Positions 1 to 64,000 of a stretch of DNA of 64,000 bases are shown piece by piece (positions within the stretch are counted from its first letter, which is position 1; each line of letters begins with the position of its first letter). The stretch comes from Dietzia timorensis. Its GTDB lineage: Bacteria; Actinomycetota; Actinomycetes; Mycobacteriales; Mycobacteriaceae. The stretch covers positions 3,472,001-3,536,000 of the forward strand of contig NZ_CP015961.1 in NCBI RefSeq assembly GCF_001659785.1. The letters are read 5' to 3'. A model generated the notes under the pieces. The model was not told the DNA's origin, ran no database searches, and saw only the letters and a list, made by a program, of their open reading frames with translations. A program made the translations under genes and the position numbers.

Positions 1-220
1 AGGGCCGCAGCCATCTTCTGAGATTTATTTCGCATGATTTTCCCGTCGTCGGTGAACACCGACACATTCATCGGCACGATTTTGTGAAACGTTACTATTT
101 TCTCAGTAGTTATCAATCTTCACCCCCGTAACAGTCGATAACGCCGCCTCGCCGTTGCGCCACAGGGGCCGACCCACTCCGGGTACGGTGGGTCCCACGC
201 CACGGCCACGGGAGACGAAC
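1..220. other. Leading intergenic stretch
   Basis: No gene of its own is supported here. A reading frame on the plus strand closes with TGA at 19-21 and could be the tail of a gene lying outside the window, but six codons are too few to tell. The part from about 20 to 120 is AT-rich compared with its surroundings and would suit a promoter for the gene at 221. Confidence 0.3.
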
Positions 221-697
221 ATGGCGCACACCTGGACTTTTACCCATCGCAGCGAGATCGCCGCCAGCCCTTGCGAAGTGTGGAACCGCGTCGTCACCCC
301 CGAGGGGATCAACGACGAATTGCACCCGTGGTTGTCGATGTCGGTCCCGCGCGGGCACCCGAACCTGACCATCGACACCGTCTCGGTCGGCGTGCCGCTC
401 GGGCGCGCCTGGCTGCGGCTGTTCGGCCTCGTCCCCTTCGACTACGACCTGCTCACCATTGCCGTCCTCGAACCCGGTCGCCGCTTTCGCGAGGAGTCGA
501 CCATGGCCTCCATGCGCGCCTGGGTCCACGACCGCACCGTCGAACCCGCGTCGTCCGGGTCCACGCTGGTCACGGACCGGATCAGTATGACGCCGCGCAT
601 GCTTCTCACCCCCGCCGGTCCGCTCCTGCGCCGAACATTGGAGGCGTTCTTCGCCCATCGCCACAGAAGGTTGGCCGCGCACTTCGCAGCGCGCTGA
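221..697 (+). CDS. SRPBCC-family protein
   Basis: Predicted 158-residue soluble protein of the SRPBCC (START/Bet v1-like) superfamily, whose members bind small hydrophobic ligands in a deep pocket; no ligand can be named. The start is the ATG at 221, following a GGGAGACGA stretch that could serve as ribosome binding site. The N-terminal part, with a 'hrseI.aspcevWnrv' pattern followed by an entry like 'PeGIndELhPW', is typical of these proteins. There is no signal peptide or membrane segment. It converges on the ABC ATPase gene that ends at 727. The family call rests on overall pattern, so a more specific role is not claimed. Confidence 0.7.
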   Translation: MAHTWTFTHRSEIAASPCEVWNRVVTPEGINDELHPWLSMSVPRGHPNLTIDTVSVGVPLGRAWLRLFGLVPFDYDLLTIAVLEPGRRFREESTMASMRAWVHDRTVEPASSGSTLVTDRISMTPRMLLTPAGPLLRRTLEAFFAHRHRRLAAHFAAR

Positions 698-726
698 TCG
701 CGCCGCCGTCTCGCCTTACGAGTCCA

Positions 727-1431
727 CTATCGGCCGAGATACGCGCCGAGGAATCTCGAAATGTAGGGGTCATCGCTGCCGAGCACGGCCGCGGCCTCGT
801 CGTCGGCGATCACTCGGCCATCGCGCAGCATGACGACGCTGTCGACAATCCCCGAGTGGCTCATCAACCCGATATCGCTGGTAATGACGAGGACGGCCGC
901 GCCGGGAACCATCTCGCGCGGGTAGGCGCCGAGGGCGCTCCACAACACCTCGGCGAGGCCATCATCTACAGATGACGAGGGCTCGTCGACGATGAGCAAT
1001 TCCGGGGCCGCGAGGAACCCTGCGGCCAGCGCGGCGCGGTCGATTTCGCCGCCCGAATGCTGCTCGACGTAGAGGTCGAGCCGGTCGGCCGGGTAGAGAG
1101 CGCGGTCGCAGGCGGCCGCGAGATCCGTGCCCCGGGGCTCGGCGATCTCACGCAGTTGCTCACCCACGGTGTGAGAGCTGGAAAACGCGTCGGCTCCGGA
1201 TTGTGGGACGTAGGCGACCGAGGGAACCTCGAGAGTTCCGCTCGCCTCGGCGGTCGCCGGCAGCGTTCCAGCGAGAGCCCTGGCCAGCATCGATTTACCG
1301 CTGCCCGAGTCTCCGAGCAGGGCGGTCACGCTTCCACCGGCGAGGTCTAGCCGCGCGCCGTCAACCACTGTTGCCGACCAGCGGCCGGTGTCGACCCGGA
1401 CCGTCAGGTCCTTCATGCGCGCCACAGACAT
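727..1431 (-). CDS. ABC transporter ATP-binding protein
   Basis: A 234-residue single ATP-binding subunit of an ABC transporter. Walker A is GDSGSGKS near residue 40, Walker B is ELLIVDEP near residue 143, and a switch histidine is replaced or hard to place (the region reads VLVITSDIGL). The signature is unusual: HSGGEIDRA instead of the usual LSGGQ..R. No permease lies next to it; its neighbours are a convergent SRPBCC gene and a divergent HTH gene, so the partner membrane protein must be elsewhere, or the protein acts without one. Start is ATG at 1431; an in-frame ATG at 1416 is an alternative. Confidence 0.8.
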   Translation of the reverse strand: MSVARMKDLTVRVDTGRWSATVVDGARLDLAGGSVTALLGDSGSGKSMLARALAGTLPATAEASGTLEVPSVAYVPQSGADAFSSSHTVGEQLREIAEPRGTDLAAACDRALYPADRLDLYVEQHSGGEIDRAALAAGFLAAPELLIVDEPSSSVDDGLAEVLWSALGAYPREMVPGAAVLVITSDIGLMSHSGIVDSVVMLRDGRVIADDEAAAVLGSDDPYISRFLGAYLGR

Positions 1432-1518
1432 ACCCGCATTCTATGGCGGGAGGGCGAGGTCTGGGGCACATCTTGGAACGCAACCTTCGACTCGATCTCA
1501 CGGTTGTTGTAAACCATT

Positions 1519-1549
1519 GGTTGACACATTCCGTCAACCTTTGGTTGAC
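1519..1549. promoter_or_regulatory. Three GGTTGAC half-sites (probable operator)
   Basis: GGTTGAC occurs at 1519-1525 and 1543-1549, and its inverse GTCAACC at 1533-1539. The first two form an inverted repeat with a 7-base spacer; the third follows 3 bases later. The cluster ends 8 bases before the ATG of the HTH protein at 1557, so it most likely binds that protein or another repressor. A TTGACA hexamer at 1521 may be a -35 element inside the operator. Confidence 0.55.
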
Positions 1550-1556
1550 TACGGCC

Positions 1557-2123
1557 ATGGATGAAATCGCGAAGGCGCAGCGCGCGGTCGATCGCGCCAG
1601 AGAACAATTGACCGCCACCGTTCGAGAGGCCCGGAGCAACGGGCGAACGTGGGCCGAGATCGGAGACGAGCTCGGCATGAGCCGCCAGGCGGCGTTCAAA
1701 CGATTCGGAGAAGTCACCAACCCGGCCAATGGCCAGAAGATCACAGGAGGATCCATGACCGTCGCACAGATTCAACAGTTCACCGAGAAGGTCTTCGATC
1801 ACATCGGCGCTGGAGAACTCGACGAGCTCGAACAGCTCATCCACCCCGACGCCAGGAAGGAATTGTCCCAAGAGGTGATTGCCGAAACCTGGGCCAAGGT
1901 GCTCAGTGAGATCGGCGGCAAGGAGTCCTACGAGGACACCCACGTCGTCGTGCCCGCAGGCGATCGAATTGAAGATGGTGACAGCGTTCTGGGAACCGTT
2001 GTCGGCGTCACCACGGTGAACTGCGAAGCCGGTGAGGTTATGGGACGTGTCGCCGTGGACGAAAAGCAGCGAATCGTCGGTCTGCTGATCGTACCTACCG
2101 ACCACAGTCCGCTCCCCTTCTAG
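1557..2123 (+). CDS. HTH protein with DUF3887-like domain
   Basis: A 188-residue protein with two parts. Residues about 1-52 are a coiled segment leading into a helix-turn-helix (RTWAEIGDELGMSRQAAFKR), of the kind that reads 'is the region organised as a site'. Residues about 65-188 resemble DUF3887, a small alpha/beta domain, in a pattern where FTEKVFDHIGAGELDELEQL begins the domain. It looks like a one-component regulator in which the second domain senses something unknown. The start at 1557 follows directly on three GGTTGAC half-sites, which suggests autoregulation. It ends 4 bases inside the convergent acetyltransferase gene. Confidence 0.7.
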   Translation: MDEIAKAQRAVDRAREQLTATVREARSNGRTWAEIGDELGMSRQAAFKRFGEVTNPANGQKITGGSMTVAQIQQFTEKVFDHIGAGELDELEQLIHPDARKELSQEVIAETWAKVLSEIGGKESYEDTHVVVPAGDRIEDGDSVLGTVVGVTTVNCEAGEVMGRVAVDEKQRIVGLLIVPTDHSPLPF

Positions 2124-2719
2124 GCGGAGGGGACGACCTCGCGCACGACCTTCGCCGGCGAACCGACGGCGAGCGAGTTTTCAGGGACGTCCTTGGTGAC
2201 CACGGAGGCCGCGGTGATCACCGCGCCGTCGCCGATCGTCACCCCGGGGAGGATCGTGCAGTTCGCGCCCACCCAGACCTTTTTGCCGATGGTGACGGCG
2301 GCGGGGTGCATGTCCGCCCGCTTGGCCGGATCCATGTCGTGGTTGAGCGTCGCGATGAGCACGTTGTGTCCGATGAGCGCGCCGTCGCCGATGGTGATCC
2401 CGCCTTGGTCCTGGAACTTGCAGCCCATGTTGATGAACACGTCGCGACCGAAATGGATGTTCTTGCCGAAGTCGGAGTAGAAGGGCGGGAACAGGCTGAC
2501 ACTGTCGTCGACCTGTTCCCCGACGAGTTCGGACAGCAACGCCCGCACCCCGGCCTGGTCGTGGTAGGAACCGTTGAGTTCCGTGGCCACGCGAATCGCC
2601 TCCTGCGAGACGCCGTGCATCGCCAAGTGCAGATCGCTGCCACCGATGATGGTCTCGCCGGCGCGCAGGGCGGAGATGAGGTCCGCGACGGGGGCGGGCG
2701 ATCCGTTGTCCGAGCTCAT
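2120..2719 (-). CDS. Sugar O-acetyltransferase (LacA/Maa type, hexapeptide repeat)
   Basis: A 199-residue acetyl-CoA-dependent acetyltransferase of the left-handed beta-helix family that contains LacA and maltose O-acetyltransferase. The hexapeptide turns run from about residue 90 to 190, with ITIGDGALIGHN, the catalytic-type histidine in LNHDMD, KVWVGANCTILPGVTIGDG and the usual C-terminal VGSPAKVV. It is the last gene of a run in the same direction with the dehydrogenase (ends 2756) and the XRE regulator, and probably belongs to their operon. The substrate is unknown; many relatives act on small sugars or thiols. Its 3' end overlaps the convergent HTH gene by 4 bases. Confidence 0.85.
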   Translation of the reverse strand: MSSDNGSPAPVADLISALRAGETIIGGSDLHLAMHGVSQEAIRVATELNGSYHDQAGVRALLSELVGEQVDDSVSLFPPFYSDFGKNIHFGRDVFINMGCKFQDQGGITIGDGALIGHNVLIATLNHDMDPAKRADMHPAAVTIGKKVWVGANCTILPGVTIGDGAVITAASVVTKDVPENSLAVGSPAKVVREVVPSA

Positions 2720-2755
2720 GTCGTTCCCTTCTTCTCGATCCTCACGCGGCCGGTT

Positions 2756-3778
2756 CTACGGCCGCAGCAGCACCTTGATCGCTTCGCGGTTGTCCATGGC
2801 CTCGTAGCCGCGCGCCGCCTCGGCCAGCGGTAGCTCCATGTTGAAGACCTTGCCGGGCTCGATGGTGCGATTCCAGATGAGATCGATGAGTTCGGGCAGG
2901 TAGCGGCGTACCGGGGCCGGTCCGCCGTGTAGGTGCACGAGGCCGAAGAACAGCTCTCCGCCCGGAAGCTCGACGTCGTGGGACACGCCGACGTAGCCGA
3001 TCGATCCGCCGGGGCGGGTCGAGCGAACAGCCTGCATCATCGACTCCTGCGTGCCCACCGCCTCGATCGTGGCGTGCGCGCCGAGACCGTCGGTGAGCTC
3101 CTTGATTTTCGCCACGCCCTCGGCCCCGCGCTCGGCGACGATGTCGGTGGCGCCGAACTCGCGGGCCAGCTGCTGGCGGGGCTCGTGGCGGCTCATGGCG
3201 ATGATCTTCTCGGCGCCCATCTGCTTGGCCGCGAGAATGCCCATCAGCCCCACGGCGCCGTCGCCGACGACCGCGACCGTCTTGCCGGGACCGGCACCTG
3301 CGGCGTCAGCGGCGAACCATCCCGTTCCGAGCACGTCCGAGGCGGCGAGGAGGGACGGGACGAGGTCGTCATCGGGCTTGCCCGGGAGCGCAACGAGGGT
3401 GCCGTCGGCGTGCGGGATGCGGGCGTATTCGGCCTGCGTGCCGATCTCGCCGTCGACGAACACGGCGTTGACACAGCGCGACTGGTAACCGGCCTCGCAG
3501 ATCTCGCACGTGTTGTCGGAGATGACGAACGAGCCGACGACGTAGTCGCCGGGGGACACGGTAGTGACGTCGTCGCCGACGGATTCGACCTGGCCGACAT
3601 ACTCGTGGCCCATCTTCTGGTGGTCGGGCTGGTCGTAGCCGCGGTAGGGCCATAGGTCCGAGCCGCACACACACGCCGCGATGATCTTGATGACGGCGTC
3701 GGTCGGCTGCTCGACCCGCGGATCCGGGCGCTCCTCGAATCGGACGTCGCCCTTGCCGTGCATGATGATTCCGCGCAT
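2756..3778 (-). CDS. Zinc-dependent alcohol dehydrogenase family protein
   Basis: A 340-residue medium-chain dehydrogenase/reductase, predicted to be an NAD(P)-dependent oxidoreductase. It has the catalytic zinc residues in CGSDLWPYRG and the GHE motif, and a Rossmann motif VVGDGAVGLMG. The structural zinc loop is odd: where C-x2-C-x2-C-x7-C is usual, the sequence reads D-x2-C-x2-C-x7-C (DNTCEICEAGYQSRC), so one ligand is aspartate. The ATG at 3778 shares one base with the TAA stop of the XRE regulator upstream, so the two genes are translationally coupled. Substrate unknown. Confidence 0.85.
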   Translation of the reverse strand: MRGIIMHGKGDVRFEERPDPRVEQPTDAVIKIIAACVCGSDLWPYRGYDQPDHQKMGHEYVGQVESVGDDVTTVSPGDYVVGSFVISDNTCEICEAGYQSRCVNAVFVDGEIGTQAEYARIPHADGTLVALPGKPDDDLVPSLLAASDVLGTGWFAADAAGAGPGKTVAVVGDGAVGLMGILAAKQMGAEKIIAMSRHEPRQQLAREFGATDIVAERGAEGVAKIKELTDGLGAHATIEAVGTQESMMQAVRSTRPGGSIGYVGVSHDVELPGGELFFGLVHLHGGPAPVRRYLPELIDLIWNRTIEPGKVFNMELPLAEAARGYEAMDNREAIKVLLRP

Positions 3779-4728
3779 TAGTGCTCCTTCGAGTCGTTGG
3801 TTGTCGCTTCCCGTGCCCGCGGGCCGACCGCGTCCGCGGGGAACTCCGCGGCGGGCTGGCTCCACGCGCCCAGGAGCTGAAGTTTGTCGTGGTCCGCCGA
3901 ACCGATCGGCGCGCTATAGACGTAGAGGTTCAAGCCGGCGTCGGCGGTGACTCCGAGTTCTTCGAACCTCAGCTCCATCTCGCCGACCTCGGGGTGAGCG
4001 AATCGTTTCGTGCCTGCGCCGTGAATCCGCACATCGTGCTCGGCCCATAGCCGCGCAAAGTCCTCGCTCCCCGTGGCAAGTTCGCCGACGAGGTTCTGCA
4101 GAGTGCTGTCGTTCGGTGCGATTCCAGTCTCGGTGCGCATCACGCCGACACACATCCGGGCCATCGACTCCCAATCCGGATAGAAGTCGCGGGAAGCGGG
4201 GTCGAGGAACTGAAACCTGGCGAGGTTCGGCGTGCGACCGCCGGAGCCGATCACCGGCGAGTAAAACGCTCGGCCGAGAGAATTTATGGCGACGATGTCC
4301 TGATAGGAGTTCCGCACGAAAGCCACGGCATCGGTGATCGAATCGACGACGCCGCGGAGCCCCGGACGCACCTGGGCGGTCGCCGCGGCACGCCCACGCC
4401 TCCGCCCCGAGGTGGGGATGCCGTCGACGGCGCGCGCCAGGTCGAGAAGGTGCGCATGCTCGGCCTCGTCGAGCTGCAGCGCGCGGGCGACCGCGTCGAG
4501 GATCGAGCGGGAGGCTCCGGCGAGGGCACCGCGCTCGAGCTTCGCGTAGTACTCGGGACTGATCCCGGCCAGATCGGCTACTTCGCCCCTGCGAAGCCCG
4601 GGGACACGGCGCTCACCATGCGTAGCGATCCCCGCCTGCTCCGGGGTGATCTTCCCGCGTCGGGACATGAGGAACTCACGCACGGCACCCTTGCCTGCCG
4701 CGATTCCTGTGTGATCTCGTGCCGCCAT
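3778..4728 (-). CDS. XRE-family regulator with MmyB ligand-binding domain
   Basis: A 316-residue transcription regulator. Residues about 14-85 are a helix-turn-helix domain with the pattern GLRRGEVADLAGISPEYYAK, the hallmark of the MmyB group common in actinobacteria. Residues about 115-290 are the MmyB PAS-like domain, which binds a lipid-like ligand in characterised members. It is first in a run with the dehydrogenase and acetyltransferase genes, overlapping the dehydrogenase start by one base, and probably controls this operon. The start ATG at 4728 gives the usual length. Confidence 0.88.
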   Translation of the reverse strand: MAARDHTGIAAGKGAVREFLMSRRGKITPEQAGIATHGERRVPGLRRGEVADLAGISPEYYAKLERGALAGASRSILDAVARALQLDEAEHAHLLDLARAVDGIPTSGRRRGRAAATAQVRPGLRGVVDSITDAVAFVRNSYQDIVAINSLGRAFYSPVIGSGGRTPNLARFQFLDPASRDFYPDWESMARMCVGVMRTETGIAPNDSTLQNLVGELATGSEDFARLWAEHDVRIHGAGTKRFAHPEVGEMELRFEELGVTADAGLNLYVYSAPIGSADHDKLQLLGAWSQPAAEFPADAVGPRAREATTNDSKEH

Positions 4729-4810
4729 GTCCCCACCATAAACGGGCTGCGCGGCTCGTGGGATGCCCTCTCAGTGCACCCCAGAAAGCATCGTCGTGCC
4801 CCGGGGTGGA

Positions 4811-6649
4811 TCAGGCGATCTCGAGCGTCGGCGCGTACATGTCGATCCAGTGGTAGAGATCGAGCGTCCGATCCATTTGGTTTCGCAATTCTCCGGTCAC
4901 GGCCTCGGGCTCGGTGGCGCACATCGCTCGCACCGCTTCCCGGTCGACGATGTCGAATACGGCGCTGTCCTCGGAAATGACGTCGGCGAGCTGTTTCTGC
5001 AGGGCCTTCGCGTAATTGGTGTCCTGCGTCGACGGGTAGGGGCTCTTGGTCCGGTCGACAACGGACTGCGGCAGCACATGTTTCGTCGCCGCACGCAGGA
5101 GACTCTTCTCGCGCCCGTCAAAGGTCTTGAAGGACCACGGGGTGTTGTAGACGTACTCGACCAGCCGGTGGTCACAGAAGGGAACGCGCACCTCCAGTCC
5201 CGTGGCCATCGATGTGCGGTCCTTACGGTCGAGCAGCATCCTCACGAAACGTGTCAGGTGGAGATGGCACACCTCCCTCATCTTGCGTTCCGACGCGGAT
5301 TCGCCATCCACCTTCGGCACCGCGGCGAGTGCGCTTCGGTACTCGTCGGCGATATAGCTGTCGAAGTCGAGCTTCTTTCCGAGTTCCGGATTGAGCATCG
5401 CGGTTCGCGACTGCATCTGCGTGCCCGCGAACGCCATCCAGGGGAATGTCTCGGCTTGCTGCGCGGTGGGGTCGAAGAACCACCGGTAGCCGCCGAACAC
5501 CTCGTCCGCCGATTCGCCGGACAGGGCCACGGTCGACTTTTCGCGGATCGCCTTGAACAACAGCAGCAACGAATTGTCCATGTCGCCGAGGCCGGCCGGG
5601 ATGTCGCGGGCGGCGATCACTTCGCGGCGTACGGCGGGATCGGTGAGCTCCGCCGCGTCGAGCACGACATCTCGGTGGCTCGAGCCGACGTGGCGTGCGA
5701 CGTCACGGATGAACGGCGAGTCCGGGGTGTCGCGCATGCCATCGGGCTGGAAGTTCTCTTCCTGGTCGGTGAAGTCGACCGCGTAGCTATTGACGCTCAG
5801 CCCTTCGCCCCGCAGCCGGTTGGCGGCAAGTCCCGTCAGAGCACTGGAATCCAACCCACCCGAGAGAAGCACGCACCGAGGTACGTCGGCGATCAGCTGT
5901 CTATCGACAATGTCGGTCATCAGGTCCCGGACGTGGGAGATCGTGGTGTCGAGATCGTCGGTGTGCTCGTACGCGGGAAGAGTCCAATAAGTTCTCGCCC
6001 GGGCGCCCTCACGATCGACGGTGACGATAGATCCCGGTTCGACCTCACGAATGTGGCTCCACAGCGCCCATCCAGGGGTTTTCGTCATGGCGAAGAGTTC
6101 TCGCAGGCCATCGACGTCGACAGTGTGGGGAACCAAAGGGTTGGCGAGGATCGCCTTGGGCTCCGAACCGAACACCACGCCGTCATCGGTCTCGGAGTAG
6201 TAGAACGGCTTGATCCCGAGTCGGTCACGCACCATGACGAGTTTCTCTTCGCGCCCATCCCACACGGCGAACGCGTACATGCCGTTGAGCCGCTCGGCGA
6301 CGGACGATCCCCATTGCAGGTATCCATGAAGAACGACCTCGGTGTCGCTATCGGTGTCGAAATGATGTCCGAGGCGAGCAAGTTCCTCGCGGAGCTCGCG
6401 GAAGTTATAGGCCTCGCCGCTGTAGACGATGGCGACGTCTCCAGACGGCGTCCGCACGTTCATCGGTTGTTTACCGAGCGGGAGATCGATGATCGCCAAG
6501 CGCCTGTGGCCGAGCCCGACGTGAGTGTCGACGTAGGTGCCCGCATCATCCGGCCCTCGATACTGCATGGTCGTGGTCATGTCCTCGACGATCTTGCGCT
6601 GGGACGTGATGTCACGGTCGAAACCGACCCATCCGGCGATTCCGCACAT
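4811..6649 (-). CDS. asnB: Asparagine synthase (glutamine-hydrolysing)
   Basis: A 612-residue two-domain amidotransferase making asparagine from aspartate, glutamine and ATP, or an equivalent amidation of another acid. Cys2 of MCGIAGWVG is the N-terminal nucleophile of the glutaminase domain (about residues 2-210), with the RGPDD motif. The synthetase domain from about 230 carries the pyrophosphate loop LLSGGLDSS. In corynebacteria a homologue, LtsA, is known to amidate wall material, and this protein could do the same; the sequence does not decide. It has its own upstream palindrome (6708-6723) and stands alone between a divergent-free gap and the XRE operon. Confidence 0.88.
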   Translation of the reverse strand: MCGIAGWVGFDRDITSQRKIVEDMTTTMQYRGPDDAGTYVDTHVGLGHRRLAIIDLPLGKQPMNVRTPSGDVAIVYSGEAYNFRELREELARLGHHFDTDSDTEVVLHGYLQWGSSVAERLNGMYAFAVWDGREEKLVMVRDRLGIKPFYYSETDDGVVFGSEPKAILANPLVPHTVDVDGLRELFAMTKTPGWALWSHIREVEPGSIVTVDREGARARTYWTLPAYEHTDDLDTTISHVRDLMTDIVDRQLIADVPRCVLLSGGLDSSALTGLAANRLRGEGLSVNSYAVDFTDQEENFQPDGMRDTPDSPFIRDVARHVGSSHRDVVLDAAELTDPAVRREVIAARDIPAGLGDMDNSLLLLFKAIREKSTVALSGESADEVFGGYRWFFDPTAQQAETFPWMAFAGTQMQSRTAMLNPELGKKLDFDSYIADEYRSALAAVPKVDGESASERKMREVCHLHLTRFVRMLLDRKDRTSMATGLEVRVPFCDHRLVEYVYNTPWSFKTFDGREKSLLRAATKHVLPQSVVDRTKSPYPSTQDTNYAKALQKQLADVISEDSAVFDIVDREAVRAMCATEPEAVTGELRNQMDRTLDLYHWIDMYAPTLEIA

Positions 6650-6691
6650 GGTGCCTCCTCACTACCGGCGACCCTAGGGGCCGACGGCACA

Positions 6692-6723
6692 ATAGAATAT
6701 AGATAGAGAATCTATGTAGATTC
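6692..6723. promoter_or_regulatory. Palindrome in the asnB promoter region
   Basis: GAATCTA-TG-TAGATTC at 6708-6723 is a perfect 7+7 inverted repeat, and an overlapping TAGAT...ATCTA pair lies just to its left (about 6700-6714), giving three ATCTA-type half-sites. It is 59 bases upstream of the asnB ATG. On the minus strand a TATATT hexamer at about 6695-6700 could be the -10 box, placing the palindrome over the -35 region, as expected for a repressor site. Confidence 0.5.
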
Positions 6724-6842
6724 CGCCGACTGGTATACCACCATTTCCAGATGGCTCTTCCGGGATGCGTCCAGCGAGGGGAGATAAGGCGACTCTTCTC
6801 GTCACGCCGTGTCAGCGACAGCACTTAGCCGACGGACGATAC

Positions 6843-6885
6843 GAAAAAGGGCCGCCCCGGGGACGGTGATCCCCTGGGGCGGCCC
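6843..6885 (-). terminator. Rho-independent terminator of the phosphoesterase gene
   Basis: GGGCCGCCCC at 6849-6858 pairs with GGGGCGGCCC at 6876-6885, and in the minus-strand transcript the stem is followed by TTTTT. It lies about 30 bases past the stop of the gene that ends at 6917. Confidence 0.88.
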
Positions 6886-6916
6886 AGTTGGGATTACTTC
6901 AGTTGTGCTCGGGCAG

Positions 6917-8854
6917 TTACTCGCCCTCGCCCTCACCGCTCACGGTGAACGTGAACGTTTCGGTGTACTCGTTGCCGTAGCTGTCGGTGGCGGTGATGTC
7001 GGCGGTGTGCTCGCCGGCCTCGAGATCCTCAGGCAGCGCGATGCGCCACAGGTGGGGGCTCGACTGTGCGACGGCACCTGTGCTCGACAGGTTGTGGGAC
7101 GCCGATACCGGGTCGGTGAATTCCCAGCCCTTGTTGAGCGCCTCGCCCGTGAACGGCTGGGTGTGCTCGGCGTCGACCGCCTCGCCGCCGTCGAGAGCAA
7201 TCTTCACGTCGGAATTCGTCGCACCGGAGAAGAAGCTCGTGGTCAGCCACGAATCCTTGCCCAGCTCATCAGAGGTGATGACGTCGGTCTCCACAGGTCC
7301 CGGGCCGTCGCCCTCCTTCTTGTCGTCCTGCCACTTCTGAGCCTTCTCGGCCCACTCGCGCCAGGACGGCGAGTTGAGTCCGGTGAGGAACTGGCGGTCC
7401 TGCGGCTCGTTGCGAACGGTGTAGTAGTCGGTCAGCTCGTTGCCGGCCAGCTCGAGGGTGAGCACACCGGGCTCGGCGGCGTCGGAGGTGTAGGCATGCG
7501 GGACGCCATTCTCATTGAGCTCGCCGGAGTACCACGAGCCGGACACGGCACCGGCGACGATCTGGTCGACCGGCAGCTCGTCGACGCCATCCTTGGCCCA
7601 GTCCGCGCTCTTATCGCCCTTGCGCAGGTGCTCCAGGGTGTGCGTGTGCCCGCCGATGGTCGTCGCGTTCGGGAATTCCGCGAGGATGTCATACAGCTCG
7701 GTTGCGTTGTCGGTGACGACGCCCGAGTAGTTGACGATCGGCGCGTGCGCGTTGACGACGATCCGCTTGCCCGGATCGACCGACTCGAGGTCGTTCTTCA
7801 GCCATTCGAGCTGCTCGTCGGTGATCGCCTCGGTGTAGCCGCCGTTCTTGCCGTCTTCCTTCGCACCCTTGTAGATGATGTTGTCGAGGGACACGAAGTG
7901 TGTCTCGCCGACCTCGTAGGAGTAATACGGCGCGCCGAAGGCCTGGCGGTAGGTGTCGAGAGCCTGCTCGTCGTCCTTCGCGTCGTAGTCCATGTCGTGG
8001 TTGCCCGGGAGCGCGCGGATCGGACCGTTGGCGTTCTCGTAGAGTTCGCGCAGGTCGGGATTGAGCGACAGGTCGTCGCCCACGTTGTCGCCGAGCAGAA
8101 GCAGGCCACAGCTGGCGTAGTCGTTGCGCGCCATGAGATCGGCAACGGCGCCCTTGCGCGCGTACTCGACCTCTTCCTTGTCGTAGGTCTGCGTGTCCGA
8201 GGCGACCGGGCAGGTCTGCTCGGGAAGCGCGGTCTGCGCCGACTTCGCCATCGGGAAGTTCACGGCCTTCGGGGTCTCGCCGGTCGGCTCGAGCCCGCCG
8301 AACTTGAGGTCGGTCGACCCCTCCGGCGAGTGGTTGTAGCTGAACTGTGCGAAGTTCTGGCTATCGACCGGAACCTGGTAGCCGGCCGGCTGCGTCGCGA
8401 ATGCGGTGAAGTGCTCGCGGACGGGCAGTTCGTAGCGCCCCTCTGCATCCGTAATGACGACATCGACGCCGTTGGACACCTGAACGCCCTCGATGCCCGC
8501 CTCGTCGCCGTCAAGGGTGGAGTTCTTGTTGACGTCGTCGAACACCTGGCCCGTGAGGGTCTCCGGGTCGTCGGCTTCCCCATCGACGACCTGGACACTA
8601 CCTTCGTAGAGCCCCTCGTTCTCCGACTGCCCGGCACCGGGCAGCGAGCCGGTGGCCGAGCCGAGCGAGCCGCCTGGCAGTCCCTCGATCGAACCCTGTA
8701 GCTCGGTGGAGCTGGTGGGGATGGATGACGTCGGAGCGGCGGTGGCCGGCGTGGCCAGCAAGGTCACAGCTGCCGCAAAGGACAGCCCCGTGGCGGCCGC
8801 GCGCCGCCCGGTGGTGAAGAACCCGCCTGGGCGGCGGGGATTGTGCAGTGGCAT
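6917..8854 (-). CDS. Secreted calcineurin-like phosphoesterase
   Basis: A 645-residue exported metallophosphoesterase. The ATG at 8854 follows AGGAG by 7 bases and opens a signal sequence with a twin-arginine-like GRRAAATG and an AXA-type cleavage region (ATPATAAP). About residues 80-165 form an SdrD/carboxypeptidase-regulatory-like beta domain (GQVFDDVNKN.TLDGDE). The phosphoesterase core follows, with metal-binding motifs GDNVGDD, GNHDMD, NAHAP and GGHTHT, and a C-terminal beta domain from about 500 onward. This three-part layout is known for bacterial surface or secreted phosphoesterases. The substrate is not known. A strong terminator follows. Confidence 0.88.
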   Translation of the reverse strand: MPLHNPRRPGGFFTTGRRAAATGLSFAAAVTLLATPATAAPTSSIPTSSTELQGSIEGLPGGSLGSATGSLPGAGQSENEGLYEGSVQVVDGEADDPETLTGQVFDDVNKNSTLDGDEAGIEGVQVSNGVDVVITDAEGRYELPVREHFTAFATQPAGYQVPVDSQNFAQFSYNHSPEGSTDLKFGGLEPTGETPKAVNFPMAKSAQTALPEQTCPVASDTQTYDKEEVEYARKGAVADLMARNDYASCGLLLLGDNVGDDLSLNPDLRELYENANGPIRALPGNHDMDYDAKDDEQALDTYRQAFGAPYYSYEVGETHFVSLDNIIYKGAKEDGKNGGYTEAITDEQLEWLKNDLESVDPGKRIVVNAHAPIVNYSGVVTDNATELYDILAEFPNATTIGGHTHTLEHLRKGDKSADWAKDGVDELPVDQIVAGAVSGSWYSGELNENGVPHAYTSDAAEPGVLTLELAGNELTDYYTVRNEPQDRQFLTGLNSPSWREWAEKAQKWQDDKKEGDGPGPVETDVITSDELGKDSWLTTSFFSGATNSDVKIALDGGEAVDAEHTQPFTGEALNKGWEFTDPVSASHNLSSTGAVAQSSPHLWRIALPEDLEAGEHTADITATDSYGNEYTETFTFTVSGEGEGE

Positions 8855-9365
8855 GTAGTTCTCCTCGGAAGGGGATGAATGTGCTTCGTGCGCCACCGCA
8901 CAGTAGGACCGTCACCTAGATAAGAAGTAACAAAAAATCATCCTTATTTTGAACTGAGATTGTCCGGTGCATTTACATGCAGTTCACGGGTTGTGCTCAT
9001 ACACAAAGATCAGATTGAAGTTAGCGATGCTATCGAACCATGTTGGCGGACAGCACTTTCGACTCTTATATCGCGTGCAACTGCAGTCACATTGAGCACC
9101 TTGTCCACTTGCACTCGGTCGGACCACAGCCAACTCATCATTCACAGCGGGGCGCTTCGCTGTTTTGAAAGCTCCACGACTGCATTCCGCTCTCTTACTC
9201 GCTCCACTACTTCATAGTCGGCACGCAGAATTTTGCTGCACGAGAGGCGGACATAGCGCCACGGTGGCCACGCCGGGTCCGCCGTCATACATGGGGTGTG
9301 GCGCCTTTGGGGGTGCTCGTGCCGACACGGCGCGGGGCGCACGTCGAGATACTTACGATGTCGGT
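8855..9365. other. Long intergenic stretch upstream of ilvD
   Basis: I see no supportable gene in these 511 bases. Positions 8920-9000 are AT-rich and likely hold the promoter of the phosphoesterase gene. Positions 9276-9296 carry, on the minus strand, one copy of the dispersed TATGACGNCGG motif. Base composition is lower in GC than the neighbouring genes, so decayed sequence is possible. Confidence 0.5.
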
Positions 9366-11108
9366 ATGTGTGCGACGCAGAATACTGATTCCGATTCGAT
9401 GACTCCGTCCGGCGGCGAGAATGTCGACATCAAGCCGCGAAGCCGCGACGTCACCGACGGCATCGAGAAGACCGCGGCGCGCGGGATGTTGCGCGCGGTG
9501 GGAATGGGCGATGAGGATTGGGTCAAGCCACAGATCGGTGTGGCGTCCTCATGGAACGAGATCACGCCGTGCAACCTCTCACTCGACCGGCTCGCCGATT
9601 CGGTGAAGGAGGGTGTGCACGCAGGCGGCGGGTATCCGCTGGAATTCGGCACGATCTCGGTGTCCGACGGTATTTCCATGGGCCACGAGGGGATGCACTT
9701 CTCGCTGGTCTCGCGCGAGGTGATCGCCGACAGCGTCGAGACCGTGATGAGCGCCGAACGACTCGACGGTTCGGTGCTGCTCGCAGGCTGCGATAAGTCC
9801 TTGCCGGGAATGCTCATGGCCGCCGCGCGGCTCGACCTCGCCTCGGTGTTCCTCTACGCCGGCTCGACGATGCCGGGATTTGCGAAGCTCTCGGACGGCT
9901 CGGAGCGTCAGGTGACGATCATCGACGCGTTCGAGGCGGTCGGCGCGTGCGCGCGCGGACTGATGAGCCGTGAGGACGTCGACACCATCGAGCGCTCGAT
10001 CTGCCCCGGCGAGGGCGCGTGCGGCGGCATGTACACCGCGAACACGATGGCCAGCGCGGCCGAGGCGCTCGGCATGTCGCTGCCGGGAAGCGCGTCGCCG
10101 CCGGCCCCCGATCGCCGCCGCGACGGATTCGCCGCGAAGAGCGGCGAGGCAGTCGTGGAGATGCTGCGCCTCGGGAACACGGCAAGGGACATCTTGACCA
10201 AGGAGGCCTTCGAGAACGCGATCTCCGTCGTCATGGCTTTCGGTGGGTCCACCAACGCGGTGCTGCACCTGTTGGCGATCGCGAACGAGGCGGAGGTGGA
10301 GCTGACGCTCGACGACTTCGCCCGGGTCGGCGCAAAGGTGCCGCACCTCGCCGACGTCAAGCCATTCGGCGCGCACGTGATGAACGACGTCGACCGCATC
10401 GGCGGGGTGCCGGTGGTGATGAAGGCGCTGCTCGATGCGGGACTGCTGCACGGCGATTGCCTGACGGTGACCGGCAAGACGGTCGCCGAGAACCTCGCCG
10501 ACATCACGCCGCCGGATCCCGACGGGCTCGTGTTGCGCGCGATGGAGAACCCGATCCACCCGACCGGCGGGATCACGATCTTGCACGGCTCGCTCGCGCC
10601 GAAGGGCGCCGTGGTGAAGTCCGCGGGCTTCGATTCGGACGTGTTCGAGGGGACCGCGCGGGTCTTCGAGCGCGAACGCCACGCGATGGATGCGCTCGCG
10701 GACGGGACCATTACCGCTGGTGACGTCGTGGTGATTCGCTACGAGGGGCCGAAGGGTGGCCCGGGGATGCGGGAGATGCTCGCGATCACCGGCGCGATCA
10801 AGGGCGCCGGACTGGGGAAGGACGTGCTTCTCATGACCGATGGGCGGTTCTCCGGTGGAACGACCGGCCTGTGCGTCGGTCACATCGCGCCCGAGGCCGT
10901 CGACGGCGGGCCGATCGCGTTCGTCCGCGATGGTGACCGGATTCGTCTCGACGTCGGAAACGGCACGCTCGATCTGCTGGTGGATGACGCCGAGATCGCT
11001 GCGCGAGGCGAAGGCTGGGAGCCGCTGCCCCCGCGATACACGCGCGGCGTGCTCGCGAAGTATTCGAAACTCGTGCAGCCGGCATCCGAGGGCGCGATCT
11101 GCCGCTGA
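9366..11108 (+). CDS. ilvD: Dihydroxy-acid dehydratase
   Basis: A 580-residue iron-sulphur dehydratase of branched-chain amino acid synthesis, which converts dihydroxy acids to 2-oxo acids for valine, leucine and isoleucine. Cluster ligands are seen in CDKSLPGM and in [16 protein letters not shown], and the C-terminal [12 protein letters not shown] motif is intact. I chose the ATG at 9366 because a TACGAT hexamer at 9351-9356 places a start of transcription close to it, suggesting a leaderless message; the ATG at 9399 is possible. Open frame further upstream has no family similarity. The gene stands apart from other ilv genes. Confidence 0.93.
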
Positions 11109-11191
11109 CCCTCGGCAGGCTCGATTTCACATTGCGCATTTAACTCACGTGTGTAGGGTGGCGCCCCAGTCACCCACGATGAGGAGATTGT

Positions 11192-11986
11192 GTGCTTGGT
11201 AGCAAGAAGCGGCTCATCGCCGCGGTAGCCGGAACGGCTTTCGTTATTTCCGGCTGCGGCGCGTCCGGCGACGACGGCGAGGGAACCCCTCCGCCCGAGG
11301 AGCAGGCTGCGGCGAGTAGCGAACAAGGCGACGCCGGAGGCTCCGACCCGGCCGCCGAATCCGGCGAACCGAAGCCGGACCTCGAAGGCGTCCCAGATGT
11401 TGTCGCCGAGGTCAACGGCGAGGAGATCTCGAAGGACGATTTCAAGGTCGTCTACGAGAGCCAGTTCCAGCAGATGGCGATGCAGTCGCAGATGTCGGGA
11501 CAGGAGGTCGACCAGGACCAGCTCAAGTCGGCGACCGTCGACGGGCTCGTCGATAACGAACTCCTCGCACAGGACGCCGAGAAGCAGGGCATCTCGGTCT
11601 CCGATGACGAGGCCGAGCAGGAGCTCACCAAACTGGCCGAGACCAACCAGATGAGCCGCGACGACTTCATGGCGGCGAACAAGGAACAGGGGCTCGACGA
11701 GAAGCGCGTGCTCGACGAGGTCAAGTCCCAGACGCTGATCAAGAAACTCCTCGAATCCGAGAACGGCGAGTTCACCGCCTCGGAAGAGGAGCTGCAGCAG
11801 TCCTACCAGCAGGTCCAGCAACAGCAGCAGATGAGCGGCCAAGGCGGCCAGGCACAGCAGTTGCCGCCGATGGAGCAGGTTCGCCCGCAGCTCCAGGACC
11901 AGGTCATCAACCAGAAGCTGGCCGAGGCCATGCAGAAGAAGGCCGACGAGCTGCGTAAGGGCGCCGACGTCAAGATCAATATCTGA
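11192..11986 (+). CDS. SurA N-terminal domain lipoprotein
   Basis: A 264-residue exported lipoprotein. The GTG at 11192 follows GAGGAG by 6 bases. A signal peptide ends in the lipobox ISGC, after which an acidic linker of about 45 residues leads into a SurA/PrsA-type chaperone domain (VAEVNGEEISKDDF...) and a C-terminal glutamine-rich segment. There is no visible parvulin isomerase core, so it is more likely a holdase than an enzyme. It should sit outside the membrane and help secreted proteins. It is single and converges on the YhgE gene. Confidence 0.8.
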   Translation: MLGSKKRLIAAVAGTAFVISGCGASGDDGEGTPPPEEQAAASSEQGDAGGSDPAAESGEPKPDLEGVPDVVAEVNGEEISKDDFKVVYESQFQQMAMQSQMSGQEVDQDQLKSATVDGLVDNELLAQDAEKQGISVSDDEAEQELTKLAETNQMSRDDFMAANKEQGLDEKRVLDEVKSQTLIKKLLESENGEFTASEEELQQSYQQVQQQQQMSGQGGQAQQLPPMEQVRPQLQDQVINQKLAEAMQKKADELRKGADVKINI

Positions 11987-12180
11987 GGTACAGGCGGCCT
12001 CGGCTCGCGCGGATTCCGGCTCAGCCGTCACACAGGATCGACAACCCCTTCCGTAGCAACGTTTTTCGATACCGGAGGCGGCGCCGAGGTCGCGCGTTAC
12101 GTGGCCGAGCACCACGAGTACCGGCTCGCGAGCATCGTATTCGTTGCAGCGCTACCGCCATTGTTGCCGATGCGCAGGTC

Positions 12181-14301
12181 TCACACCGGAGCGCGAAGGA
12201 ATTTCTCGGCGCTCGTCGATCGGGAGCGCTCGGTGACGACCCACAGCGCGAGCATCGCGGCGACGAGCCAGACCAGCAGCGGTACTGCGGCGTGTGCGGC
12301 GCCGCCGGCGCTGCCATCCACCGCCAATCGAAGCGCGTCGGCGGCGGGACGCAGCGGCAACAAATCACCAAGCGAGTGGACGAAACCCGGGCCGGAGGAG
12401 GTCGCCCCGGCGACTCCGGCTATGACGGCCCCGCCGAGCATCACGATGACTCCTGCTCTCGGCCACAACGCTCGCAACACATGGGCGATGGTTGTGAAGA
12501 CGGCCATTGTCAGGAGCGCGCAGCCGAACACCGACGGCGCGGAGGCGAGTCCGGCTCCCGTCGCCATGACAAGCGCGATTGTCACCACCACCGAATGGAT
12601 TACGGCGTTGACGGCGCGCACCGGCAGATTGCGCAGCAACAATCGACCCGTCGTCTCTCCCGACATCATCGCGTCGTCCGGGATCGGCCGTAGGTACGCG
12701 GAGGTCGCGGTGGCGGCGCACCACAGAATCAGCGCGGCGAGTAAAACGGCAAGCGGGAGTGTATAGCCCTTCCCGCCGCCGGCCATGAGGATGGGGTCGG
12801 CCGCAGTCGTGGCCAGCGCCTTTCTGCCCTCATCGGAGAACGTGGGGACCTGTCCGCGCGCCTCCCCGAGGCCGTCGGCGAGTTCTCGCGCCCCATCGGC
12901 GGCGCCAGAAGAACCGTCGGTGAGCGCGACCATTCCATCGTCGAGTTGCCGCGCACCGTCGGCGGCCTCGCGCGAGCGGTCGCTCAATTCCGTTGCCCCG
13001 CCGGACAGCTGACCCGCCCCCGCGGACAGTTGTGTGGCCCCGTCTTTCGCCGTGCCGAGCCCTGCGGTCAGTTCGTTCGAGCCATCGCGCGCTGCGCCGA
13101 TGCCGCCGACAAGCTGGGTGGAGGCATCGGCGAGCCGAGCGTTGCCATCGGCCACCTGATGCGCCCCGTCGTTGAGCCGATTGATATCCCCCGCCAGGGT
13201 GGAGATCGACTCGCCGGCCATACGCTTCTGTTCGTCCGCGCTCGCAGCTTCTCCGCTAATTCGCTCGGCAAGGTCCTGCAGTTGTCCGCATACCGCGGCG
13301 CCTGTGCACGAATCGGCCAGTTCCTTGAGCTCGGCCGCCGCCGGCGAGAAGTCGCCGATCGCGTCAAGGTGCCCTCCGGCTGTCGCGGATAGCGGGGCCG
13401 CGAGGTCCGCGAGCTGTTGCGTCCCTTCGGCTACCTGCGAGGACCCATCGGCGAGCGCCCTGGTCTGCGCGGGCAGCTCCGCCGTCTGCCGCGAGAGCTC
13501 CCCCAGTCCCTGCGACAGGCTTCCGGCGCCGTCATAAAGCGTGGTGAGTCCCGAGCCGAGGTCCCCGGCGCCCGAGTCGAGCTCGCGTGCACCTCCGGCG
13601 AGTTCGCCGGCGCCCCCGGCGAGCTGCGGCAGGCCTTCGGCGAGTTGCCCGGTTCCCGTTTTCGCCTGGCGCGTGCCGTCGCGAAGTTGGTTCGTGCCGT
13701 CGGCGAGCGCCGCGGACCCGTCGGCGGCCTGGCCCAGCTGATCGTGCATGTCGTTGAAGCTGAGGAAGATGTTGTCGAGGAAGCTTTCGGTGACCGTGCC
13801 CGAGAGCGAGGCGCGGGCGGCGTCCAGGAGAGTTTCCGTGACGGCTGAGTCCGCCACCGGCGAGTCAGGCGCGGTAGTGACGTCGATGGTGGCTTTCCGC
13901 ACGGTGGCCGGATCCGTAGCGGCGACGGATGTGGCGTCTGCGGAGAATTCCTTACCGATCGTGACGACCGTGCTGTAGTCGCCGCCAGCCAGCCCTTCGG
14001 CCGCGTCGTCGGCGTTGGTGAGCACCCAGTCGATGTTCGCGTCTTCGTCCTTCGGGTGGAGGAGTTCGGCGGTCAACTGCCGACCGAGCGGCATGAGTTG
14101 ACCGTCGATCGTCACAGGCTCGTCCTCGTTGACCACCGCCGCGGAAACCTTGGCCGCCTGCGCCCCTGGGTTACCGGTCGCGACGAGCAGCGCCGCGAGC
14201 AGCACCGTCGGCAGGAGAAGCAGGGCGACACCAATCCACGTGCGCAGACCCGGGCGCTCGGTGCTCGGGCGACCGGTCGTTCGCTTGTTGTTCGTGCTCA
14301 T
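12181..14301 (-). CDS. YhgE/Pip domain membrane protein
   Basis: A 706-residue membrane protein of the YhgE/Pip family, related to ABC-2 permeases and to phage-infection and type VII secretion factors. One membrane segment lies near residue 20, a long extracellular part follows with many short repeats of the form L.dG..qL..G, and five or six membrane segments occupy roughly residues 520-700. The ATG at 14301 overlaps the TGA of the MMPL gene by 4 bases, so the two proteins are coupled and likely form one export complex. Family members often pair with ABC ATPases; here the MMPL partner carries a decayed one. Confidence 0.88.
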   Translation of the reverse strand: MSTNNKRTTGRPSTERPGLRTWIGVALLLLPTVLLAALLVATGNPGAQAAKVSAAVVNEDEPVTIDGQLMPLGRQLTAELLHPKDEDANIDWVLTNADDAAEGLAGGDYSTVVTIGKEFSADATSVAATDPATVRKATIDVTTAPDSPVADSAVTETLLDAARASLSGTVTESFLDNIFLSFNDMHDQLGQAADGSAALADGTNQLRDGTRQAKTGTGQLAEGLPQLAGGAGELAGGARELDSGAGDLGSGLTTLYDGAGSLSQGLGELSRQTAELPAQTRALADGSSQVAEGTQQLADLAAPLSATAGGHLDAIGDFSPAAAELKELADSCTGAAVCGQLQDLAERISGEAASADEQKRMAGESISTLAGDINRLNDGAHQVADGNARLADASTQLVGGIGAARDGSNELTAGLGTAKDGATQLSAGAGQLSGGATELSDRSREAADGARQLDDGMVALTDGSSGAADGARELADGLGEARGQVPTFSDEGRKALATTAADPILMAGGGKGYTLPLAVLLAALILWCAATATSAYLRPIPDDAMMSGETTGRLLLRNLPVRAVNAVIHSVVVTIALVMATGAGLASAPSVFGCALLTMAVFTTIAHVLRALWPRAGVIVMLGGAVIAGVAGATSSGPGFVHSLGDLLPLRPAADALRLAVDGSAGGAAHAAVPLLVWLVAAMLALWVVTERSRSTSAEKFLRAPV

Positions 14302-17009
14302 CGGACTAGCGATCCTTCGCGTTGCGGGAGGCCGTGCTGGGTGATGTGGCCGGTGGCCGCCGGCGGGGGCACGGCCAGCGCGCTCAGTGCGTCCTCGTCT
14401 TCCGCCGTGGTGACGACGCAGACCCCGTCTGCGAGGGCGGCGACGATGTCCGAATCGGGCACGTCGGCGGCGGCCAGGACGGCCGGGAGGTCGTCGATGA
14501 AGAGCAGCGGTGGGCGCACCTCGAGCACGGCGCGGAGCTCGGCGGCGTTCTCGCTCGCGATGAGCGGCAGTCGGCGACGGGCCTGCCACGCCTGGTTGGG
14601 GAGGACGTATCCGGCGGATTTCACGTCACCGCCGAACGAGGTGAGGCGCCCCGCGAGTGCCATGATCACCCCGCGTCGAACGTCCGGCGTGCCTCCTGAA
14701 ATTACTGCCAGCTCGCTGGCTTCGGCGTGGAATTCGTGGAGGCCGGCGACCTGCGCGCCCCCGCCGTCATCCAGCGAAAGATCCCGCACTGCGACAACCG
14801 CGTCCGCGCCCCAATCTTCGAGGGACAACTGGTGCTGCAGGCCGATCCCCTCGACGTCGAAGGACGGCAATCCGCGCTCGAGCGCGGGCGGGAGGCCCCA
14901 GGCGCGTTCGCCGAGGAGTTGGAGCACAGCGGGGACCATCGTCATGCGCACGATGAACGCATCGACGGCGACACCCACGGTGAGGGCGAGGGCGATGGGT
15001 TTGATCGTCGCGTCGTCCTCGGGGACGAACGCGATGAAGACGCCGACCATGATGAGCGCCGCAACGGCGACGACCGGCGCGGAGCTGGCGAATCCGGTCC
15101 GGATCGCCTCGCGCGCGTCGCCCAGGCGGTGCCGTGCCTCGGCGATGCGCGAGACGAGGAATACCTCGTAGTCCATGGCGAGACCGAAGAGCACGGCCAT
15201 GAGGATGATCGGCATGAAGCTGACGACGCTGCCCGTGCGGGCGACGCCGAGAGCGTCCGCGCCGACCCCGTGGACGAAGACGAGCGAGGTGATTCCGAGG
15301 CCCGCCGCGAGAGACAGGACATACCCGAGCGCGGCCTTGATGGGCACGATGATCGAGCGGAACACCATGATCAACAAGACGATGGAAAGACCGACGACGA
15401 AGATGCCGAACGGCAGGATCGACGCGCTGAGCCGCTCGGAGACGTCGGCCTGCACGGCGGTGATCCCGGTGACCCGCAAGTCTGAGACCGGATAGTCGGC
15501 CTCGATGCGCTCGCGCTCATCGCGCAGCTCATGAACGAGGTCGGTGGTCTCCGCTGAGTCCGGCGCCGAGTCGGGAATAACCTGGACGATCCCCACCGAG
15601 CCGGACGGTTCGGGCGTTGCCATGGCGATTTCTCGGACGCCGTCGATGCGGCCGAGATCCTCTCCGAGGCGGTCCATGTCCGCGACCGGATCGACGCTGT
15701 CAAGCAGGTCGACCGTGACGATGAGCGGACCGTTGAATCCTTCGCCGAATTCCTCGGCCACGAGGTCGTAGGTGTCCCGGGCGGTGTTGCCCGCGGGCTC
15801 GGAACCGTTATCGGGCAGCGACAACTGCAGCCCCGCAGCAGGAAGCGCCATGACGGCGATCACCGCGAAACCCGCGACGAGCGTGACGACGGGGTGCCGT
15901 GTGGCCACCCCGACCCAGCGCTCCCCAAGCGTCGCGCGGGCCCGGCGCGGCTTCTTCTCGGCCTGGTCCCGCTTTCGAGCCGCCGAACGTCCCAGGGGCG
16001 ACCTTCCGAGGTAGCGGAGGATGGCCGGGATCGCGGTGACCGCGACGGCGATCGCCATGGCAACGCCCAGCGCTGCGGCGACACCCATGATCGTGAGGAA
16101 GGGGATGCCCGCGACGAACAGGCCGATGAGCGCGATGATGACCGTGACACCGGCGAAGACGACGGCCGAACCGGCGGTCGCGGTCGCGATGGCGGCGGCC
16201 TTCGCCGGGTCCACGCCCTCGCGCAGCTCGTCGCGGTAGCGGGAGACGATGAACAACGCGTAGTCGATTCCGACCGCCAGACCGATCATCAACGCGAGCA
16301 TCGGCGCCGTCGCCATCACGTCGAGCGATCCGGTCGACGCCTGGATGAGCAGCTCGGTCGCCGCGACGCCGATCAGCGCAGTGAACAGCGGGATGACGGC
16401 GGTCTTCAGTGAACGGAACAGGGCGTAGAGAAAGATGAGTGCGAGGACGATGCCGATCGCTTCTGTCGCGCTCGGCTCGGGAACGTTATTCGAGAACGCT
16501 TCCCCGCCCAGGTGGATGTGCGAACCCTGCGGGAGCCCGTCCTCGGCGGCCATCGCGGTGTGCTCGAGCCCCGCCAGGGACGATTCGGTGACGTCGAACA
16601 TCGGAACCGCATACTGCGCGGTGATGATCGCCGTGGACCGATCTTCCGAGATCGTGCCGGAGACGAGATCGTCGTACGGGGACGCCACCGAGGCGATCTG
16701 TTCGACACCGGACAACTGGCGGACAGCCTCGTCGATACCCGCCCGCGCGGCGTCATCGTCGGTCGTCACGCCATCCGGCAGCTCGACGACCACCTGGGCC
16801 GAGGTGCCTGCTGCTTCAGGGTAGATGCGGCTGAGGTCCTCGAGCGCCTCCTGAGATTCGACGCCGGGAATCTCGATCGTGTCATTCGTACCGGCGCCGA
16901 GGGCCAGCGCGCCCGCGGCGCATACTGCGATCAGCACGAACCACAGCGCGATCACTCGCCATCCGAGCCGGTAACACGCTCGGCCGAGGCTATAGAGAAA
17001 TGAGGACAC
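14298..17009 (-). CDS. MMPL-family transporter fused to a decayed ABC ATPase domain
   Basis: A 903-residue RND-type transporter of the MMPL family, which in mycolate bacteria exports lipids across the membrane. It has the expected two sets of membrane segments with large outside loops. I chose the GTG at 17009 because MMPL similarity begins right there. Residues 718-903 are an added domain that reads like an ABC ATPase: VAVRDLSL, a P-loop-like GGTPDVRRG (772-780) and a Walker-B-like LLFIDD (835-840). The P-loop lysine and serine are missing, so it should not hydrolyse ATP. The operator at 17087-17135 and the TetR gene upstream point to repression by that regulator. Confidence 0.88.
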   Translation of the reverse strand: MSSFLYSLGRACYRLGWRVIALWFVLIAVCAAGALALGAGTNDTIEIPGVESQEALEDLSRIYPEAAGTSAQVVVELPDGVTTDDDAARAGIDEAVRQLSGVEQIASVASPYDDLVSGTISEDRSTAIITAQYAVPMFDVTESSLAGLEHTAMAAEDGLPQGSHIHLGGEAFSNNVPEPSATEAIGIVLALIFLYALFRSLKTAVIPLFTALIGVAATELLIQASTGSLDVMATAPMLALMIGLAVGIDYALFIVSRYRDELREGVDPAKAAAIATATAGSAVVFAGVTVIIALIGLFVAGIPFLTIMGVAAALGVAMAIAVAVTAIPAILRYLGRSPLGRSAARKRDQAEKKPRRARATLGERWVGVATRHPVVTLVAGFAVIAVMALPAAGLQLSLPDNGSEPAGNTARDTYDLVAEEFGEGFNGPLIVTVDLLDSVDPVADMDRLGEDLGRIDGVREIAMATPEPSGSVGIVQVIPDSAPDSAETTDLVHELRDERERIEADYPVSDLRVTGITAVQADVSERLSASILPFGIFVVGLSIVLLIMVFRSIIVPIKAALGYVLSLAAGLGITSLVFVHGVGADALGVARTGSVVSFMPIILMAVLFGLAMDYEVFLVSRIAEARHRLGDAREAIRTGFASSAPVVAVAALIMVGVFIAFVPEDDATIKPIALALTVGVAVDAFIVRMTMVPAVLQLLGERAWGLPPALERGLPSFDVEGIGLQHQLSLEDWGADAVVAVRDLSLDDGGGAQVAGLHEFHAEASELAVISGGTPDVRRGVIMALAGRLTSFGGDVKSAGYVLPNQAWQARRRLPLIASENAAELRAVLEVRPPLLFIDDLPAVLAAADVPDSDIVAALADGVCVVTTAEDEDALSALAVPPPAATGHITQHGLPQREGSLVR

Positions 17010-17086
17010 GTACTCGCTCCGGATCTCCTGTCGTGGCCGCCACGTCTGGCGGCGTGTGCTGCACGGACGCAGCACCACCCGAAGCT

Positions 17087-17135
17087 AATTGACGATTTCG
17101 TCAGAAGTCAACACCTTCTGACGAAATCGTCAATT
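17087..17135. promoter_or_regulatory. Double palindromic TetR operator
   Basis: Positions 17087-17107 and 17115-17135 are perfect inverted repeats of 21 bases around a 7-base spacer. Each arm contains its own palindrome, TGACGA-TT-TCGTCA at 17090-17103 and TGACGA-AA-TCGTCA at 17119-17132, with centres 29 bases apart. The site lies between the TetR gene and the MMPL gene, 78 bases upstream of the MMPL start, and is the obvious control point of the MMPL-YhgE operon. Confidence 0.88.
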
Positions 17136-17178
17136 TAGTCGGGGCGTGAGCCCCTGGATCTTGAGCAAGCAGAAGCGA

Positions 17179-17856
17179 TCAGAGTTCGAGCAGCGGAACC
17201 GGGAGGGCGAGAAGTTCCTCGATCCGGTCACCGGGAACGCCCAGAAGCTGCAATAAATCCCCGGACACAGCATCGGCCACGGCGCCGTCGGATTCCTCGG
17301 GATGGTTGTGGATCCGCTGTCCAAGCATGAGGATCGCGCCCAACATCGTCCCGGTGGCGCCTTCGACATCGCGCACGTGAAACTCCCCCGCCTCCACGCC
17401 CTTGACGATGTCCTCGCGCACGCGAACGGCGAGACTACTCGAATCGGTATAGAACTCGCTGCCCCGCCTGATGAGGGCGAGTGACAGCGTCGGCACCTGG
17501 CGGTGGAGCCGGCCGATTACCCGAAATGCCTGGCAGCATTGCTGCGCGTGGCCGCCGCCGGGCGAGACGACCCGGTCGATCATGTCGGCAACGATGTCCA
17601 CTCCGTATTCGAGCGCGTCCCGAAAGAACGTGCCCTTGTCCGCGAAATGGTTGTAGAACGTGCCTTGACCGACGCCAGCCGTCCGCGTGATCTCGAGGAC
17701 GGATACGTCCGTGCACTCCTCGGCGATGAGAAAGAGTCCTGCGTGGAGCAGCTCCCGGCGAGTGCGCTCGCGCCGGCCGAGCTGCGAGGTGTCGGGAAGC
17801 AGTTCCACGGGAAGGGACCCCGCATAGCGGTCGGCCACACGTTGCTCTTCTGCCAC
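17179..17856 (-). CDS. TetR-family transcriptional regulator
   Basis: A 225-residue repressor. The helix-turn-helix lies at about residues 42-75 with the pattern VLEITRTAGVGQGTFYNHF, and the rest is an all-helical ligand-binding and dimer domain. I chose the GTG at 17856 because GAAGGGGG lies 7-8 bases upstream and the family length then fits; longer frames to 18033 run through the promoter of the divergent small gene. The gene lies directly upstream of the double operator and the MMPL-YhgE operon in the same direction, so the likely job is to repress that export system until an inducing lipid or drug binds. Confidence 0.87.
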   Translation of the reverse strand: MAEEQRVADRYAGSLPVELLPDTSQLGRRERTRRELLHAGLFLIAEECTDVSVLEITRTAGVGQGTFYNHFADKGTFFRDALEYGVDIVADMIDRVVSPGGGHAQQCCQAFRVIGRLHRQVPTLSLALIRRGSEFYTDSSSLAVRVREDIVKGVEAGEFHVRDVEGATGTMLGAILMLGQRIHNHPEESDGAVADAVSGDLLQLLGVPGDRIEELLALPVPLLEL

Positions 17857-18023
17857 CGTGGCCCCCTTCCCTCTCGCAAGGTTCGAAGTTAGCAGCAATC
17901 GAGCCCACTCGTCCCGATCCCGCACACTTTGAGCAGCTAGCTCGGCGCCACGGTACGCCTGCTTTCCCGCTCGCAATGTACGTTTCCACCCCGGCGCCCC
18001 AGGTAAAAGCCTAAACTTTGGGA

Positions 18024-18227
18024 ATGAGCACAACCGTGGACCTCGTTGACACGCTCGACCGCTGGGAAGCCTCGGGCGGGCATTGGCGTGTCCTCACCGA
18101 GCGGCCTGATCAGCTGGTGTTCGGTCTATTCACGTGTGACGGCGGAGAGCAAATGTCTCAGGTCGCCGGCGCGCGCACGCAGGCGCTGGAGACATTTCTC
18201 GCCGGCCGCCTCCGCAGCGACGACTAA
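18024..18227 (+). CDS. Small conserved-looking hypothetical protein
   Basis: A 67-residue acidic soluble protein with no recognised domain. Its middle reads GHWRVLTERPDQLVFGLFTCDGGEQ, and it has no signal or membrane segment. A TAAACT hexamer about 7-12 bases before the ATG suggests that the message begins at or very near the start codon, as leaderless messages often do in actinobacteria. The frame is free of stops and has the codon use of the neighbours, so I regard it as a real gene, divergent from the TetR gene. Confidence 0.6.
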   Translation: MSTTVDLVDTLDRWEASGGHWRVLTERPDQLVFGLFTCDGGEQMSQVAGARTQALETFLAGRLRSDD

Positions 18228-18349
18228 AATCCCACACCACTCCCCACAACGAGGCCCTCCGTCGCGAGTTCACATACGTCCCACATTTAACACCAGTTAC
18301 ATGTATGGTGATTCGTGACTTTGCCTCGGTCCCTTTTGGAGATTTGCCC

Positions 18350-19564
18350 ATGCGCGCTCGCCACCTCTGCGCCCTCGCCCTGTCCGTAGCTCTCATCCCG
18401 CTCGCGGCGCCCGGCGTCGCAGGCGCTACGGGTTACAGCGACGCGTTCTTCCGCCCCGCTCCCACCGGGGAGCCCGGCGACGTGCTCAACGCACGCAAGG
18501 AAGCCCTCCCACACTTCCCGGGCTCGGAAGTCGATCAACTGGTGTTCCGTTCGACCGATAGCCACGGCGAACCCACGACCGGAGCAGCGACGCTCATCCG
18601 TCCGCCGGGAATGGGCCCCGACGCACCGATCTTCACCTACGACCACTTCATCAACTCCCTTGCCGCCGATTGTCAGCCCAGCGCGGCTTTCCGCAACGCC
18701 AACCCCGAGGCGCAGCTTGTAGGCGCATCGATGTCGATCACCAACCTCGCCCTAGCGCGCGGATGGGCCGTGCTCCTGCCCGATCACGAGGGACCGGATG
18801 CCGCCTACGGCGCGAACCTCCAGGGCGGGAGGATCACACTCGACGCGATCCGCGCGGCCACGGACGCAAAGTACCGCACGGGGCACAGCCCGGCGGCGGT
18901 AGTCGGATACTCCGGCGGTAGCGGTCCGGCGTATTTCGCGGCGTCCGAGCAGCCGCATTACGCCCCCGACGTCAACCTCGTCGGTGCGGCGATGGGCGGA
19001 TTGCCGGCCGACTACAGGGCGATGATCGAGTTCGGCATGCGCGGCCCAGGGCCGCATCCCGGGGCGGCCGTCGCGACCATTGCCGCAGTCGGCCTGTCGC
19101 GGGAGTATCCGGAGATCGAGTTGGACGGCAAGCTCAACGACGGCGGGCGCGCGTTCGCCCGAAGCATCGAGGGCGCGTGCACGCAGTCGTTGCTCGGCGC
19201 GGGCGGGCAGATCGGCAACCTCAAACAGGTCAGCGATCTACCGAAGGATGTCCTGCTGGACGATCCGGCGGTTCGCGAGGTCATGGCCCGCGAGAGCCCC
19301 GTCAATGCGCCCGATCCACAGGTTCCGCTGCACTTTTGGCAGAGCCCCAATGACGGACTCATGCCGTACGAGCCGGTGCGCCGCGTCGCCGGGCAGGCTT
19401 GCGCGGCGGGAACGCCGACCGAGTTCTCCGAGGCCGCGCGCGCCGACCACCTCACCAATGCCGTCGCGGGAATTCCCGCCGTGCTCGACTGGGCTGGCGG
19501 CCGATTCGCCGGTCAGCCCGCACCGTCCAACTGCGGAGCAAGCACCAACCCGTGGGGCTCCTGA
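18350..19564 (+). CDS. Secreted lipase (LIP family)
   Basis: A 404-residue exported alpha/beta hydrolase like the secretory triacylglycerol lipases of mycobacteria and corynebacteria. The ATG at 18350 lies 8 bases after GGAG and opens a signal peptide ending in VAGATG. The nucleophile is in GYSGGSG (about residue 190), the acid is in NDGLMPYEP and the histidine in ADHLTNA. Two cysteine pairs may form bridges outside the cell. The gene stands alone; an IS110-family element lies right behind it. Confidence 0.88.
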   Translation: MRARHLCALALSVALIPLAAPGVAGATGYSDAFFRPAPTGEPGDVLNARKEALPHFPGSEVDQLVFRSTDSHGEPTTGAATLIRPPGMGPDAPIFTYDHFINSLAADCQPSAAFRNANPEAQLVGASMSITNLALARGWAVLLPDHEGPDAAYGANLQGGRITLDAIRAATDAKYRTGHSPAAVVGYSGGSGPAYFAASEQPHYAPDVNLVGAAMGGLPADYRAMIEFGMRGPGPHPGAAVATIAAVGLSREYPEIELDGKLNDGGRAFARSIEGACTQSLLGAGGQIGNLKQVSDLPKDVLLDDPAVREVMARESPVNAPDPQVPLHFWQSPNDGLMPYEPVRRVAGQACAAGTPTEFSEAARADHLTNAVAGIPAVLDWAGGRFAGQPAPSNCGASTNPWGS

Positions 19565-19846
19565 CTCGGGCCCCGAACTTGCTGCCGGTAACGCTTCTAC
19601 ACTCGGGTCAGTGTGAGACTTGGTGGTGCCGCGGATGTCGCGGTGGTTGGATCCTTTCCATCCGGTGACTGGCTCTTACACTCGCTGCCGCTCGACTTCG
19701 GGCTGGCTTGCATGCGTATTGCCGTCGCCGGGTGGGATGGACCGGCCGGCGTGACTTGATAGGAGCGTGCAGCTGCCCCACTGAGCTTTGTCCGCCGACC
19801 GGCCCGACCGTTCGACCCCCACTCGAATACAAGGGAGGCAGAGACC
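19565..19846. ncRNA. Probable left end of the IS110 element with bridge RNA region
   Basis: This 282-base gap upstream of the transposase has no gene but many short stems: ACACT-cgggtc-AGTGT at about 19599-19614, GGAT-cctttcc-ATCC at about 19650-19665, and a GCCGG/CCGGC pair near 19728-19750. TACACTCG occurs twice, about 79 bases apart. In IS110-family elements the 5' non-coding end encodes a bridge RNA whose loops name the donor and target. Position and folding potential fit, but the RNA itself is inferred and its ends are unknown. Confidence 0.45.
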
Positions 19847-20945
19847 ATGGTGGTCCTGATCGGCGCTGACGTCCACAAGAATTCACACACCTTCGTCGCC
19901 GTCGACGCGGCGGGCAAGCAGATCGGGCAGATCACTGTCCGCGCGACCCATAGCGGTCATGAGAAGGCCTACCGGTGGGCCCGGAAGAGTTTCATCGAAC
20001 AGGACCGCCGGTGGGGGCTGGAGGACTGCCGTCACCTCACCAGCCTCCTCGAGCGTGATCTCCTCGCCCACGGCGAGCCGGTGGTCAGGGTGCCGGCGAA
20101 GCTGATGGCCCGACAACGCGCCACAGCACGCACGCGTGGGAAGTCCGACCCGATCGACGCTCTCGCCGTCGCGCGGGCGATGGCCAGGGAGGAGGATCTG
20201 CCAGCCGCGTTCACCGATGAGCAGGCGCGGGAGATCAAGCTCGTGCTGGACCGTCGGGAGGATCTGGTCGCAGAGCGGACGCGGGTGATCAACCGTCTAC
20301 GGTGGCACCTGCACGAGCTCGATCCCGAGGTCGACCCCGCTCCACGCGCACTAACCCATCGTCCTGCCCAGGAGCGGGTGCGGGAGGTGATCGAGGCCGG
20401 TGCGGGGATCGTCGCGGAGATCGCGGGCATGAATCTGACCGACCTCGAACGGCTCTGCTCCTTAATCGGCGAGCTCGATGCGCGCCTGCGGGCTATGGTG
20501 CGAAAGCAGGAGCCGGTACTGCTGGAGATCCCCGGATGCGCGGAGCTGTCGGCCGCGAAGATCATCGCCGAGACCGCCGGGATCGAGCGATTCGCCACGG
20601 AGTCGAAGTTCGCGATGTTCGCCGGCTGCGCACCGATCCCGGTCTGGTCGGGCAAGACAGAAGGCAGAGTCCGGTTGAACAGGGGCGGGAACCGGCAGCT
20701 GAACTGCGCGATCCACCGCATAGCGATCACCCAGACCCGCCTCGAAGGACCCGGCAAAGAGTACTACGAACGCCTCCGAGCAAAGGGCAAGACCGTCATG
20801 GAAGCCCTGCGCTGCCTTAAGAACCAGATCGCTCGCCGCATCTGGCGCACCCTCACCCGAGTCCACGCCGAAACCCTCACCAACACCCCGATCCCACTGA
20901 ACCCCACCCCAACGACTTGCGCCTCGCAAGCCGCTTGACATAGGA
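19615..20945 (+). mobile_element. IS110-family insertion element
   Basis: Element consisting of a non-coding left part and one transposase gene, inserted between the lipase gene and the aminotransferase gene. As usual for the family there are no terminal inverted repeats that would mark the ends, so the borders given are approximate. The right end lies between the transposase stop at 20938 and the ATG of the next gene at 20953, so the element may supply or replace that gene's upstream region. Confidence 0.7.
19847..20938 (+). CDS. IS110-family transposase
   Basis: A 363-residue transposase/recombinase. The N-terminal RuvC-like DEDD domain shows Asp8 in GADVHKN, Glu59 in WGLED, and Asp101 and Asp104 in KSDPIDALA. 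A coiled linker leads to the C-terminal transposase_20 domain, with LEIPGCAELSAAKIIAE and the catalytic-serine region GCAPIPVWSGKTEG. The full length is normal, no frameshift is seen, and a GGGAGG ribosome site lies before the ATG, so the gene is probably active. Confidence 0.93.
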   Translation: MVVLIGADVHKNSHTFVAVDAAGKQIGQITVRATHSGHEKAYRWARKSFIEQDRRWGLEDCRHLTSLLERDLLAHGEPVVRVPAKLMARQRATARTRGKSDPIDALAVARAMAREEDLPAAFTDEQAREIKLVLDRREDLVAERTRVINRLRWHLHELDPEVDPAPRALTHRPAQERVREVIEAGAGIVAEIAGMNLTDLERLCSLIGELDARLRAMVRKQEPVLLEIPGCAELSAAKIIAETAGIERFATESKFAMFAGCAPIPVWSGKTEGRVRLNRGGNRQLNCAIHRIAITQTRLEGPGKEYYERLRAKGKTVMEALRCLKNQIARRIWRTLTRVHAETLTNTPIPLNPTPTTCASQAA

Positions 20946-20952
20946 GATACGC

Positions 20953-21981
20953 ATGCGACAAGGGTTCGGCGCCGAATTCGATCTGGACACTACCTACCTC
21001 GACACGGCCGCGGTCGGCCTTCCGCCTCGGCATGTCGCCGAGGCTGTTCGGAATACATCCGAAGCATGGCTCTCCGGCGCCCTCTATCCCTCCGACCTCG
21101 ACGAACCCATCGAGATCGCACGGAGCGCGTTCGCCGATCTGGCCGGAGTTGACGCCGGTTCCGTCACCCTCGGGACATCGACGTCGCAGCTTCTGGGGAC
21201 CATCGCTGCAGCTCTACCAAAGGGAACGAGAGTCATTGCGACCGAAGGCGACTTCACCTCGGTCAGTTATCCGTTCGCCGCACACGTTCCAAGAGGCGTC
21301 ATCGTGGACGAGATGCCTTTGGAGGAGATTCCTTCGGCCGCCAAGAGTGCGGACGTCGTCGTCTCTTCGGTCGTCCAATCCGCCGATGGGCGAATCCTGG
21401 ACCTGGACGCACTGCGAGAAAACACGCGGAACACTGAGACGAAGGTGTTGCTGGACGCCACTCAGTCCCTCGGCTGGCTCGACGGCTTCTTGGGGTGGGC
21501 GGACGCCGTCGTGGCGAGCGGTTACAAGTGGCTGCTCAGCCCACGCGGCTGCGCATGGATGTCGCTTTCGAACTCCCTTGCCCGCGAGCTGACACCGCTC
21601 GGAGCCAGCTGGTTCGCCGGTAAGAACCGGGGAGACGCGTTGTACGGGCTCCCGATGGAGCTCGCAGAAAACGCGCGCCGCTTCGACTCGTCGCCGGCAT
21701 GGATCCCCAACGCGGGCGCGGCGGTTGCTCTCCCGTGGCTCGCCGGGCTAGACCGCGCCCAGGTCCGCGCCCACTGCACCGGGCTCGCCGACGAGCTCCG
21801 TACCGAACTTGGCTACGAACCGCGCGGAAGTGCAATCGTTTCCTTCGATCTCGGCGACAAGGCCACCAAGCTTTCAGACGCAGGAATCCGCACGAGCACG
21901 CGCAACGGTCGCACGAGATTCGCGTTCTACCTCCACAACGACTCGCGCGACGTACATCGCGTCCTCGACGCGCTCGCATGA
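20953..21981 (+). CDS. Aminotransferase class V-fold PLP enzyme
   Basis: A 342-residue pyridoxal-phosphate enzyme of the class V aminotransferase / cysteine desulphurase fold. The PLP lysine is in VVASGYKWLLSPRG (about residue 195), preceded by the DATQSLG aspartate stretch. There is no active-site cysteine loop like that of IscS, so an aminotransferase or isopenicillin-epimerase-like role is more likely than sulphur release. It begins 15 bases after the IS110 transposase stop with GGAG 7 bases before the ATG. Whether it still has its own promoter is doubtful. Confidence 0.8.
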   Translation: MRQGFGAEFDLDTTYLDTAAVGLPPRHVAEAVRNTSEAWLSGALYPSDLDEPIEIARSAFADLAGVDAGSVTLGTSTSQLLGTIAAALPKGTRVIATEGDFTSVSYPFAAHVPRGVIVDEMPLEEIPSAAKSADVVVSSVVQSADGRILDLDALRENTRNTETKVLLDATQSLGWLDGFLGWADAVVASGYKWLLSPRGCAWMSLSNSLARELTPLGASWFAGKNRGDALYGLPMELAENARRFDSSPAWIPNAGAAVALPWLAGLDRAQVRAHCTGLADELRTELGYEPRGSAIVSFDLGDKATKLSDAGIRTSTRNGRTRFAFYLHNDSRDVHRVLDALA

Positions 21982-22116
21982 GTCCCACGGGGTTACCGGC
22001 GTCCACCAAAAGACTCTTATCGGTGCAGCGTGCCCCGGTCCCCGAGAACATCGCTTACCCCCGCCACCCCCTAGCGAACCACACACCGTTCTCAGCGCGG
22101 AGTAAGCATTATCTCC

Positions 22117-24255
22117 ATGCCCGATAACAACAGCTGGTCGGATCGCTCCGAACCCGCCAATAGCACCGACTCTCGCGGAGACGCGGAGGGCGGAGACCCC
22201 GACACGAAAGCCGCTACGCGGCCTTCCTCGAACTCCCCAGCAGAAGCATCTTCCACTTCCCGCCCACACCGCGGCGATCCTCTCCTCGTCCTCGTCACAG
22301 GCGCACTCGGCGTCGTGTTCGGCGATATCGGCACGAGCCCGCTCTACTCCCTGCAGACCGTGTTCAGCACCCACCACAACGCCGTCGCCCCGACCGAGGC
22401 CGACGTCCTCGGTGTCATCTCGATGGTCACGTGGTGCCTCATCATCATCGTCGCCGTAACCTACATCGGTCTCATCATGCGGGCCGACAACCAGGGCGAA
22501 GGCGGCGTCCTCGCGCTCACCGCGCTCATCATGCGCAAGCTCGCCCCCGACACCGGACCACGCAAGATCTTTGTCGCCCTCGTGCTCGGCGCCATCGGCG
22601 CATCGCTGTTCTTCGGCGACTCTCTCATCACGCCGGCCATCTCCGTGCTCTCCGCATTCGAGGGCATCCAGGTCACCAATGCCGTCCCTAACGAGGTCAT
22701 CCTTCCCGGCGCGATCATCGTCCTCACCGCGTTGTTCGCCGTCCAGCGCTGGGGCACCGGCCGCATAGGACGCTTTTTCGGCGCCGTCATGGTCGTCTGG
22801 TTTCTCACCCTCGCGGCGATGGGACTGCCGCACCTCGTCGACAACCCGTCCATCCTTCGCGCGCTGTCCCCGCACTACGCCCTCGCGTTCATGATCGACC
22901 GTCCGCTCGTCGCTTTCATCGCCATGGGAGCGGTCGTCCTCACCATCACCGGCGCCGAGGCGCTCTACGCGGATATGGGCCATTTCGGCCGCCGCCCGAT
23001 CATGCTCGCCTGGATGTGCCTGGTCATGCCGGCACTGCTGCTCAACTACTACGGCCAGGGCGCGCTCATCCTCGCGGACCCGTCCGCCGTCGTCAGCCCA
23101 TTCTTCTCGCTCGTGCCCGAGGGGCTGCGCATCCCGCTCATCATCCTCGCCGCACTCGCCACGGTCATCGCCTCACAGGCGGTCATCTCCGGCGCCTTCT
23201 CGGTCGCCCGGCAGGCCACCCGCCTCTCTCTGCTCCCCCGACTCAAGGTCACGCAGACCTCGGCCACCCACGGCGGCCAGATCTATATCGGCCCCATCAA
23301 CGCGATCCTCTTCGTCGGCGTGCTCACCCTGGTCCTCGTCTTCCGCGAGTCCGAGGCCCTCGCCGCCGCCTACGGCCTCGCCGTCACTGCGACGATCATC
23401 CTCGTGCTCGCGCTCTTCCTCCTGTACGCGCGCCATATCCGCCGCTGGCCCCTGTGGCGCGTGGTCGCCATGGCGATCATCGTCGGCGGCCTCGAGCTCA
23501 CCCTCCTCGCGGCGAATCTCATCAAGATTCCCGACGGCGGCTGGCTGCCGCTCGCCATCGGTGCGCTGCTCACGACGATCATGCTCACGTGGAAGCGCGG
23601 CTCGAAGATCCTGTTCGGTCGCCGCCGCGAAATGGAGGGTCCGCTCGCCGATTTCGTCTCCGGCGCTGCGCGCGAGGCCATCCGCGTCCCCGGCGTGGCC
23701 GTGTATCCACACGGCGATCCGACCACCGTCCCGCTCGCTCTGCGCTCCGGCGTCGAGCGCGGCCGCGTGCTTCACGAGCACGTCGTCATAGTCACGGTGG
23801 TCAATGTCGGCGTCCCGTACGTCGCCGATGCCGAACGCGTTGTCGTCGACTGCCTCGGCAACGACACCGACGGCATCGTCCACGTCACCTACCGAGTCGG
23901 ATTCCACGATTCCCAGGACGTGCCGCACGCCCTACGCGCTGCCGTCGCGTACGGCAGGTGTTCGGGGCCGGGCCGCCGTTGCGATGCCCGGCACACAGAA
24001 ACCGCAACCACCCCACCCATGACGTCGGACGCGGCATCCGGAGAGCCCACGCCGATCCCCGAGCTCGACTTCGATCCAGGCGACGCGGTCTATTACCTGT
24101 CCGTGTTCCGCATCGAACCCGGGACGGACAGGTCGATGCCGCGGTGGCAGAAGGTGCTGTTCCGGATACTCGAGAAGGCCTCGGCCAACAGGACGCAGGT
24201 TCTCGGCCTGCCGCCCACCCGCACCGTGGTCATGGGCGCCGAGACGGTTCTCTAG
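22117..24255 (+). CDS. kup: KUP-family potassium uptake transporter
   Basis: A 712-residue K+/H+ symporter. After a hydrophilic N-terminus of about 52 residues comes the family signature GVVFGDIGTSPLYSLQTVF, then about twelve membrane segments to residue 500, and a long cytoplasmic domain. The C-terminal domain contains a low-complexity insert around residues 625-650. A CATTAT hexamer some 10 bases before the ATG suggests a leaderless or short-leader message. The stop codon overlaps that of the convergent hydrolase gene in a shared CTAG. Confidence 0.93.
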   Translation: MPDNNSWSDRSEPANSTDSRGDAEGGDPDTKAATRPSSNSPAEASSTSRPHRGDPLLVLVTGALGVVFGDIGTSPLYSLQTVFSTHHNAVAPTEADVLGVISMVTWCLIIIVAVTYIGLIMRADNQGEGGVLALTALIMRKLAPDTGPRKIFVALVLGAIGASLFFGDSLITPAISVLSAFEGIQVTNAVPNEVILPGAIIVLTALFAVQRWGTGRIGRFFGAVMVVWFLTLAAMGLPHLVDNPSILRALSPHYALAFMIDRPLVAFIAMGAVVLTITGAEALYADMGHFGRRPIMLAWMCLVMPALLLNYYGQGALILADPSAVVSPFFSLVPEGLRIPLIILAALATVIASQAVISGAFSVARQATRLSLLPRLKVTQTSATHGGQIYIGPINAILFVGVLTLVLVFRESEALAAAYGLAVTATIILVLALFLLYARHIRRWPLWRVVAMAIIVGGLELTLLAANLIKIPDGGWLPLAIGALLTTIMLTWKRGSKILFGRRREMEGPLADFVSGAAREAIRVPGVAVYPHGDPTTVPLALRSGVERGRVLHEHVVIVTVVNVGVPYVADAERVVVDCLGNDTDGIVHVTYRVGFHDSQDVPHALRAAVAYGRCSGPGRRCDARHTETATTPPMTSDAASGEPTPIPELDFDPGDAVYYLSVFRIEPGTDRSMPRWQKVLFRILEKASANRTQVLGLPPTRTVVMGAETVL

Positions 24256-25223
24256 CCGGCTTTCGCAGCGGGCTCGGCGTCCGCTTCCGTCGGGGTGAGA
24301 AGGTACCGTTCGGCGAGCTTGCGCGCGATGTCGTTGAACTTCTCGGGCGCCTCGATGTTCCCGGTGTGCCCGGTCTCCAGTTCGACCAGCGCCTCCAGGT
24401 GGCCGGTCCGATCGATGATCTCGGCGATCCGTTTGCCCATGGAGTCCGGCAGTACCTGGTCGAACGTGCCGGTCGTCACGACGGCCGGCACGCCCACCGC
24501 CTCGGCGGCCTCATCGCCGAGGTCGAGGTCGGCCAGCGCGAGTGCGGTGCGCGCGCGTACGCCCGCGTTGCAGGTGCGGGCGATCTCGCACACGAAGTTC
24601 GCCTGTTCGTCAGTGGTGCGCCGCGGGTTCATGACCAGCTTGCGCACGGCATCGCGCGTCAGCCTCCCTCGCGGCATCGGCAACGTCGCACCTAGCAGGA
24701 TCCGGCCGATCCTGATCGCCAACTCCGAGCCGTTGTTGAACGGCAGGAGCCTCGTCTCGGTGGCGATGCTGCCGAGCGTGGTGTTCGCCAGCACCGCGCC
24801 GACACTCTTTTGCTTCGCCTGCTCGGGGTGGCGTTTCCACCAGCTCAGGATCGAAATTCCTCCCATGGAGTGCCCGATCACGATTGCCGGCGACGCCACC
24901 GCCGCATCCATCACCGCCGCGAGGTCGTCGCCGACCACATCGCCGTCGATATCGCGGTCTCCCGTCGAGCTGAACCCGTGCCCGCGCTGGTCGTAGCAGA
25001 CTACGCGAAACTCGCCGGCCAACCCCTGGATCTGCGGCAACCAGTATTCGGCGCGGCACGCCCAGCCGTGCGCCAGCACGATCGTCGGCGCATCATCGGG
25101 GCCGAAGGACATCACGCGTAGCCGCGCGCCATCGGCGGTGTCTACCCAGCTCACCGTGGGTTCACACATCCGCACCGCTGCGGCGATTTCGCGGTGGACC
25201 GGAGGAAAAGTCGAGGAGTTCAT
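24252..25223 (-). CDS. Alpha/beta hydrolase
   Basis: A 323-residue hydrolase of the alpha/beta fold. The oxyanion region reads LAHGWACRAEYW, the nucleophile serine is in IGHSMGG, the acid is probably in TTGTFDQVLP and the histidine in LETGHTGN. A lid region of about 70 residues with basic stretches lies between. No signal peptide is seen, so it acts inside the cell; the substrate is unknown. I chose the ATG at 25223, where family similarity starts, over a start 18 codons further upstream. Confidence 0.85.
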   Translation of the reverse strand: MNSSTFPPVHREIAAAVRMCEPTVSWVDTADGARLRVMSFGPDDAPTIVLAHGWACRAEYWLPQIQGLAGEFRVVCYDQRGHGFSSTGDRDIDGDVVGDDLAAVMDAAVASPAIVIGHSMGGISILSWWKRHPEQAKQKSVGAVLANTTLGSIATETRLLPFNNGSELAIRIGRILLGATLPMPRGRLTRDAVRKLVMNPRRTTDEQANFVCEIARTCNAGVRARTALALADLDLGDEAAEAVGVPAVVTTGTFDQVLPDSMGKRIAEIIDRTGHLEALVELETGHTGNIEAPEKFNDIARKLAERYLLTPTEADAEPAAKAG

Positions 25224-25331
25224 CGTTTCGCACTGTAACGCCGAAACAATGGCACATCCCACTTCATCGAGCCTCAACCAGCGCTTTTGTCGCGAGCATC
25301 ACAAGTGGAAATCCGCTGACCTGCGGTTTAA

Positions 25332-25968
25332 TTATCCAACCGGTAGGGCGCTCTTCGCGGCTCGATACATCGACAGCGACGGAATGAGGAGGTTGGCCAT
25401 CGCCAGGTTACGGGCGAACTGGATCTCGTAGACGTAGTAGTTGCCGCCATCGTTTGCGGGGATCGGGCCGGCCACCGGAGACTGGAGAAACTTCTTCGCG
25501 ACGTCGACCATGTGGGGCTTCGAGTAGCCGATCGCCGTTTTGACGCCGAGCTCCTTGAGGTAGTTCCCGGCCGTGATCACGAGGAGCTCGAAGCCCGTCG
25601 CATGTCCCGCCGGCGTTCGGCGCGAGGCAACGCGGGTGATTTCCACGGTGTTCGGCTTGATCGGGAACGGCGCGCCCATTCGAGGAGAAATCCGAATGTG
25701 GCGAGAGCGGGTCGGCTGCCTGCGCTGTGGCGACGACCTCGCCTTCGAAGTACAGCGCGAAAACGTGCCCGGTCGGATTGAAGAACCGGCCGGTATTGAG
25801 ATCGATGCCGAGGCGCTTGAAATAGGTGTCGTAAATCAGCTTGTTTACGTCGGCGGGAACAACATCCCCGGCATCGATGTCATAAACCTCGATGGAATAA
25901 CCACCGTATTCTTTTGGAACATAAAGTCGTCGGCCGAGGAATTCGACTGTGGGTGCGTCGAGGACCAT
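25332..25968 (-). pseudogene. Frameshifted acyltransferase-like gene
   Basis: Two adjoining frames read as one protein of about 210 residues. The first, from ATG 25968, gives residues like LYVPKEYGGYSIEVYDID and EGEVVATAQAADPLSPHSDFS. Around 25680-25690 the coherent sequence jumps to the +1 frame (MGAPFPIKPNTVEITRV... to the stop at 25332). One extra base in the TCCTCGAATG stretch explains it. The pattern, with ALYFEGEVVATA, VEITRVAS and a long helix YLKELGVKTAIGYS, resembles GNAT-type acyltransferases, with weak certainty. It could be a real decay or a sequencing error. Confidence 0.7.
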
Positions 25969-26530
25969 GTGAAACTCCCATCGGGTAGGGGAAGAATTCC
26001 GCTGCCGAGGCTAGTTTCTTTTGAGCAGTCGTCAAGAGCTTTGATTCCGTGCGAAACGCTCATTCATTCGCTGACAACCTGCGGGACATGTTCACGGCCA
26101 AGATGTCCGCCTTCCAGCGAGTATTTGGTCGCATTTTGTCAGATTTCCGCTATGCCAGCGGTTGTGGCGCGTCGACTCCAACCTCAACATTGCCGAAGGC
26201 AACGAACGTAGAACCAGAAGGGGTGAATTGACGCACATTCAAAATGGAGGCAGATTAAATAGTTCGGAGATCACACGCCTTTCGGCAAAGTAAATACACG
26301 AACGTTAATTTCCGGGCACAGCGTCGACAGCCACGCAATAAATTCTCCGACGGTCCACCAGGAGTTTCCCGATAAAATCGCCGCCAAAGCCCATTTCGAG
26401 CGCCCTAACACAACGTGAGTTCATCGATTTTACGAACGAACGGCGTTTGCGTCGCCGCGCAGAGGTACCACACCGATTACGCCCGACCGCCCACCTGCGA
26501 TGCGAGCAACCAACACTTCCACTAAAGAAA
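25969..26530. other. AT-rich intergenic stretch
   Basis: No gene is supported. GC content is clearly below the window average, and short open frames here lack start signals and recognisable sequence. It may hold the promoter of the frameshifted gene near 25970-26050 and otherwise decayed DNA. Confidence 0.5.
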
Positions 26531-26556
26531 AATCCCCGGCGCATCCGCCGGGGATT
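26531..26556 (-). terminator. Rho-independent terminator of the first NlpC/P60 gene
   Basis: AATCCCCGGCG at 26531-26541 and CGCCGGGGATT at 26546-26556 form a perfect 11-base stem with a 4-base loop. In the minus-strand transcript it is followed by a T-rich tail (TTTTTCTTT). It lies 57 bases past the stop of the gene that ends at 26613. Confidence 0.88.
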
Positions 26557-26612
26557 GTCGTACGTGAAGTCGAGAGAAGGTTCCCGCTTCACCCACCGTG
26601 AAAAGAACAGCC

Positions 26613-27293
26613 CTAGCGGAACCGTACCGCGTTGTAGACCGGCATCGAGTCGATCGGCGCGTAGCTCACGGGCACGCCATAGGTCGGGGCGTTGAGCACT
26701 TGGCCGTCGCCCGCATAAATTCCGACGTGGGTTGCACCCTCATAGAATGTCACCAGGTCGCCGAGCTGCAGATCGTCGAGATCGACCGGAGTGCCGGCAG
26801 CAGCCTGTTGTGCGGCCGTGCGCGGAATCGACACGCCCGCCTGCTTGTACGCCCACGACGTCAGCCCCGAGCAGTCGAACGAGTCGGGCCCGTTGCCGCC
26901 CCACACGTAAGGCGCGCCGATCTTCGTCTTCGCCGCCTCGAGCGCGGCAACTCCGACGTCATTATTCGCACCTGCATCGGCCGACTGCGAAAGCTGATCG
27001 GCAATCGAGCCGACGATGTCGCCGAACTCGCTGCCGTCGACATTGCTGTAACCCTCACCCGTCTCCGGGGTGGTGAACGCATCGAGGCTGCCGGTATCGA
27101 TGTCCTGGCCCTCGAGGCTCGCGGTGTCGATGCCCTGCGCGCCAAGATCCCCGAGGTCGTCGAGAGAATCCGAATTAATCGCGGGCTGCGCCGAAGCGAC
27201 CCCCGCGCCGGCGATCGAGGCGCCGCCAACGATCAGGCCCGAAACTGCGATGTGGCGAAAGCGAGAAGTGGTGGGTGCGGAGTGGGCTCCCAT
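26613..27293 (-). CDS. Secreted NlpC/P60 peptidoglycan hydrolase (paralogue A)
   Basis: A 226-residue exported cell wall hydrolase, expected to cut stem peptides of peptidoglycan. A signal peptide ends in GVASAQP. An acidic linker of about 80 residues follows, then the NlpC/P60 domain from about residue 120: YVWGGNGPDSFDCSGLTSW holds the catalytic cysteine and THVGIYAGDG the histidine. It shares start (MGAHSA) and the whole C-terminal domain with the gene at 28533-29087, but has a longer linker. The shared upstream block at 27359-27423 suggests common control. Confidence 0.92.
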   Translation of the reverse strand: MGAHSAPTTSRFRHIAVSGLIVGGASIAGAGVASAQPAINSDSLDDLGDLGAQGIDTASLEGQDIDTGSLDAFTTPETGEGYSNVDGSEFGDIVGSIADQLSQSADAGANNDVGVAALEAAKTKIGAPYVWGGNGPDSFDCSGLTSWAYKQAGVSIPRTAAQQAAAGTPVDLDDLQLGDLVTFYEGATHVGIYAGDGQVLNAPTYGVPVSYAPIDSMPVYNAVRFR

Positions 27294-27320
27294 ATGTCGA
27301 TCTCCTTCGTGTGGTCCTGC

Positions 27321-27423
27321 CCCGCACCCGAGCTCTTCCCGGGCGCGCTACTCCCTCGGTGGGTACAGGCGAACCTGCGAGATCGGAAGCACCAACCGGA
27401 GCGTCACAGAACGATAACAGCGT
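27321..27423 (-). promoter_or_regulatory. Conserved leader/operator block upstream of NlpC/P60 gene A
   Basis: Bases 27359-27423 match 29159-29223 at about 53 of 65 positions. The block contains GCGTCAC-AGAACG-ATAACAGCG (27401-27422), which looks like the loosely repeated site bound by the response regulator MtrA. Inside the likely transcript, TGCGAG at 27376-27381 (plus strand) can pair with CCCGCA at 27321-27326, giving a closing stem also present in the other copy with different bases. Confidence 0.55.
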
Positions 27424-27531
27424 TATTACACCGCAGTTTACAGTGAGGCGCAAGTAATTCAAGCGCAATTCATGAGTCGAATTCTCCCACGGCAACCATC
27501 GGGCGTCACTTGCAGGGCAAATACCCCTTGT

Positions 27532-27550
27532 TTCACATATGACGCCGGGC
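27532..27550 (+). repeat. Dispersed motif copy: TATGACGCCGG
   Basis: TCACATATGACGCCGGGCG, one of six intergenic occurrences of the TATGACGNCGG motif. It lies 48 bases upstream of the phosphoesterase start at 27598. Confidence 0.5.
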
Positions 27551-27597
27551 GCCACAGACACCCCTGCGGCCACCTCCTGCATCTGAGACAATGGACT

Positions 27598-28437
27598 ATG
27601 GCCGAAAATGCCCTTCCAACTGCAGAAACCGTGCTCCCGATCGCCGTCATCGGAGATGTACACGGGGCCGTCGCCTCTCTCGCCCATGGCGCCGCCCACG
27701 CCTTCTCCGCGGGCGTCCCCGCCCTCATACAGGTCGGCGACTATTGGCTGTACGAAAGCCGCTACGCGCGCAATAAGGTCGACCGCACACTTGAGTCCCT
27801 GGCCGCCGAGGCCGGCCTCGATCCGGACGAGATCCACCTCTACTTCTGCGACGGCAACCACGAACATTTCGACACCCTCGACCCGGACGCCGCACAGCCG
27901 GTTCCCCTGAGCGATCACGTCACCTACGTTCCCCGCGGCGTCGCCGTCACCATCGCTGAACAGCGGGTCGGGTTTTGCGGCGGCGCCGAATCCGTCGACC
28001 GCGCGCGGCGCACGCCCGGCATTCATTGGTGGCCCGAGGAACGGATGACGAAGCAACAGATAGACCGCGCCCTCGACATGGGGCCCATCGACATCCTCAT
28101 CACGCACGACACCTCGTCCGGAGTCTTCGAACGGCTCGCCGAGCGCGGCGGTCACCCGCTGGGCAAACTCGCCTTCGGCAAGACCGAGCGCGAGGCCATT
28201 ACCGAGATCCTCGCCGCGACGCAGCCGAAGTGGCACGTGCACGGCCATCACCACACATGGGGACTCTTCAGTACGACGAATGGTTCCGTAGCGACGACGA
28301 CGGTGTCCCTGGCGGCCGATGGCCGCGCGGGCGCGACCGCGCTGCTCGGCCGCGACTCGTCGGAGGCGTTCCCGGCGCCGGACCGCCGCGCCGGCCCGCC
28401 CCACGGCCTCGACCTCAGCGTCACGCCGGTTAAATGA
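27598..28437 (+). CDS. Cytoplasmic calcineurin-like metallophosphoesterase
   Basis: A 279-residue phosphoesterase without signal peptide. Metal-binding motifs are GDVHG (about residue 23), a glutamate or aspartate in QVGDYW, DGNHEHFD, ITHDTS and HVHGHHHTWG. Such proteins hydrolyse phosphoesters of nucleotides, RNA ends or phosphoproteins; the substrate is unknown. The ATG at 27598 gives the N-terminus just before the first metal motif. It lies between two wall hydrolase genes and is divergent from the first, with a bidirectional hairpin at its end. Confidence 0.85.
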   Translation: MAENALPTAETVLPIAVIGDVHGAVASLAHGAAHAFSAGVPALIQVGDYWLYESRYARNKVDRTLESLAAEAGLDPDEIHLYFCDGNHEHFDTLDPDAAQPVPLSDHVTYVPRGVAVTIAEQRVGFCGGAESVDRARRTPGIHWWPEERMTKQQIDRALDMGPIDILITHDTSSGVFERLAERGGHPLGKLAFGKTEREAITEILAATQPKWHVHGHHHTWGLFSTTNGSVATTTVSLAADGRAGATALLGRDSSEAFPAPDRRAGPPHGLDLSVTPVK

Positions 28438-28440
28438 CAC

Positions 28441-28480
28441 GATCGCCGCAGCTTCTCGTCAACGAGAAGCTGCGGCGATC
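28441..28480. terminator. Bidirectional terminator hairpin
   Basis: GATCGCCGCAGCTTCTCGT at 28441-28459 and its exact inverse at 28462-28480 form a 19-base perfect stem with a two-base loop. It lies between the convergent phosphoesterase and second NlpC/P60 genes and probably ends both messages. A strong T-run is lacking on either side. Confidence 0.8.
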
Positions 28481-28532
28481 CGTGTGTGTTCGCCCGGTGG
28501 CCGAGCGAATGGTGTCGAGCCAGCGCGAATGC

Positions 28533-29087
28533 CTAGAAGCGCACCGCGTTGTAGATCGGCATCGAGTCGATCGGGGCGTAGCTCACGGGCTGGCCCGCGC
28601 TCGGCGCGTTGAGGACCTGACCATCGCCGGCGTAGATGCCGACGTGGCTCGCGCCCTCGTAGAAGGTCACGAGGTCACCGGGCTGCAGGTCAGCGATATC
28701 GACCGGGGTGCCGGCAGCGGCCTGCTGCTCGGAGGTGCGCGGGATGTCGACGCCGGCCTGCTTGTAGGCCCAGGACGTCAGGCCGGAGCAGTCGAAGGCA
28801 TCGGGGCCGGTGGCGCCCCACACGTAGGGAGCGCCGATCTTGGTCTCGGCGGCGGAGAGCGCGGCCTGACCGGTGCCGTTCGAGGCGCCGGTGGCCTCTT
28901 CGAGCTGGCCGGCATTCTGCTCGATCTGCTCGGTGAGGCCGTTGACGAAATCGGTGACCTCTGCGGGCTGCGCCGAAGCGGCGCCTGCGCCGGTGAGCAT
29001 CGCGCCGCCGACGAGGAGGCCGGACACGGCCATGCGGCGGAAACGGACGGCGGCAGATGCGGTTGCAGTTGCGGAATGAGCTCCCAT
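28533..29087 (-). CDS. Secreted NlpC/P60 peptidoglycan hydrolase (paralogue B)
   Basis: A 184-residue exported wall hydrolase, shorter paralogue of the gene at 26613-27293. The ATG at 29087 follows GGAG by 9 bases. The signal peptide ends in GAASAQP; a 45-residue linker leads to the NlpC/P60 domain with YVWGATGPDAFDCSGLTSW (cysteine) and SHVGIYAGDG (histidine). Most of the last 110 residues are the same in both copies. The two probably have overlapping roles in cell separation and wall turnover. Confidence 0.92.
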   Translation of the reverse strand: MGAHSATATASAAVRFRRMAVSGLLVGGAMLTGAGAASAQPAEVTDFVNGLTEQIEQNAGQLEEATGASNGTGQAALSAAETKIGAPYVWGATGPDAFDCSGLTSWAYKQAGVDIPRTSEQQAAAGTPVDIADLQPGDLVTFYEGASHVGIYAGDGQVLNAPSAGQPVSYAPIDSMPIYNAVRF

Positions 29088-29109
29088 GATGAGGTCTCCT
29101 TCTTCTGGT

Positions 29110-29223
29110 CTAGCGGGCACGCCCAGGGATTGCCCGGGACGCGGTTTGTCTTGCGGCGGTGGGTTCGGGCGAACTCGCTAGATCGTGAACACCAACCGGA
29201 GCGTCACGAAACGGTAACAACGC
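29110..29223 (-). promoter_or_regulatory. Conserved leader/operator block upstream of NlpC/P60 gene B
   Basis: Second copy of the block seen at 27359-27423. It has GCGTCAC-GAAACG-GTAACAACG at 29202-29223, a candidate MtrA site. On the transcript side TCTAGCG (29110-29116 on the plus strand) pairs perfectly with CGCTAGA (29177-29183), enclosing about 60 bases and closing the same structure as in the other copy by different base pairs. Confidence 0.55.
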
Positions 29224-29329
29224 GATCACGCCAATGTCTACTCGCCCCGCAACCCGCATGTCTCCGCCGACTCCAATACCCCTCGGCCACCTCACGTCTC
29301 CCTCATTCCCGCAGGTCCCGAACGTTTCA

Positions 29330-29350
29330 CCCCATTTATGACGTCGGACG
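29330..29350 (+). repeat. Dispersed motif copy: TATGACGTCGG
   Basis: CCCCATTTATGACGTCGGACG in the long gap upstream of the second NlpC/P60 gene. The rest of this gap, 29351-29751, shows no gene that I can support; it is C-rich on the plus strand and has no clear hairpins. Confidence 0.5.
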
Positions 29351-29751
29351 CCCGCCATTCCACGGCCCTTCGCGCGCTCCGACCTCCTCAACAATTTCGA
29401 GCCCGCCATCACCGGCCGCCATACCTCCCTCCGGCGTCCATACCTGCGCCGATACGCCGCCACGCCCCCGGACAACGGCGGGCGCACCCCAACTCCGCAA
29501 CCGCAATCCGGCCGGCGCCCCATTCCCGATCCCGAAATCATCAAGACACCCTGAACGCGCGATAGCTCCTCCCTCACCATCTCGCCCCTCCAACACCCGT
29601 ACAGCCCTCACCACCGCCTAACCCCCTGCCGCCCTGGTCACGGTCGTCACCAGGCGCCCAGTACGACCGGATCTTGCAGCAGGTTCGAATTCATTCCGCC
29701 GATGGCCACGCGACCGTATGCTTAAAGGCATTCTTAGTGAGAGGCGGGGGA

Positions 29752-30306
29752 ATGAGGTTCATCACTATTGCTGCGGCCAGCGCGGTCTTGGCGCTCGGTT
29801 TGGCGGGTTGCGGAGCCGCCGAATCCGATCAGCCGGAAGACCCAATTTCGTCGATTACCAGCAGCGCTGCGAAGTCCACAACGACCGAAAGCAGTGCGCC
29901 AACTTCCTCTTCGAAAGCATCGGAATCCGACACGACCTCCACGGGTCTGCCCGAAGCAGATGCCCCAGAGCCCGCTGCGCCCGCCGCCGCTGATGCACCA
30001 ACTCCTCCGCCATTCATGAGCCCAGAGGACTTCGATCCCTACGGGCCGCCGAGATTCGTCCAATGCTGGGAAACCAATGCCGCAGTCATGTCGGATGGAT
30101 CGATCGTGACGGACATCGTCAATTGCGCACCAGAGACAGGTGATCCGGGGCTAGCTCCGCCTCGAGCTGACGGTTGCGTGGGACCCGCTGCAACCTGCGG
30201 CTACTACGACACGTACGGCAACCCGATCTGGGTCGACAAGGAAACCGGAGAGACTTCCCCTCGCTATTACGACGAGTTCGGCAACCCCACCATGGAGCCC
30301 AACTAG
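29752..30306 (+). CDS. Putative lipoprotein of unknown function
   Basis: A 184-residue exported lipoprotein. The ATG at 29752 follows GAGGCGGGGG. The signal peptide ends in the lipobox LAGC, then comes a serine/threonine- and proline/alanine-rich linker of about 75 residues, and a C-terminal domain of about 90 residues with four cysteines (CWETN, VNCAP, GCVGPAATCGYYD) likely to form two disulphides outside the cell. No family is recognised. The ending GNPIWVDKETGETSPRYYDE looks like a small beta domain. Confidence 0.7.
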   Translation: MRFITIAAASAVLALGLAGCGAAESDQPEDPISSITSSAAKSTTTESSAPTSSSKASESDTTSTGLPEADAPEPAAPAAADAPTPPPFMSPEDFDPYGPPRFVQCWETNAAVMSDGSIVTDIVNCAPETGDPGLAPPRADGCVGPAATCGYYDTYGNPIWVDKETGETSPRYYDEFGNPTMEPN

Positions 30307-30393
30307 CAAGATTCTGGCGACTCGAAGAATTTCGCCGGTGGGCTCGTATATTCTCCACGTACTTGCCAGACCGCCGCTACGAAGGAGATGTGC

Positions 30394-30822
30394 ATGCATT
30401 CGCGCCACCCGATCGCCACTCGACTTGTCGGTTCCGCGATCGTGTCAATTCCATTGCTGGCCTTCGGCGCCGGCGCGGCTTCGGCCGAACCGGGCCCCGT
30501 GACTCCGCCGAAGGGCATGCCGATGGTGGTCGACAACGTTCTCCAGCCAAGCAATCCGGACTTCTGGAATCCGGCGGCCGAAGGGACCCGAGTCCTCACT
30601 CCGCTTGAGGACGGCGACCAAGTCGCATGCTCGGCGGGCTTCACTCCTCCGGTCTCGTGCTCGAAGCTAAACATGAGCGACCTCTCTATGCCGCAGCGAG
30701 TTCTGGAGCACGTCGACATCCCCACCCTCGGCGGGCCGATCCGGGTGTGGATCGACGTGCCGCGCTGGGGCGACGGATCCACGGGCGAGCTGGGCGAGCA
30801 CCTCGTCTCGAACTTCGGCTAA
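30394..30822 (+). CDS. Small secreted protein of unknown function
   Basis: A 142-residue exported protein. A signal peptide ends in GAASAEP. The mature part has two cysteines (ACSAGF, VSCSKL) that may pair, and ends with WGDGSTGELGEHLVSNFG. GAAGGAG directly adjoins the ATG at 30388, so the ATG at 30394, 6 bases later, is the better start. The gene follows the lipoprotein gene in the same direction after 87 bases. No family is recognised. Confidence 0.65.
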   Translation: MHSRHPIATRLVGSAIVSIPLLAFGAGAASAEPGPVTPPKGMPMVVDNVLQPSNPDFWNPAAEGTRVLTPLEDGDQVACSAGFTPPVSCSKLNMSDLSMPQRVLEHVDIPTLGGPIRVWIDVPRWGDGSTGELGEHLVSNFG

Positions 30823-30880
30823 CCGACGCGGTGAGTTCCGCGAGCTTGGCACGCTGAACTCCCATTGCAATACTGGCGCC

Positions 30881-31342
30881 ATGGACGAAGTCTGGGTGCT
30901 GTGGGAAGACGAGGCTCCCAACCAGGCACCGCGCGTTGGGGTCAGCGTCGAGATCAGCGCCCGCTGGCACCCCGAGCCCGAATTCCTCCCGGCGTCGATG
31001 TGGTCGAGCGCGGACGACTTCGACTACTCGAGCGTCGACCGTGGCGTTCTGCTCATCTCTAGGAGGAGCAGCCTCTCCGTCGTCATGCCCGGTTGGGCCG
31101 TTGAATCGGGGCCGCCCCCTCCCGGGGTGCTCCAGCAGGACCGGTACCTGTGGATCGATACCGATTTTTCGCCCTCGTTCACGGCGACGATCGCCGCGAC
31201 GTGCCTCGTCTGCGTGCCCGCCGAAGATTTTTCAGACCCAAGGCCGGCGTCCGCAATAGTCGTGACCGACCGCGCTACTCCGCCCGAGGGCTTTCTGATC
31301 CTCCACCGATACATCAAGGTCACTACGTCTCGCGACTTCTGA
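30881..31342 (+). CDS. Hypothetical protein
   Basis: A 153-residue protein with many acidic and aromatic residues near the start (MDEVWVLWEDEAP). It has no signal or membrane segments and no domain that I recognise. The composition and codon use fit the host. A GCGCCATGG context replaces a clear ribosome site, so the start is uncertain. It is the last gene with host-like composition before the accessory island. Confidence 0.5.
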   Translation: MDEVWVLWEDEAPNQAPRVGVSVEISARWHPEPEFLPASMWSSADDFDYSSVDRGVLLISRRSSLSVVMPGWAVESGPPPPGVLQQDRYLWIDTDFSPSFTATIAATCLVCVPAEDFSDPRPASAIVVTDRATPPEGFLILHRYIKVTTSRDF

Positions 31343-31513
31343 GCCCGAGGTGTCCACGTGGAGGGCGTGCCCACCCGCCGCCGCGCGCGCTTGGCCCCGC
31401 TTGGCGATCCTCGCGAGTGCAGGCCTCACCGGTGGAACGAGGATTCTGCCTTCCTGCGCCCGGAGTAGCAGCTACGGCACGTCGATACGCGCCGTTCCTT
31501 GCTACGTTTTACG

Positions 31514-31846
31514 TCAACGCGCGAGTCCCAAAAACGCCATCAACGACCGTTCGACTTCTACGAGCAGTTCGGATGTCAGACGCCCGACGCGCGTCTGAAT
31601 GTTCGATCGCTGTACCGCAGTGAGCTTGTCGACCATCACATCGCTGTCCCGTTCGAGGCCCGAGATCGCATCGCGCTCACCCGGGATACGAATACGCAAC
31701 AAAGGTGCATCGACCAGCTGGCTAGTCATCGGCGCAACATCCACCGACTGGGTCGAATCGAAGAGGTCATCCTGCACGATGACGGCGGGCCTCGACTTGG
31801 GCGCGTACACGCCACCGGCGACAGTCCAGATCTCGCCGCGAATCAC
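31514..31846 (-). CDS. MazF/PemK-type endoribonuclease toxin
   Basis: A 110-residue toxin of the MazF/PemK fold that cuts RNA at short sequence motifs. Typical parts are RGEIWTVAG at the start, RPAVIVQDD, APMTSQ and the C-terminal DKLTAVQRSNIQTRVGRL. I chose the GTG at 31846 because it overlaps by four bases (GTGA) a TGA stop that ends an upstream frame closing in PWDDEA, as toxin genes commonly overlap antitoxin genes. That upstream frame is interrupted, so the toxin may be an orphan or silent. Confidence 0.85.
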   Translation of the reverse strand: MIRGEIWTVAGGVYAPKSRPAVIVQDDLFDSTQSVDVAPMTSQLVDAPLLRIRIPGERDAISGLERDSDVMVDKLTAVQRSNIQTRVGRLTSELLVEVERSLMAFLGLAR

Positions 31847-32046
31847 GCCTCGTCGTCCCAAGGCGCGGCTGTCGCCTGGCGCTCCAGATTGACAGGAATC
31901 GCCGGTGCAGTTTTACGAAATCGGCTTTTCTAAGCACTACCCGTCAAACTAACGGCTTCGTGCGCCATGACCAAGGCGCCGTTTGCTCGCACATTTGCCC
32001 GTAGTCCAGCGTTGAAAGTGACTTTGTCGACGAGCGACGGACCTAT
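31843..32046 (-). pseudogene. Interrupted antitoxin-like frame upstream of mazF
   Basis: The frame ending in TGA at 31843-31845 gives 28 codons with an acidic end (LERQATAAPWDDEA), then a TAG at 31930-31932; the same frame is open again above it to about 32046. The GTGA overlap with the toxin start supports the lower part being the end of the antitoxin. No proper start is seen downstream of the TAG. I infer a nonsense change in the antitoxin gene, but the upper part resembles no known family. Confidence 0.4.
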
Positions 32047-32384
32047 TTACCACTGAACTCCGTGCTCACTTGGTGTGTTTTAAACACTGCATTCAGCTTG
32101 AGAGGCGCTCATCCAATTTCCTGGTCTGTAGTTCTTTTTTGGCGTGCGAGAAGGAAGTGAAACTTGGCACGGGGACACGTGCAGACAACAAATATCCACA
32201 CCTACCGGCGAAAACGCTCCACCAGAGAAATGCTGCTAGCAACTAGTCGGGGTTCGCGGTTCCCGACATTGTCCAAACGCATCCGGTAGGCAGGAGACTG
32301 ACCTAGAATTCGTAGTAGGCAACACGTTCCAGCCTTGGCCAGCCCCTTCGAGACTAAGCGGCCCAAGAACACATTCACTGGACG
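32047..32384. other. Low-GC intergenic stretch
   Basis: No supportable gene. Base composition drops here and marks the left side of the accessory island. Only short open frames without start signals occur. Confidence 0.5.
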
Positions 32385-32399
32385 GTGGGAGTAGATGTA

Positions 32400-33059
32400 G
32401 TGTCAACGGACGATTCTCTCGATCCGATTTTTGAGGATAGGAACTCTCGGCGATTCGCACGGATTTACGACTCTATGAACGAACGCTCTGAACGCAAGCT
32501 CGAAAGCGTCCGCTCGGAACTCTTTCGGCACGTCACGGGCAACGTCGTCGAAATTGGACCGGGCACTGGGACAAACCTGCGATACTATAATATCGCCGAA
32601 CACGTAACTCTAGTTGAGCCGTACTCTGCTATGCGAAGGATCTTGTCCGCCCGTGTTGGCACCGCCCGAAACTCGAACTTATTCTCGATTGTCGACGGAC
32701 GAGCGGAAAGCATGCCTGCAGATTCGCAATCAATCGACACGGTCGTCTCGACGCTCGTGCTGTGTTCAGTTCCCGACTTGGACCGAACGCTTGCCGAAAT
32801 TCGGAGAATCCTTAAACCAAATGGCGCTCTGGTATTCCTAGAACACCATGTGGGCAATGGTATAAGAAGCAAGACCCAGCACGCCCTCACCCCGTTTATG
32901 AAGAAATACGCGGCGAACTGCCACTTAGACAGAAATACGCCTCAAGCTATATGCAACGCGGGCTTTTCCGTGCAATCCGTGGTCGCGGTCCCAAACGACC
33001 TGTCACTTCGCCTTTTACCAAGCTGGCCAATGACCGCTGGCATCGCGATCGCAGCGTGA
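32400..33059 (+). CDS. Class I SAM-dependent methyltransferase
   Basis: A 219-residue methyltransferase of the Rossmann type. Motif I is VVEIGPGTGTN, the acidic residue after strand 2 is in LVEPYSAM, and SIDTVVSTLVLCSVPD matches motif IV with the usual VLCSVPDLDRTLAEIRRILKPNG run seen in UbiE-like and thiopurine-like enzymes. The substrate is unknown. GGGAG lies 8 bases before the GTG at 32400, which I prefer to the GTG at 32385. GC content is about 50-55 percent, so it was probably acquired. Confidence 0.82.
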   Translation: MSTDDSLDPIFEDRNSRRFARIYDSMNERSERKLESVRSELFRHVTGNVVEIGPGTGTNLRYYNIAEHVTLVEPYSAMRRILSARVGTARNSNLFSIVDGRAESMPADSQSIDTVVSTLVLCSVPDLDRTLAEIRRILKPNGALVFLEHHVGNGIRSKTQHALTPFMKKYAANCHLDRNTPQAICNAGFSVQSVVAVPNDLSLRLLPSWPMTAGIAIAA

Positions 33060-33764
33060 GCGAGGTTTTACTTTTACCAGCGTCTGCAATTCATCCCTCC
33101 GTATTGTGGATGTTTCCACGCTGACGTCGACGCTGTCTTGCACCAAATGGAGAGTCGCTTCACAGAAGCGATGCATGGCTTTGTCACATCCATACTTTCA
33201 ACCAGCACTTTTTGGTACGCGGCTTGCCATTTGGCAATTTTCGCTCATGTTTGGTCGCCCCGGAGCGCACACGAAGCGCGATCGAATAACGCCGAGCCGG
33301 GCTTCATTGTTCGCCGCAGGATACGAACAAAAGAATTATCACTAGATCCTGCCTGGTGTGAGATCGTGGGGGTAACACCTTTGTGTCAGATCCAAGTAGC
33401 TTCATCAAGATCGAAGTTGCGATCGCTCAAAGGTGTCGGTGAGCACACAGCTATCCAACTCCCCCAACGCACGGTGGCACTTCATTTCGTGGCCTTAGAT
33501 CTGAACCAACTCGTGATTCAAAACGCAATTATCGGCTACCAAACACGCTCGCCGATTCCAGGAGCTTTTAGTTTCGGGTTGGAAAAGTTCGTTTCTGCGC
33601 AGTAGTCCCGATCTATGGATCGCGGGGAAACCAGCCAACTTTAGTGCGCTGAGAGGTAGCGAAGCGACGAGTGCTGACTGCGAACGGGGCGCGGTCGACG
33701 TTTGTTCGTATTTCCTTGATCCGTGCTCTTCCTGGGGGTAGCCCCGCGCGAATGCCGTCTCGCT
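33060..33764. other. Gene-poor stretch before the copper genes
   Basis: Over 700 bases with no gene I trust. An open frame at 33138-33605 lacks a ribosome site, contains no known motif and has irregular composition, so I treat it as chance or relic. The DNA remains lower in GC than the core. Confidence 0.5.
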
Positions 33765-35906
33765 TCAGCGCATATTGGCTTCGGGCCTGAGATCGATGCG
33801 CCGAAGGAGCTGGGCGTTAAGCGCGACGACGACAGTGGACAAAGACATTAGAATCGCGCCGACTGACATGGGCATGACGAAGCCGATGGGGGCGAGTACT
33901 CCTGCCGCAAGCGGCACGGAAATGAGGTTGTAGCCGGCGGCCCACCAAAGGTTTTGCTTCATCTTCCGGAACGCAGCGCGGGACAGTTGGATAACCGAGA
34001 GAACCGAGCGGGGGTCGGAGCTGGCGAGGATGACGCCGGCCGAGGCGATTGCGACGTCAGTGCCGGCCCCAATGGCGATGCCGACGTCAGCCTGAGCAAG
34101 GGCAGGGGCGTCGTTGACACCATCGCCGACCATCGCAACCTTCTTGCCCTCATGCTGGAGCGCGGCGACCTTAGCCGACTTGTCCTCGGGGCGTACACCG
34201 GCGAAGACACGGTCGATGCCAAGCTCCTGGCCCACCTCATTCGCGACGGCCTCGGCATCGCCGGTGATCATGACGACTTCGATGCCGAGCCGGTGCAGCG
34301 AGTCTACGGCGCGGCGGGATTCCGGGCGGACTTCATCGGCGAGCTTGAGGCCGCCGATCACCAAGCCATCACGAACGACGTGCAGGATGATCGCACCCTC
34401 CGCCCGCCAGGAGTCGGCAATGTCGACCTCGTTTTGTCCGGTTTCTTCCAGCAGTCGCGGACCACCGACGCGGATCTCCTGGCCGGACACGGTCGCGGTG
34501 ACACCGACCGCAGGAGAAGAGGAGAACCCGCTGGTCGCTGCGATGGCGAGATCCTTCTCTTTGGCCGCGGCGACGATGGCTTTCGCGAGTGGATGCTCGC
34601 TGTCGGCCTCTGCGGCAGCCGCCAGCGCGAGCACTTGATTAGCGTCTAGATCGGCGGCCGGCTCGACGCCGGTGACAGTGGGCTCGCCCTTTGTTAAGGT
34701 GCCGGTCTTGTCGAACAGAACCGCGTCGACCTGGCGCATCGACTCCAAGGCGAGGCGGTCCTTGATCAAAACGCCGCCACGGGCGGCACGCTCGGTGGCG
34801 ATGGAGACCACCAGCGGGATTGCCAGACCCAGGGCGTGGGGGCAAGCGATGACGAGGACAGTGATGGTGCGCACCACGGCATCGTCGGGGCTACCGACGA
34901 GCGTCCAGACGGCTGCGGTGATCAGGGCAGCGCCGAGTGCGAACCAGAACAATAAGGCCGCAGCGCGGTCGGCGATGCGCTGAGCCCGAGACGAGGAGCT
35001 CTGAGCCTCTGCGACTAGTCGATTGATGCCGGCGAGGGCAGTGTCATCGCCGGTGGCAGTGATCTTCACACGCAGGCCGGAGTCTGTGGCTACGGTGCCG
35101 GCAGTGACGGCGTCGCCTTCACCGCGAGCGACGGCGCGGGACTCGCCGGTGATCATCGATTCGTCCATGTCGGCACTTCCATCGACGACCCTGCCATCGG
35201 CAGGAACGCTGCCGCCGGGGCGAACGATGACGATGTCGCCGACGCGCAGATCGGCAGGGGCGATCGTGACGACGTCGTCACCCTCGACGCGCTCGGCCTC
35301 GTCGGGCAAGAGAGCGGCGAGGGAGTCGAGCGCCGACGTGGTCTGAGCCAGCGAACGCATTTCGATCCAGTGACCAAGCAGCATGATGACGATCAGCAGC
35401 GCCAGTTCCCACCAGAACTCAAGCTCATGATGGACAAGCCCGACCGTGGCCGCCCACGAAGCTAGGAACGCAACGGTAATCCCGAGCGCGATCAGCAGCA
35501 TCATCCCGGGCTGGCGACTCTTGACTTCGCTGACGGCGCCGCTGAGGAAGGGGCGTCCGCCCCAGACGTACATGACGGTGCCGAGCGCGCCGGCGACCCA
35601 GCCAGCCCAGCCAGGAACCGAGTAGCCCAGAAGCATGGCGAACATAGGGGAAAATACGACTACTGGGATCGCGATGAAGAGGTTGATCCAAAACAGACGT
35701 CGGAACTGGCCTACGTGGTCTCCGTGGCCCGCGTGACTGCCATGTCCAGCGTGATCACCGTGGCCGCTGTGATTCGCATGGTCGCCGTGGTGCATGGAGT
35801 GGCCCGCGTGTCCGGCATGCGCGTCGTGTGCCATGCGGGGCTGAGTGGACGCGACATCACCATGGTCGTAGTCCCGATGGTGTTGATGTGTGGACGGGTC
35901 CGTCAT
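33765..35906 (-). CDS. copB: Copper-exporting P1B-type ATPase (CopB-like)
   Basis: A 713-residue heavy-metal P-type ATPase that pumps copper (or silver) out of the cytoplasm. The first 66 residues are histidine-rich with many GHGDH repeats, a soluble metal-binding tail. The membrane metal site is CPH (355-357), typical of the CopB group rather than CPC. TGES (253-256), the phosphorylated Asp399 in DKTGTLTKG and GDGVNDAPAL are intact. The ATG at 35906 is the usual start. It follows the DUF1541 lipoprotein gene in the same direction, with a CsoR-type operator ahead of both. Confidence 0.92.
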   Translation of the reverse strand: MTDPSTHQHHRDYDHGDVASTQPRMAHDAHAGHAGHSMHHGDHANHSGHGDHAGHGSHAGHGDHVGQFRRLFWINLFIAIPVVVFSPMFAMLLGYSVPGWAGWVAGALGTVMYVWGGRPFLSGAVSEVKSRQPGMMLLIALGITVAFLASWAATVGLVHHELEFWWELALLIVIMLLGHWIEMRSLAQTTSALDSLAALLPDEAERVEGDDVVTIAPADLRVGDIVIVRPGGSVPADGRVVDGSADMDESMITGESRAVARGEGDAVTAGTVATDSGLRVKITATGDDTALAGINRLVAEAQSSSSRAQRIADRAAALLFWFALGAALITAAVWTLVGSPDDAVVRTITVLVIACPHALGLAIPLVVSIATERAARGGVLIKDRLALESMRQVDAVLFDKTGTLTKGEPTVTGVEPAADLDANQVLALAAAAEADSEHPLAKAIVAAAKEKDLAIAATSGFSSSPAVGVTATVSGQEIRVGGPRLLEETGQNEVDIADSWRAEGAIILHVVRDGLVIGGLKLADEVRPESRRAVDSLHRLGIEVVMITGDAEAVANEVGQELGIDRVFAGVRPEDKSAKVAALQHEGKKVAMVGDGVNDAPALAQADVGIAIGAGTDVAIASAGVILASSDPRSVLSVIQLSRAAFRKMKQNLWWAAGYNLISVPLAAGVLAPIGFVMPMSVGAILMSLSTVVVALNAQLLRRIDLRPEANMR

Positions 35907-35986
35907 AGCTAATCGCCTTCCCTCAGCGTTCCCCTCGATCAGGTCATTATTCTGGCCGTGGACCATGCAACGTCCCGGCGCTCGGC

Positions 35987-36583
35987 CTATGTGGCCAGCT
36001 GAATTTCACTTTCGACGACCCACTTGTGGTTGGTCATCGTCATGCCGTCTGCCTCGTAGTTGACCATGTAGACAGTCTCGTCGGTAGAGGAGTCGATGGT
36101 GGCCTTCGCGCCCTCCATGCCCTCCATGTGTTCGGCCTCTAGTGTGACCTCGGTTCCGTCGGCCAGCCGTTCGTCCCCGGCGTCCTTGATCTCCTCCTGC
36201 ACAACCCACTTGTGGTCATTGACCGGATCCCCGCCGGTGGTGGGCGTGTAGCTCACCGCATAGGTGTAGGTGTCAAAAGCGCCAGCGATAGTGGCCTTCG
36301 CGCCCTCCATGCCCTCCATGTGATCGGCTGTGAGCGTGACCTCAGTGCCCACCGGGAACTTCGGGGACGGAGCTTCCGTGATTCCCTCCGGGGCGGGCCC
36401 GCCGTCCATCGGATGCTCCATCGAAGAGTGATCCATCTCATTTTCGCTGCTCGCTGGAGCGCTGGTCAAACTGCCGCCTTCGTGGCCCTGGTGGCCCTGG
36501 CCGTCTTCGGTGCTGCAGCCAGCCAGTACCAGAGCTCCACCTAGGATTCCTGCGGTGATGGTCGTTATGAGGTGCTTTCGCAT
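35987..36583 (-). CDS. YdhK-family (DUF1541) lipoprotein
   Basis: A 198-residue exported lipoprotein with lipobox LAGC and a linker rich in His, Met and Gln/Glu (GQGHQGHEGG, MDHSSMEHPMDG), which could bind copper. Two tandem DUF1541 repeats follow, each with GTEVTL.A.HMEGMEGAKATI and ending in NDHKWVV or TNHKWVV. Such proteins are common beside copper ATPases. It is the first gene of the copper operon, 80 bases ahead of copB, and is probably involved in outside copper binding. Confidence 0.88.
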   Translation of the reverse strand: MRKHLITTITAGILGGALVLAGCSTEDGQGHQGHEGGSLTSAPASSENEMDHSSMEHPMDGGPAPEGITEAPSPKFPVGTEVTLTADHMEGMEGAKATIAGAFDTYTYAVSYTPTTGGDPVNDHKWVVQEEIKDAGDERLADGTEVTLEAEHMEGMEGAKATIDSSTDETVYMVNYEADGMTMTNHKWVVESEIQLAT

Positions 36584-36623
36584 GTGGTCTCCATGATTGA
36601 TTTGCCTGTCAATCTTCAGTGTA

Positions 36624-36638
36624 TACCCCCTGGGGGTA
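36624..36638 (-). promoter_or_regulatory. CsoR-type copper operator over the promoter
   Basis: TACCCCC-T-GGGGGTA is a perfect palindrome of the sort bound by the copper-sensing repressor CsoR. On the minus strand TATACA directly after it can be the -10 box. It lies 41 bases upstream of the lipoprotein ATG and should control the lipoprotein-copB operon. No csoR gene is in the island, so a chromosomal CsoR would have to act here. Confidence 0.8.
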
Positions 36639-36821
36639 CCAGTAAAGGGTGTGGAACCCCTCCACTTGATCGCCGTTCGAACTTCTGTCGCGACAGCGCG
36701 GTTACGTATTGAGGTCTTGTGCGCCACTTCCGATGGCGGCGCTGCGCGAATAGTTGCGCTGTTAAATGCACTCAACACGTCGTTAGGATTCGGGCTCCGC
36801 GAGCGACCTGAAGGAGAATGC

Positions 36822-37081
36822 TTGGCGGCTCTCTCGGAAGTTGATATTGACCTCCCAAAGTCACTGAAGCTGCAGGAGCGAAAGAAGGGCGTTACGGCCG
36901 TCAGCAGCTGGAGCACTGGGCAAGAGTAGGGCAGTCCGTGTCGGAACAAGCACGCTCTTCACGTAATAGAGTCGACCAAGCACTTGCTGGCACCATTTCG
37001 CCGAAACAGCTTTGTGCCACCGAAAGCACGCTCTTCAATGCGGAAGTCGAAGACGAGACCGAAAGAAGATTTTCAAGGTAA
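36822..37081 (+). pseudogene. Frameshifted ParD-like antitoxin gene
   Basis: GAAGGAG 7 bases before a TTG at 36822 opens a frame reading SEVDIDLPKSLKLQER, after which coherent sequence continues in the -1 frame from about 36880 as AKEGRYGRQQLEHWARVGQS and on to TAA at 37079-37081. The joined sequence of about 85 residues matches the ParD-like protein at 38699-38956 along its length, including the shared QLEHW.RVG and the ending LF.AEVE / IFDSEVE. A one-base change in the run GAGCGAAAGAAGGG would explain the break. Confidence 0.7.
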
Positions 37082-37224
37082 ATTACGCTCGCCTTCGGGC
37101 AAAGCTTGAGCTGTCATCGGTTGCATTCACAAGCTTCAAAGAGATTCCTGCAGCGCCACTTTGTTTGCTGCACCAGCGTCGCCAACCCGCCGTGCCCCTC
37201 CCAAAGCAGACGCGATATCTCTCG

Positions 37225-37818
37225 TTAGAGACCGAACGCACCGCCTCCGACGAGGATTACAACGCCGAGCCCGATTAGCACGATTGGGAAAAGGATGTGC
37301 TCCCATCGTTCGAGCACCTCGGCGATTGGGCGACGTGTGGCGACGAACTTGGCGACAGCCACGAGCACCGCCACGAGCGCCAAAAACACGATACAGAAAG
37401 CTATTACAGACGGCGTGCTGACGTTTAGGAACACGGGCACGTAGACGCCGATGTTGTCTCCGCCGTTGACAAAGGTGACGCCGGCGACGGTCGCGACTGC
37501 GACGCCCTTGCCGGAAGCGGCGGAATCATCGTCGTCATCGCCCTGGCACGCCTGCCATGCTGCCCAGATGCCAAGAGCAAGGGGGATAAGACCGAAGTAG
37601 GGAATCGCCTTTGGCGGCAGCGCCCACCCGGCGCCCACGGTTACCAACAGTGTGGCGGCGAGGATTCCTACGAAGCCGAGATACTGCCCAAGAAGAATCT
37701 TCACTGTTGTCCGAGGATGCCCAGAGCCCCGCGCGAAGAAAAGCGAGAGCACGATAATGTCGTCGATGTTGGTCGCGATAAATAGTCCGACCGCCTGCAA
37801 GAGCGCCGTAATCGTCAT
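37225..37818 (-). CDS. cadD: CadD-family cadmium resistance transporter
   Basis: A 197-residue membrane protein with five to six membrane segments. Two repeats of the LysE-like fold begin with LFIATNIDDIIVLSLFFA and VTFVNGGDNIGVYVPVF, whose acidic residues in the membrane are typical of CadD. A cytoplasmic DDDDD stretch lies between. It confers cadmium resistance in staphylococci. The ATG at 37818 overlaps the regulator's TGA by 4 bases, so regulator and transporter are made together. Confidence 0.9.
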   Translation of the reverse strand: MTITALLQAVGLFIATNIDDIIVLSLFFARGSGHPRTTVKILLGQYLGFVGILAATLLVTVGAGWALPPKAIPYFGLIPLALGIWAAWQACQGDDDDDSAASGKGVAVATVAGVTFVNGGDNIGVYVPVFLNVSTPSVIAFCIVFLALVAVLVAVAKFVATRRPIAEVLERWEHILFPIVLIGLGVVILVGGGAFGL

Positions 37819-38174
37819 GAGCTGAATCCACCGTCGTGGCAACCTGCCACGGTGCAGGCCACGTCCATGCAAGGAGCGCCTTCATCGACGGCAAGCTTGA
37901 CCGAAACCAGTTCATTGAGCGCGCGCGCTAGATGGGGGTCGGAGATCTCGTAAAGCGTTTGTCGACCTTCATGGGTGGCGACCACAATCCCGCAGTCTCG
38001 TAGGCACCCAAGGTGATTAGACACGTTCGAGCGCGTTAGGCCGAGCGAATTGGCAAGTTCCGCTGGATGCGCGGGCCGAGCCAGGATTGACAAGAGAATC
38101 CGCGAGCGCGAGGGATCTGACATTGCTCGACCCAGCCTCTGTATCGCATCCAACTGAGAAGCAAGATTCAGCAT
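37815..38174 (-). CDS. cmtR: CmtR-like ArsR-family Cd(II)/Pb(II)-sensing repressor
   Basis: A 119-residue winged-helix repressor of the ArsR/SmtB family. The recognition region LTRSNVSNHLGCLRDCGIV carries the C-x3-C pair that, in mycobacterial CmtR, binds Cd or Pb together with a C-terminal cysteine; here the C-terminus has GAPCMDVACTVAGC. It is fused by overlap to cadD, and metal binding should release it from the palindrome 8 bases upstream of its own start, turning on resistance. Confidence 0.88.
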   Translation of the reverse strand: MLNLASQLDAIQRLGRAMSDPSRSRILLSILARPAHPAELANSLGLTRSNVSNHLGCLRDCGIVVATHEGRQTLYEISDPHLARALNELVSVKLAVDEGAPCMDVACTVAGCHDGGFSS

Positions 38175-38181
38175 AGACTTA

Positions 38182-38191
38182 ACTGTACAGT
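38182..38191. promoter_or_regulatory. Palindrome at the cmtR-cadD promoter
   Basis: ACTGTACAGT is a perfect 10-base palindrome 7 bases upstream of the regulator ATG at 38174. On the minus strand TACAGT could itself be the -10 box of a leaderless message. Its place makes it the probable operator. Confidence 0.5.
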
Positions 38192-38381
38192 AACGACTGA
38201 ACTAATAGATGTTCGACCTAGGCCGTGCACCCTTCTTCGCATTGTGGGTTCCCTATTTCCTACTGCTCGGTCGGATTTGTCGGCAATAAGCCGCAGCCGA
38301 GTGTGCGGAAACGGGACTGCTGCATGGGGCAGGTCATCTCATCTGCGACGCTGAGAAGCGTTGAAGGGAAGGATGTCCCCC

Positions 38382-38501
38382 ATGCCCAAGACCTACCGCC
38401 AAGAGTTCCGCGACGACGTCCCACGCCGAGACCTTGCCCGCATCCCTTCTGGCTCCGCCACAAGCGGGAACTTAAAGCCGAGAGTGGAACCTATGCTGTA
38501 A
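38382..38501 (+). pseudogene. Remnant of an IS3-family transposase orfA
   Basis: A 39-codon frame beginning MPKTYRQEFRDDV, which is the characteristic start of orfA proteins of IS3-type elements, preceded by GGAAGG. After 13 residues the similarity is lost and the frame ends in TAA at 38499-38501. The rest of the element cannot be recognised. It shows that a second insertion element once sat in this island. Confidence 0.65.
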
Positions 38502-38698
38502 AGCAGGTCACCGGGTAATCCGCCAATACGGCGATCGGGTCCATGGCGGCGCCGATTATCGATTTCCCAGCAGTGGCCTGCCCGCCGGTCGATCCGTGCA
38601 CAGTGGAGGTGGGCGATCTGTGGGCGTAGGCTTTCTGCCAAGCCCATCCTTATTTTGCTATTTGTGCGTGAGTGCGCTCATGCGGGATCGAGTGCGCA

Positions 38699-38956
38699 GT
38701 GCCCAATTCGGTCGTAGTTGAGAACTTTTCTCCTTCATTAATTCACGCTTCCAAACTCGCAGCGGAACATGAAGGCCGTACTGCCGATGAGCAGCTTGAG
38801 CACTGGACTCGAGTGGGGCGTTCCATTCTATTGAGCTCGTCGCTCACAATGGAGCGGGTGGAACTTGCTCTAGCAGGAAAGCTTGCAAGGGAACGGTTGA
38901 GTGAACTCGAGTCCATTATTTTCGATTCCGAGGTTGAAGCCAGGAGTGAAGAGTGA
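38699..38956 (+). CDS. ParD-like antitoxin
   Basis: An 85-residue protein of the ParD-like antitoxin family (compare PF11903). It reads ...SPSLIHASKLAAEHEGRT, then EQLEHWTRVGRSI, then LTMERVELALAGKLARER, the usual ribbon-helix-helix-like N-terminal part and long helix. GTG at 38699 is taken as start; GTG at 38672 is possible. No toxin gene is recognisable next to it, so it may be a solitary antitoxin or act on a toxin elsewhere. Its frameshifted relative lies at 36822-37081. Confidence 0.7.
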   Translation: MPNSVVVENFSPSLIHASKLAAEHEGRTADEQLEHWTRVGRSILLSSSLTMERVELALAGKLARERLSELESIIFDSEVEARSEE

Positions 38957-39214
38957 CGGGCGATTCTGAACTCTAGGAAGCGACTTGGCACCCAGGTTGT
39001 TTCGAGATTGCAGAGTTAACGATTTTCGATTGCGGAGTCAGGATCGGGCAGTAATGGGTTTCGACACAGGGTCCTAAAACGAGTTTGCCGACCCGTGTTC
39101 TCGGTGAAGGTTGAACTTTTTGACTCACTTAGAGATTGACTGTCGTCCGACTTGTGTCGCGGTACGGTGCGCTGTGCCAGATCATTATCAATAGTCGCGA
39201 ATGGCCTGCGAACT

Positions 39215-39535
39215 TTATGCTTCTCGGCCGATGTTTCGGAGTGCATCGATGGCTTCGGCCGTTAGGGTTGTTTCGAATCGCCGATACGAATCGATGCGTC
39301 TTCGGTTAGGTTCTTCGCTCCAAGCTGGCGACGAGCGTGGGTCTCCTTGCGCAATGTGGAGCCATAGCCATGTAATGGCATAGGGACGAGCCTGCGGTCG
39401 CCGTGGTGGGCGTTGCAGGGCTGCCCATTGTCGAAACCACTGGTCTGAGTCGCTGCATATCGTACGAACCTTGCTTTCTAGCTTGCGGTAGTCGACGTCA
39501 GAGCCAAGCGTCTCGTCAAATTCCCGGATTATCAC
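39215..39535 (-). CDS. Hypothetical protein next to IS3 element, possibly truncated
   Basis: A 106-residue frame with charged, soluble character (IREFDETLGSDVDYRKLESK at the start, DSYRRFETTLTAEAIDALR near the end). No family is recognised. Its start lies only 8 bases from the left end of the IS3 element, so the insertion may have removed its promoter or a longer N-terminus. Codon use is host-like but weak. Confidence 0.4.
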   Translation of the reverse strand: MIIREFDETLGSDVDYRKLESKVRTICSDSDQWFRQWAALQRPPRRPQARPYAITWLWLHIAQGDPRSSPAWSEEPNRRRIDSYRRFETTLTAEAIDALRNIGREA

Positions 39536-39597
39536 CGTTAGTTTGAACCGGTCCAGGTTTGATGCCGCTGCTGTTTGAGTCCGGAAGGATGGACAGC

Positions 39598-39909
39598 ATG
39601 CCGAAGAGTATCGATCCCCAGCTGCGCGCGAGGTGTGTGCGGCTCGTCAGGGAGCACCAGCAGGAGTACCCCACTGTGACCGCTGCAGTCACTGCGGTGG
39701 CCCGGCAGGAAGGGGTCTCGCGCGAGTCGGTGAGACGCTGGCTGGCGCAGGCCGAGGTCGACGATGGGGCCCGGCCCGGTATCACCAGCGAGGAGTCTGC
39801 CGAGGTCAAACGCCTCAAGTCAGAGAACCGACGGTTGCGCGAGGATAACGAGATCTTGCGACGGGCCTCGATTTTCTTCGCGGGGGAGCCAGGCCCCCGA
39901 GGCCGCTGA
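39598..39909 (+). CDS. IS3-family transposase orfA
   Basis: A 103-residue DNA-binding protein of the IS3 element. It contains a helix-turn-helix (EGVSRESVRRWLAQAEVD) and a leucine-zipper-like C-terminal helix (EVKRLKSENRRLREDNEILRR). GGAAGG lies 9 bases before the ATG at 39598; an in-frame ATG at 39589 is possible. The end overlaps in the -1 frame with the upstream extension of orfB, which allows a fused OrfAB. Confidence 0.9.
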   Translation: MPKSIDPQLRARCVRLVREHQQEYPTVTAAVTAVARQEGVSRESVRRWLAQAEVDDGARPGITSEESAEVKRLKSENRRLREDNEILRRASIFFAGEPGPRGR

Positions 39910-39929
39910 TCTGCGCGTTCATCGACGAG

Positions 39930-40886
39930 ATGAGAGCCGAAGGTTTCGCAGTCGAGTCGATCCTCCGTGTCTTGCGCCAGCAAGGCCTGAGGATTGCTGC
40001 ACGCACCTACCGATCCTGGAAGCGGCCAGGCCACATTGCTGCCCGAACCGTCACAGACGCCCAGGTCGAGGACAAGATCCGCACCTTCGCCTGGAGGATC
40101 AACCCCGTCACCGGGCGGGTCCAGATGACACCGGAGGGCTTGTACGGGCGGCGGAAGTGGGTCGCCCTGCTCCGCCGCCAGGAAGGTCTGGCCGGCACGT
40201 CACGGGGCGCGGTGGACCGGGCGATGCGCACCCTCGGACTCGAGGGCGTGCGACGCGTCAAGAAGCTCCGCACGACGATCCCCGACCCGAATGGGAAACG
40301 GGCAGCTGACCTGCTCAATCGCGACTTCACTGCCCCTGCGCCGAACCGTGTGTGGGTCACCGACTTCACTTACGTGCGCACCTGGGCAGGATTCGTCTAT
40401 GTCGCGTTCGTCGTGGACGTGTTTGCCCAGCGGATCGTGGGCTGGCACGCCAGCACGTGCAAGAAGGTCGACCTGGTCATGACTCCGCTGAGGATCGCGC
40501 TCTGGCAACGAGATCGAGAGGGAAACCCTGTGTCACCTGGCGATTTGATCCATCACAGCGACGCAGGATCCCAGTACACCGCGATTCGACTGACCGAGCA
40601 CCTCGCCCTCGAAGGCATCTCCCCGTCAATCGGCACCGTCGGCGACGCCTACGATAACGCGCTCATGGAGACGATCAACGGTCTCTATAAGACCGAGTGT
40701 ATCCGCACCACCATATTCCACTCAGGGCCGTTCCGGACTCTCGCAGACGTCGAGTTCGCGACCGCCGGCTGGGTCGACTGGTACAACAACCGCCGCCTCC
40801 ACGGCTCGCTGGGGATGCTTACCCCGGTAGAGTCCGAGGCGCTCCACTACGAGGCCCTCACCCGAGAGCCCGCACCCACAAAGTAG
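39930..40886 (+). CDS. IS3-family transposase orfB (DDE integrase)
   Basis: A 318-residue integrase. The catalytic DDE residues are in VWVTDFTYVRTW, IHHSDAGSQYT and the glutamate in NALMETINGLYKTE. The reading frame is open upstream of the ATG as RPPRPLICAFIDEMRAEG, continuing from orfA by a -1 shift near the G-rich GCGGGGGAG at about 39878-39886, so the true product is probably the OrfAB fusion. It looks intact. Confidence 0.92.
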   Translation: MRAEGFAVESILRVLRQQGLRIAARTYRSWKRPGHIAARTVTDAQVEDKIRTFAWRINPVTGRVQMTPEGLYGRRKWVALLRRQEGLAGTSRGAVDRAMRTLGLEGVRRVKKLRTTIPDPNGKRAADLLNRDFTAPAPNRVWVTDFTYVRTWAGFVYVAFVVDVFAQRIVGWHASTCKKVDLVMTPLRIALWQRDREGNPVSPGDLIHHSDAGSQYTAIRLTEHLALEGISPSIGTVGDAYDNALMETINGLYKTECIRTTIFHSGPFRTLADVEFATAGWVDWYNNRRLHGSLGMLTPVESEALHYEALTREPAPTK

Positions 40887-40911
40887 CGGCTGAAAACCCG
40901 GGCCGATTCAA

Positions 40912-41155
40912 TGCAAACGAAGCCACGACGCTCGTCTCAACCATCCTCGCTGGCATGGCCCTTGTTGTTGCCGTAGGCAAAGGTAATGCGGCCGCGACAA
41001 TTTGGACTTTCGCACGGATCGTCCTAGTACTCGCTGCTCTTAGCTGCATCCATATTGGAAAGCGAAACCAGGAAGACGCAAACGCGGTCCTGCACTACCG
41101 ACTTAACAATGGTCACCCACTACTTGAGACGAAAAGCCCGAACGCCAACAAATGA
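40912..41155 (+). pseudogene. 3' fragment of a membrane protein cut by IS3
   Basis: The frame beginning right at the IS3 right end reads ANEATTLVSTILAGMALVVAVGKG and TIWTFARIVLVLAALSCIHIGKRNQ, two membrane segments, and ends with a stop at 41153-41155. It has no start codon of its own near the left edge. I infer the tail of a small membrane protein whose front was lost with the IS3 insertion. Confidence 0.5.
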
Positions 41156-41264
41156 CCACCAACGATGGTGTGCCACCATGATGGGGAGTCTTGACAGTAT
41201 CCGACGAATTCACTGGTCCGCTGCGCGGGCCGGTTGAAGTGTCACCAAATCGTGGAGCAACTCG
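41156..41264. other. Short gap between gene remnants
   Basis: A TTG-initiated frame starting near 41191 (MTVSDEFTGPLRGPVEVSPNR) fades after about 20 residues. It may be the first codons of another lost gene. Nothing else is seen. Confidence 0.3.
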
Positions 41265-41737
41265 TCATTCACTCCTCGGCGCCAAACTCAGTTCGGTTAA
41301 CGATTCCGTGGAAGTTTCCGTCCTAATTCTTGATCTACTTTGCGTTGCGCCCAGGGTGCTTTCTCGCGGTGTGCACAATCTCCCCTCATACGTATATCGC
41401 GCCATATAGGAAATCCGAGGCTGCAAAGCAGCATTCCAAATCGACAAGTTCGCAAGATTCCAATAGAAAATGCACGGCATGCGTAGGTCAATTTCAAAGA
41501 TGCCGACCAGGTCGGCACCCATGCGAACAGTCCGGGGGCGATGCTTCTCGAACGAGTGAACGACATCGGAAGCATTCTTGGCCTTTAGCAATGCTAGGAG
41601 CGGAGCGGCCAGGCTGGTGATTACGAGCTCGACGATACCCCGCTTGTTACCGAAGTCTTGGAAGAAGATGCCTTGGACCGCGCCCACTGTCAAATACTCT
41701 GGAATCCACTGCCGCGAGTTCTGGAAACTGCCAACTT
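41265..41737 (-). pseudogene. TetR-family regulator remnant
   Basis: The frame from about 41737 reads WIPEYLTVGAVQGIFFQDFGNKRGIVELVI, which aligns with the second half of a TetR DNA-binding domain (the 'GAvyghFgnK.gL' region), followed by a helical part. The first part of the HTH is absent and a stop lies just upstream. The C-terminus does not match a complete TetR protein, so this is a relic on the right edge of the island. Confidence 0.5.
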
Positions 41738-41766
41738 GAACTGGAATTCACATTGACAGCGGCAAG

Positions 41767-43608
41767 CTAGATTCCGCGGGCCATGTCCGTGAAGCGGGAG
41801 AAGTGAAGCTGGTGGGCGACCTTCACGGCGCCCGTCGGACCACCGCGGTGCTTGCCGAGAATGATCTCTGCCGAGCCGGCGTCCGGGTGGTCCTGCTCGA
41901 AGGCGTCCGGCCGGTGCAGAAGCATGACGATGTCGGCGTCCTGCTCTAGGGAGCCGGACTCACGAAGGTCGGACACCTGAGGCCGCTTGTCCGTACGCTG
42001 CTCTGGACCACGGTTGAGCTGCGAGATCGCGATCAGAGGCACGTCGATCTCCTTGGCTAGGAGCTTGAGCGAACGCGAGAATTCCGAGACCTCTTGCTGG
42101 CGGGACTCGACCTTTTTGCCCGAGCTCATCAGCTGGAGGTAGTCGACGACGATGAGGCGCAGGTCGTGCTGCTGTTTGAGGCGGCGGGCCTTGGCGCGGA
42201 TCTCCATCATGGTCATATTCGGCGAATCGTCGATGAACAGCGGGGCGGTCTCGATCTCGCCGAGCCGCTTGGCCATCTGCGCCCAGTCCTCGTCCGACAG
42301 CGTTCCGCCGCGCATGTTCGCAAGTTTGACCTTCGCCTCGGCGCTCATCAGTCGCATGACGATCTCGGTGCGGCTCATCTCAAGAGAGAAAACAACGGAG
42401 GCGAGTCCGTGTTTGATAGAGGCCGAGCGCATGATGTCGAGGCCGAGTGTCGAGTTGTGCGTGGGGATCGCCGTCTCGCCTGCCAGATACATGTGGTCCG
42501 GCGCCTCGACCTCGATGCAGCGAACCGGCACAGACTCGGTGTTGCGGACATCGATGATGAAGCGGGAGGGAACGCCGCGGGCGGGATCCTCCGGGATCTC
42601 GACCCCGGACTCGGCGACGAGGAGCATCGTTTCAAGTGCCTTTGTCGTCATCGTCTGGCGGGTGCCACCGAAGATGACCTCCCACTCGTGCTCCGCGTCG
42701 GCGACGATCGATGCGCCGTCGGAGAAGATGAGACGGAAGCACGGCCGGTCGTCCCAGATCTCCGAGAGCCCCGTGACCTTGGTTGGGCGGCCATCGGAGG
42801 CGAGCACCTCGTCGCCGACCTGGAGCTCGCCTTGGGTGGTGAAGGTGGGAGCGGCGCCGTCAAGAAGCGGTGCCGTGGGGATGGGCGTATCGAGGGCAAG
42901 GGCTTTGCCGACACCGGGACGGGCGGCGATGATGACCATCTGTCCGCCGCGCAGGCCGTTGGTGAGCGAATCGAGATCGACGAAACCGGTGGGAACGCCC
43001 GCCGAAAGACCGCCGGCCTCCTGGATTTCGTCCATCTCGTCCATCGTCGGCTGGAGGAGCTCGGACAGCGCGACGTAGTCCTCGGACGTGCGGCGCTCGG
43101 TGACCTCGAAGATCTCCGCCTGCGCGCGGTCGACGACCTCGTCGACCTCCTGCCCGTCCCCCGAGTAGCCGTACTGCACGATGCGCGTGCCCGCGTCGAC
43201 GAGGCGCCGCAGCACCGCCTTCTCCGAGACGATGCGCGCGTAGAAGCCGGCATTCGCCGCGGTGGGGACCGTGGATACGAGAGTGTGTAGGTAAGGGGCG
43301 CCGCCGGCGCGTTTGAGCTCGCCCTTGCGGTCGAGCTCCGCGGATACCGTGACCGGGTCCGCAGGTTCTCCACGGGCGTAGAGGTCGAGGATGATGTCGT
43401 AGACGACTTGGTGCGCGGGCTTGTAGAAGTCGCCCGGGCCGAGCGCCTCGACGACATCCGCGATGGCGTCCTTCGACATGAGCATGCCGCCGAGGACGGA
43501 CTGCTCGGCGACGAGATCCTGCGGCGGCACGCGGCCGTACTGCTCGCCGCCACCCTCTGCGGGCTCGGACGAGAGGCCGGTCTCGAACCGCTCGAAATCT
43601 GCAGGCAT
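41767..43608 (-). CDS. dnaB: Replicative DNA helicase DnaB, with intein
   Basis: A 613-residue precursor of the replication helicase. Residues 28-130 are the N-terminal DnaB domain, and the RecA-like helicase core begins near residue 200. The P-loop GVGK (232-235) is split from the following STLGL (386-390) by an intein of 150 residues (236-385). After splicing the helicase is about 463 residues and has the DnaB motifs LRLIVVDYLQLM, SQLNRGPEQR and GKHRGGPTG. The gene lies apart from rplI by 760 bases instead of the usual tight order. Confidence 0.95.
   Translation of the reverse strand: MPADFERFETGLSSEPAEGGGEQYGRVPPQDLVAEQSVLGGMLMSKDAIADVVEALGPGDFYKPAHQVVYDIILDLYARGEPADPVTVSAELDRKGELKRAGGAPYLHTLVSTVPTAANAGFYARIVSEKAVLRRLVDAGTRIVQYGYSGDGQEVDEVVDRAQAEIFEVTERRTSEDYVALSELLQPTMDEMDEIQEAGGLSAGVPTGFVDLDSLTNGLRGGQMVIIAARPGVGKALALDTPIPTAPLLDGAAPTFTTQGELQVGDEVLASDGRPTKVTGLSEIWDDRPCFRLIFSDGASIVADAEHEWEVIFGGTRQTMTTKALETMLLVAESGVEIPEDPARGVPSRFIIDVRNTESVPVRCIEVEAPDHMYLAGETAIPTHNSTLGLDIMRSASIKHGLASVVFSLEMSRTEIVMRLMSAEAKVKLANMRGGTLSDEDWAQMAKRLGEIETAPLFIDDSPNMTMMEIRAKARRLKQQHDLRLIVVDYLQLMSSGKKVESRQQEVSEFSRSLKLLAKEIDVPLIAISQLNRGPEQRTDKRPQVSDLRESGSLEQDADIVMLLHRPDAFEQDHPDAGSAEIILGKHRGGPTGAVKVAHQLHFSRFTDMARGI
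42454..42903 (-). other. Class 3-type mini-intein in the DnaB P-loop
   Basis: The intein comprises residues 236-385 of the precursor. It starts with Ala (ALALDTPIP) rather than Cys or Ser and ends in PTHN before Ser386. Trp309 in EHEW, Cys364 in VRCIEVEAPD and Thr383 in PTHN form the W-C-T set that marks class 3 inteins, in which the internal Cys starts splicing. No homing endonuclease fits in 150 residues. Insertion between the P-loop lysine and serine is a known DnaB intein site. Confidence 0.9.
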
Positions 43609-43729
43609 TACCGCTTCTCCGTCCGTCGCATTACGCGTTCAAGTCTAGGCGATCCGTTGGCGTCACCGGCGTCTGGATACCACGGCTGTGGAGGCGGATA
43701 CAACCCATCGACATCACGAGAGCCGAGAG

Positions 43730-44007
43730 TTATCCACAGGGATTTCCACAATCGCGAGTAACCAGCTGTGGATAGATGTGGACAAACTCACCGTTTCCTC
43801 GGCATTTACGGGTGCGCTTGTGGACAAACCGTGGATAAAGCGAAATATTGCCGCTAAAACCGCTGGTCAGAATGTTTTCGCAGGTCAGAGCTAATGTGCA
43901 TAATTTTATTTGGACTTCGGAAATCTAGCTTGCATTTCCCTGGATTTTACCGTCGAACACGTGGTATGTGATGTAGGCAACACGATGTGAACACCACGTT
44001 ATCCACA
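43730..44007. promoter_or_regulatory. Cluster of six DnaA boxes with AT-rich stretch
   Basis: TTATCCACA occurs exactly at 43730-43738 and 43999-44007. Near matches on the minus strand are TGTGGATAG at 43767-43775, TGTGGACAA at 43777-43785 and 43819-43827, and CGTGGATAA at 43830-43838. Between them, 43840-43960 is AT-rich for this genome (TAATTTTATTTGG and similar). This is the layout of an origin-like or DnaA-binding control site, located between dnaB and rplI. Confidence 0.75.
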
Positions 44008-44210
44008 GGTCCTGTGCACACCCGCGTGCCCTGGGGATACACCGATCCGGCGAGCGCGAACACGTTGCAGCACAAGCGAAATACCGCCGCCCACACCGGA
44101 AGGTGGTCGACGGAAATTGGCCGCCGCATAGCGTACGGCGAGATGTAGAAGTTGGGCCGGGGGCGAGACCTGATCCGGGCTCGGGACGCGCCGGGCGTCG
44201 ATGCGATTGG

Positions 44211-44237
44211 GACGTCCGACGTCATACGTGAATGGGG
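44211..44237 (-). repeat. Dispersed motif copy: TATGACGTCGG
   Basis: On the minus strand this reads CCCCATTCACGTATGACGTC followed by GGACGTC. It lies 80 bases downstream-side of the DnaA-box cluster and 75 bases before the rplI terminator. The stretch from 44008 to 44310 otherwise shows no gene. Confidence 0.5.
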
Positions 44238-44315
44238 TTGTGCGTGTGCGCACGGGTGCCGCTGTGCACGATGGTGCGACGCGGGTCGTGACACGGCGGA
44301 AAGGGGCACAAAAGT

Positions 44316-44355
44316 GCCGCGCCCGCTCCCCACCTAAGCGGGAAGCGGGCGCGGC
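44316..44355 (-). terminator. Terminator of the rpsF-ssb-rplI operon
   Basis: GCCGCGCCCGCT at 44316-44327 and AGCGGGCGCGGC at 44344-44355 form a perfect 12-base stem 16 bases past the rplI stop. On the minus strand it is followed by a modest A/T-containing tail. Confidence 0.85.
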
Positions 44356-44370
44356 TACTGCGCGAGTGGA

Positions 44371-44823
44371 TTACTCGGCGACGACCTCGACGTTGACGGT
44401 CGCGGAGACCTCGTGTCCGAGATCGACGACAGCCTTGTGGTTGCCGGCGTTCTTGATGTGCTCCTTGGGCAGCGTGATGCTGCGCTTGGCGAGCTTCGGG
44501 CCGCCCGAGGTCTTGATGGCCTCGGCGACATCCGCGGTGGTGACAGAGCCGAAGAGCTTGCCCGAATCGGAGGTGCGCACGGCGACCTTCACGTTCGCCA
44601 GGCCCTCGAGCTGCTGCTTGAGCTCGTTCGCGTGCTCGGCGTCGCGCACCTCGCGCTCGGCCTGGACACGACGAATCGTCTCGATCTGGCGCTCCGCGCC
44701 CGGGGAGGCCAGGATGGCCAGCCCACGCGGGAGCAGGAAGTTACGTCCGTAACCGCCCTTGACCTCGACGATGTCGCCCGGCGCACCGAGGTTGTCGACG
44801 TCGGCGGTGAGGATCAGCTTCAT
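44371..44823 (-). CDS. rplI: 50S ribosomal protein L9
   Basis: A 150-residue ribosomal protein of normal length: the N-terminal RNA-binding domain begins [20 protein letters not shown] with the typical [13 protein letters not shown], followed by the long connecting helix and the C-terminal domain from about residue 80. The ATG at 44823 follows AAGG. It is the last gene of the rpsF-ssb-rplI run and has a strong terminator. rpsR, which precedes it in mycobacteria, is absent. Confidence 0.96.
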
Positions 44824-44943
44824 GATCCTTAACCTTTCTCGCCCCGCCGCCGCTGCTATGCGCGGCACGCGAGGTCAGTACTCAAAGTTGATCGTGCTTG
44901 GGGTGTAAGTGCTTCCGGACCGCTAGGTCCGAATCGTGGGCGA

Positions 44944-45507
44944 TCAGAACGGGGGCTCGTCGTCCGCACCGCCGAAGCCGCCGCCCGCCTGCGGGGCGCT
45001 GCCCCACGGGTCGTCGCCTGCCGGAGGACGTCCGCCACCTTGCTGACCGCCGCCGTAGCCGCCCTGATTGTCGCCATAGCCGCCGCGGGGCGCTCCGCCC
45101 TGCTGGCCGCCGCCCTGGCCTCCTCCGAAGCCGCCGCCCTCGCGCGGAGTGCGCGCGACCTTCGCGGTGGCGTAGCGGAGCGAGGGGCCGACCTCGTCGA
45201 CCTCGAGCTCGTACACGGTGCGCTTCTCGCCCTCACGGGTTTCGAAGGACCGCTGCTTGAGGCGACCCTGCACCACGACACGCATGCCGCGCTGCAGCGA
45301 CTCGGCGACGTTCTCCGCCGCCTGGCGCCAGATATTGCACGTAAGGAAGAGGGCTTCGCCGTCCTCCCACTGGCTCGTCTGCGAGTTGAAACGCCGCGGC
45401 GTCGAGGCGATACGGAAGTTCGCAACGGCCGCGCCGGACGGGGTGAACCGCAGTTCCGGGTCTGCAACCAGGTTACCAACAACGGTGATGACGGTATCGC
45501 CTGCCAT
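44944..45507 (-). CDS. ssb: Single-stranded DNA-binding protein
   Basis: A 187-residue SSB. Residues 1-115 are the OB fold ([41 protein letters not shown]). A glycine- and glutamine-rich linker follows with GGGQQGG runs, and the end is the conserved acidic tip DDEPPF that contacts partner proteins. It lies between rpsF and rplI in the usual replication/ribosome operon. Confidence 0.96.
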
Positions 45508-45586
45508 ATAACTCGCTCCTCGAGGTTTAGCGGAAAGACTCTCCGCGCCCAGATTACGTGCGAAAACGCTCAGGGACTAGGGGGAA

Positions 45587-45874
45587 CTACGCGTCGGTGC
45601 GCAGAACCTTCGTGCGCAGGATGGACTCGTTGAGTCCGAGCTGGCGGTCCAGTTCCTTGACCGTGTCGGGCTCGGCCTTGAGCTCGATAACGGCGTAGAT
45701 GCCTTCGGTCTGCTTGTTGATCTCGTAGGCAAGACGGCGCTTACCCCACACATCGACCTTGTCGACCGAGCCGCCATCCTTGCGAATTACGTTCAGGAAC
45801 GTATCCAGGGACGGGGCTACGGTGCGCTCGTCGAGACTCGAATCGAGAATGATCATCACTTCGTATTGACGCAC
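45587..45874 (-). CDS. rpsF: 30S ribosomal protein S6
   Basis: A 95-residue ribosomal protein of normal length, beginning [18 protein letters not shown] and with the conserved [10 protein letters not shown] and [10 protein letters not shown]. The start is a GTG at 45874, with GGAGG 14 bases and GAGG about 5 bases upstream. It leads the rpsF-ssb-rplI operon. S18, its partner in the ribosome, is not encoded here. Confidence 0.95.
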
Positions 45875-46259
45875 GGGACCTCATCACCTCCTATGGTCTA
45901 TGAGTTTCGGCCGCCGCCCGATTGGCAACGGCAGGAGGGTCGTCGCGTCAGCAACCTTGACAGTTTAGCTTGCTGCCGCTGGGCGCGCCTAATTTGCGCA
46001 GGCAGGTGGCTGTGCCAGGGACTGGTGGGCGCCGGCGGGGCGTGACGGCGTCGGTTCTGGCGGAAATCCGTGCGGGCGCGTGCCGCGCCGGCCGGCTTGT
46101 CCCGCTGTCCCGGCCCCGACGCGGCCGCTCTTGGGCCCCGCGCCGACAAACCGCAGCGCCAGTCCTCAAACCGCGTTGTCTTGACAACGGTGAAAGGTGA
46201 CCCGGCGTGCGTTCTGGCAAAGGGGAAGGGAAAGGGCGGACGAGGTGCCGGCGGGTCCG
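45875..46259 (-). other. rpsF upstream region
   Basis: A 385-base gap with no supportable gene. It must carry the operon promoter. GC-rich palindromes near 46080-46110 could fold, but I cannot match a known leader class. Confidence 0.5.
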
Positions 46260-46472
46260 CTAACCGCCGAGGAGCTCGGAGCGTCCGTCGCTCAGTCCCA
46301 TCGTCAGCGCCGCGATGATCGGCAACACCGTGAGGAACACGATCGCCGCGACGATCCACCCGATCCACGTCTTCTTGTGCCAGCCCATGCGGTAGCCGCC
46401 GGCGGCGACAAGGATGCACACGAAACCGAGGAAGATCCCCAGCCACATCAGCAACATCTCGAGGGTGCTCAT
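46260..46472 (-). CDS. Small membrane protein
   Basis: A 70-residue protein with two membrane segments (about residues 7-27 and 38-60) and a short basic loop between (GWHKKTW). No function known. Its ATG at 46472 overlaps the TGA of the glycosyltransferase gene by four bases, so the two are coupled and it may assist that enzyme. Confidence 0.72.
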   Translation of the reverse strand: MSTLEMLLMWLGIFLGFVCILVAAGGYRMGWHKKTWIGWIVAAIVFLTVLPIIAALTMGLSDGRSELLGG

Positions 46473-48145
46473 CGTGAATCGGACTCCTTGTCATCGGACG
46501 TGTCGGTCGGTTCGGCGGCGGAAGCCGCGGGGGCGGAGGCACCGGCCGCCGCTCGTACGCGCTGCGGCAAGCGCGGCCGTCCGGCGCGGGGAGCAGCTCC
46601 GACGTCAGAGGCGAGGTCGAAGGACGCACGCACCGAGGCCGGCGCATCGGGCTCCGGGGCCAGCGTGCCGAGGAGCGGATCCGCGCCGGGCAGATCGGCG
46701 TGCCAGCGGCGCACCCGGTCCCGCGCGGGCCGGTAGATCTCGAAGATGATCGCCGCGCACACGGCCACGACCAGCAGGTTCCGGATGATCACGAGCATGC
46801 CAAACCACTCGGGGTTGAGGCCCTTGGCGTCGGTGCCCGCGAAGTACGACATGTGCGCGATCCACAGGAGGGCGTCGAAGATCATCCACGGCAGCAGGAT
46901 GCGCGCCCGCGGGATCGCGAGCACCGCCAGCGGCACGAGCCACAGCGAATACTGCGGGCTCCACACCTTGTTGGTGAGCAGGAAGAACGCGACGATGAGG
47001 AACGCGAGCTGCGCGATACGCGGTGACTTCGGCGCGGTGAGGCCGATCGCGAGGACAGCCACACAGCCGAGCGCGAACAGGACGAGCGAGACCGTGTTGA
47101 GGGTCTCGGGGACCGCGCCGGCGGGGTCGAAGCCGTCCCACGACGTCAACGATTGGATGACGGCGTACATCGATTCCGGGTTGGCCGGGCGGTCGGAATT
47201 GAGACGGAAGAACTCGCGCCAGCCCGCGGGGAACAGCAGCGCGATGGGCAGGTTGATCGCCGACCACGTGATCGCCGCGACGCACGCCGCCCACGCGATG
47301 TCGACGAACTTGCGCGCGCGGATCGCGACGACGAGCAGCGCGCCGAACAGGAACAGCGGGTAGAGCTTCATCGCGACACCGACGCCGATCGCGAAGCCGG
47401 CCCAGCGCGGCATCTTCTTCGCCCACAACAGCAGCGCCACCGAGGCCGCGGCGACGGCCATAGCGTCGAAGTTGGTGAAGACCTGGAAGACCACCAGTGG
47501 GCTCGCCGCCATGAACAGCGTGTCCCAGGGTCTGCGCCCGGCGCTGTAATACGTGGCCCACACGGCGACGAGCCAGAAGATCGTCATCGTCACCACGAGG
47601 ATGAGGAAGTATTTGATCACGTCGATCGGCCCCGGCAGAATGCCCGAGCGGTCGAGGTGATCCCATGCGAGTGCGACCTGCGCGCTGCCGTACTGCCACA
47701 ACCCGGAGATCACCGGATACTCCATGTAGCGCACCTGCTCGGCGCCCGGGTCGCCCTCGGTCCACGAGAACTTGTACGGGAACGCCCCCTGAGACAGGCC
47801 CTCGATTCCCCACAGCGGGATCGGGTCCGCGTAGCACGCCTTGTAATACTGGCGGCCGTCCCACATCAGCCCCGGGGCACTGCCGTCCTCGGGGTGGGAG
47901 GTCTCCAGGCACGCCGCCTTGGAGAAGAACCCAAAGGCACAGAGGATAACGGCGAACAGCAGGATCACCCGTAGCGGAGTGATCCGCGGCTGCCGCCCGA
48001 CCACCGCGTGCCTACCCAACGGGCCTCCCCATGCCTGCGCGGCGGGGAGAAACGCGCCGTCGCCTGGACGGGCGCGATCGTCCGGGCCGAGCTCCGCGAG
48101 GTCATCTGCGAGCGGGCGCGGGGAGGAAGAGTCTCCGTTGGTCAC
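46469..48145 (-). CDS. Glycosyltransferase 87 family membrane protein (Rv0051-like)
   Basis: A 558-residue polytopic membrane protein with about ten to eleven segments, of the GT87/DUF2029 family of polyprenyl-phosphate-dependent mannosyl- or arabinosyltransferases. An acidic motif is in the first outside loop (LMWDGRQYYKACYADP). The homologous gene in mycobacteria, Rv0051, also sits by ponA and rpsF. It probably adds a sugar to a wall glycan or protein outside the membrane. The start is a GTG at 48145, 24 bases past the ponA stop at 48170. Confidence 0.85.
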   Translation of the reverse strand: MTNGDSSSPRPLADDLAELGPDDRARPGDGAFLPAAQAWGGPLGRHAVVGRQPRITPLRVILLFAVILCAFGFFSKAACLETSHPEDGSAPGLMWDGRQYYKACYADPIPLWGIEGLSQGAFPYKFSWTEGDPGAEQVRYMEYPVISGLWQYGSAQVALAWDHLDRSGILPGPIDVIKYFLILVVTMTIFWLVAVWATYYSAGRRPWDTLFMAASPLVVFQVFTNFDAMAVAAASVALLLWAKKMPRWAGFAIGVGVAMKLYPLFLFGALLVVAIRARKFVDIAWAACVAAITWSAINLPIALLFPAGWREFFRLNSDRPANPESMYAVIQSLTSWDGFDPAGAVPETLNTVSLVLFALGCVAVLAIGLTAPKSPRIAQLAFLIVAFFLLTNKVWSPQYSLWLVPLAVLAIPRARILLPWMIFDALLWIAHMSYFAGTDAKGLNPEWFGMLVIIRNLLVVAVCAAIIFEIYRPARDRVRRWHADLPGADPLLGTLAPEPDAPASVRASFDLASDVGAAPRAGRPRLPQRVRAAAGASAPAASAAEPTDTSDDKESDSR

Positions 48146-48169
48146 GTTGGGTAGGTTATCTCACGCCTA

Positions 48170-50491
48170 TCAGCCGCCGGGCGGGGCCGGTTCGGCGGGC
48201 GCACCGCCGCCGTCACCGCCGCCTTCGACGCCTAGGCCGTCGAGGAAGTCGTTGACCTGGTCCTGGAAATCCTGCGCCGGGTCGGGGGCCGGGGCGCCGC
48301 CGCCACCGGTGTCTCCACCCGTGGGCGCCTGCCCGGTCCCCTCGGCCGGGGCCTGCTGGCTCGGCTGGGAATCGGTATATCCGTAGTCCTGGCCGCCGGT
48401 GTAGCTCTGGCCGCCGGTGTAGCTCTGGCCTCCGCCGCTGCTTGTACCGGAGTCGCCCGGCGCGCCGGCCTGGCCACCGATGTAACCCGGGTCTGGGAAG
48501 GACTCGTAGTCGGTGCCCGCGAGCGAAGTGTCCATGATGGACTTCCAGATATCGGCCGGGTCCATCGCGCCGAACATCGAGCCGCCCGATCCGCCGCTGT
48601 AGAGCGGGACGTTGTCGTCGGTTCCCATCCATACCGCCGTCGAAAGCGACGGCGTCGCGCCGATGAACCAGGCGTCCTTGTTGTTGCCCGTGTCGAGCAG
48701 CTGCGCCGTGCCGGACTTGGCCGCCGAGGTGCGGCCGCCGGCGAGCGCATGGTTCCGAGACGCGCCGGCAATGGGCTCCATCGCGGAGATCAGGTTGTTG
48801 GCGACATCCTTGTTGACGCGCTGCTCGCCCTCCATGTCGCTGTTGTCGAGCAGCACCTCGCCGTCAGCGGCGACTACCTTCTCCACGAAGTGGGGCTTGT
48901 GGTACATGCCCTCGTTGGCGAACGTCGACAGGCCGGTGGCCATATCGAGAACGCGCACCGGGTACTGGCCGAGGATGACGCCCTCGAACGGCGTCTCGCC
49001 GCCCTCGGTGAGCGTCTCATCCGGTAGGCCCGGGATCTTCTTGGCGATGCCCGCCATGTGCGCCATGTCCGCGGTGTCCTGCGGGCCGTTGTCGAGCATC
49101 GTCTGCAGGCGGATGAACGAGGTGTTGAGCGACTTCTCGAGCGCCGTCGCAATCGAACACGTGCCGCACGACATACCCTCGGAGTTGTTGATCGTGATGT
49201 TGCCCGAGGTGACCGGCGCCGAGGAGATCTGCTGGCTCAGCGGGATGCCCTGGTCGAGGGCCGCCGCGAGGCCGAAGATCTTGAAGGTGGAACCGGTCTG
49301 CAGCGGGGCGTTGGCGTAGTCCCAGCCTTCGGCCTCGTTGCCGCCGTAGTAGCCGCGGACTGCACCGGACTTCGGGTCCATGGAGACTGCCGCCGCGCGG
49401 TTGGCCTCCGGCTGGTAGCTCATCACGTCCTCGACCGAGTCGATGACGTTGTTCTGGATCTCCGGGTCGATCGTGGTGATCACGCGTAGGCCGCGGGTGT
49501 TGACCATGTCCTCGGAGATGCCGGAGTTGGCGAGTTCGGCGAGAACCTGGCGTCGAATCGGGCCATTGGATTCGTCGCCGACGTTCTGCTGCAGCGGTGC
49601 CGCGTCCTCGACGATCGCCGGGAACTGGGCGCCCTGGCGCTCGTCCGCGGGCAGCGCGCCCATGTCGACCATGCCGTCAAGCACGTAGTTCCAGCGCTGC
49701 TCCGCCGCCGGACGGTTGGCGAAAGGATCGAGCGCCGAGGGAGACTGAATCGTCCCGGCTAGCAGAGCGCCCTCGGAGACAGTGAGCGCGGAGACCGGCT
49801 TGTTGAAGTACGCCTGCGCGGCGGCGTCGATGCCGTAGGCGCCGCGACCGAAGTAGATGGTGTTGAGGTAGCCCTCGAGGATCTGGTCCTTGGACCACTT
49901 CGACGTCATCTTCGCGGAGGTGAGGATCTCCTTCGCCTTGCGCTCGTAGCTCACCTCGTCGCCGACCATCGTGTTCTTCACGTACTGCTGGGTGATCGTC
50001 GAACCACCGCCGGCGGTGGACTCGCCGGTGACCTGCCCCATCGCGGCGCGGGCGATGCCGACCGGGTCGAAGCCCTGGTTCGAGTAGAACGTGCGGTCCT
50101 CGGCGGCGAGCACGGCGTTGCGCACGTGCACCGGGACATCATCGATCTTGATGATGTTGCGGTTGCCCTCGGGCGGCACGATGCGGCCCATGAGAGTCGA
50201 ATCGTCCTGCGCGTAGATCTCCGAGACCTGGTTGGTCGACATCGACTCCGGAGTCGGAATGTCCTGGCGCTGGTACATGATGCCGACGATGACGACGGGG
50301 ATGACGATGAAGATGATCGCCAGAACCGCGAGGGTCGTCAAGACGGGATGCCGACGGAAGAAGCCCTGGTTCGGGTCGCGCTGGGCGGCGCGCTTGCCGC
50401 CACGCGGCGACGACGCTTCGCCCGACGACCTGTTCGTCGGCTTGTCCTTGCCGGGTCCGGGGTTGGCCCGACCGGTATTTTCCTGGCCCAT
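48170..50491 (-). CDS. ponA: Class A penicillin-binding protein
   Basis: A 773-residue bifunctional wall synthase. A cytoplasmic tail of about 48 residues and a membrane segment (49-73) precede the glycosyltransferase domain, with Glu131 in AAEDRTFY and the TITQQYVKN motif. The transpeptidase domain has Ser401 in STFK, SLN at 454-456 and KSGT at 592-595. The end, from about 675, is glycine-, serine- and proline-rich with the repeated SYTGGQ and is likely disordered outside. It matches PonA1 of the same gene neighbourhood in mycobacteria. Confidence 0.94.
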   Translation of the reverse strand: MGQENTGRANPGPGKDKPTNRSSGEASSPRGGKRAAQRDPNQGFFRRHPVLTTLAVLAIIFIVIPVVIVGIMYQRQDIPTPESMSTNQVSEIYAQDDSTLMGRIVPPEGNRNIIKIDDVPVHVRNAVLAAEDRTFYSNQGFDPVGIARAAMGQVTGESTAGGGSTITQQYVKNTMVGDEVSYERKAKEILTSAKMTSKWSKDQILEGYLNTIYFGRGAYGIDAAAQAYFNKPVSALTVSEGALLAGTIQSPSALDPFANRPAAEQRWNYVLDGMVDMGALPADERQGAQFPAIVEDAAPLQQNVGDESNGPIRRQVLAELANSGISEDMVNTRGLRVITTIDPEIQNNVIDSVEDVMSYQPEANRAAAVSMDPKSGAVRGYYGGNEAEGWDYANAPLQTGSTFKIFGLAAALDQGIPLSQQISSAPVTSGNITINNSEGMSCGTCSIATALEKSLNTSFIRLQTMLDNGPQDTADMAHMAGIAKKIPGLPDETLTEGGETPFEGVILGQYPVRVLDMATGLSTFANEGMYHKPHFVEKVVAADGEVLLDNSDMEGEQRVNKDVANNLISAMEPIAGASRNHALAGGRTSAAKSGTAQLLDTGNNKDAWFIGATPSLSTAVWMGTDDNVPLYSGGSGGSMFGAMDPADIWKSIMDTSLAGTDYESFPDPGYIGGQAGAPGDSGTSSGGGQSYTGGQSYTGGQDYGYTDSQPSQQAPAEGTGQAPTGGDTGGGGAPAPDPAQDFQDQVNDFLDGLGVEGGGDGGGAPAEPAPPGG

Positions 50492-50675
50492 GTATTTCTC
50501 CTGCTTCGCAGGACGACCCGGTTAGGCCGCCCAATGACGCACACACTGCGAAATGCTGATCGCGCCGAGACGTACGAACAAACGCGGACAACTATTGCGC
50601 TGACGATCTATTGTCGCGCAGATCGCGCGCGAGGACCATATTTCCGCGCCGAACGGCGCCGAAGCGGTCCCGCTT

Positions 50676-51131
50676 CTAGGCCTGGCCGCGCAACGAGTTC
50701 GCCCGGCGGATCTTCGCCGACAGGCCCGCCGGCCAGCCCACGTCGTAGCTCTCGACGAGGTGGTTCCACTTGCACGAACGGCACACCTCGACCACGTGCA
50801 CGGTGAACTCGTCGTGCGTACGCGCGAGTTCGTCGATCTCCTCTGCCGTGCGCGCCGATCCGCTGGCATCCCCGAGCGATTCCTCGTACACCCATTTGAC
50901 GGTGACCAGGTGTTCCTTGCGGCACACCGGGCACAGCTCGTCGCTGACGTGCCCGTGGAACTCGGCGGCGCGCACGAGGTAGCGGTCCGCGTCGCACACC
51001 TCGCCGAGAGTGACCCTGCCCTCTTCGAGGTCCGCGAGTGCGGCACGACGGCGCAGCGAGTAGTCGATCACCCGCTTCGGCGCCGTCGGGTCGAGCTTCA
51101 CCCCACCCGTATCCGCATGCTGCTCATTCAT
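50676..51131 (-). CDS. DUF5318 family zinc-ribbon protein
   Basis: A 151-residue cytoplasmic protein with Cys67-x2-Cys70 (CPVC) and Cys117-x2-Cys120 (CRSC), likely a zinc ribbon. The start MNEQ at 51131 is preferred, since the frame beyond runs through a promoter area. Homologues are found beside ponA in mycolate bacteria (DUF5318). Function unknown; the pairing with ponA hints at a role with wall growth or gene control. Confidence 0.8.
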   Translation of the reverse strand: MNEQHADTGGVKLDPTAPKRVIDYSLRRRAALADLEEGRVTLGEVCDADRYLVRAAEFHGHVSDELCPVCRKEHLVTVKWVYEESLGDASGSARTAEEIDELARTHDEFTVHVVEVCRSCKWNHLVESYDVGWPAGLSAKIRRANSLRGQA

Positions 51132-51235
51132 TGTCTTCGAGATTACGTGTTCTTCCTCACTCGCGGCGCCGCGGGTGAGCGAAAGGGCGCGCGCACATGT
51201 TCCACGATATGAGTGACCGACATTACGGAGGGTTA

Positions 51236-51248
51236 TATCGCTTCGATA
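51236..51248. promoter_or_regulatory. Candidate PadR operator
   Basis: TATCG-CTT-CGATA is a palindrome 132 bases upstream of the PadR gene, in the shared region between the DUF5318 gene and padR. PadR proteins often bind such A/T-flanked repeats and repress themselves. Evidence is position and symmetry only. Confidence 0.4.
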
Positions 51249-51379
51249 CATCGCAGAGGTGTACGCTGACCAACGCCTCGGATAACTCCGCGCTTCGAAC
51301 TGCGGAGACCTCTGCGGCGACGAAGCCGGAAACCGGCACAGGGACCCACCAAGCGACATGAGAAGGGAGGCGAGAGCGC

Positions 51380-51946
51380 ATGCTCGATCTCGCTGTTCTC
51401 GGTCTGCTCGACGAGGGCCCCATGCACGGATACGAACTGCGCAAACGCCTGTCGGAGGTGTACGGGACCATCAGAACCGTCTCGTTCGGCTCCCTGTATC
51501 CGACCCTGCGCAAGCTGCAGGGGGCCGGGTTGATCGAAGCGGCTCCGACGTCATCCAGCGGTAAGTCTCGGGTTCCCACCGCGGGCAGGGGGAAGAACAA
51601 GAAGCCGTACCGACTGACCGACGCCGGCCGGACCGAGCTCGCCGAGATGCTCGCGGAGCCGAGCGCGGCGAGTTTCACCGACGACGGCTTCGGCGTGCAT
51701 CTCGCGCTGTTCGACCGCACTCCCGCGGCCGCGCGCCTGCGGGTTCTCGAGGGGCGCCGGCGCGTTCTCGAGGCCCGGCGCGAGGAGCAGCGCGGCGCCG
51801 CGGGAACGGAGCAGCACTCCGAGATCAGCCGCTACACGCGGCAATTCACACTGCTCGGCCTCGAGACGAGCGAACGCGAACTCCGGTGGATCAACGAACT
51901 GATCGCCGCTGAACAAACCAGAAATAATCCGTCCCAGAACGCTTGA
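51380..51946 (+). CDS. PadR-family transcriptional regulator
   Basis: A 188-residue regulator with a winged helix at residues 1-90 ([38 protein letters not shown]) and a C-terminal helical dimer domain with the run [14 protein letters not shown]. In mycobacteria the same gene (Rv0047c) lies next to ino1. It ends 20 bases before ino1, in the same direction, so both are probably transcribed together. Confidence 0.92.
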
Positions 51947-51966
51947 TGAAGGAGACCTACAAAGCT

Positions 51967-53055
51967 ATGGGTAATAATAAGATCCGCGTCGCGATCGTCG
52001 GCGTAGGTAACTGTGCATCCTCGCTGGTCCAAGGCGTCGAGTACTACAAGGACGCGTCGCTTACCGACACCGTCCCGGGCCTTATGCACGTGAAGTTCGG
52101 CGACTACCACGTTTCCGATGTCGAGTTCGCGGCTGCGTTCGACGTCGACGGCAAGAAGGTCGGCATGGACCTGTCGGAGGCGATCTTCGCCTCGGAGAAC
52201 AACACCATCAAGATCTCGGACGTGCCGCCGCTCGGAGTGTCGGTACAGCGTGGCCCGACCCTCGACGGCCTCGGCAAGTACTACCGCGAGACCATCGAGG
52301 AGTCCACCGCAGAGGCGGTCGACGTGGTCTCCGCGCTTCGCGAGGCCGAGATCGACGTGCTCGTGTCCTACCTTCCGGTGGGCTCGGAAGAGGCCGACAA
52401 GTTCTACGCGCAGTGCGCGATCGACGCGGGCGTGGCGTTCGTCAACGCGCTGCCGGTGTTCATCGCCTCCGACCCGGAGTGGGCCGAGAAGTTCCGCAGC
52501 GCAGGCGTGCCGATCGTCGGCGACGACATCAAGTCGCAGGTCGGCGCCACGATTACGCACCGCGTGATGGCGAAGCTGTTCGAGGACCGCGGAGTGACCC
52601 TCGACCGCACTTACCAGCTCAACGTCGGCGGCAACATGGACTTCAAGAACATGCTCGAGCGTGAGCGCCTCGAGTCCAAGAAGGTCTCGAAGACCCAGGC
52701 GGTGACCTCGAACCTCACCGGCGAGCTCGCCGGGAAGATCTCGGACCGCAACGTCCACATCGGCCCGTCCGACCACGTCGAGTGGCTCGACGACCGCAAG
52801 TGGGCCTACGTCCGCCTCGAGGGTCGCGCCTTCGGCGACGCTCCGCTCAACCTCGAGTACAAGCTCGAGGTGTGGGACTCCCCGAACTCGGCCGGCATCA
52901 TCATCGACGCCGTGCGCGCCGCGAAGATCGCCAAGGACCGCGGCATCGGCGGGCCCGTGCTCCCCGCCTCGGCGTACCTGATGAAGTCGCCGCCGGAGCA
53001 GATGCACGATGACGTCGCACGTGCCGCTCTCGAGGAGTTCATCATCGGCGCGTAG
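51967..53055 (+). CDS. ino1: Inositol-3-phosphate synthase
   Basis: A 362-residue NAD-dependent enzyme converting glucose 6-phosphate to inositol 3-phosphate, the first step towards phosphatidylinositol, mycothiol and the lipoglycans of the mycolate envelope. It begins with the NAD-binding [16 protein letters not shown]. The typical [13 protein letters not shown] and [10 protein letters not shown] stretches hold the catalytic lysines. The ATG at 51967 matches known family starts; AAGGAG lies 11-16 bases upstream. Followed by a strong terminator. Confidence 0.95.
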
Positions 53056-53132
53056 CCTCGCCGCGCTTCGCGCCTCGGGCTTCAGGTCTCGATGTCGCGC
53101 GGACGACATAGGCTGAGGCCAGGCGATTTCTA

Positions 53133-53172
53133 GGGCCGCATCACCGCGATTTCTCCGGTGGTGCGGCCCTTT
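53133..53172 (+). terminator. Rho-independent terminator of ino1
   Basis: GGGCCGCATCACCG at 53133-53146 pairs with CGGTGGTGCGGCCC at 53156-53169 (with one G-T contact), followed by TTT. It lies 78 bases after the ino1 stop. Confidence 0.88.
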
Positions 53173-53232
53173 CGTCGTCGGCGCGGGCAGGCGAACGGCA
53201 ATTCAGGTTTGCCTCTCGTCTCCCTGACCTCT

Positions 53233-53305
53233 GGACGCCACTTTGTATCGTTGAACGCCCTTACGTCCTTCCCTCACTGGCGTTTATCGATACAAAGTGG
53301 CGTCC
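53233..53305. repeat. Long inverted repeat of unknown nature
   Basis: GGACGCCACTTTGTATCG at 53233-53250 and its perfect inverse at 53288-53305. The arms extend by AACGCC (53254-53259) against GGCGTT (53279-53284) after a 3-base mismatch, leaving a loop of 19 bases. The structure is too long and lacks a T-run for a usual terminator. It lies in the 240-base gap between the ino1 terminator and the MFS gene. Confidence 0.8.
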
Positions 53306-53411
53306 CGACGAATATTCGTCTCCGCCATTGAGCCAGTCATGGTCAGGTGAGAGCGCTGCCGCTGAAGGTACGCCGTCGACAGGGCGATGCCAGCAGCGAG
53401 TTACGCGGCCG

Positions 53412-54965
53412 TCAGTGCGCGGCGGGCGCGCCCTCGGCCGCTGTCGGCTTGTGCTTCGGCGTGAAGAACGCAAGCACGATCACCACGCACATCAGCCCCG
53501 CGGCGCCGAATAGCGCGAGGCGGCTGCCGAACTCCGGGTCCGGAGCCGCGCCACCGGAGGCGGACGAGCCGACCGACATCAGCGAGATGAGCACGGCGAT
53601 GCCCGCGGCGCCGCCGACCTGTTGCAGCGTCGCGAGCAGCGCGGAACCGTGGGAGTACAGCGCCGGCGCGAGGGCCGACAGGCTCGCCGTGAACATCGGC
53701 GTGAAGGTCATGGCGAGCCCGGCGCCGGCGAAGAAGTTGATCGCCGCGATGAGAATCCACGACCCTCCCGGCGCGAAGAGTGCCTGCGCCGTCAGGGCAA
53801 GTGTTGCGAGGATTGCGCCGGGGACAACGACGACCCGGGCGCCGTGGTTGTCGTAGATTCGGCCGACGAGCGGCCCGAGCAGGCCCATCATCAGCCCGGC
53901 GGGCATCAGCGCGCGCCCGGCGTTCTCCGGGGTGTCCCCGTTGGCGACCTGCATGAGCAGCGGCAGGATCATCATGATGCCGAGGAATGCGGCGAAGCCG
54001 ATCGTCATCAACCCGACGCCGACCGAGAAATCCTTCGACGCGAACGCCGTGACGTCGAGCAGCGGCTCGTGCCCGCCGCGGCGCAGCGAGAGCTGCCGCC
54101 ACACGAGCACGGCCAGCGCCACGGCGCCGATCACCAGGAGCGACCAGGTCGGCAGCGGCGGCTCGGCCCCCTCGCCGAAGCTCGACAGTCCCCACACGAT
54201 TCCGCCGAAGCCCAGCACCGACAGCGGTACCGAAAGCATGTCGACACTCTCGCGCGCCGCGCCTCCGCCGCGCGGGATGAGCTTGACCGCGACGAGGGTG
54301 ACGAGGATCGCCAGCGGCAGCACGATGCCGAAGATCCAGCGCCAACCGAGGTACTTGAGAATCTCGCCGGCGAGGAACGGACCCATCGCGGGCGCGACCG
54401 AGATCGCCAGCGACACCGACCCCATCACGCGGCCGCGGTCGGATTCGGGGATCACGTTCATCAGGGTCGTCATCAGCAGCGGGATCATCACCGCCGTACC
54501 GAGGGCCTGGATCACGCGTGCGCCAAGCAGGATGCCGAATGTCGGCGCGAACGTCGCGAGCGCGGTGCCCACGACGAAGGTGCTCATCGCCGTCAGCAGC
54601 GAGACGCGGGGACCGAAGCGGTCGATGAACCAGCCCGTCAGCGGGATGGCCACGGCCATCGTCAGCATGAACGCGGTGGTCAGCCACTGGGCACTCGACT
54701 CGACGACATCGAACTCGTCCATGAGCACGGCGATCGCCGGCGTCATCGTCGTCTCGTTGAGGATGACGATAAACGCGGCCGCCGTGAGCACCCGCACGAG
54801 AAGCAGAGCCTGCGCGGGGGTGAGGTCGTGGCGCGCGGACTCGCGGACGGTGTCGCGGTCGCGAGAAACGGCGGCCACCTGCTCGCGAGGCGAATTCGTT
54901 GCGCGCGAACCGGACTCATCGTTTGACGGCGGAGTACCGGGGTTGGAACTGAGATCGTTGTGCAC
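53412..54965 (-). CDS. MFS multidrug transporter, DHA2 (14-segment) family
   Basis: A 517-residue proton-driven exporter with about fourteen membrane segments. Motif A of the major facilitator superfamily is in LTGWFIDRFGPRVSLL and motif C-like in LGARVIQALGTAVMIPLL. It should export toxic cations or other compounds. The start is a GTG at 54965. It stands between ino1 and the mus operon without an evident regulator gene. The C-terminal tail is about 10 residues and ordinary. Confidence 0.88.
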   Translation of the reverse strand: MHNDLSSNPGTPPSNDESGSRATNSPREQVAAVSRDRDTVRESARHDLTPAQALLLVRVLTAAAFIVILNETTMTPAIAVLMDEFDVVESSAQWLTTAFMLTMAVAIPLTGWFIDRFGPRVSLLTAMSTFVVGTALATFAPTFGILLGARVIQALGTAVMIPLLMTTLMNVIPESDRGRVMGSVSLAISVAPAMGPFLAGEILKYLGWRWIFGIVLPLAILVTLVAVKLIPRGGGAARESVDMLSVPLSVLGFGGIVWGLSSFGEGAEPPLPTWSLLVIGAVALAVLVWRQLSLRRGGHEPLLDVTAFASKDFSVGVGLMTIGFAAFLGIMMILPLLMQVANGDTPENAGRALMPAGLMMGLLGPLVGRIYDNHGARVVVVPGAILATLALTAQALFAPGGSWILIAAINFFAGAGLAMTFTPMFTASLSALAPALYSHGSALLATLQQVGGAAGIAVLISLMSVGSSASGGAAPDPEFGSRLALFGAAGLMCVVIVLAFFTPKHKPTAAEGAPAAH

Positions 54966-55092
54966 CGAGCAAGGGTAGCGGAAGGAGGCACGTTGGTCGC
55001 AAGCGTGTGGCGAACCTCATCACAAGGTCGGGGGCACGTGGCGAACGCAGGGCGCGAGGCGCCGGCGGACAGTCCGTCGGCGCACCGGGCGC

Positions 55093-55332
55093 CTAGTCGT
55101 GGCGATTCTTCACCGCGTTGTCCGCGCGCTTCCATGCGCGGTAGGTGTACCAGCCGAGCACGAGGAAGACGAGGAGCACGATCGAGGCGATCGCCGACGG
55201 CCGGCCGGTGACGATCAGGACCACGGCGTTGAGCAGCGCCATCACCGCGAAGAACCCGACGAATCCGCCGAGCACCTCGAGCCGCTGCCGCCGGGCGAGC
55301 GGATGGGACGAGCCCGCGTTCAGCCCCGCCAT
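55093..55332 (-). CDS. musI: Small membrane protein of the sugar importer (MusI-like)
   Basis: A 79-residue protein with two membrane segments (about residues 22-42 and 48-63) and a basic C-terminus. Its ATG at 55332 shares a base with the TGA of musG (TGATG), so it is translated together with the permease. A gene of this size and place, musI, is needed for maltose uptake in Corynebacterium glutamicum. The name rests on the neighbourhood and shape, not on alignment. Confidence 0.75.
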   Translation of the reverse strand: MAGLNAGSSHPLARRQRLEVLGGFVGFFAVMALLNAVVLIVTGRPSAIASIVLLVFLVLGWYTYRAWKRADNAVKNRHD

Positions 55333-56255
55333 CAACTCTTGAGGCCGCCCGACGTCAGACCCGAGACGATGCGGCGCTGGAACACGAGCACCATGATGAC
55401 GAGTGGGACGGTGACGAGCGCGCCCGCGGCCATGATCGCCGCGTGCGGAGGCGTGTACGGATTGTCGCCGGCGAAGCGGGCGATCGCGACGGTCACGGGC
55501 TCGGAGTCGCGGTTCGCCAGCTGGCTGGCCAGCATGTACTCGTTCCACGTCTGGATGAACGCGAGGATCGCGGTGGTGAAGATCGCCGGCGCCGCGAGGG
55601 GCAGGATGATCTTGCGGAATGCGGTCGCGCGCGAGGCGCCGTCGACGCGCGCCGCCTCTTCCAGCTCCCACGGCAGGTCGTTGAAGAACGACGTCAGCGT
55701 GTAGATGGTCAGTGGCAGCGCGAACGAGATGTTCGGGATGATCAGCGCCCGGTACGTGCCGATCCAGCCCAGATCCGAGAACAGCTGGAACAGCGGGGTC
55801 AGCAGCGCCACGCCCGGGAACATGGACGCAGCGAGGATGACGCCGGTCACCACGAATTTCCCGCGGAAATCGATCCGCGCCAGTGCGTAGGCGGCGAGCA
55901 CGCCGAACACGATCGCGAGGAGTGTCGTCGCCAGCGAGATGAACACCGAGTTGCCGATAGCGGCGAGGAAGTTGTTGCCCGTGGACGTGCCGAGCGCGGT
56001 CTTGAAGTTGTCGAGCGTGAAGTGCGAGGGCAGCGGGTTCTGCGAGAACGTGAACGCGTCGTCGCGGAATGCCGTGATCACCATCCAGTAGAAGGGTGCG
56101 AGACCCCAGATGAGGATGAACAGCGCGCCGAGGTAGGGACCGAGCTGCCTGAGCGGGTTCGGCTTGGGGGGCTTCACGACACCGTCGTCATCCAGCGATG
56201 TGGCCGGCGACCACGATTCCGCTGCCGCGCCGTGGGAGGTATTCGGTGTGCTCAT
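55332..56255 (-). CDS. musG: Sugar ABC transporter permease (MusG-like)
   Basis: A 307-residue inner membrane permease with six membrane segments of the MalG type. The EAA motif that meets the ATPase reads EEAARVDGASRATAFRKI. The ATG at 56255 shares a base with the stop of musF (TGATG). It imports maltose or a related sugar together with MusF, MusE and the MusK ATPase. Confidence 0.9.
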   Translation of the reverse strand: MSTPNTSHGAAAESWSPATSLDDDGVVKPPKPNPLRQLGPYLGALFILIWGLAPFYWMVITAFRDDAFTFSQNPLPSHFTLDNFKTALGTSTGNNFLAAIGNSVFISLATTLLAIVFGVLAAYALARIDFRGKFVVTGVILAASMFPGVALLTPLFQLFSDLGWIGTYRALIIPNISFALPLTIYTLTSFFNDLPWELEEAARVDGASRATAFRKIILPLAAPAIFTTAILAFIQTWNEYMLASQLANRDSEPVTVAIARFAGDNPYTPPHAAIMAAGALVTVPLVIMVLVFQRRIVSGLTSGGLKS

Positions 56256-57319
56256 CAGGCCTCCACCTCGTCCTTCTTCTTCGGTCTCTCGGTACTTTCC
56301 TCGACCACATTGGCCCCGAGGAACTTCACCATGACGAACGCGACGACGAAGATCAGCAGGAAGATCAGCGTCGACAGGGCGGAGGCGTTGTTCGCGTTGC
56401 CGAGGCGGATCTCGTTGACCACGAGCTGCGAGATGGTCGCGGTAGGCGAGTTCGAGTTGCCGGAAATGAGGATTACCGGGAGGTCATACATCCGTAGAGC
56501 ATCGAGCGTACGGAACAGGATCGCCACCATCAGCGCGGGTTTGACCAGCGGCAAGGTGATGTGGATGAACTGTTGCCAGCGGTTCGCGCCGTCGACGCGC
56601 GCCGCCTCGTAGACCCCGCCCGGAATCATCTGCAACCCGGCGAGGATGAGCAGCGCCATGAATGGCGTGGTCTTCCAGATGTCGGCGATGATGACCGCGA
56701 CCTTCGAGTAGACCGGGTCGGTGGTCCACGAGATCGTCGTCCCAAACAGCGAGTCGAGGATGCCGTTGGCGATGCCGCGGTCGGCGAAGATGAACGCCCA
56801 CAGCTTCGCGGTGACGGCGGTGGGGATGGCCCACGGGACGAGAACCGCGGCGCGCAGCAGGGCGCGGCCCCAGATGTTCTTGCCCATGATCACGGCCATC
56901 CAGAAGCCGAGGATCGTCTCGATCGTCACGGTCACGATCGTGAACAGCGCGGTGTTGCGCACGGCCGGCCAGAAGTCGGTGGCCGAGGAGCCCGGCGCAC
57001 AGGTCTGTGTCGCGCCGGTGGGGGTCGTGCAGGACTGGGTGATCCAGTACAGGTAGTGCTGCAGGCCGGCGAAGCCGCCGGTCACGAAGCGTCCGGTCTC
57101 CGGGTCGAGTTGCCGGTCGGCGAGGAAGGACAGGTACACCGCGCGGGTGATCGGGTAGCCGATGATGATGGCAAGCAGGATGATCGCCGGACCCACGAAG
57201 AGGACGGGGCGCCAGTCGAACTTCTTCTTCGGCGCGGGAATCGGGCCGTCCGCGCCGGACCTGACGCCGCTTTCGGGGCTCGGATACTTCTCCGACTCCC
57301 CTGTCTGCGTTGTGCTCAT
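56255..57319 (-). CDS. musF: Sugar ABC transporter permease (MusF-like)
   Basis: A 354-residue MalF-type permease: cytoplasmic N-terminus of about 35 residues, six or seven membrane segments and an outside loop of about 45 residues with one cysteine pair (QSCTTPTGATQTCAP). The EAA motif reads YEAARVDGANRWQQF. It partners with MusG, overlapping its start by one base. A hairpin separates it from musE. Confidence 0.9.
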   Translation of the reverse strand: MSTTQTGESEKYPSPESGVRSGADGPIPAPKKKFDWRPVLFVGPAIILLAIIIGYPITRAVYLSFLADRQLDPETGRFVTGGFAGLQHYLYWITQSCTTPTGATQTCAPGSSATDFWPAVRNTALFTIVTVTIETILGFWMAVIMGKNIWGRALLRAAVLVPWAIPTAVTAKLWAFIFADRGIANGILDSLFGTTISWTTDPVYSKVAVIIADIWKTTPFMALLILAGLQMIPGGVYEAARVDGANRWQQFIHITLPLVKPALMVAILFRTLDALRMYDLPVILISGNSNSPTATISQLVVNEIRLGNANNASALSTLIFLLIFVVAFVMVKFLGANVVEESTERPKKKDEVEA

Positions 57320-57497
57320 AGGTGCTCCGTGCCTCTTCGCTTATGTCCGTCCGCCGCATCAGGCGGGCGCACCGCGCCCCCGGTGATCGGTTCGATTGAA
57401 GGTCGAGCCGAGCCGGGGGCAGCGGTAAGTGGTTCCGGCAGAGCGGGTTACGCCCCGCCGGGATTCTACTGTGCACCACGACACAGGATCTAGAGTC

Positions 57498-57522
57498 GGC
57501 GCGGAAAAACCTTTCCCGCGCC
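57498..57522 (-). terminator. Intercistronic hairpin between musE and musF
   Basis: On the minus strand GGCGCGGGAAA pairs with TTTTCCGCGCC around a short loop, 18 bases past the musE stop. A hairpin at this place usually stabilises the message of the binding protein and reduces read-through into the permease genes. Confidence 0.65.
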
Positions 57523-57539
57523 GGCGGCGGGCCGCAAGA

Positions 57540-58811
57540 CTAGCCGGTGGCCTGCGTAATCGCATCGGACATGTTCGACAGCGCCTGGTCGACCGGCGCC
57601 TCGTCCTTGATCGCGGCCCAGGTGTTGTCCTGGATCGCCTTGGACACGCCCGGGTAGAACGGGGTGACCGGACGCGGCTGGGCGTTGTCGAGCGCCGCCT
57701 TGAGCGCCTCCATGTACGGGTACTGCTCCTGCACGGACTCGTCGTCGTAGATCGACGCGAGTACCGGCGGGAAGGACTGGTCGGCGAAGCCGCGCTGGAC
57801 GTCCTCGGAGATCACGTAGGACAGGAAGTCCTTGGCCGTGGCCTTGTTCGGGGAGTTCACGTTGATCGCGTCGTTGTAGCCGCCGAGCGTCGAGGCGCCG
57901 GCGCCGTCCTTGCCGACGATCGGCGCGACGTCGAAGTTGTCCTTCACCGTCGAGGAGTCCTCGGTCTTGGCGGAGTCGTACATGTACGGCCAGTTGTAGG
58001 AGAACAGCGTCTCGCCGGCGAGGAACGCCTGCGCGGTCTCTTCCTCGGTGAAGCTGTCGCTGCGCTTGGCGATCACGTCGTCCTTGTAGCCGTCGACCAG
58101 GGCGGTGAAGCCCTCGACGGAGTTCGGGTCGTCGAGGGTCGGCGTGGTGCCGTCCTCGCCGACCACGGTTCCGCCCCAGCCCTGCATGAACTGGGTTGCG
58201 GCGACCGAGAGGCCCTCGTACTGGCTCAGCTGCATGTCGAGGCAGTCGACGTCGGCCTCCTCGGCCGCGGAGCATGCTTCCTTCAGCTCGTCCCAGTTCG
58301 TCGGCGCCGCGTCGACGAGGTCGGTGCGGTAGTAGAGGAGCTGGGCGTTGGTGTTCTGCGGAACCGCGAACACGGTGCCGTTGTAGGTGGCCGACTCGAC
58401 CGGGGCGTCGAGCACACCCGACAGGTCCGGGGCGCCCTCGCCCTCGATCGGCTCGATCCAGCCGTTCGCCGCGAACTGCGCGGTGTCGGTCACGTCGAGC
58501 GCGAACACGTCGTAGTCCGTGCCGCCGGCCTGCAGCGATTGCACGAGGGTCTCGCGCTGCCCGTCCTGCTCGGCGGGAAGCTCGACGAGTTCGACCTGCT
58601 CGTCGGGGTGATCCGCATTCCACGAATCGATGACGGGCTTGAGCTTGTCGGTGTCGTTGCTGCCCATGGCGAAGGTGATGTTGCCGCGGCCATCGCCTCC
58701 GCCGTCGCCCGTGCTGTTGCCGCCCTCTTCTTCAGAGCTGCATGCAGCAAGGGTCAGCGCGACGGCGCCCGCGAGCGCCGCCGTCTTGGTGAGCTTGCCG
58801 AAAGAAGTCAT
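57540..58811 (-). CDS. musE: Sugar ABC transporter substrate-binding lipoprotein (MusE-like)
   Basis: A 423-residue solute-binding lipoprotein. The signal peptide ends in the lipobox LAAC, with a serine/glycine/glutamate-rich linker, then the two-lobe binding fold of the maltose-type family (TFAMGSNDTDKLKPVI.SWNADHP at the start). The ATG at 58811 is preferred to the much longer frame. It captures sugar outside the membrane and passes it to MusF-MusG. A CRP/GlxR-like site lies 114 bases upstream. Confidence 0.92.
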   Translation of the reverse strand: MTSFGKLTKTAALAGAVALTLAACSSEEEGGNSTGDGGGDGRGNITFAMGSNDTDKLKPVIDSWNADHPDEQVELVELPAEQDGQRETLVQSLQAGGTDYDVFALDVTDTAQFAANGWIEPIEGEGAPDLSGVLDAPVESATYNGTVFAVPQNTNAQLLYYRTDLVDAAPTNWDELKEACSAAEEADVDCLDMQLSQYEGLSVAATQFMQGWGGTVVGEDGTTPTLDDPNSVEGFTALVDGYKDDVIAKRSDSFTEEETAQAFLAGETLFSYNWPYMYDSAKTEDSSTVKDNFDVAPIVGKDGAGASTLGGYNDAINVNSPNKATAKDFLSYVISEDVQRGFADQSFPPVLASIYDDESVQEQYPYMEALKAALDNAQPRPVTPFYPGVSKAIQDNTWAAIKDEAPVDQALSNMSDAITQATG

Positions 58812-58924
58812 GTACCTTCCGCTCCTTATCGCAGTTTTGGTACCTGTGAGCGCCCGCGAACGCCACTTGAGGACAACGCCGGCGAGAGACGTGGGCCGAG
58901 ACCCGATGTTTCTACGTGCACACT

Positions 58925-58940
58925 TGTGCCCAGGCTCACA
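58925..58940. promoter_or_regulatory. CRP/GlxR-like site upstream of musE
   Basis: TGTGC-CCAGGC-TCACA matches the TGTGA-N6-TCACA consensus of the cAMP-dependent regulator GlxR with one mismatch. It lies 114 bases upstream of the musE start in the divergent region shared with the sugar porter gene, consistent with carbon-source control. Confidence 0.6.
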
Positions 58941-59063
58941 TGGTCCCACTGAGCTTATCGCAGCCTGAAAACATCATCGACGTTTATCCCCAAAACAACA
59001 CCGAGAACTTTTCTCACTCCTCCGGTACCCAGCGTTTTTATTCGCCCAGGTGGGCGTGGACCT

Positions 59064-59084
59064 TTTATTTATGACGCCGGACGC
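59064..59084 (+). repeat. Dispersed motif copy: TATGACGCCGG
   Basis: TTATTTATGACGCCGGACGC, 150 bases upstream of the sugar porter gene. GACGCCGG of the motif can pair with CCGGCGTC at about 59097-59104, forming an 8-base stem. Confidence 0.5.
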
Positions 59085-59233
59085 AGCGCTATCTGAGCCG
59101 GCGTCGCACCCGGCGACCCCAGCCCGAGCGGCCCCATCGGCTCCTCGATCCCCCGGCATTCGGACTTTTGTGGGTGCTAACGTTTCCTCAACCGCGGCCG
59201 TACCCCGGCCGCCGCGTCGCAGGGAGTGCATCG

Positions 59234-60664
59234 ATGAGCGAAGGCCATCAGGCCACCGGCAACAGCGCCGGCGGCACCGGAGAATCGGACGAGGACTTCT
59301 ACGTCGGTAGAGCACTGATGCTCGCCACCGTCGCCGCTCTCGGCGGCTTCCTCTTCGGCTTCGACACCGCTGTCATCAACGGCACGGTGACTGCCGTACG
59401 GGAGCAGTTCGATCTGAGCTCGGGCGTCATCGGTTTCGTCGTCTCTTCCGCCCTGCTCGGCTGCGTCGTCGGCGCATTTATCGCCGGCCGTCTCGCCGAC
59501 CGCATCGGCCGCGTCCGGGTCATGGAGATCGCCGCCGTCCTGTTCTTCGTCAGTTCCATCGGCTCGGCGCTCGCATTCGGCCCGATCGATCTGACGATCT
59601 GGCGCGTCATCGGTGGCCTCGGCGTGGGCGCCGCCTCGGTCATCGCGCCGGCCTACATCGCCGAGATCGCGCCGGCCTCGATCCGCGGGCGACTCGGCTC
59701 GCTGCAGCAGCTCGCCATCGTGCTCGGCATCTTCGTCGCGCTCCTCACCAATGCGTGGCTCGCGGGCGTCGCCGGCGGCGCAGCCGAGGAACTGTGGCTC
59801 GGTCTCGACGCGTGGCGCTGGATGTTCGGAATCGAGATCATCCCCGCCATCGCCTACGGGGTGCTCGCCACGACGATCCCGGAATCGCCTCGCTACCTCG
59901 TTCAGGTCGGCCGCACCGACGAGGCCCGGGATACGCTCGCGGGCATCCTCAAGACGGGTATCGACGACCGGATCCGCGAGATCGGCACCACCATCAAGCG
60001 CGAAACGAAGTCGAGCTTCGCCGACCTCAAGGGCCCGGCGCTCGGTCTCCTCCCGATCGTGTGGATCGGTGTTCTGCTGTCGGTGTTCCAACAGTTCGTC
60101 GGCATCAATGTCATCTTCTACTACTCGTCGACGCTGTGGCTGTCCGTCGGATTCGACGAGGACACCGCCCTGGCGCAGTCCGTCATCACCTCGGTGACCA
60201 ACATCGTGGTCACGCTCATCGCGATCGGCCTCATCGACAAGATCGGCCGCCGAAAGCTCCTTGCCATCGGCTCGACGGGCATGCTCATCTGCCTGGGCAC
60301 GCTTGCGTGGATCTTCGCGAGCGCCCCACTCGTCGACGGCGAGCCGGCGCTCGGCGACACCCAGGGCGTCATCGCGCTCATCGCCGCCAACGGTTTCGTC
60401 GTCTTCTTCGGGGTTTCCTGGGGCCCGGCAGTCTGGGTCCTGCTCGGAGAGATGTTCAACAACCGCGTCCGCGGCGCCGCGCTCGGCCTCGCCGCTTCGG
60501 TGCAGTGGATCGCGAACTTCGGTGTGTCCGCCACGTTCCCGGGTCTCGCCGACATCAGCCTCGGCGTTCCCTACGGGCTCTACACACTGTTCGCGCTGCT
60601 GTCGCTGGTTTTCGTGCTCAAGTACGTGCCCGAGACGAAGGGCAAGCAGCTTGAGGACATGTAG
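59234..60664 (+). CDS. MFS sugar porter (IolT/XylE type)
   Basis: A 476-residue sugar/proton symporter with twelve membrane segments. Family motifs are GGFLFGFDTAVINGTV at the first segment, RLADRIGRVRV (motif A), PESPRYLV, QQFVGINVIFYYS and the final PETKGKQLEDM. Similar proteins of Corynebacterium import myo-inositol or glucose. The ATG at 59234 follows GGGAG by 8 bases. It is divergent from the mus operon. Confidence 0.92.
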   Translation: MSEGHQATGNSAGGTGESDEDFYVGRALMLATVAALGGFLFGFDTAVINGTVTAVREQFDLSSGVIGFVVSSALLGCVVGAFIAGRLADRIGRVRVMEIAAVLFFVSSIGSALAFGPIDLTIWRVIGGLGVGAASVIAPAYIAEIAPASIRGRLGSLQQLAIVLGIFVALLTNAWLAGVAGGAAEELWLGLDAWRWMFGIEIIPAIAYGVLATTIPESPRYLVQVGRTDEARDTLAGILKTGIDDRIREIGTTIKRETKSSFADLKGPALGLLPIVWIGVLLSVFQQFVGINVIFYYSSTLWLSVGFDEDTALAQSVITSVTNIVVTLIAIGLIDKIGRRKLLAIGSTGMLICLGTLAWIFASAPLVDGEPALGDTQGVIALIAANGFVVFFGVSWGPAVWVLLGEMFNNRVRGAALGLAASVQWIANFGVSATFPGLADISLGVPYGLYTLFALLSLVFVLKYVPETKGKQLEDM

Positions 60665-60677
60665 TTCGAGCGCCGGC

Positions 60678-61073
60678 TCACACGTCGACTTGGAATCCGA
60701 GATCGATGTCGGAGGCTGCATGGCCTCCACGGATACCCCAGTTCCTCGCCGGTAGATCGCGCACGATGATGGTCACGTGGTCTTTGGGGATGCCCAATGC
60801 CTCAAACCTCGTGACGATCTCCGTGTAGAGAGCGCGCTTCGCATCAACCGATCGACCTTCGAAGCAGTCGACCGTCACCAACGTGTAGCGGTCGGGCTGT
60901 TCGAGCGTCGGGCTCGTTGCCATGCGGTGCGGAAGGTTCACGTGCAGTCGGACGTGACGGTCTTCGGGCGGAATGCGGAACGCCGCGATCAGCGAAGCCT
61001 GGACGGCGTCGATGATTGCGACTTCCTCGTCGGCGGAGTTCTCCCGACGAATCTCGATAGATGTTGAGGGCAT
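60678..61073 (-). CDS. Tautomerase-family protein
   Basis: A 131-residue protein of the tautomerase/MIF superfamily. Pro2 (MPSTSIEIR), which becomes the N-terminal catalytic base after removal of Met, is present, and the middle has the usual beta-alpha-beta fold pattern, with VTIIVRDLPARNWGIRGG near the end. It is longer than the 62-residue 4-OT type and fits the MSAD/CaaD-like group. Substrate unknown. It converges on the sugar porter gene. Confidence 0.87.
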   Translation of the reverse strand: MPSTSIEIRRENSADEEVAIIDAVQASLIAAFRIPPEDRHVRLHVNLPHRMATSPTLEQPDRYTLVTVDCFEGRSVDAKRALYTEIVTRFEALGIPKDHVTIIVRDLPARNWGIRGGHAASDIDLGFQVDV

Positions 61074-61217
61074 GCCTTACGTTATCAGCGCCTCATTACC
61101 TATTTCGGTTGTCTGAGCGGGTTCGTTGGCGTTGGTAGATCGTTCGGCCCGAACAATTCCGCCGACGGGAAGAGTCATCTTCACCGAAACTCTTCGATAT
61201 CTCGCACCGAGGGATTG

Positions 61218-62591
61218 TCAGCGCTTTCCACGTTCTGCCGCCGCCCTGGCGAGCGCCTCGATCTGCACTTGCTGGGCCGCGGGTGGATTGATGATCCGGA
61301 TCCAGCCAGATTTGGCGTATTGAGGGTGCGGCAACGGCGTTGCTTCGGCGGCCGGGTTCAATCGGACGACGTGCTGCGATGTCTCGGATGGCGGAAATCC
61401 TAGGAGGCCTTCGAAGTACTGCGCTCCGACATGGAGATTCAGCGCGAACGTATCTGGACGATCCAGATCCGAATCCTCATCAAAGCCGGGGTAATTCTTG
61501 GTCACGATCGTCGCGAACGGCATGCGACTTTGTGGACCATCACCTCTCGGCTGGTTCGTGAAGAAGGTGTCGCCCCATGCGATTTCTGGCGCACCTGTCT
61601 CCGGCCCCGCGAGTTCGGCGGCGACGTCCGGGATTCCTCCGATCATCTCTCGAAGCCGCTCCTGCGTGAGTACCTCGCCGCGCTTTCCTCCCGGTACGTG
61701 GAGGACGGCGTCGGACGCGACCATGACCGTGCGCGGATCCAGCGGTCCGAGTGCCATCGCCGGGGTGAGGTCGTCGCGCATGCGAAGTGTGTGCTCGCTC
61801 GAGCCGAGGACTCTGCCGAGCGCCTCGTGGTCGAACACCTGCGGGCCAGCGTCGATGCATTGCCGATTGAGCGCATCCTCGATCGAGTCCGCTGGAGGGG
61901 CCTGAACCCCGCGGGCAGGTGAGCTCCCACATGAGGTGACGATCGAGACGTAGTCGCCTTCGTGGCGTCTAGCGAGAATTGATCCGGCCGTTTCCCACTG
62001 GATCCTTTGCGGCCCAAGCTGCATCGACGACGTGGCGATCTGGATGTGGGCGTTGTGCGCGTACGCCATAACCCGCCCGCGACCTCCGACGCTCTCGACT
62101 AGAGCGCCAAGGTTGTTGGCCATCTTGTTCGAGCGTTCCCTCATGCGCATTTCGGCTCGCTCGGCCGAGGCATAGTCCTCCGCCGAAAGCTCCATCGCGG
62201 CGTCGAAGCCGGTGCACCGGAGCAGCTCATCAGCCGGACGGTGAGAATTGATGCGGCGCATCTGCGTGAGCAGTTCGCGATTTCCATCGAAGCGGCCGAA
62301 CCCGTGGCTGAACCCCTCGGCGAGCACGTGGCCGAGGTCGTCGACGGCTCCGCGCACGTAGCTATCGACGAGCTCTGCGCGCTCGGCATCGATTTCCAAC
62401 GCGATTACGGTGAAGCCTTCGCGTTCCGCGAGAGACAAGAACAATCGGTTTCGGATCGACAGGAATGTGTCGTCGCCGTGAGTAGGTTCTCCCAGCGCGA
62501 GAAGGCGCGGAAAGGTCTTCGCTGACCTGAGCAACCGGGCCACGGCGGTTTCGAGTTGTCGGTCGGACGGAGAATCGGTGTCGTTATTCAC
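61218..62591 (-). CDS. Erythromycin esterase-like protein fused to DUF6194
   Basis: A 457-residue two-domain protein. Residues about 1-280 are of the erythromycin esterase type (LLALGEPTHG at 30-39, AYAHNAHI near 178), somewhat shorter than usual. Residues 308-457 match DUF6194 (APEIAWGDTFF, PFATIVTKNYPGFDEDSDLD, HPQYAKSGWIRIINP). The start is taken at the GTG at 62591, with TACAGT 10-15 bases ahead that suggests a leaderless message; a TTG at 62660 is possible. It is divergent from a double-HTH MerR gene, which probably controls it. Confidence 0.8.
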   Translation of the reverse strand: MNNDTDSPSDRQLETAVARLLRSAKTFPRLLALGEPTHGDDTFLSIRNRLFLSLAEREGFTVIALEIDAERAELVDSYVRGAVDDLGHVLAEGFSHGFGRFDGNRELLTQMRRINSHRPADELLRCTGFDAAMELSAEDYASAERAEMRMRERSNKMANNLGALVESVGGRGRVMAYAHNAHIQIATSSMQLGPQRIQWETAGSILARRHEGDYVSIVTSCGSSPARGVQAPPADSIEDALNRQCIDAGPQVFDHEALGRVLGSSEHTLRMRDDLTPAMALGPLDPRTVMVASDAVLHVPGGKRGEVLTQERLREMIGGIPDVAAELAGPETGAPEIAWGDTFFTNQPRGDGPQSRMPFATIVTKNYPGFDEDSDLDRPDTFALNLHVGAQYFEGLLGFPPSETSQHVVRLNPAAEATPLPHPQYAKSGWIRIINPPAAQQVQIEALARAAAERGKR

Positions 62592-62710
62592 CTCTTCTAC
62601 TGTAAATCTGAAGAACCCGGTGAACTTTTTGCCGCAAATACCCAGGAGCTCCGATGTCAAACTTAAACTGGTGGAGTATTTGACCTTCGGGCCGCGTGGT
62701 GGAGGTTGCG

Positions 62711-63421
62711 ATGAGGCCGATCGATTTGGCGCGTCCGTACGGCTTGTCGAGCCAGGCGATTCGCACGTACGAGGACCGCGGGATCATCCCTGCCGCGTAC
62801 CGCACCGACGGCGGGCATCGCCGCTACGGCGAGCGCCACCGGCTGGCGCTCGCGGCGTTTCGAGAGTCGGCGCCCGCACTCGGCCACGAGTTCAGCGCGA
62901 CCGTGGTCCAGTCGGCCCACCTCGGCGAATACGACCACGTGTTGGATCTTCTCGCGCACGCGAACACCCGGCTCGCCGACGATCGCGCTGCGCTCAGGCT
63001 GGTCACGTCCGCCGTGCATTCCCACTCGCCCACCGAACAGTCGCGCCTGACCGTGTCCCGGCCGGTGCCGATCGGAGTTATCGCCCACCGGATAGGGGTC
63101 CAACCTGCCACTATTCGGGCGTGGGAGGCGGCGAGGATTCTCGCTCCCAGACGTGATCGGCGCACGGGTCACCGCGTGTATGACTCCGACGACCTGCGCG
63201 ACGCGCACCTTGCCAGGCAGCTCAGGCGCGGCCACCGCTCGCTGGAAGAAATCGCGACGATTGTTGCCGAGCTTCGCGAACACAGAACTCAGGAGCACCT
63301 GGAGCAGGCGCTGGCCGAGTGGCGAGACGCGGCTCGTGCGAGAGGCCGCGCGCTCCTGCGTGGCACTGCGGCCATCGACCGGCTGATCGAACACGATGCG
63401 GACGTAGATCGCGACGATTGA
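62711..63421 (+). CDS. MerR-family regulator with two HTH domains (TioE-type)
   Basis: A 236-residue regulator with a MerR-type DNA-binding domain at each end: residues about 1-50 (RPIDLARPYGLSSQAIRTYE, GHRRYGERHR) and about 120-175 (PIGVIAHRIGVQPATIRAWE, GHRVYDSDD). In the middle lies a helical sensor region. The layout is that of the TioE family. The ATG at 62711 follows GTGGAGG by 6 bases. It lies divergent from the esterase gene, 119 bases apart, so the shared promoter region is the likely target. Confidence 0.85.
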   Translation: MRPIDLARPYGLSSQAIRTYEDRGIIPAAYRTDGGHRRYGERHRLALAAFRESAPALGHEFSATVVQSAHLGEYDHVLDLLAHANTRLADDRAALRLVTSAVHSHSPTEQSRLTVSRPVPIGVIAHRIGVQPATIRAWEAARILAPRRDRRTGHRVYDSDDLRDAHLARQLRRGHRSLEEIATIVAELREHRTQEHLEQALAEWRDAARARGRALLRGTAAIDRLIEHDADVDRDD

Positions 63422-63430
63422 AGCTCGATC

Positions 63431-63450
63431 GCGTATGACGTCGGAGTACG
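63431..63450 (+). repeat. Dispersed motif copy: TATGACGTCGG
   Basis: GCGTATGACGTCGGAGTACG in the short gap between two convergent genes. TGACGT pairs with ACGTCA (63434-63439, 63446-63451 region), which gives a small hairpin. Confidence 0.45.

Positions 63451-64000
<550 letters not shown>

Follow-up and report, generated by a model that had tools for sequence, protein, structure and literature searches.

The question raised by this locus is what a dense group of DnaA boxes does in front of dnaB, the gene of the replicative helicase. Three readings had been offered in an earlier note made from the letters of this DNA: a second replication start, a site that titrates DnaA, and a DnaA-controlled promoter of dnaB. 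The stretch analysed (the window) comprises 64,000 nucleotides of Dietzia timorensis and corresponds to C1:3472001-3536000, where C1 is the single contig of the genome (3,607,892 bp). The box cluster lies directly upstream of dnaB, in the gap between this gene and rplI. Positions given without a contig name are those of the window, and the features of the gap and its two flanking genes are as follows.

41767..43608, minus strand: dnaB, replicative helicase, 613 aa (Pfam DnaB N and C domains; NCBIfam TIGR00665)
43730..43738, plus strand: proximal perfect DnaA box, TTATCCACA, which is TGTGGATAA when read toward dnaB; perfect and in the same orientation in 22/22 same-genus loci
43742..43750, plus strand: weak box ATTTCCACA, two mismatches, spaced 12 bp from the proximal box; most congeners have no more than one mismatch here
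43767..43785, minus strand: box pair CTATCCACA / TTGTCCACA, 10 bp start to start; the 10-bp pair is aligned in congeners
43819..43838, minus strand: box pair TTGTCCACA / TTATCCACG, 11 bp start to start; an aligned pair in congeners, one member weak
43842..43961, no strand: AT-rich stretch, 42.5% G+C; in congeners, the equivalent part has a lower A+T content
43895..43903, minus strand: box TTATGCACA, one mismatch, within the AT-rich stretch
43999..44007, plus strand: distal perfect DnaA box, TTATCCACA, 269 bp from the proximal box
44316..44355, minus strand: terminator-like hairpin after rplI (seen in a consensus scan only; chance expectation for the scanned region, 0.7)
44371..44823, minus strand: rplI, ribosomal protein L9, the upstream neighbour (Pfam)

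Seven DnaA boxes with at most one mismatch were found in 278 bp of the rplI-dnaB gap (43730-44007). Two of them are perfect, as the earlier note had stated; five, and not four, carry one mismatch (minus strand, starts at 43767, 43777, 43819, 43830 and 43895), which brings the total to seven instead of six. The AT-rich stretch of about 120 bases described beside the boxes was recovered at 43842-43961, with 42.5% G+C as compared with 58.5% for the rplI-dnaB gap and 64.5% for the window.

The number of boxes upstream of dnaB exceeds chance. When no more than one mismatch is allowed, the whole window contains 11 boxes, seven of which belong to the cluster, whereas windows shuffled with preservation of dinucleotides (n=100) held 3.16 boxes on average and eight at most. 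When the 3.61 Mb of the genome were searched for two of the box forms, 14 copies of TTATCCACA and 10 of TTGTCCACA were counted, and 4 of these 24 sit in the 278 bp of the cluster; the Poisson probability of such a coincidence is 5e-13 per window, and about 6e-9 after correction for the number of windows.

The genes dnaA and dnaN were located outside the window, in agreement with the earlier note, at C1:11-1510 and C1:2341-3522, and an L34-like frame (rpmH, recognized by eye) stands at the other end of the contig. Since dnaA occupies one contig end, the cluster is some 92 kb away from it across the contig junction. In the 400 kb centred on dnaA, 40 boxes (at most one mismatch) were obtained against 35 matches to a reversed control pattern; boxes as such are therefore not enriched. 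Their grouping is different: two seven-box clusters and three pairs were seen among the boxes, but the 35 control matches are all single, with none within 150 bp of another. A similar box density elsewhere, which the earlier note had named as evidence against its own proposal, is not what these 400 kb show: one other cluster is comparable, and it corresponds to a DnaA site that is already known.

In order to follow the cluster in relatives, the same gap was compared across the genus. Of 23 genus genomes, 22 yielded a dnaB gene, the present one included, the exception being the least complete genome. Each of the 21 other congeners carries four to six boxes in its rplI-dnaB gap (21/21), and together the 22 loci (11.2 kb) hold 118 boxes against a single match to the reversed pattern. 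The two outer boxes both read TGTGGATA toward dnaB, and the distance between them is 270 bp in 19 of the 22 loci, 269 bp in two (that of the window being one) and 281 bp in one; because genomes of one genus are related, these counts are not independent events. In the 19 loci with the 270-bp spacing, the columns outside the boxes have a mean identity of 63% (lowest value 50%) with zero net change in length. The flanks of the array vary within the genus, with 56-106 bp from a TACAGT motif to the ATG of dnaB and 68-366 bp between the distal box and the point where the rplI match ends. Only 3 to 8 copies of TTATCCACA exist in the whole genome of each of five well-assembled congeners, and in every case two of these copies are upstream of dnaB.

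Beyond the genus, boxes preceding dnaB reach through the family and, thinly, the class. A set of 76 named loci (80 fetched) gave 201 boxes versus 8 control matches, with at least two boxes in 50/76. Among 40 genomes from 30 other genera of the family, 102 boxes were counted versus 3 control matches; at least one box was present in 35 genomes and at least two in 29, and the scanned stretch of 5/40 contained no box. For the class (40 genomes from 34 other families), the figures were 60 versus 5, with at least one box in 29/40 and no box in the scanned stretch of 11/40. Where rplI was not found in the fetched sequence (7/40 family and 16/40 class loci), the scan took in at most 1 kb ahead of dnaB, and the named and family sets share at least three genomes. 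Within the fetched sequence, rplI lies upstream of dnaB in 98/102 loci and in 33/40 further family loci.

The gap and its surroundings show several other features. If the hairpin at 44316..44355 is a terminator, it would separate dnaB from the upstream genes. These comprise rpsF, ssb and rplI, which follow one another in 44371-45874 with no space for rpsR between ssb and rplI; in many actinobacteria, rpsR sits between these two genes. Judged by eye, the dnaB frame itself (41767-43608) is interrupted at the P-loop by some 150 aa that resemble an intein, starting with Ala and ending with HN-S. In relatives, the dnaB frames measured from stop to stop are mostly about 450 to 1550 aa long, and insertions may therefore be common. 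About 0.9 kb from the 3' end of dnaB, two adjacent plus-strand frames (39559-39909 and 39930-40886) have, by eye, the look of an IS3-type transposase pair.

A 128-aa ORF overlapping the distal part of the array (43950-44333, minus strand) had no Pfam match, and a search of 41500-46500 for RNA families returned two matches, both far below the gathering score. A protein-coding cause of the conservation was also considered. The rplI-dnaB gap has 15 frames of 40 aa or more, and these were set against the 21 congeners; among the matches listed, E values went down to 4e-8, with mostly 32-42% identity, for a frame that crosses the boxes. As the protein identity is below the DNA identity, such matches were read as an echo of the conserved boxes and not as a gene, and this cause was rejected. 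The genus alignment of the gap also displays conserved blocks that are not boxes, TGACC.GC, GTTCATCTTTCGTTA and CGGGCGTGTCG, which could possibly be sites of another regulator.

A fixed distance between a box and a promoter-like element was seen in relatives. In 21/21 congeners, the -10-like motif TACAGT occurs 38-39 bp past the proximal box, which is the last box before dnaB. The Nocardia loci present a comparable arrangement, in which TTATCCACA precedes a TTGGNN-17/18-TAGNNT element in 18 of 20 loci (two loci are from the same species), the other 2/20 lacking the element. Between the box and the first hexamer there are exactly 19 bp in 17/20 loci and 24 bp in one, and the distance from the second hexamer to the ATG varies from 84 to 186 bp. 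Both motifs were picked after the alignments had been viewed. Furthermore, the proximal box of the Dietzia loci is inverted relative to that of Nocardia, so that one contact geometry need not be common to both.

TACAGT is absent from the window's own sequence. A sigma-70 scan of 43500-44400 yielded three weak matches, 0.4 being expected, and no match between the proximal box and dnaB. For this reason, the promoter geometry was taken from the relatives. The sole promoter-like match on the dnaB strand, at 43972-43944 (9/12 positions matching), is upstream of most boxes; if it were the dnaB promoter, DnaA bound downstream of it would more likely repress or block transcription.

Taken with what is known from mycobacteria, these arrangements lead us to regard the cluster as a likely DnaA-responsive regulatory region of dnaB. 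For Mycobacterium tuberculosis DNA in vitro, high DnaA enrichment was reported at five regions (oriC, Rv0010c-Rv0011c, Rv0057 upstream of dnaB, Rv3843c-RVnc0040 and rpmH-dnaA), whose homologues were all recovered by ChIP-seq in M. smegmatis (Hicks et al. 2020, PMC7738170). According to the same source, the DnaA variant I282T binds less at the dnaB promoter and uniquely under-expresses dnaB. DnaA binding at this place is already known in mycobacteria (PMC7738170), and the cluster of the window is the positional counterpart of that site. Among the three readings of the earlier note, a dnaB promoter under DnaA control has the strongest support, through the fixed spacing in relatives and through mycobacterial DnaA binding with the linked under-expression of dnaB; the second origin found no support, and titration proved compatible with the data. 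The expression of dnaB would probably be activated by DnaA, the cluster perhaps acting as a DnaA sink as well. The preference for activation over repression is an analogy drawn from one published mutant of another genus.

As a mechanism, DnaA would fill the paired boxes cooperatively (spacings of 10 and 11 bp, and of 12 bp with the weak partner), and the assembly would end just upstream of RNA polymerase, a position which we take to be a class-I-like activator placement. DnaA present there would raise dnaB transcription, an effect that we infer for Dietzia timorensis in the same way as the promoter position, and the supply of helicase would in consequence follow active DnaA. Because the cluster is about 92 kb from oriC, the replication fork should pass it early, and the boxes doubled after this passage would soak up DnaA; some titration would therefore be a likely by-product. 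Such a sink is likely to be a side effect or a second function, and it also constitutes the main rival.

This rival supposes a titration or DnaA-inactivating site, similar to datA or to other DnaA-box clusters, whose effect on dnaB is secondary: the paired boxes would collect DnaA once the origin-proximal DNA has been copied, and re-initiation would thereby be delayed. The cluster does have the composition and the location expected of such a site, with seven boxes outside oriC at about 92 kb from dnaA. Four to seven near-consensus boxes are found here (22 loci) versus one or two in the dnaA-dnaN gap (19/23 loci measurable), bearing in mind that a match to the consensus is not equivalent to affinity. 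When the coordinates of dnaB and dnaN are compared, the distance is about 92 kb in the present genome, 135 kb in genome G020 and 165 kb in genome G017, which is origin-proximal in each case. There are also precedents, since box clusters close to oriC repress untimely initiation in Bacillus subtilis and Streptomyces coelicolor, according to reviews (PMC5742627, PMC4585315), and boxes accumulate near oriC in Escherichia coli, according to a 2025 paper. However, titration requires neither a fixed distance to a promoter nor attachment to dnaB, and both are conserved in relatives. As the primary role of the cluster, it is consequently considered rather unlikely.

It is far less probable that the cluster is a second replication origin or a part of oriC, at which DnaA would open the AT-rich stretch and load DnaB. 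The G+C content of this stretch (42.5%) is low compared with the whole rpmH-dnaA and dnaA-dnaN gaps (51% and 55%, respectively), and the lowest 100-bp G+C value in the gap is 0.40 here and 0.44-0.56 in congeners (absolute values), where a weaker unwinding element is possible. On the other hand, the 150 bp past the distal box have 45% G+C in the window and 50-66% in the 21 congeners. The contig junction has the features of a standard oriC neighbourhood, with dnaA, dnaN, the L34-like frame and boxes on both sides of dnaA (two with at most one mismatch in the dnaA-dnaN gap and two on the rpmH-dnaA side). The cumulative GC skew, a check proposed in the earlier note, was calculated over 400 kb and has its minimum (-2088) at dnaA; the switch point does not coincide with the cluster. 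A local skew minimum (-1364), one of several, lies about 105 kb to the left of dnaA and about 13 kb from the cluster, and could be quoted in favour of an origin. The second start remains unsupported, as dnaA and dnaN are about 92 kb away, at the cumulative minimum.

Finally, chance clustering within AT-richer intergenic DNA, to which the lower G+C content of the gap (58.5%) relative to the whole window would lend itself, is contradicted by the dinucleotide-preserving shuffles, the reversed control pattern and the conservation of box counts across genomes, and was rejected as barely conceivable.

The regulatory reading of the dnaB cluster can be placed beside the other DnaA sites of this chromosome. 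The second seven-box cluster in the 400 kb (C1:42150-42514, four boxes perfect) has crgA (Pfam CrgA) on one side and, on the other, an ORF whose PH-domain match falls slightly short of the cut-off. At this site, 21 genus loci, the present one included, contain 116 boxes against 0 control matches, and by position the cluster corresponds to the DnaA site Rv0010c-Rv0011c of mycobacteria. At C1:581088-581112, an inverted TTGTCCACA/TTATCCACA pair (16 bp start to start) precedes a septum-site gene resembling Ssd/CpaE (TIGR03815 match of 106 bits, below the cut-off of 154). The corresponding region of 16 genus loci, including this one, has 14 boxes versus 3 control matches, and six loci are without a box; a link between DnaA and division is possible at this pair.

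As a speculative proposal, considered rather unlikely, the dnaB and crgA/Rv0010c sites flanking oriC could form an actinobacterial pair of platforms for DnaA assembly that exceed oriC itself in near-consensus boxes, of which the dnaB one would be a rigid 270-bp nucleoprotein structure setting the helicase supply and resetting or sequestering DnaA. If this were true, one element would do work that is split in E. coli between datA/DARS and promoter control. To our knowledge, the timing of replication initiation is less well understood in actinobacteria than in E. coli. A DnaA array that precedes the helicase gene and is kept nearly to the base pair through a genus, together with boxes before dnaB in other families of the class, suggests that the coupling of initiator to helicase is old and under selection there. 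The locus also offers a compact region, in bacteria that are not pathogens, where experiment could separate titration from transcription.

With respect to known systems, no earlier description of the array outside mycobacteria appeared among the literature matches listed (including Corynebacterium, best 10 of 31), and Hicks et al. 2020 was the one paper found to treat DnaA, Rv0010c and dnaB together; most subscription papers were outside the scope of these searches. The closest system is the mycobacterial Rv0057/dnaB site, which has the same position upstream of dnaB and also contains DnaA boxes (PMC7738170). Dietzia in addition has counterparts, by position, of the Rv0010c-Rv0011c (crgA), rpmH-dnaA and dnaA-dnaN gap sites (PMC7738170). 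The predicted boxes of Dietzia are closer to TTATCCACA and more numerous, whereas Mycobacterium and Mycolicibacterium loci mostly have one to three one-mismatch boxes. In E. coli, datA acts with IHF, and DARS2 with IHF and Fis; datA, DARS1 and DARS2 are non-origin box clusters acting on DnaA, and the Dietzia cluster likewise lies outside the origin. The oriC-proximal clusters of S. coelicolor and B. subtilis, which are reported to limit initiation (Smulczyk-Krawczyszyn 2006; Okumura 2012; cited in PMC5742627 and PMC4585315), are, like that of Dietzia, outside oriC yet near it. Lastly, dnaB of Caulobacter crescentus belongs to the DnaA regulon and has predicted DnaA boxes upstream (Hottes et al. 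2005, cited in PMC8203912), so that boxes in front of dnaB are shared by Dietzia and a member of an unrelated phylum.
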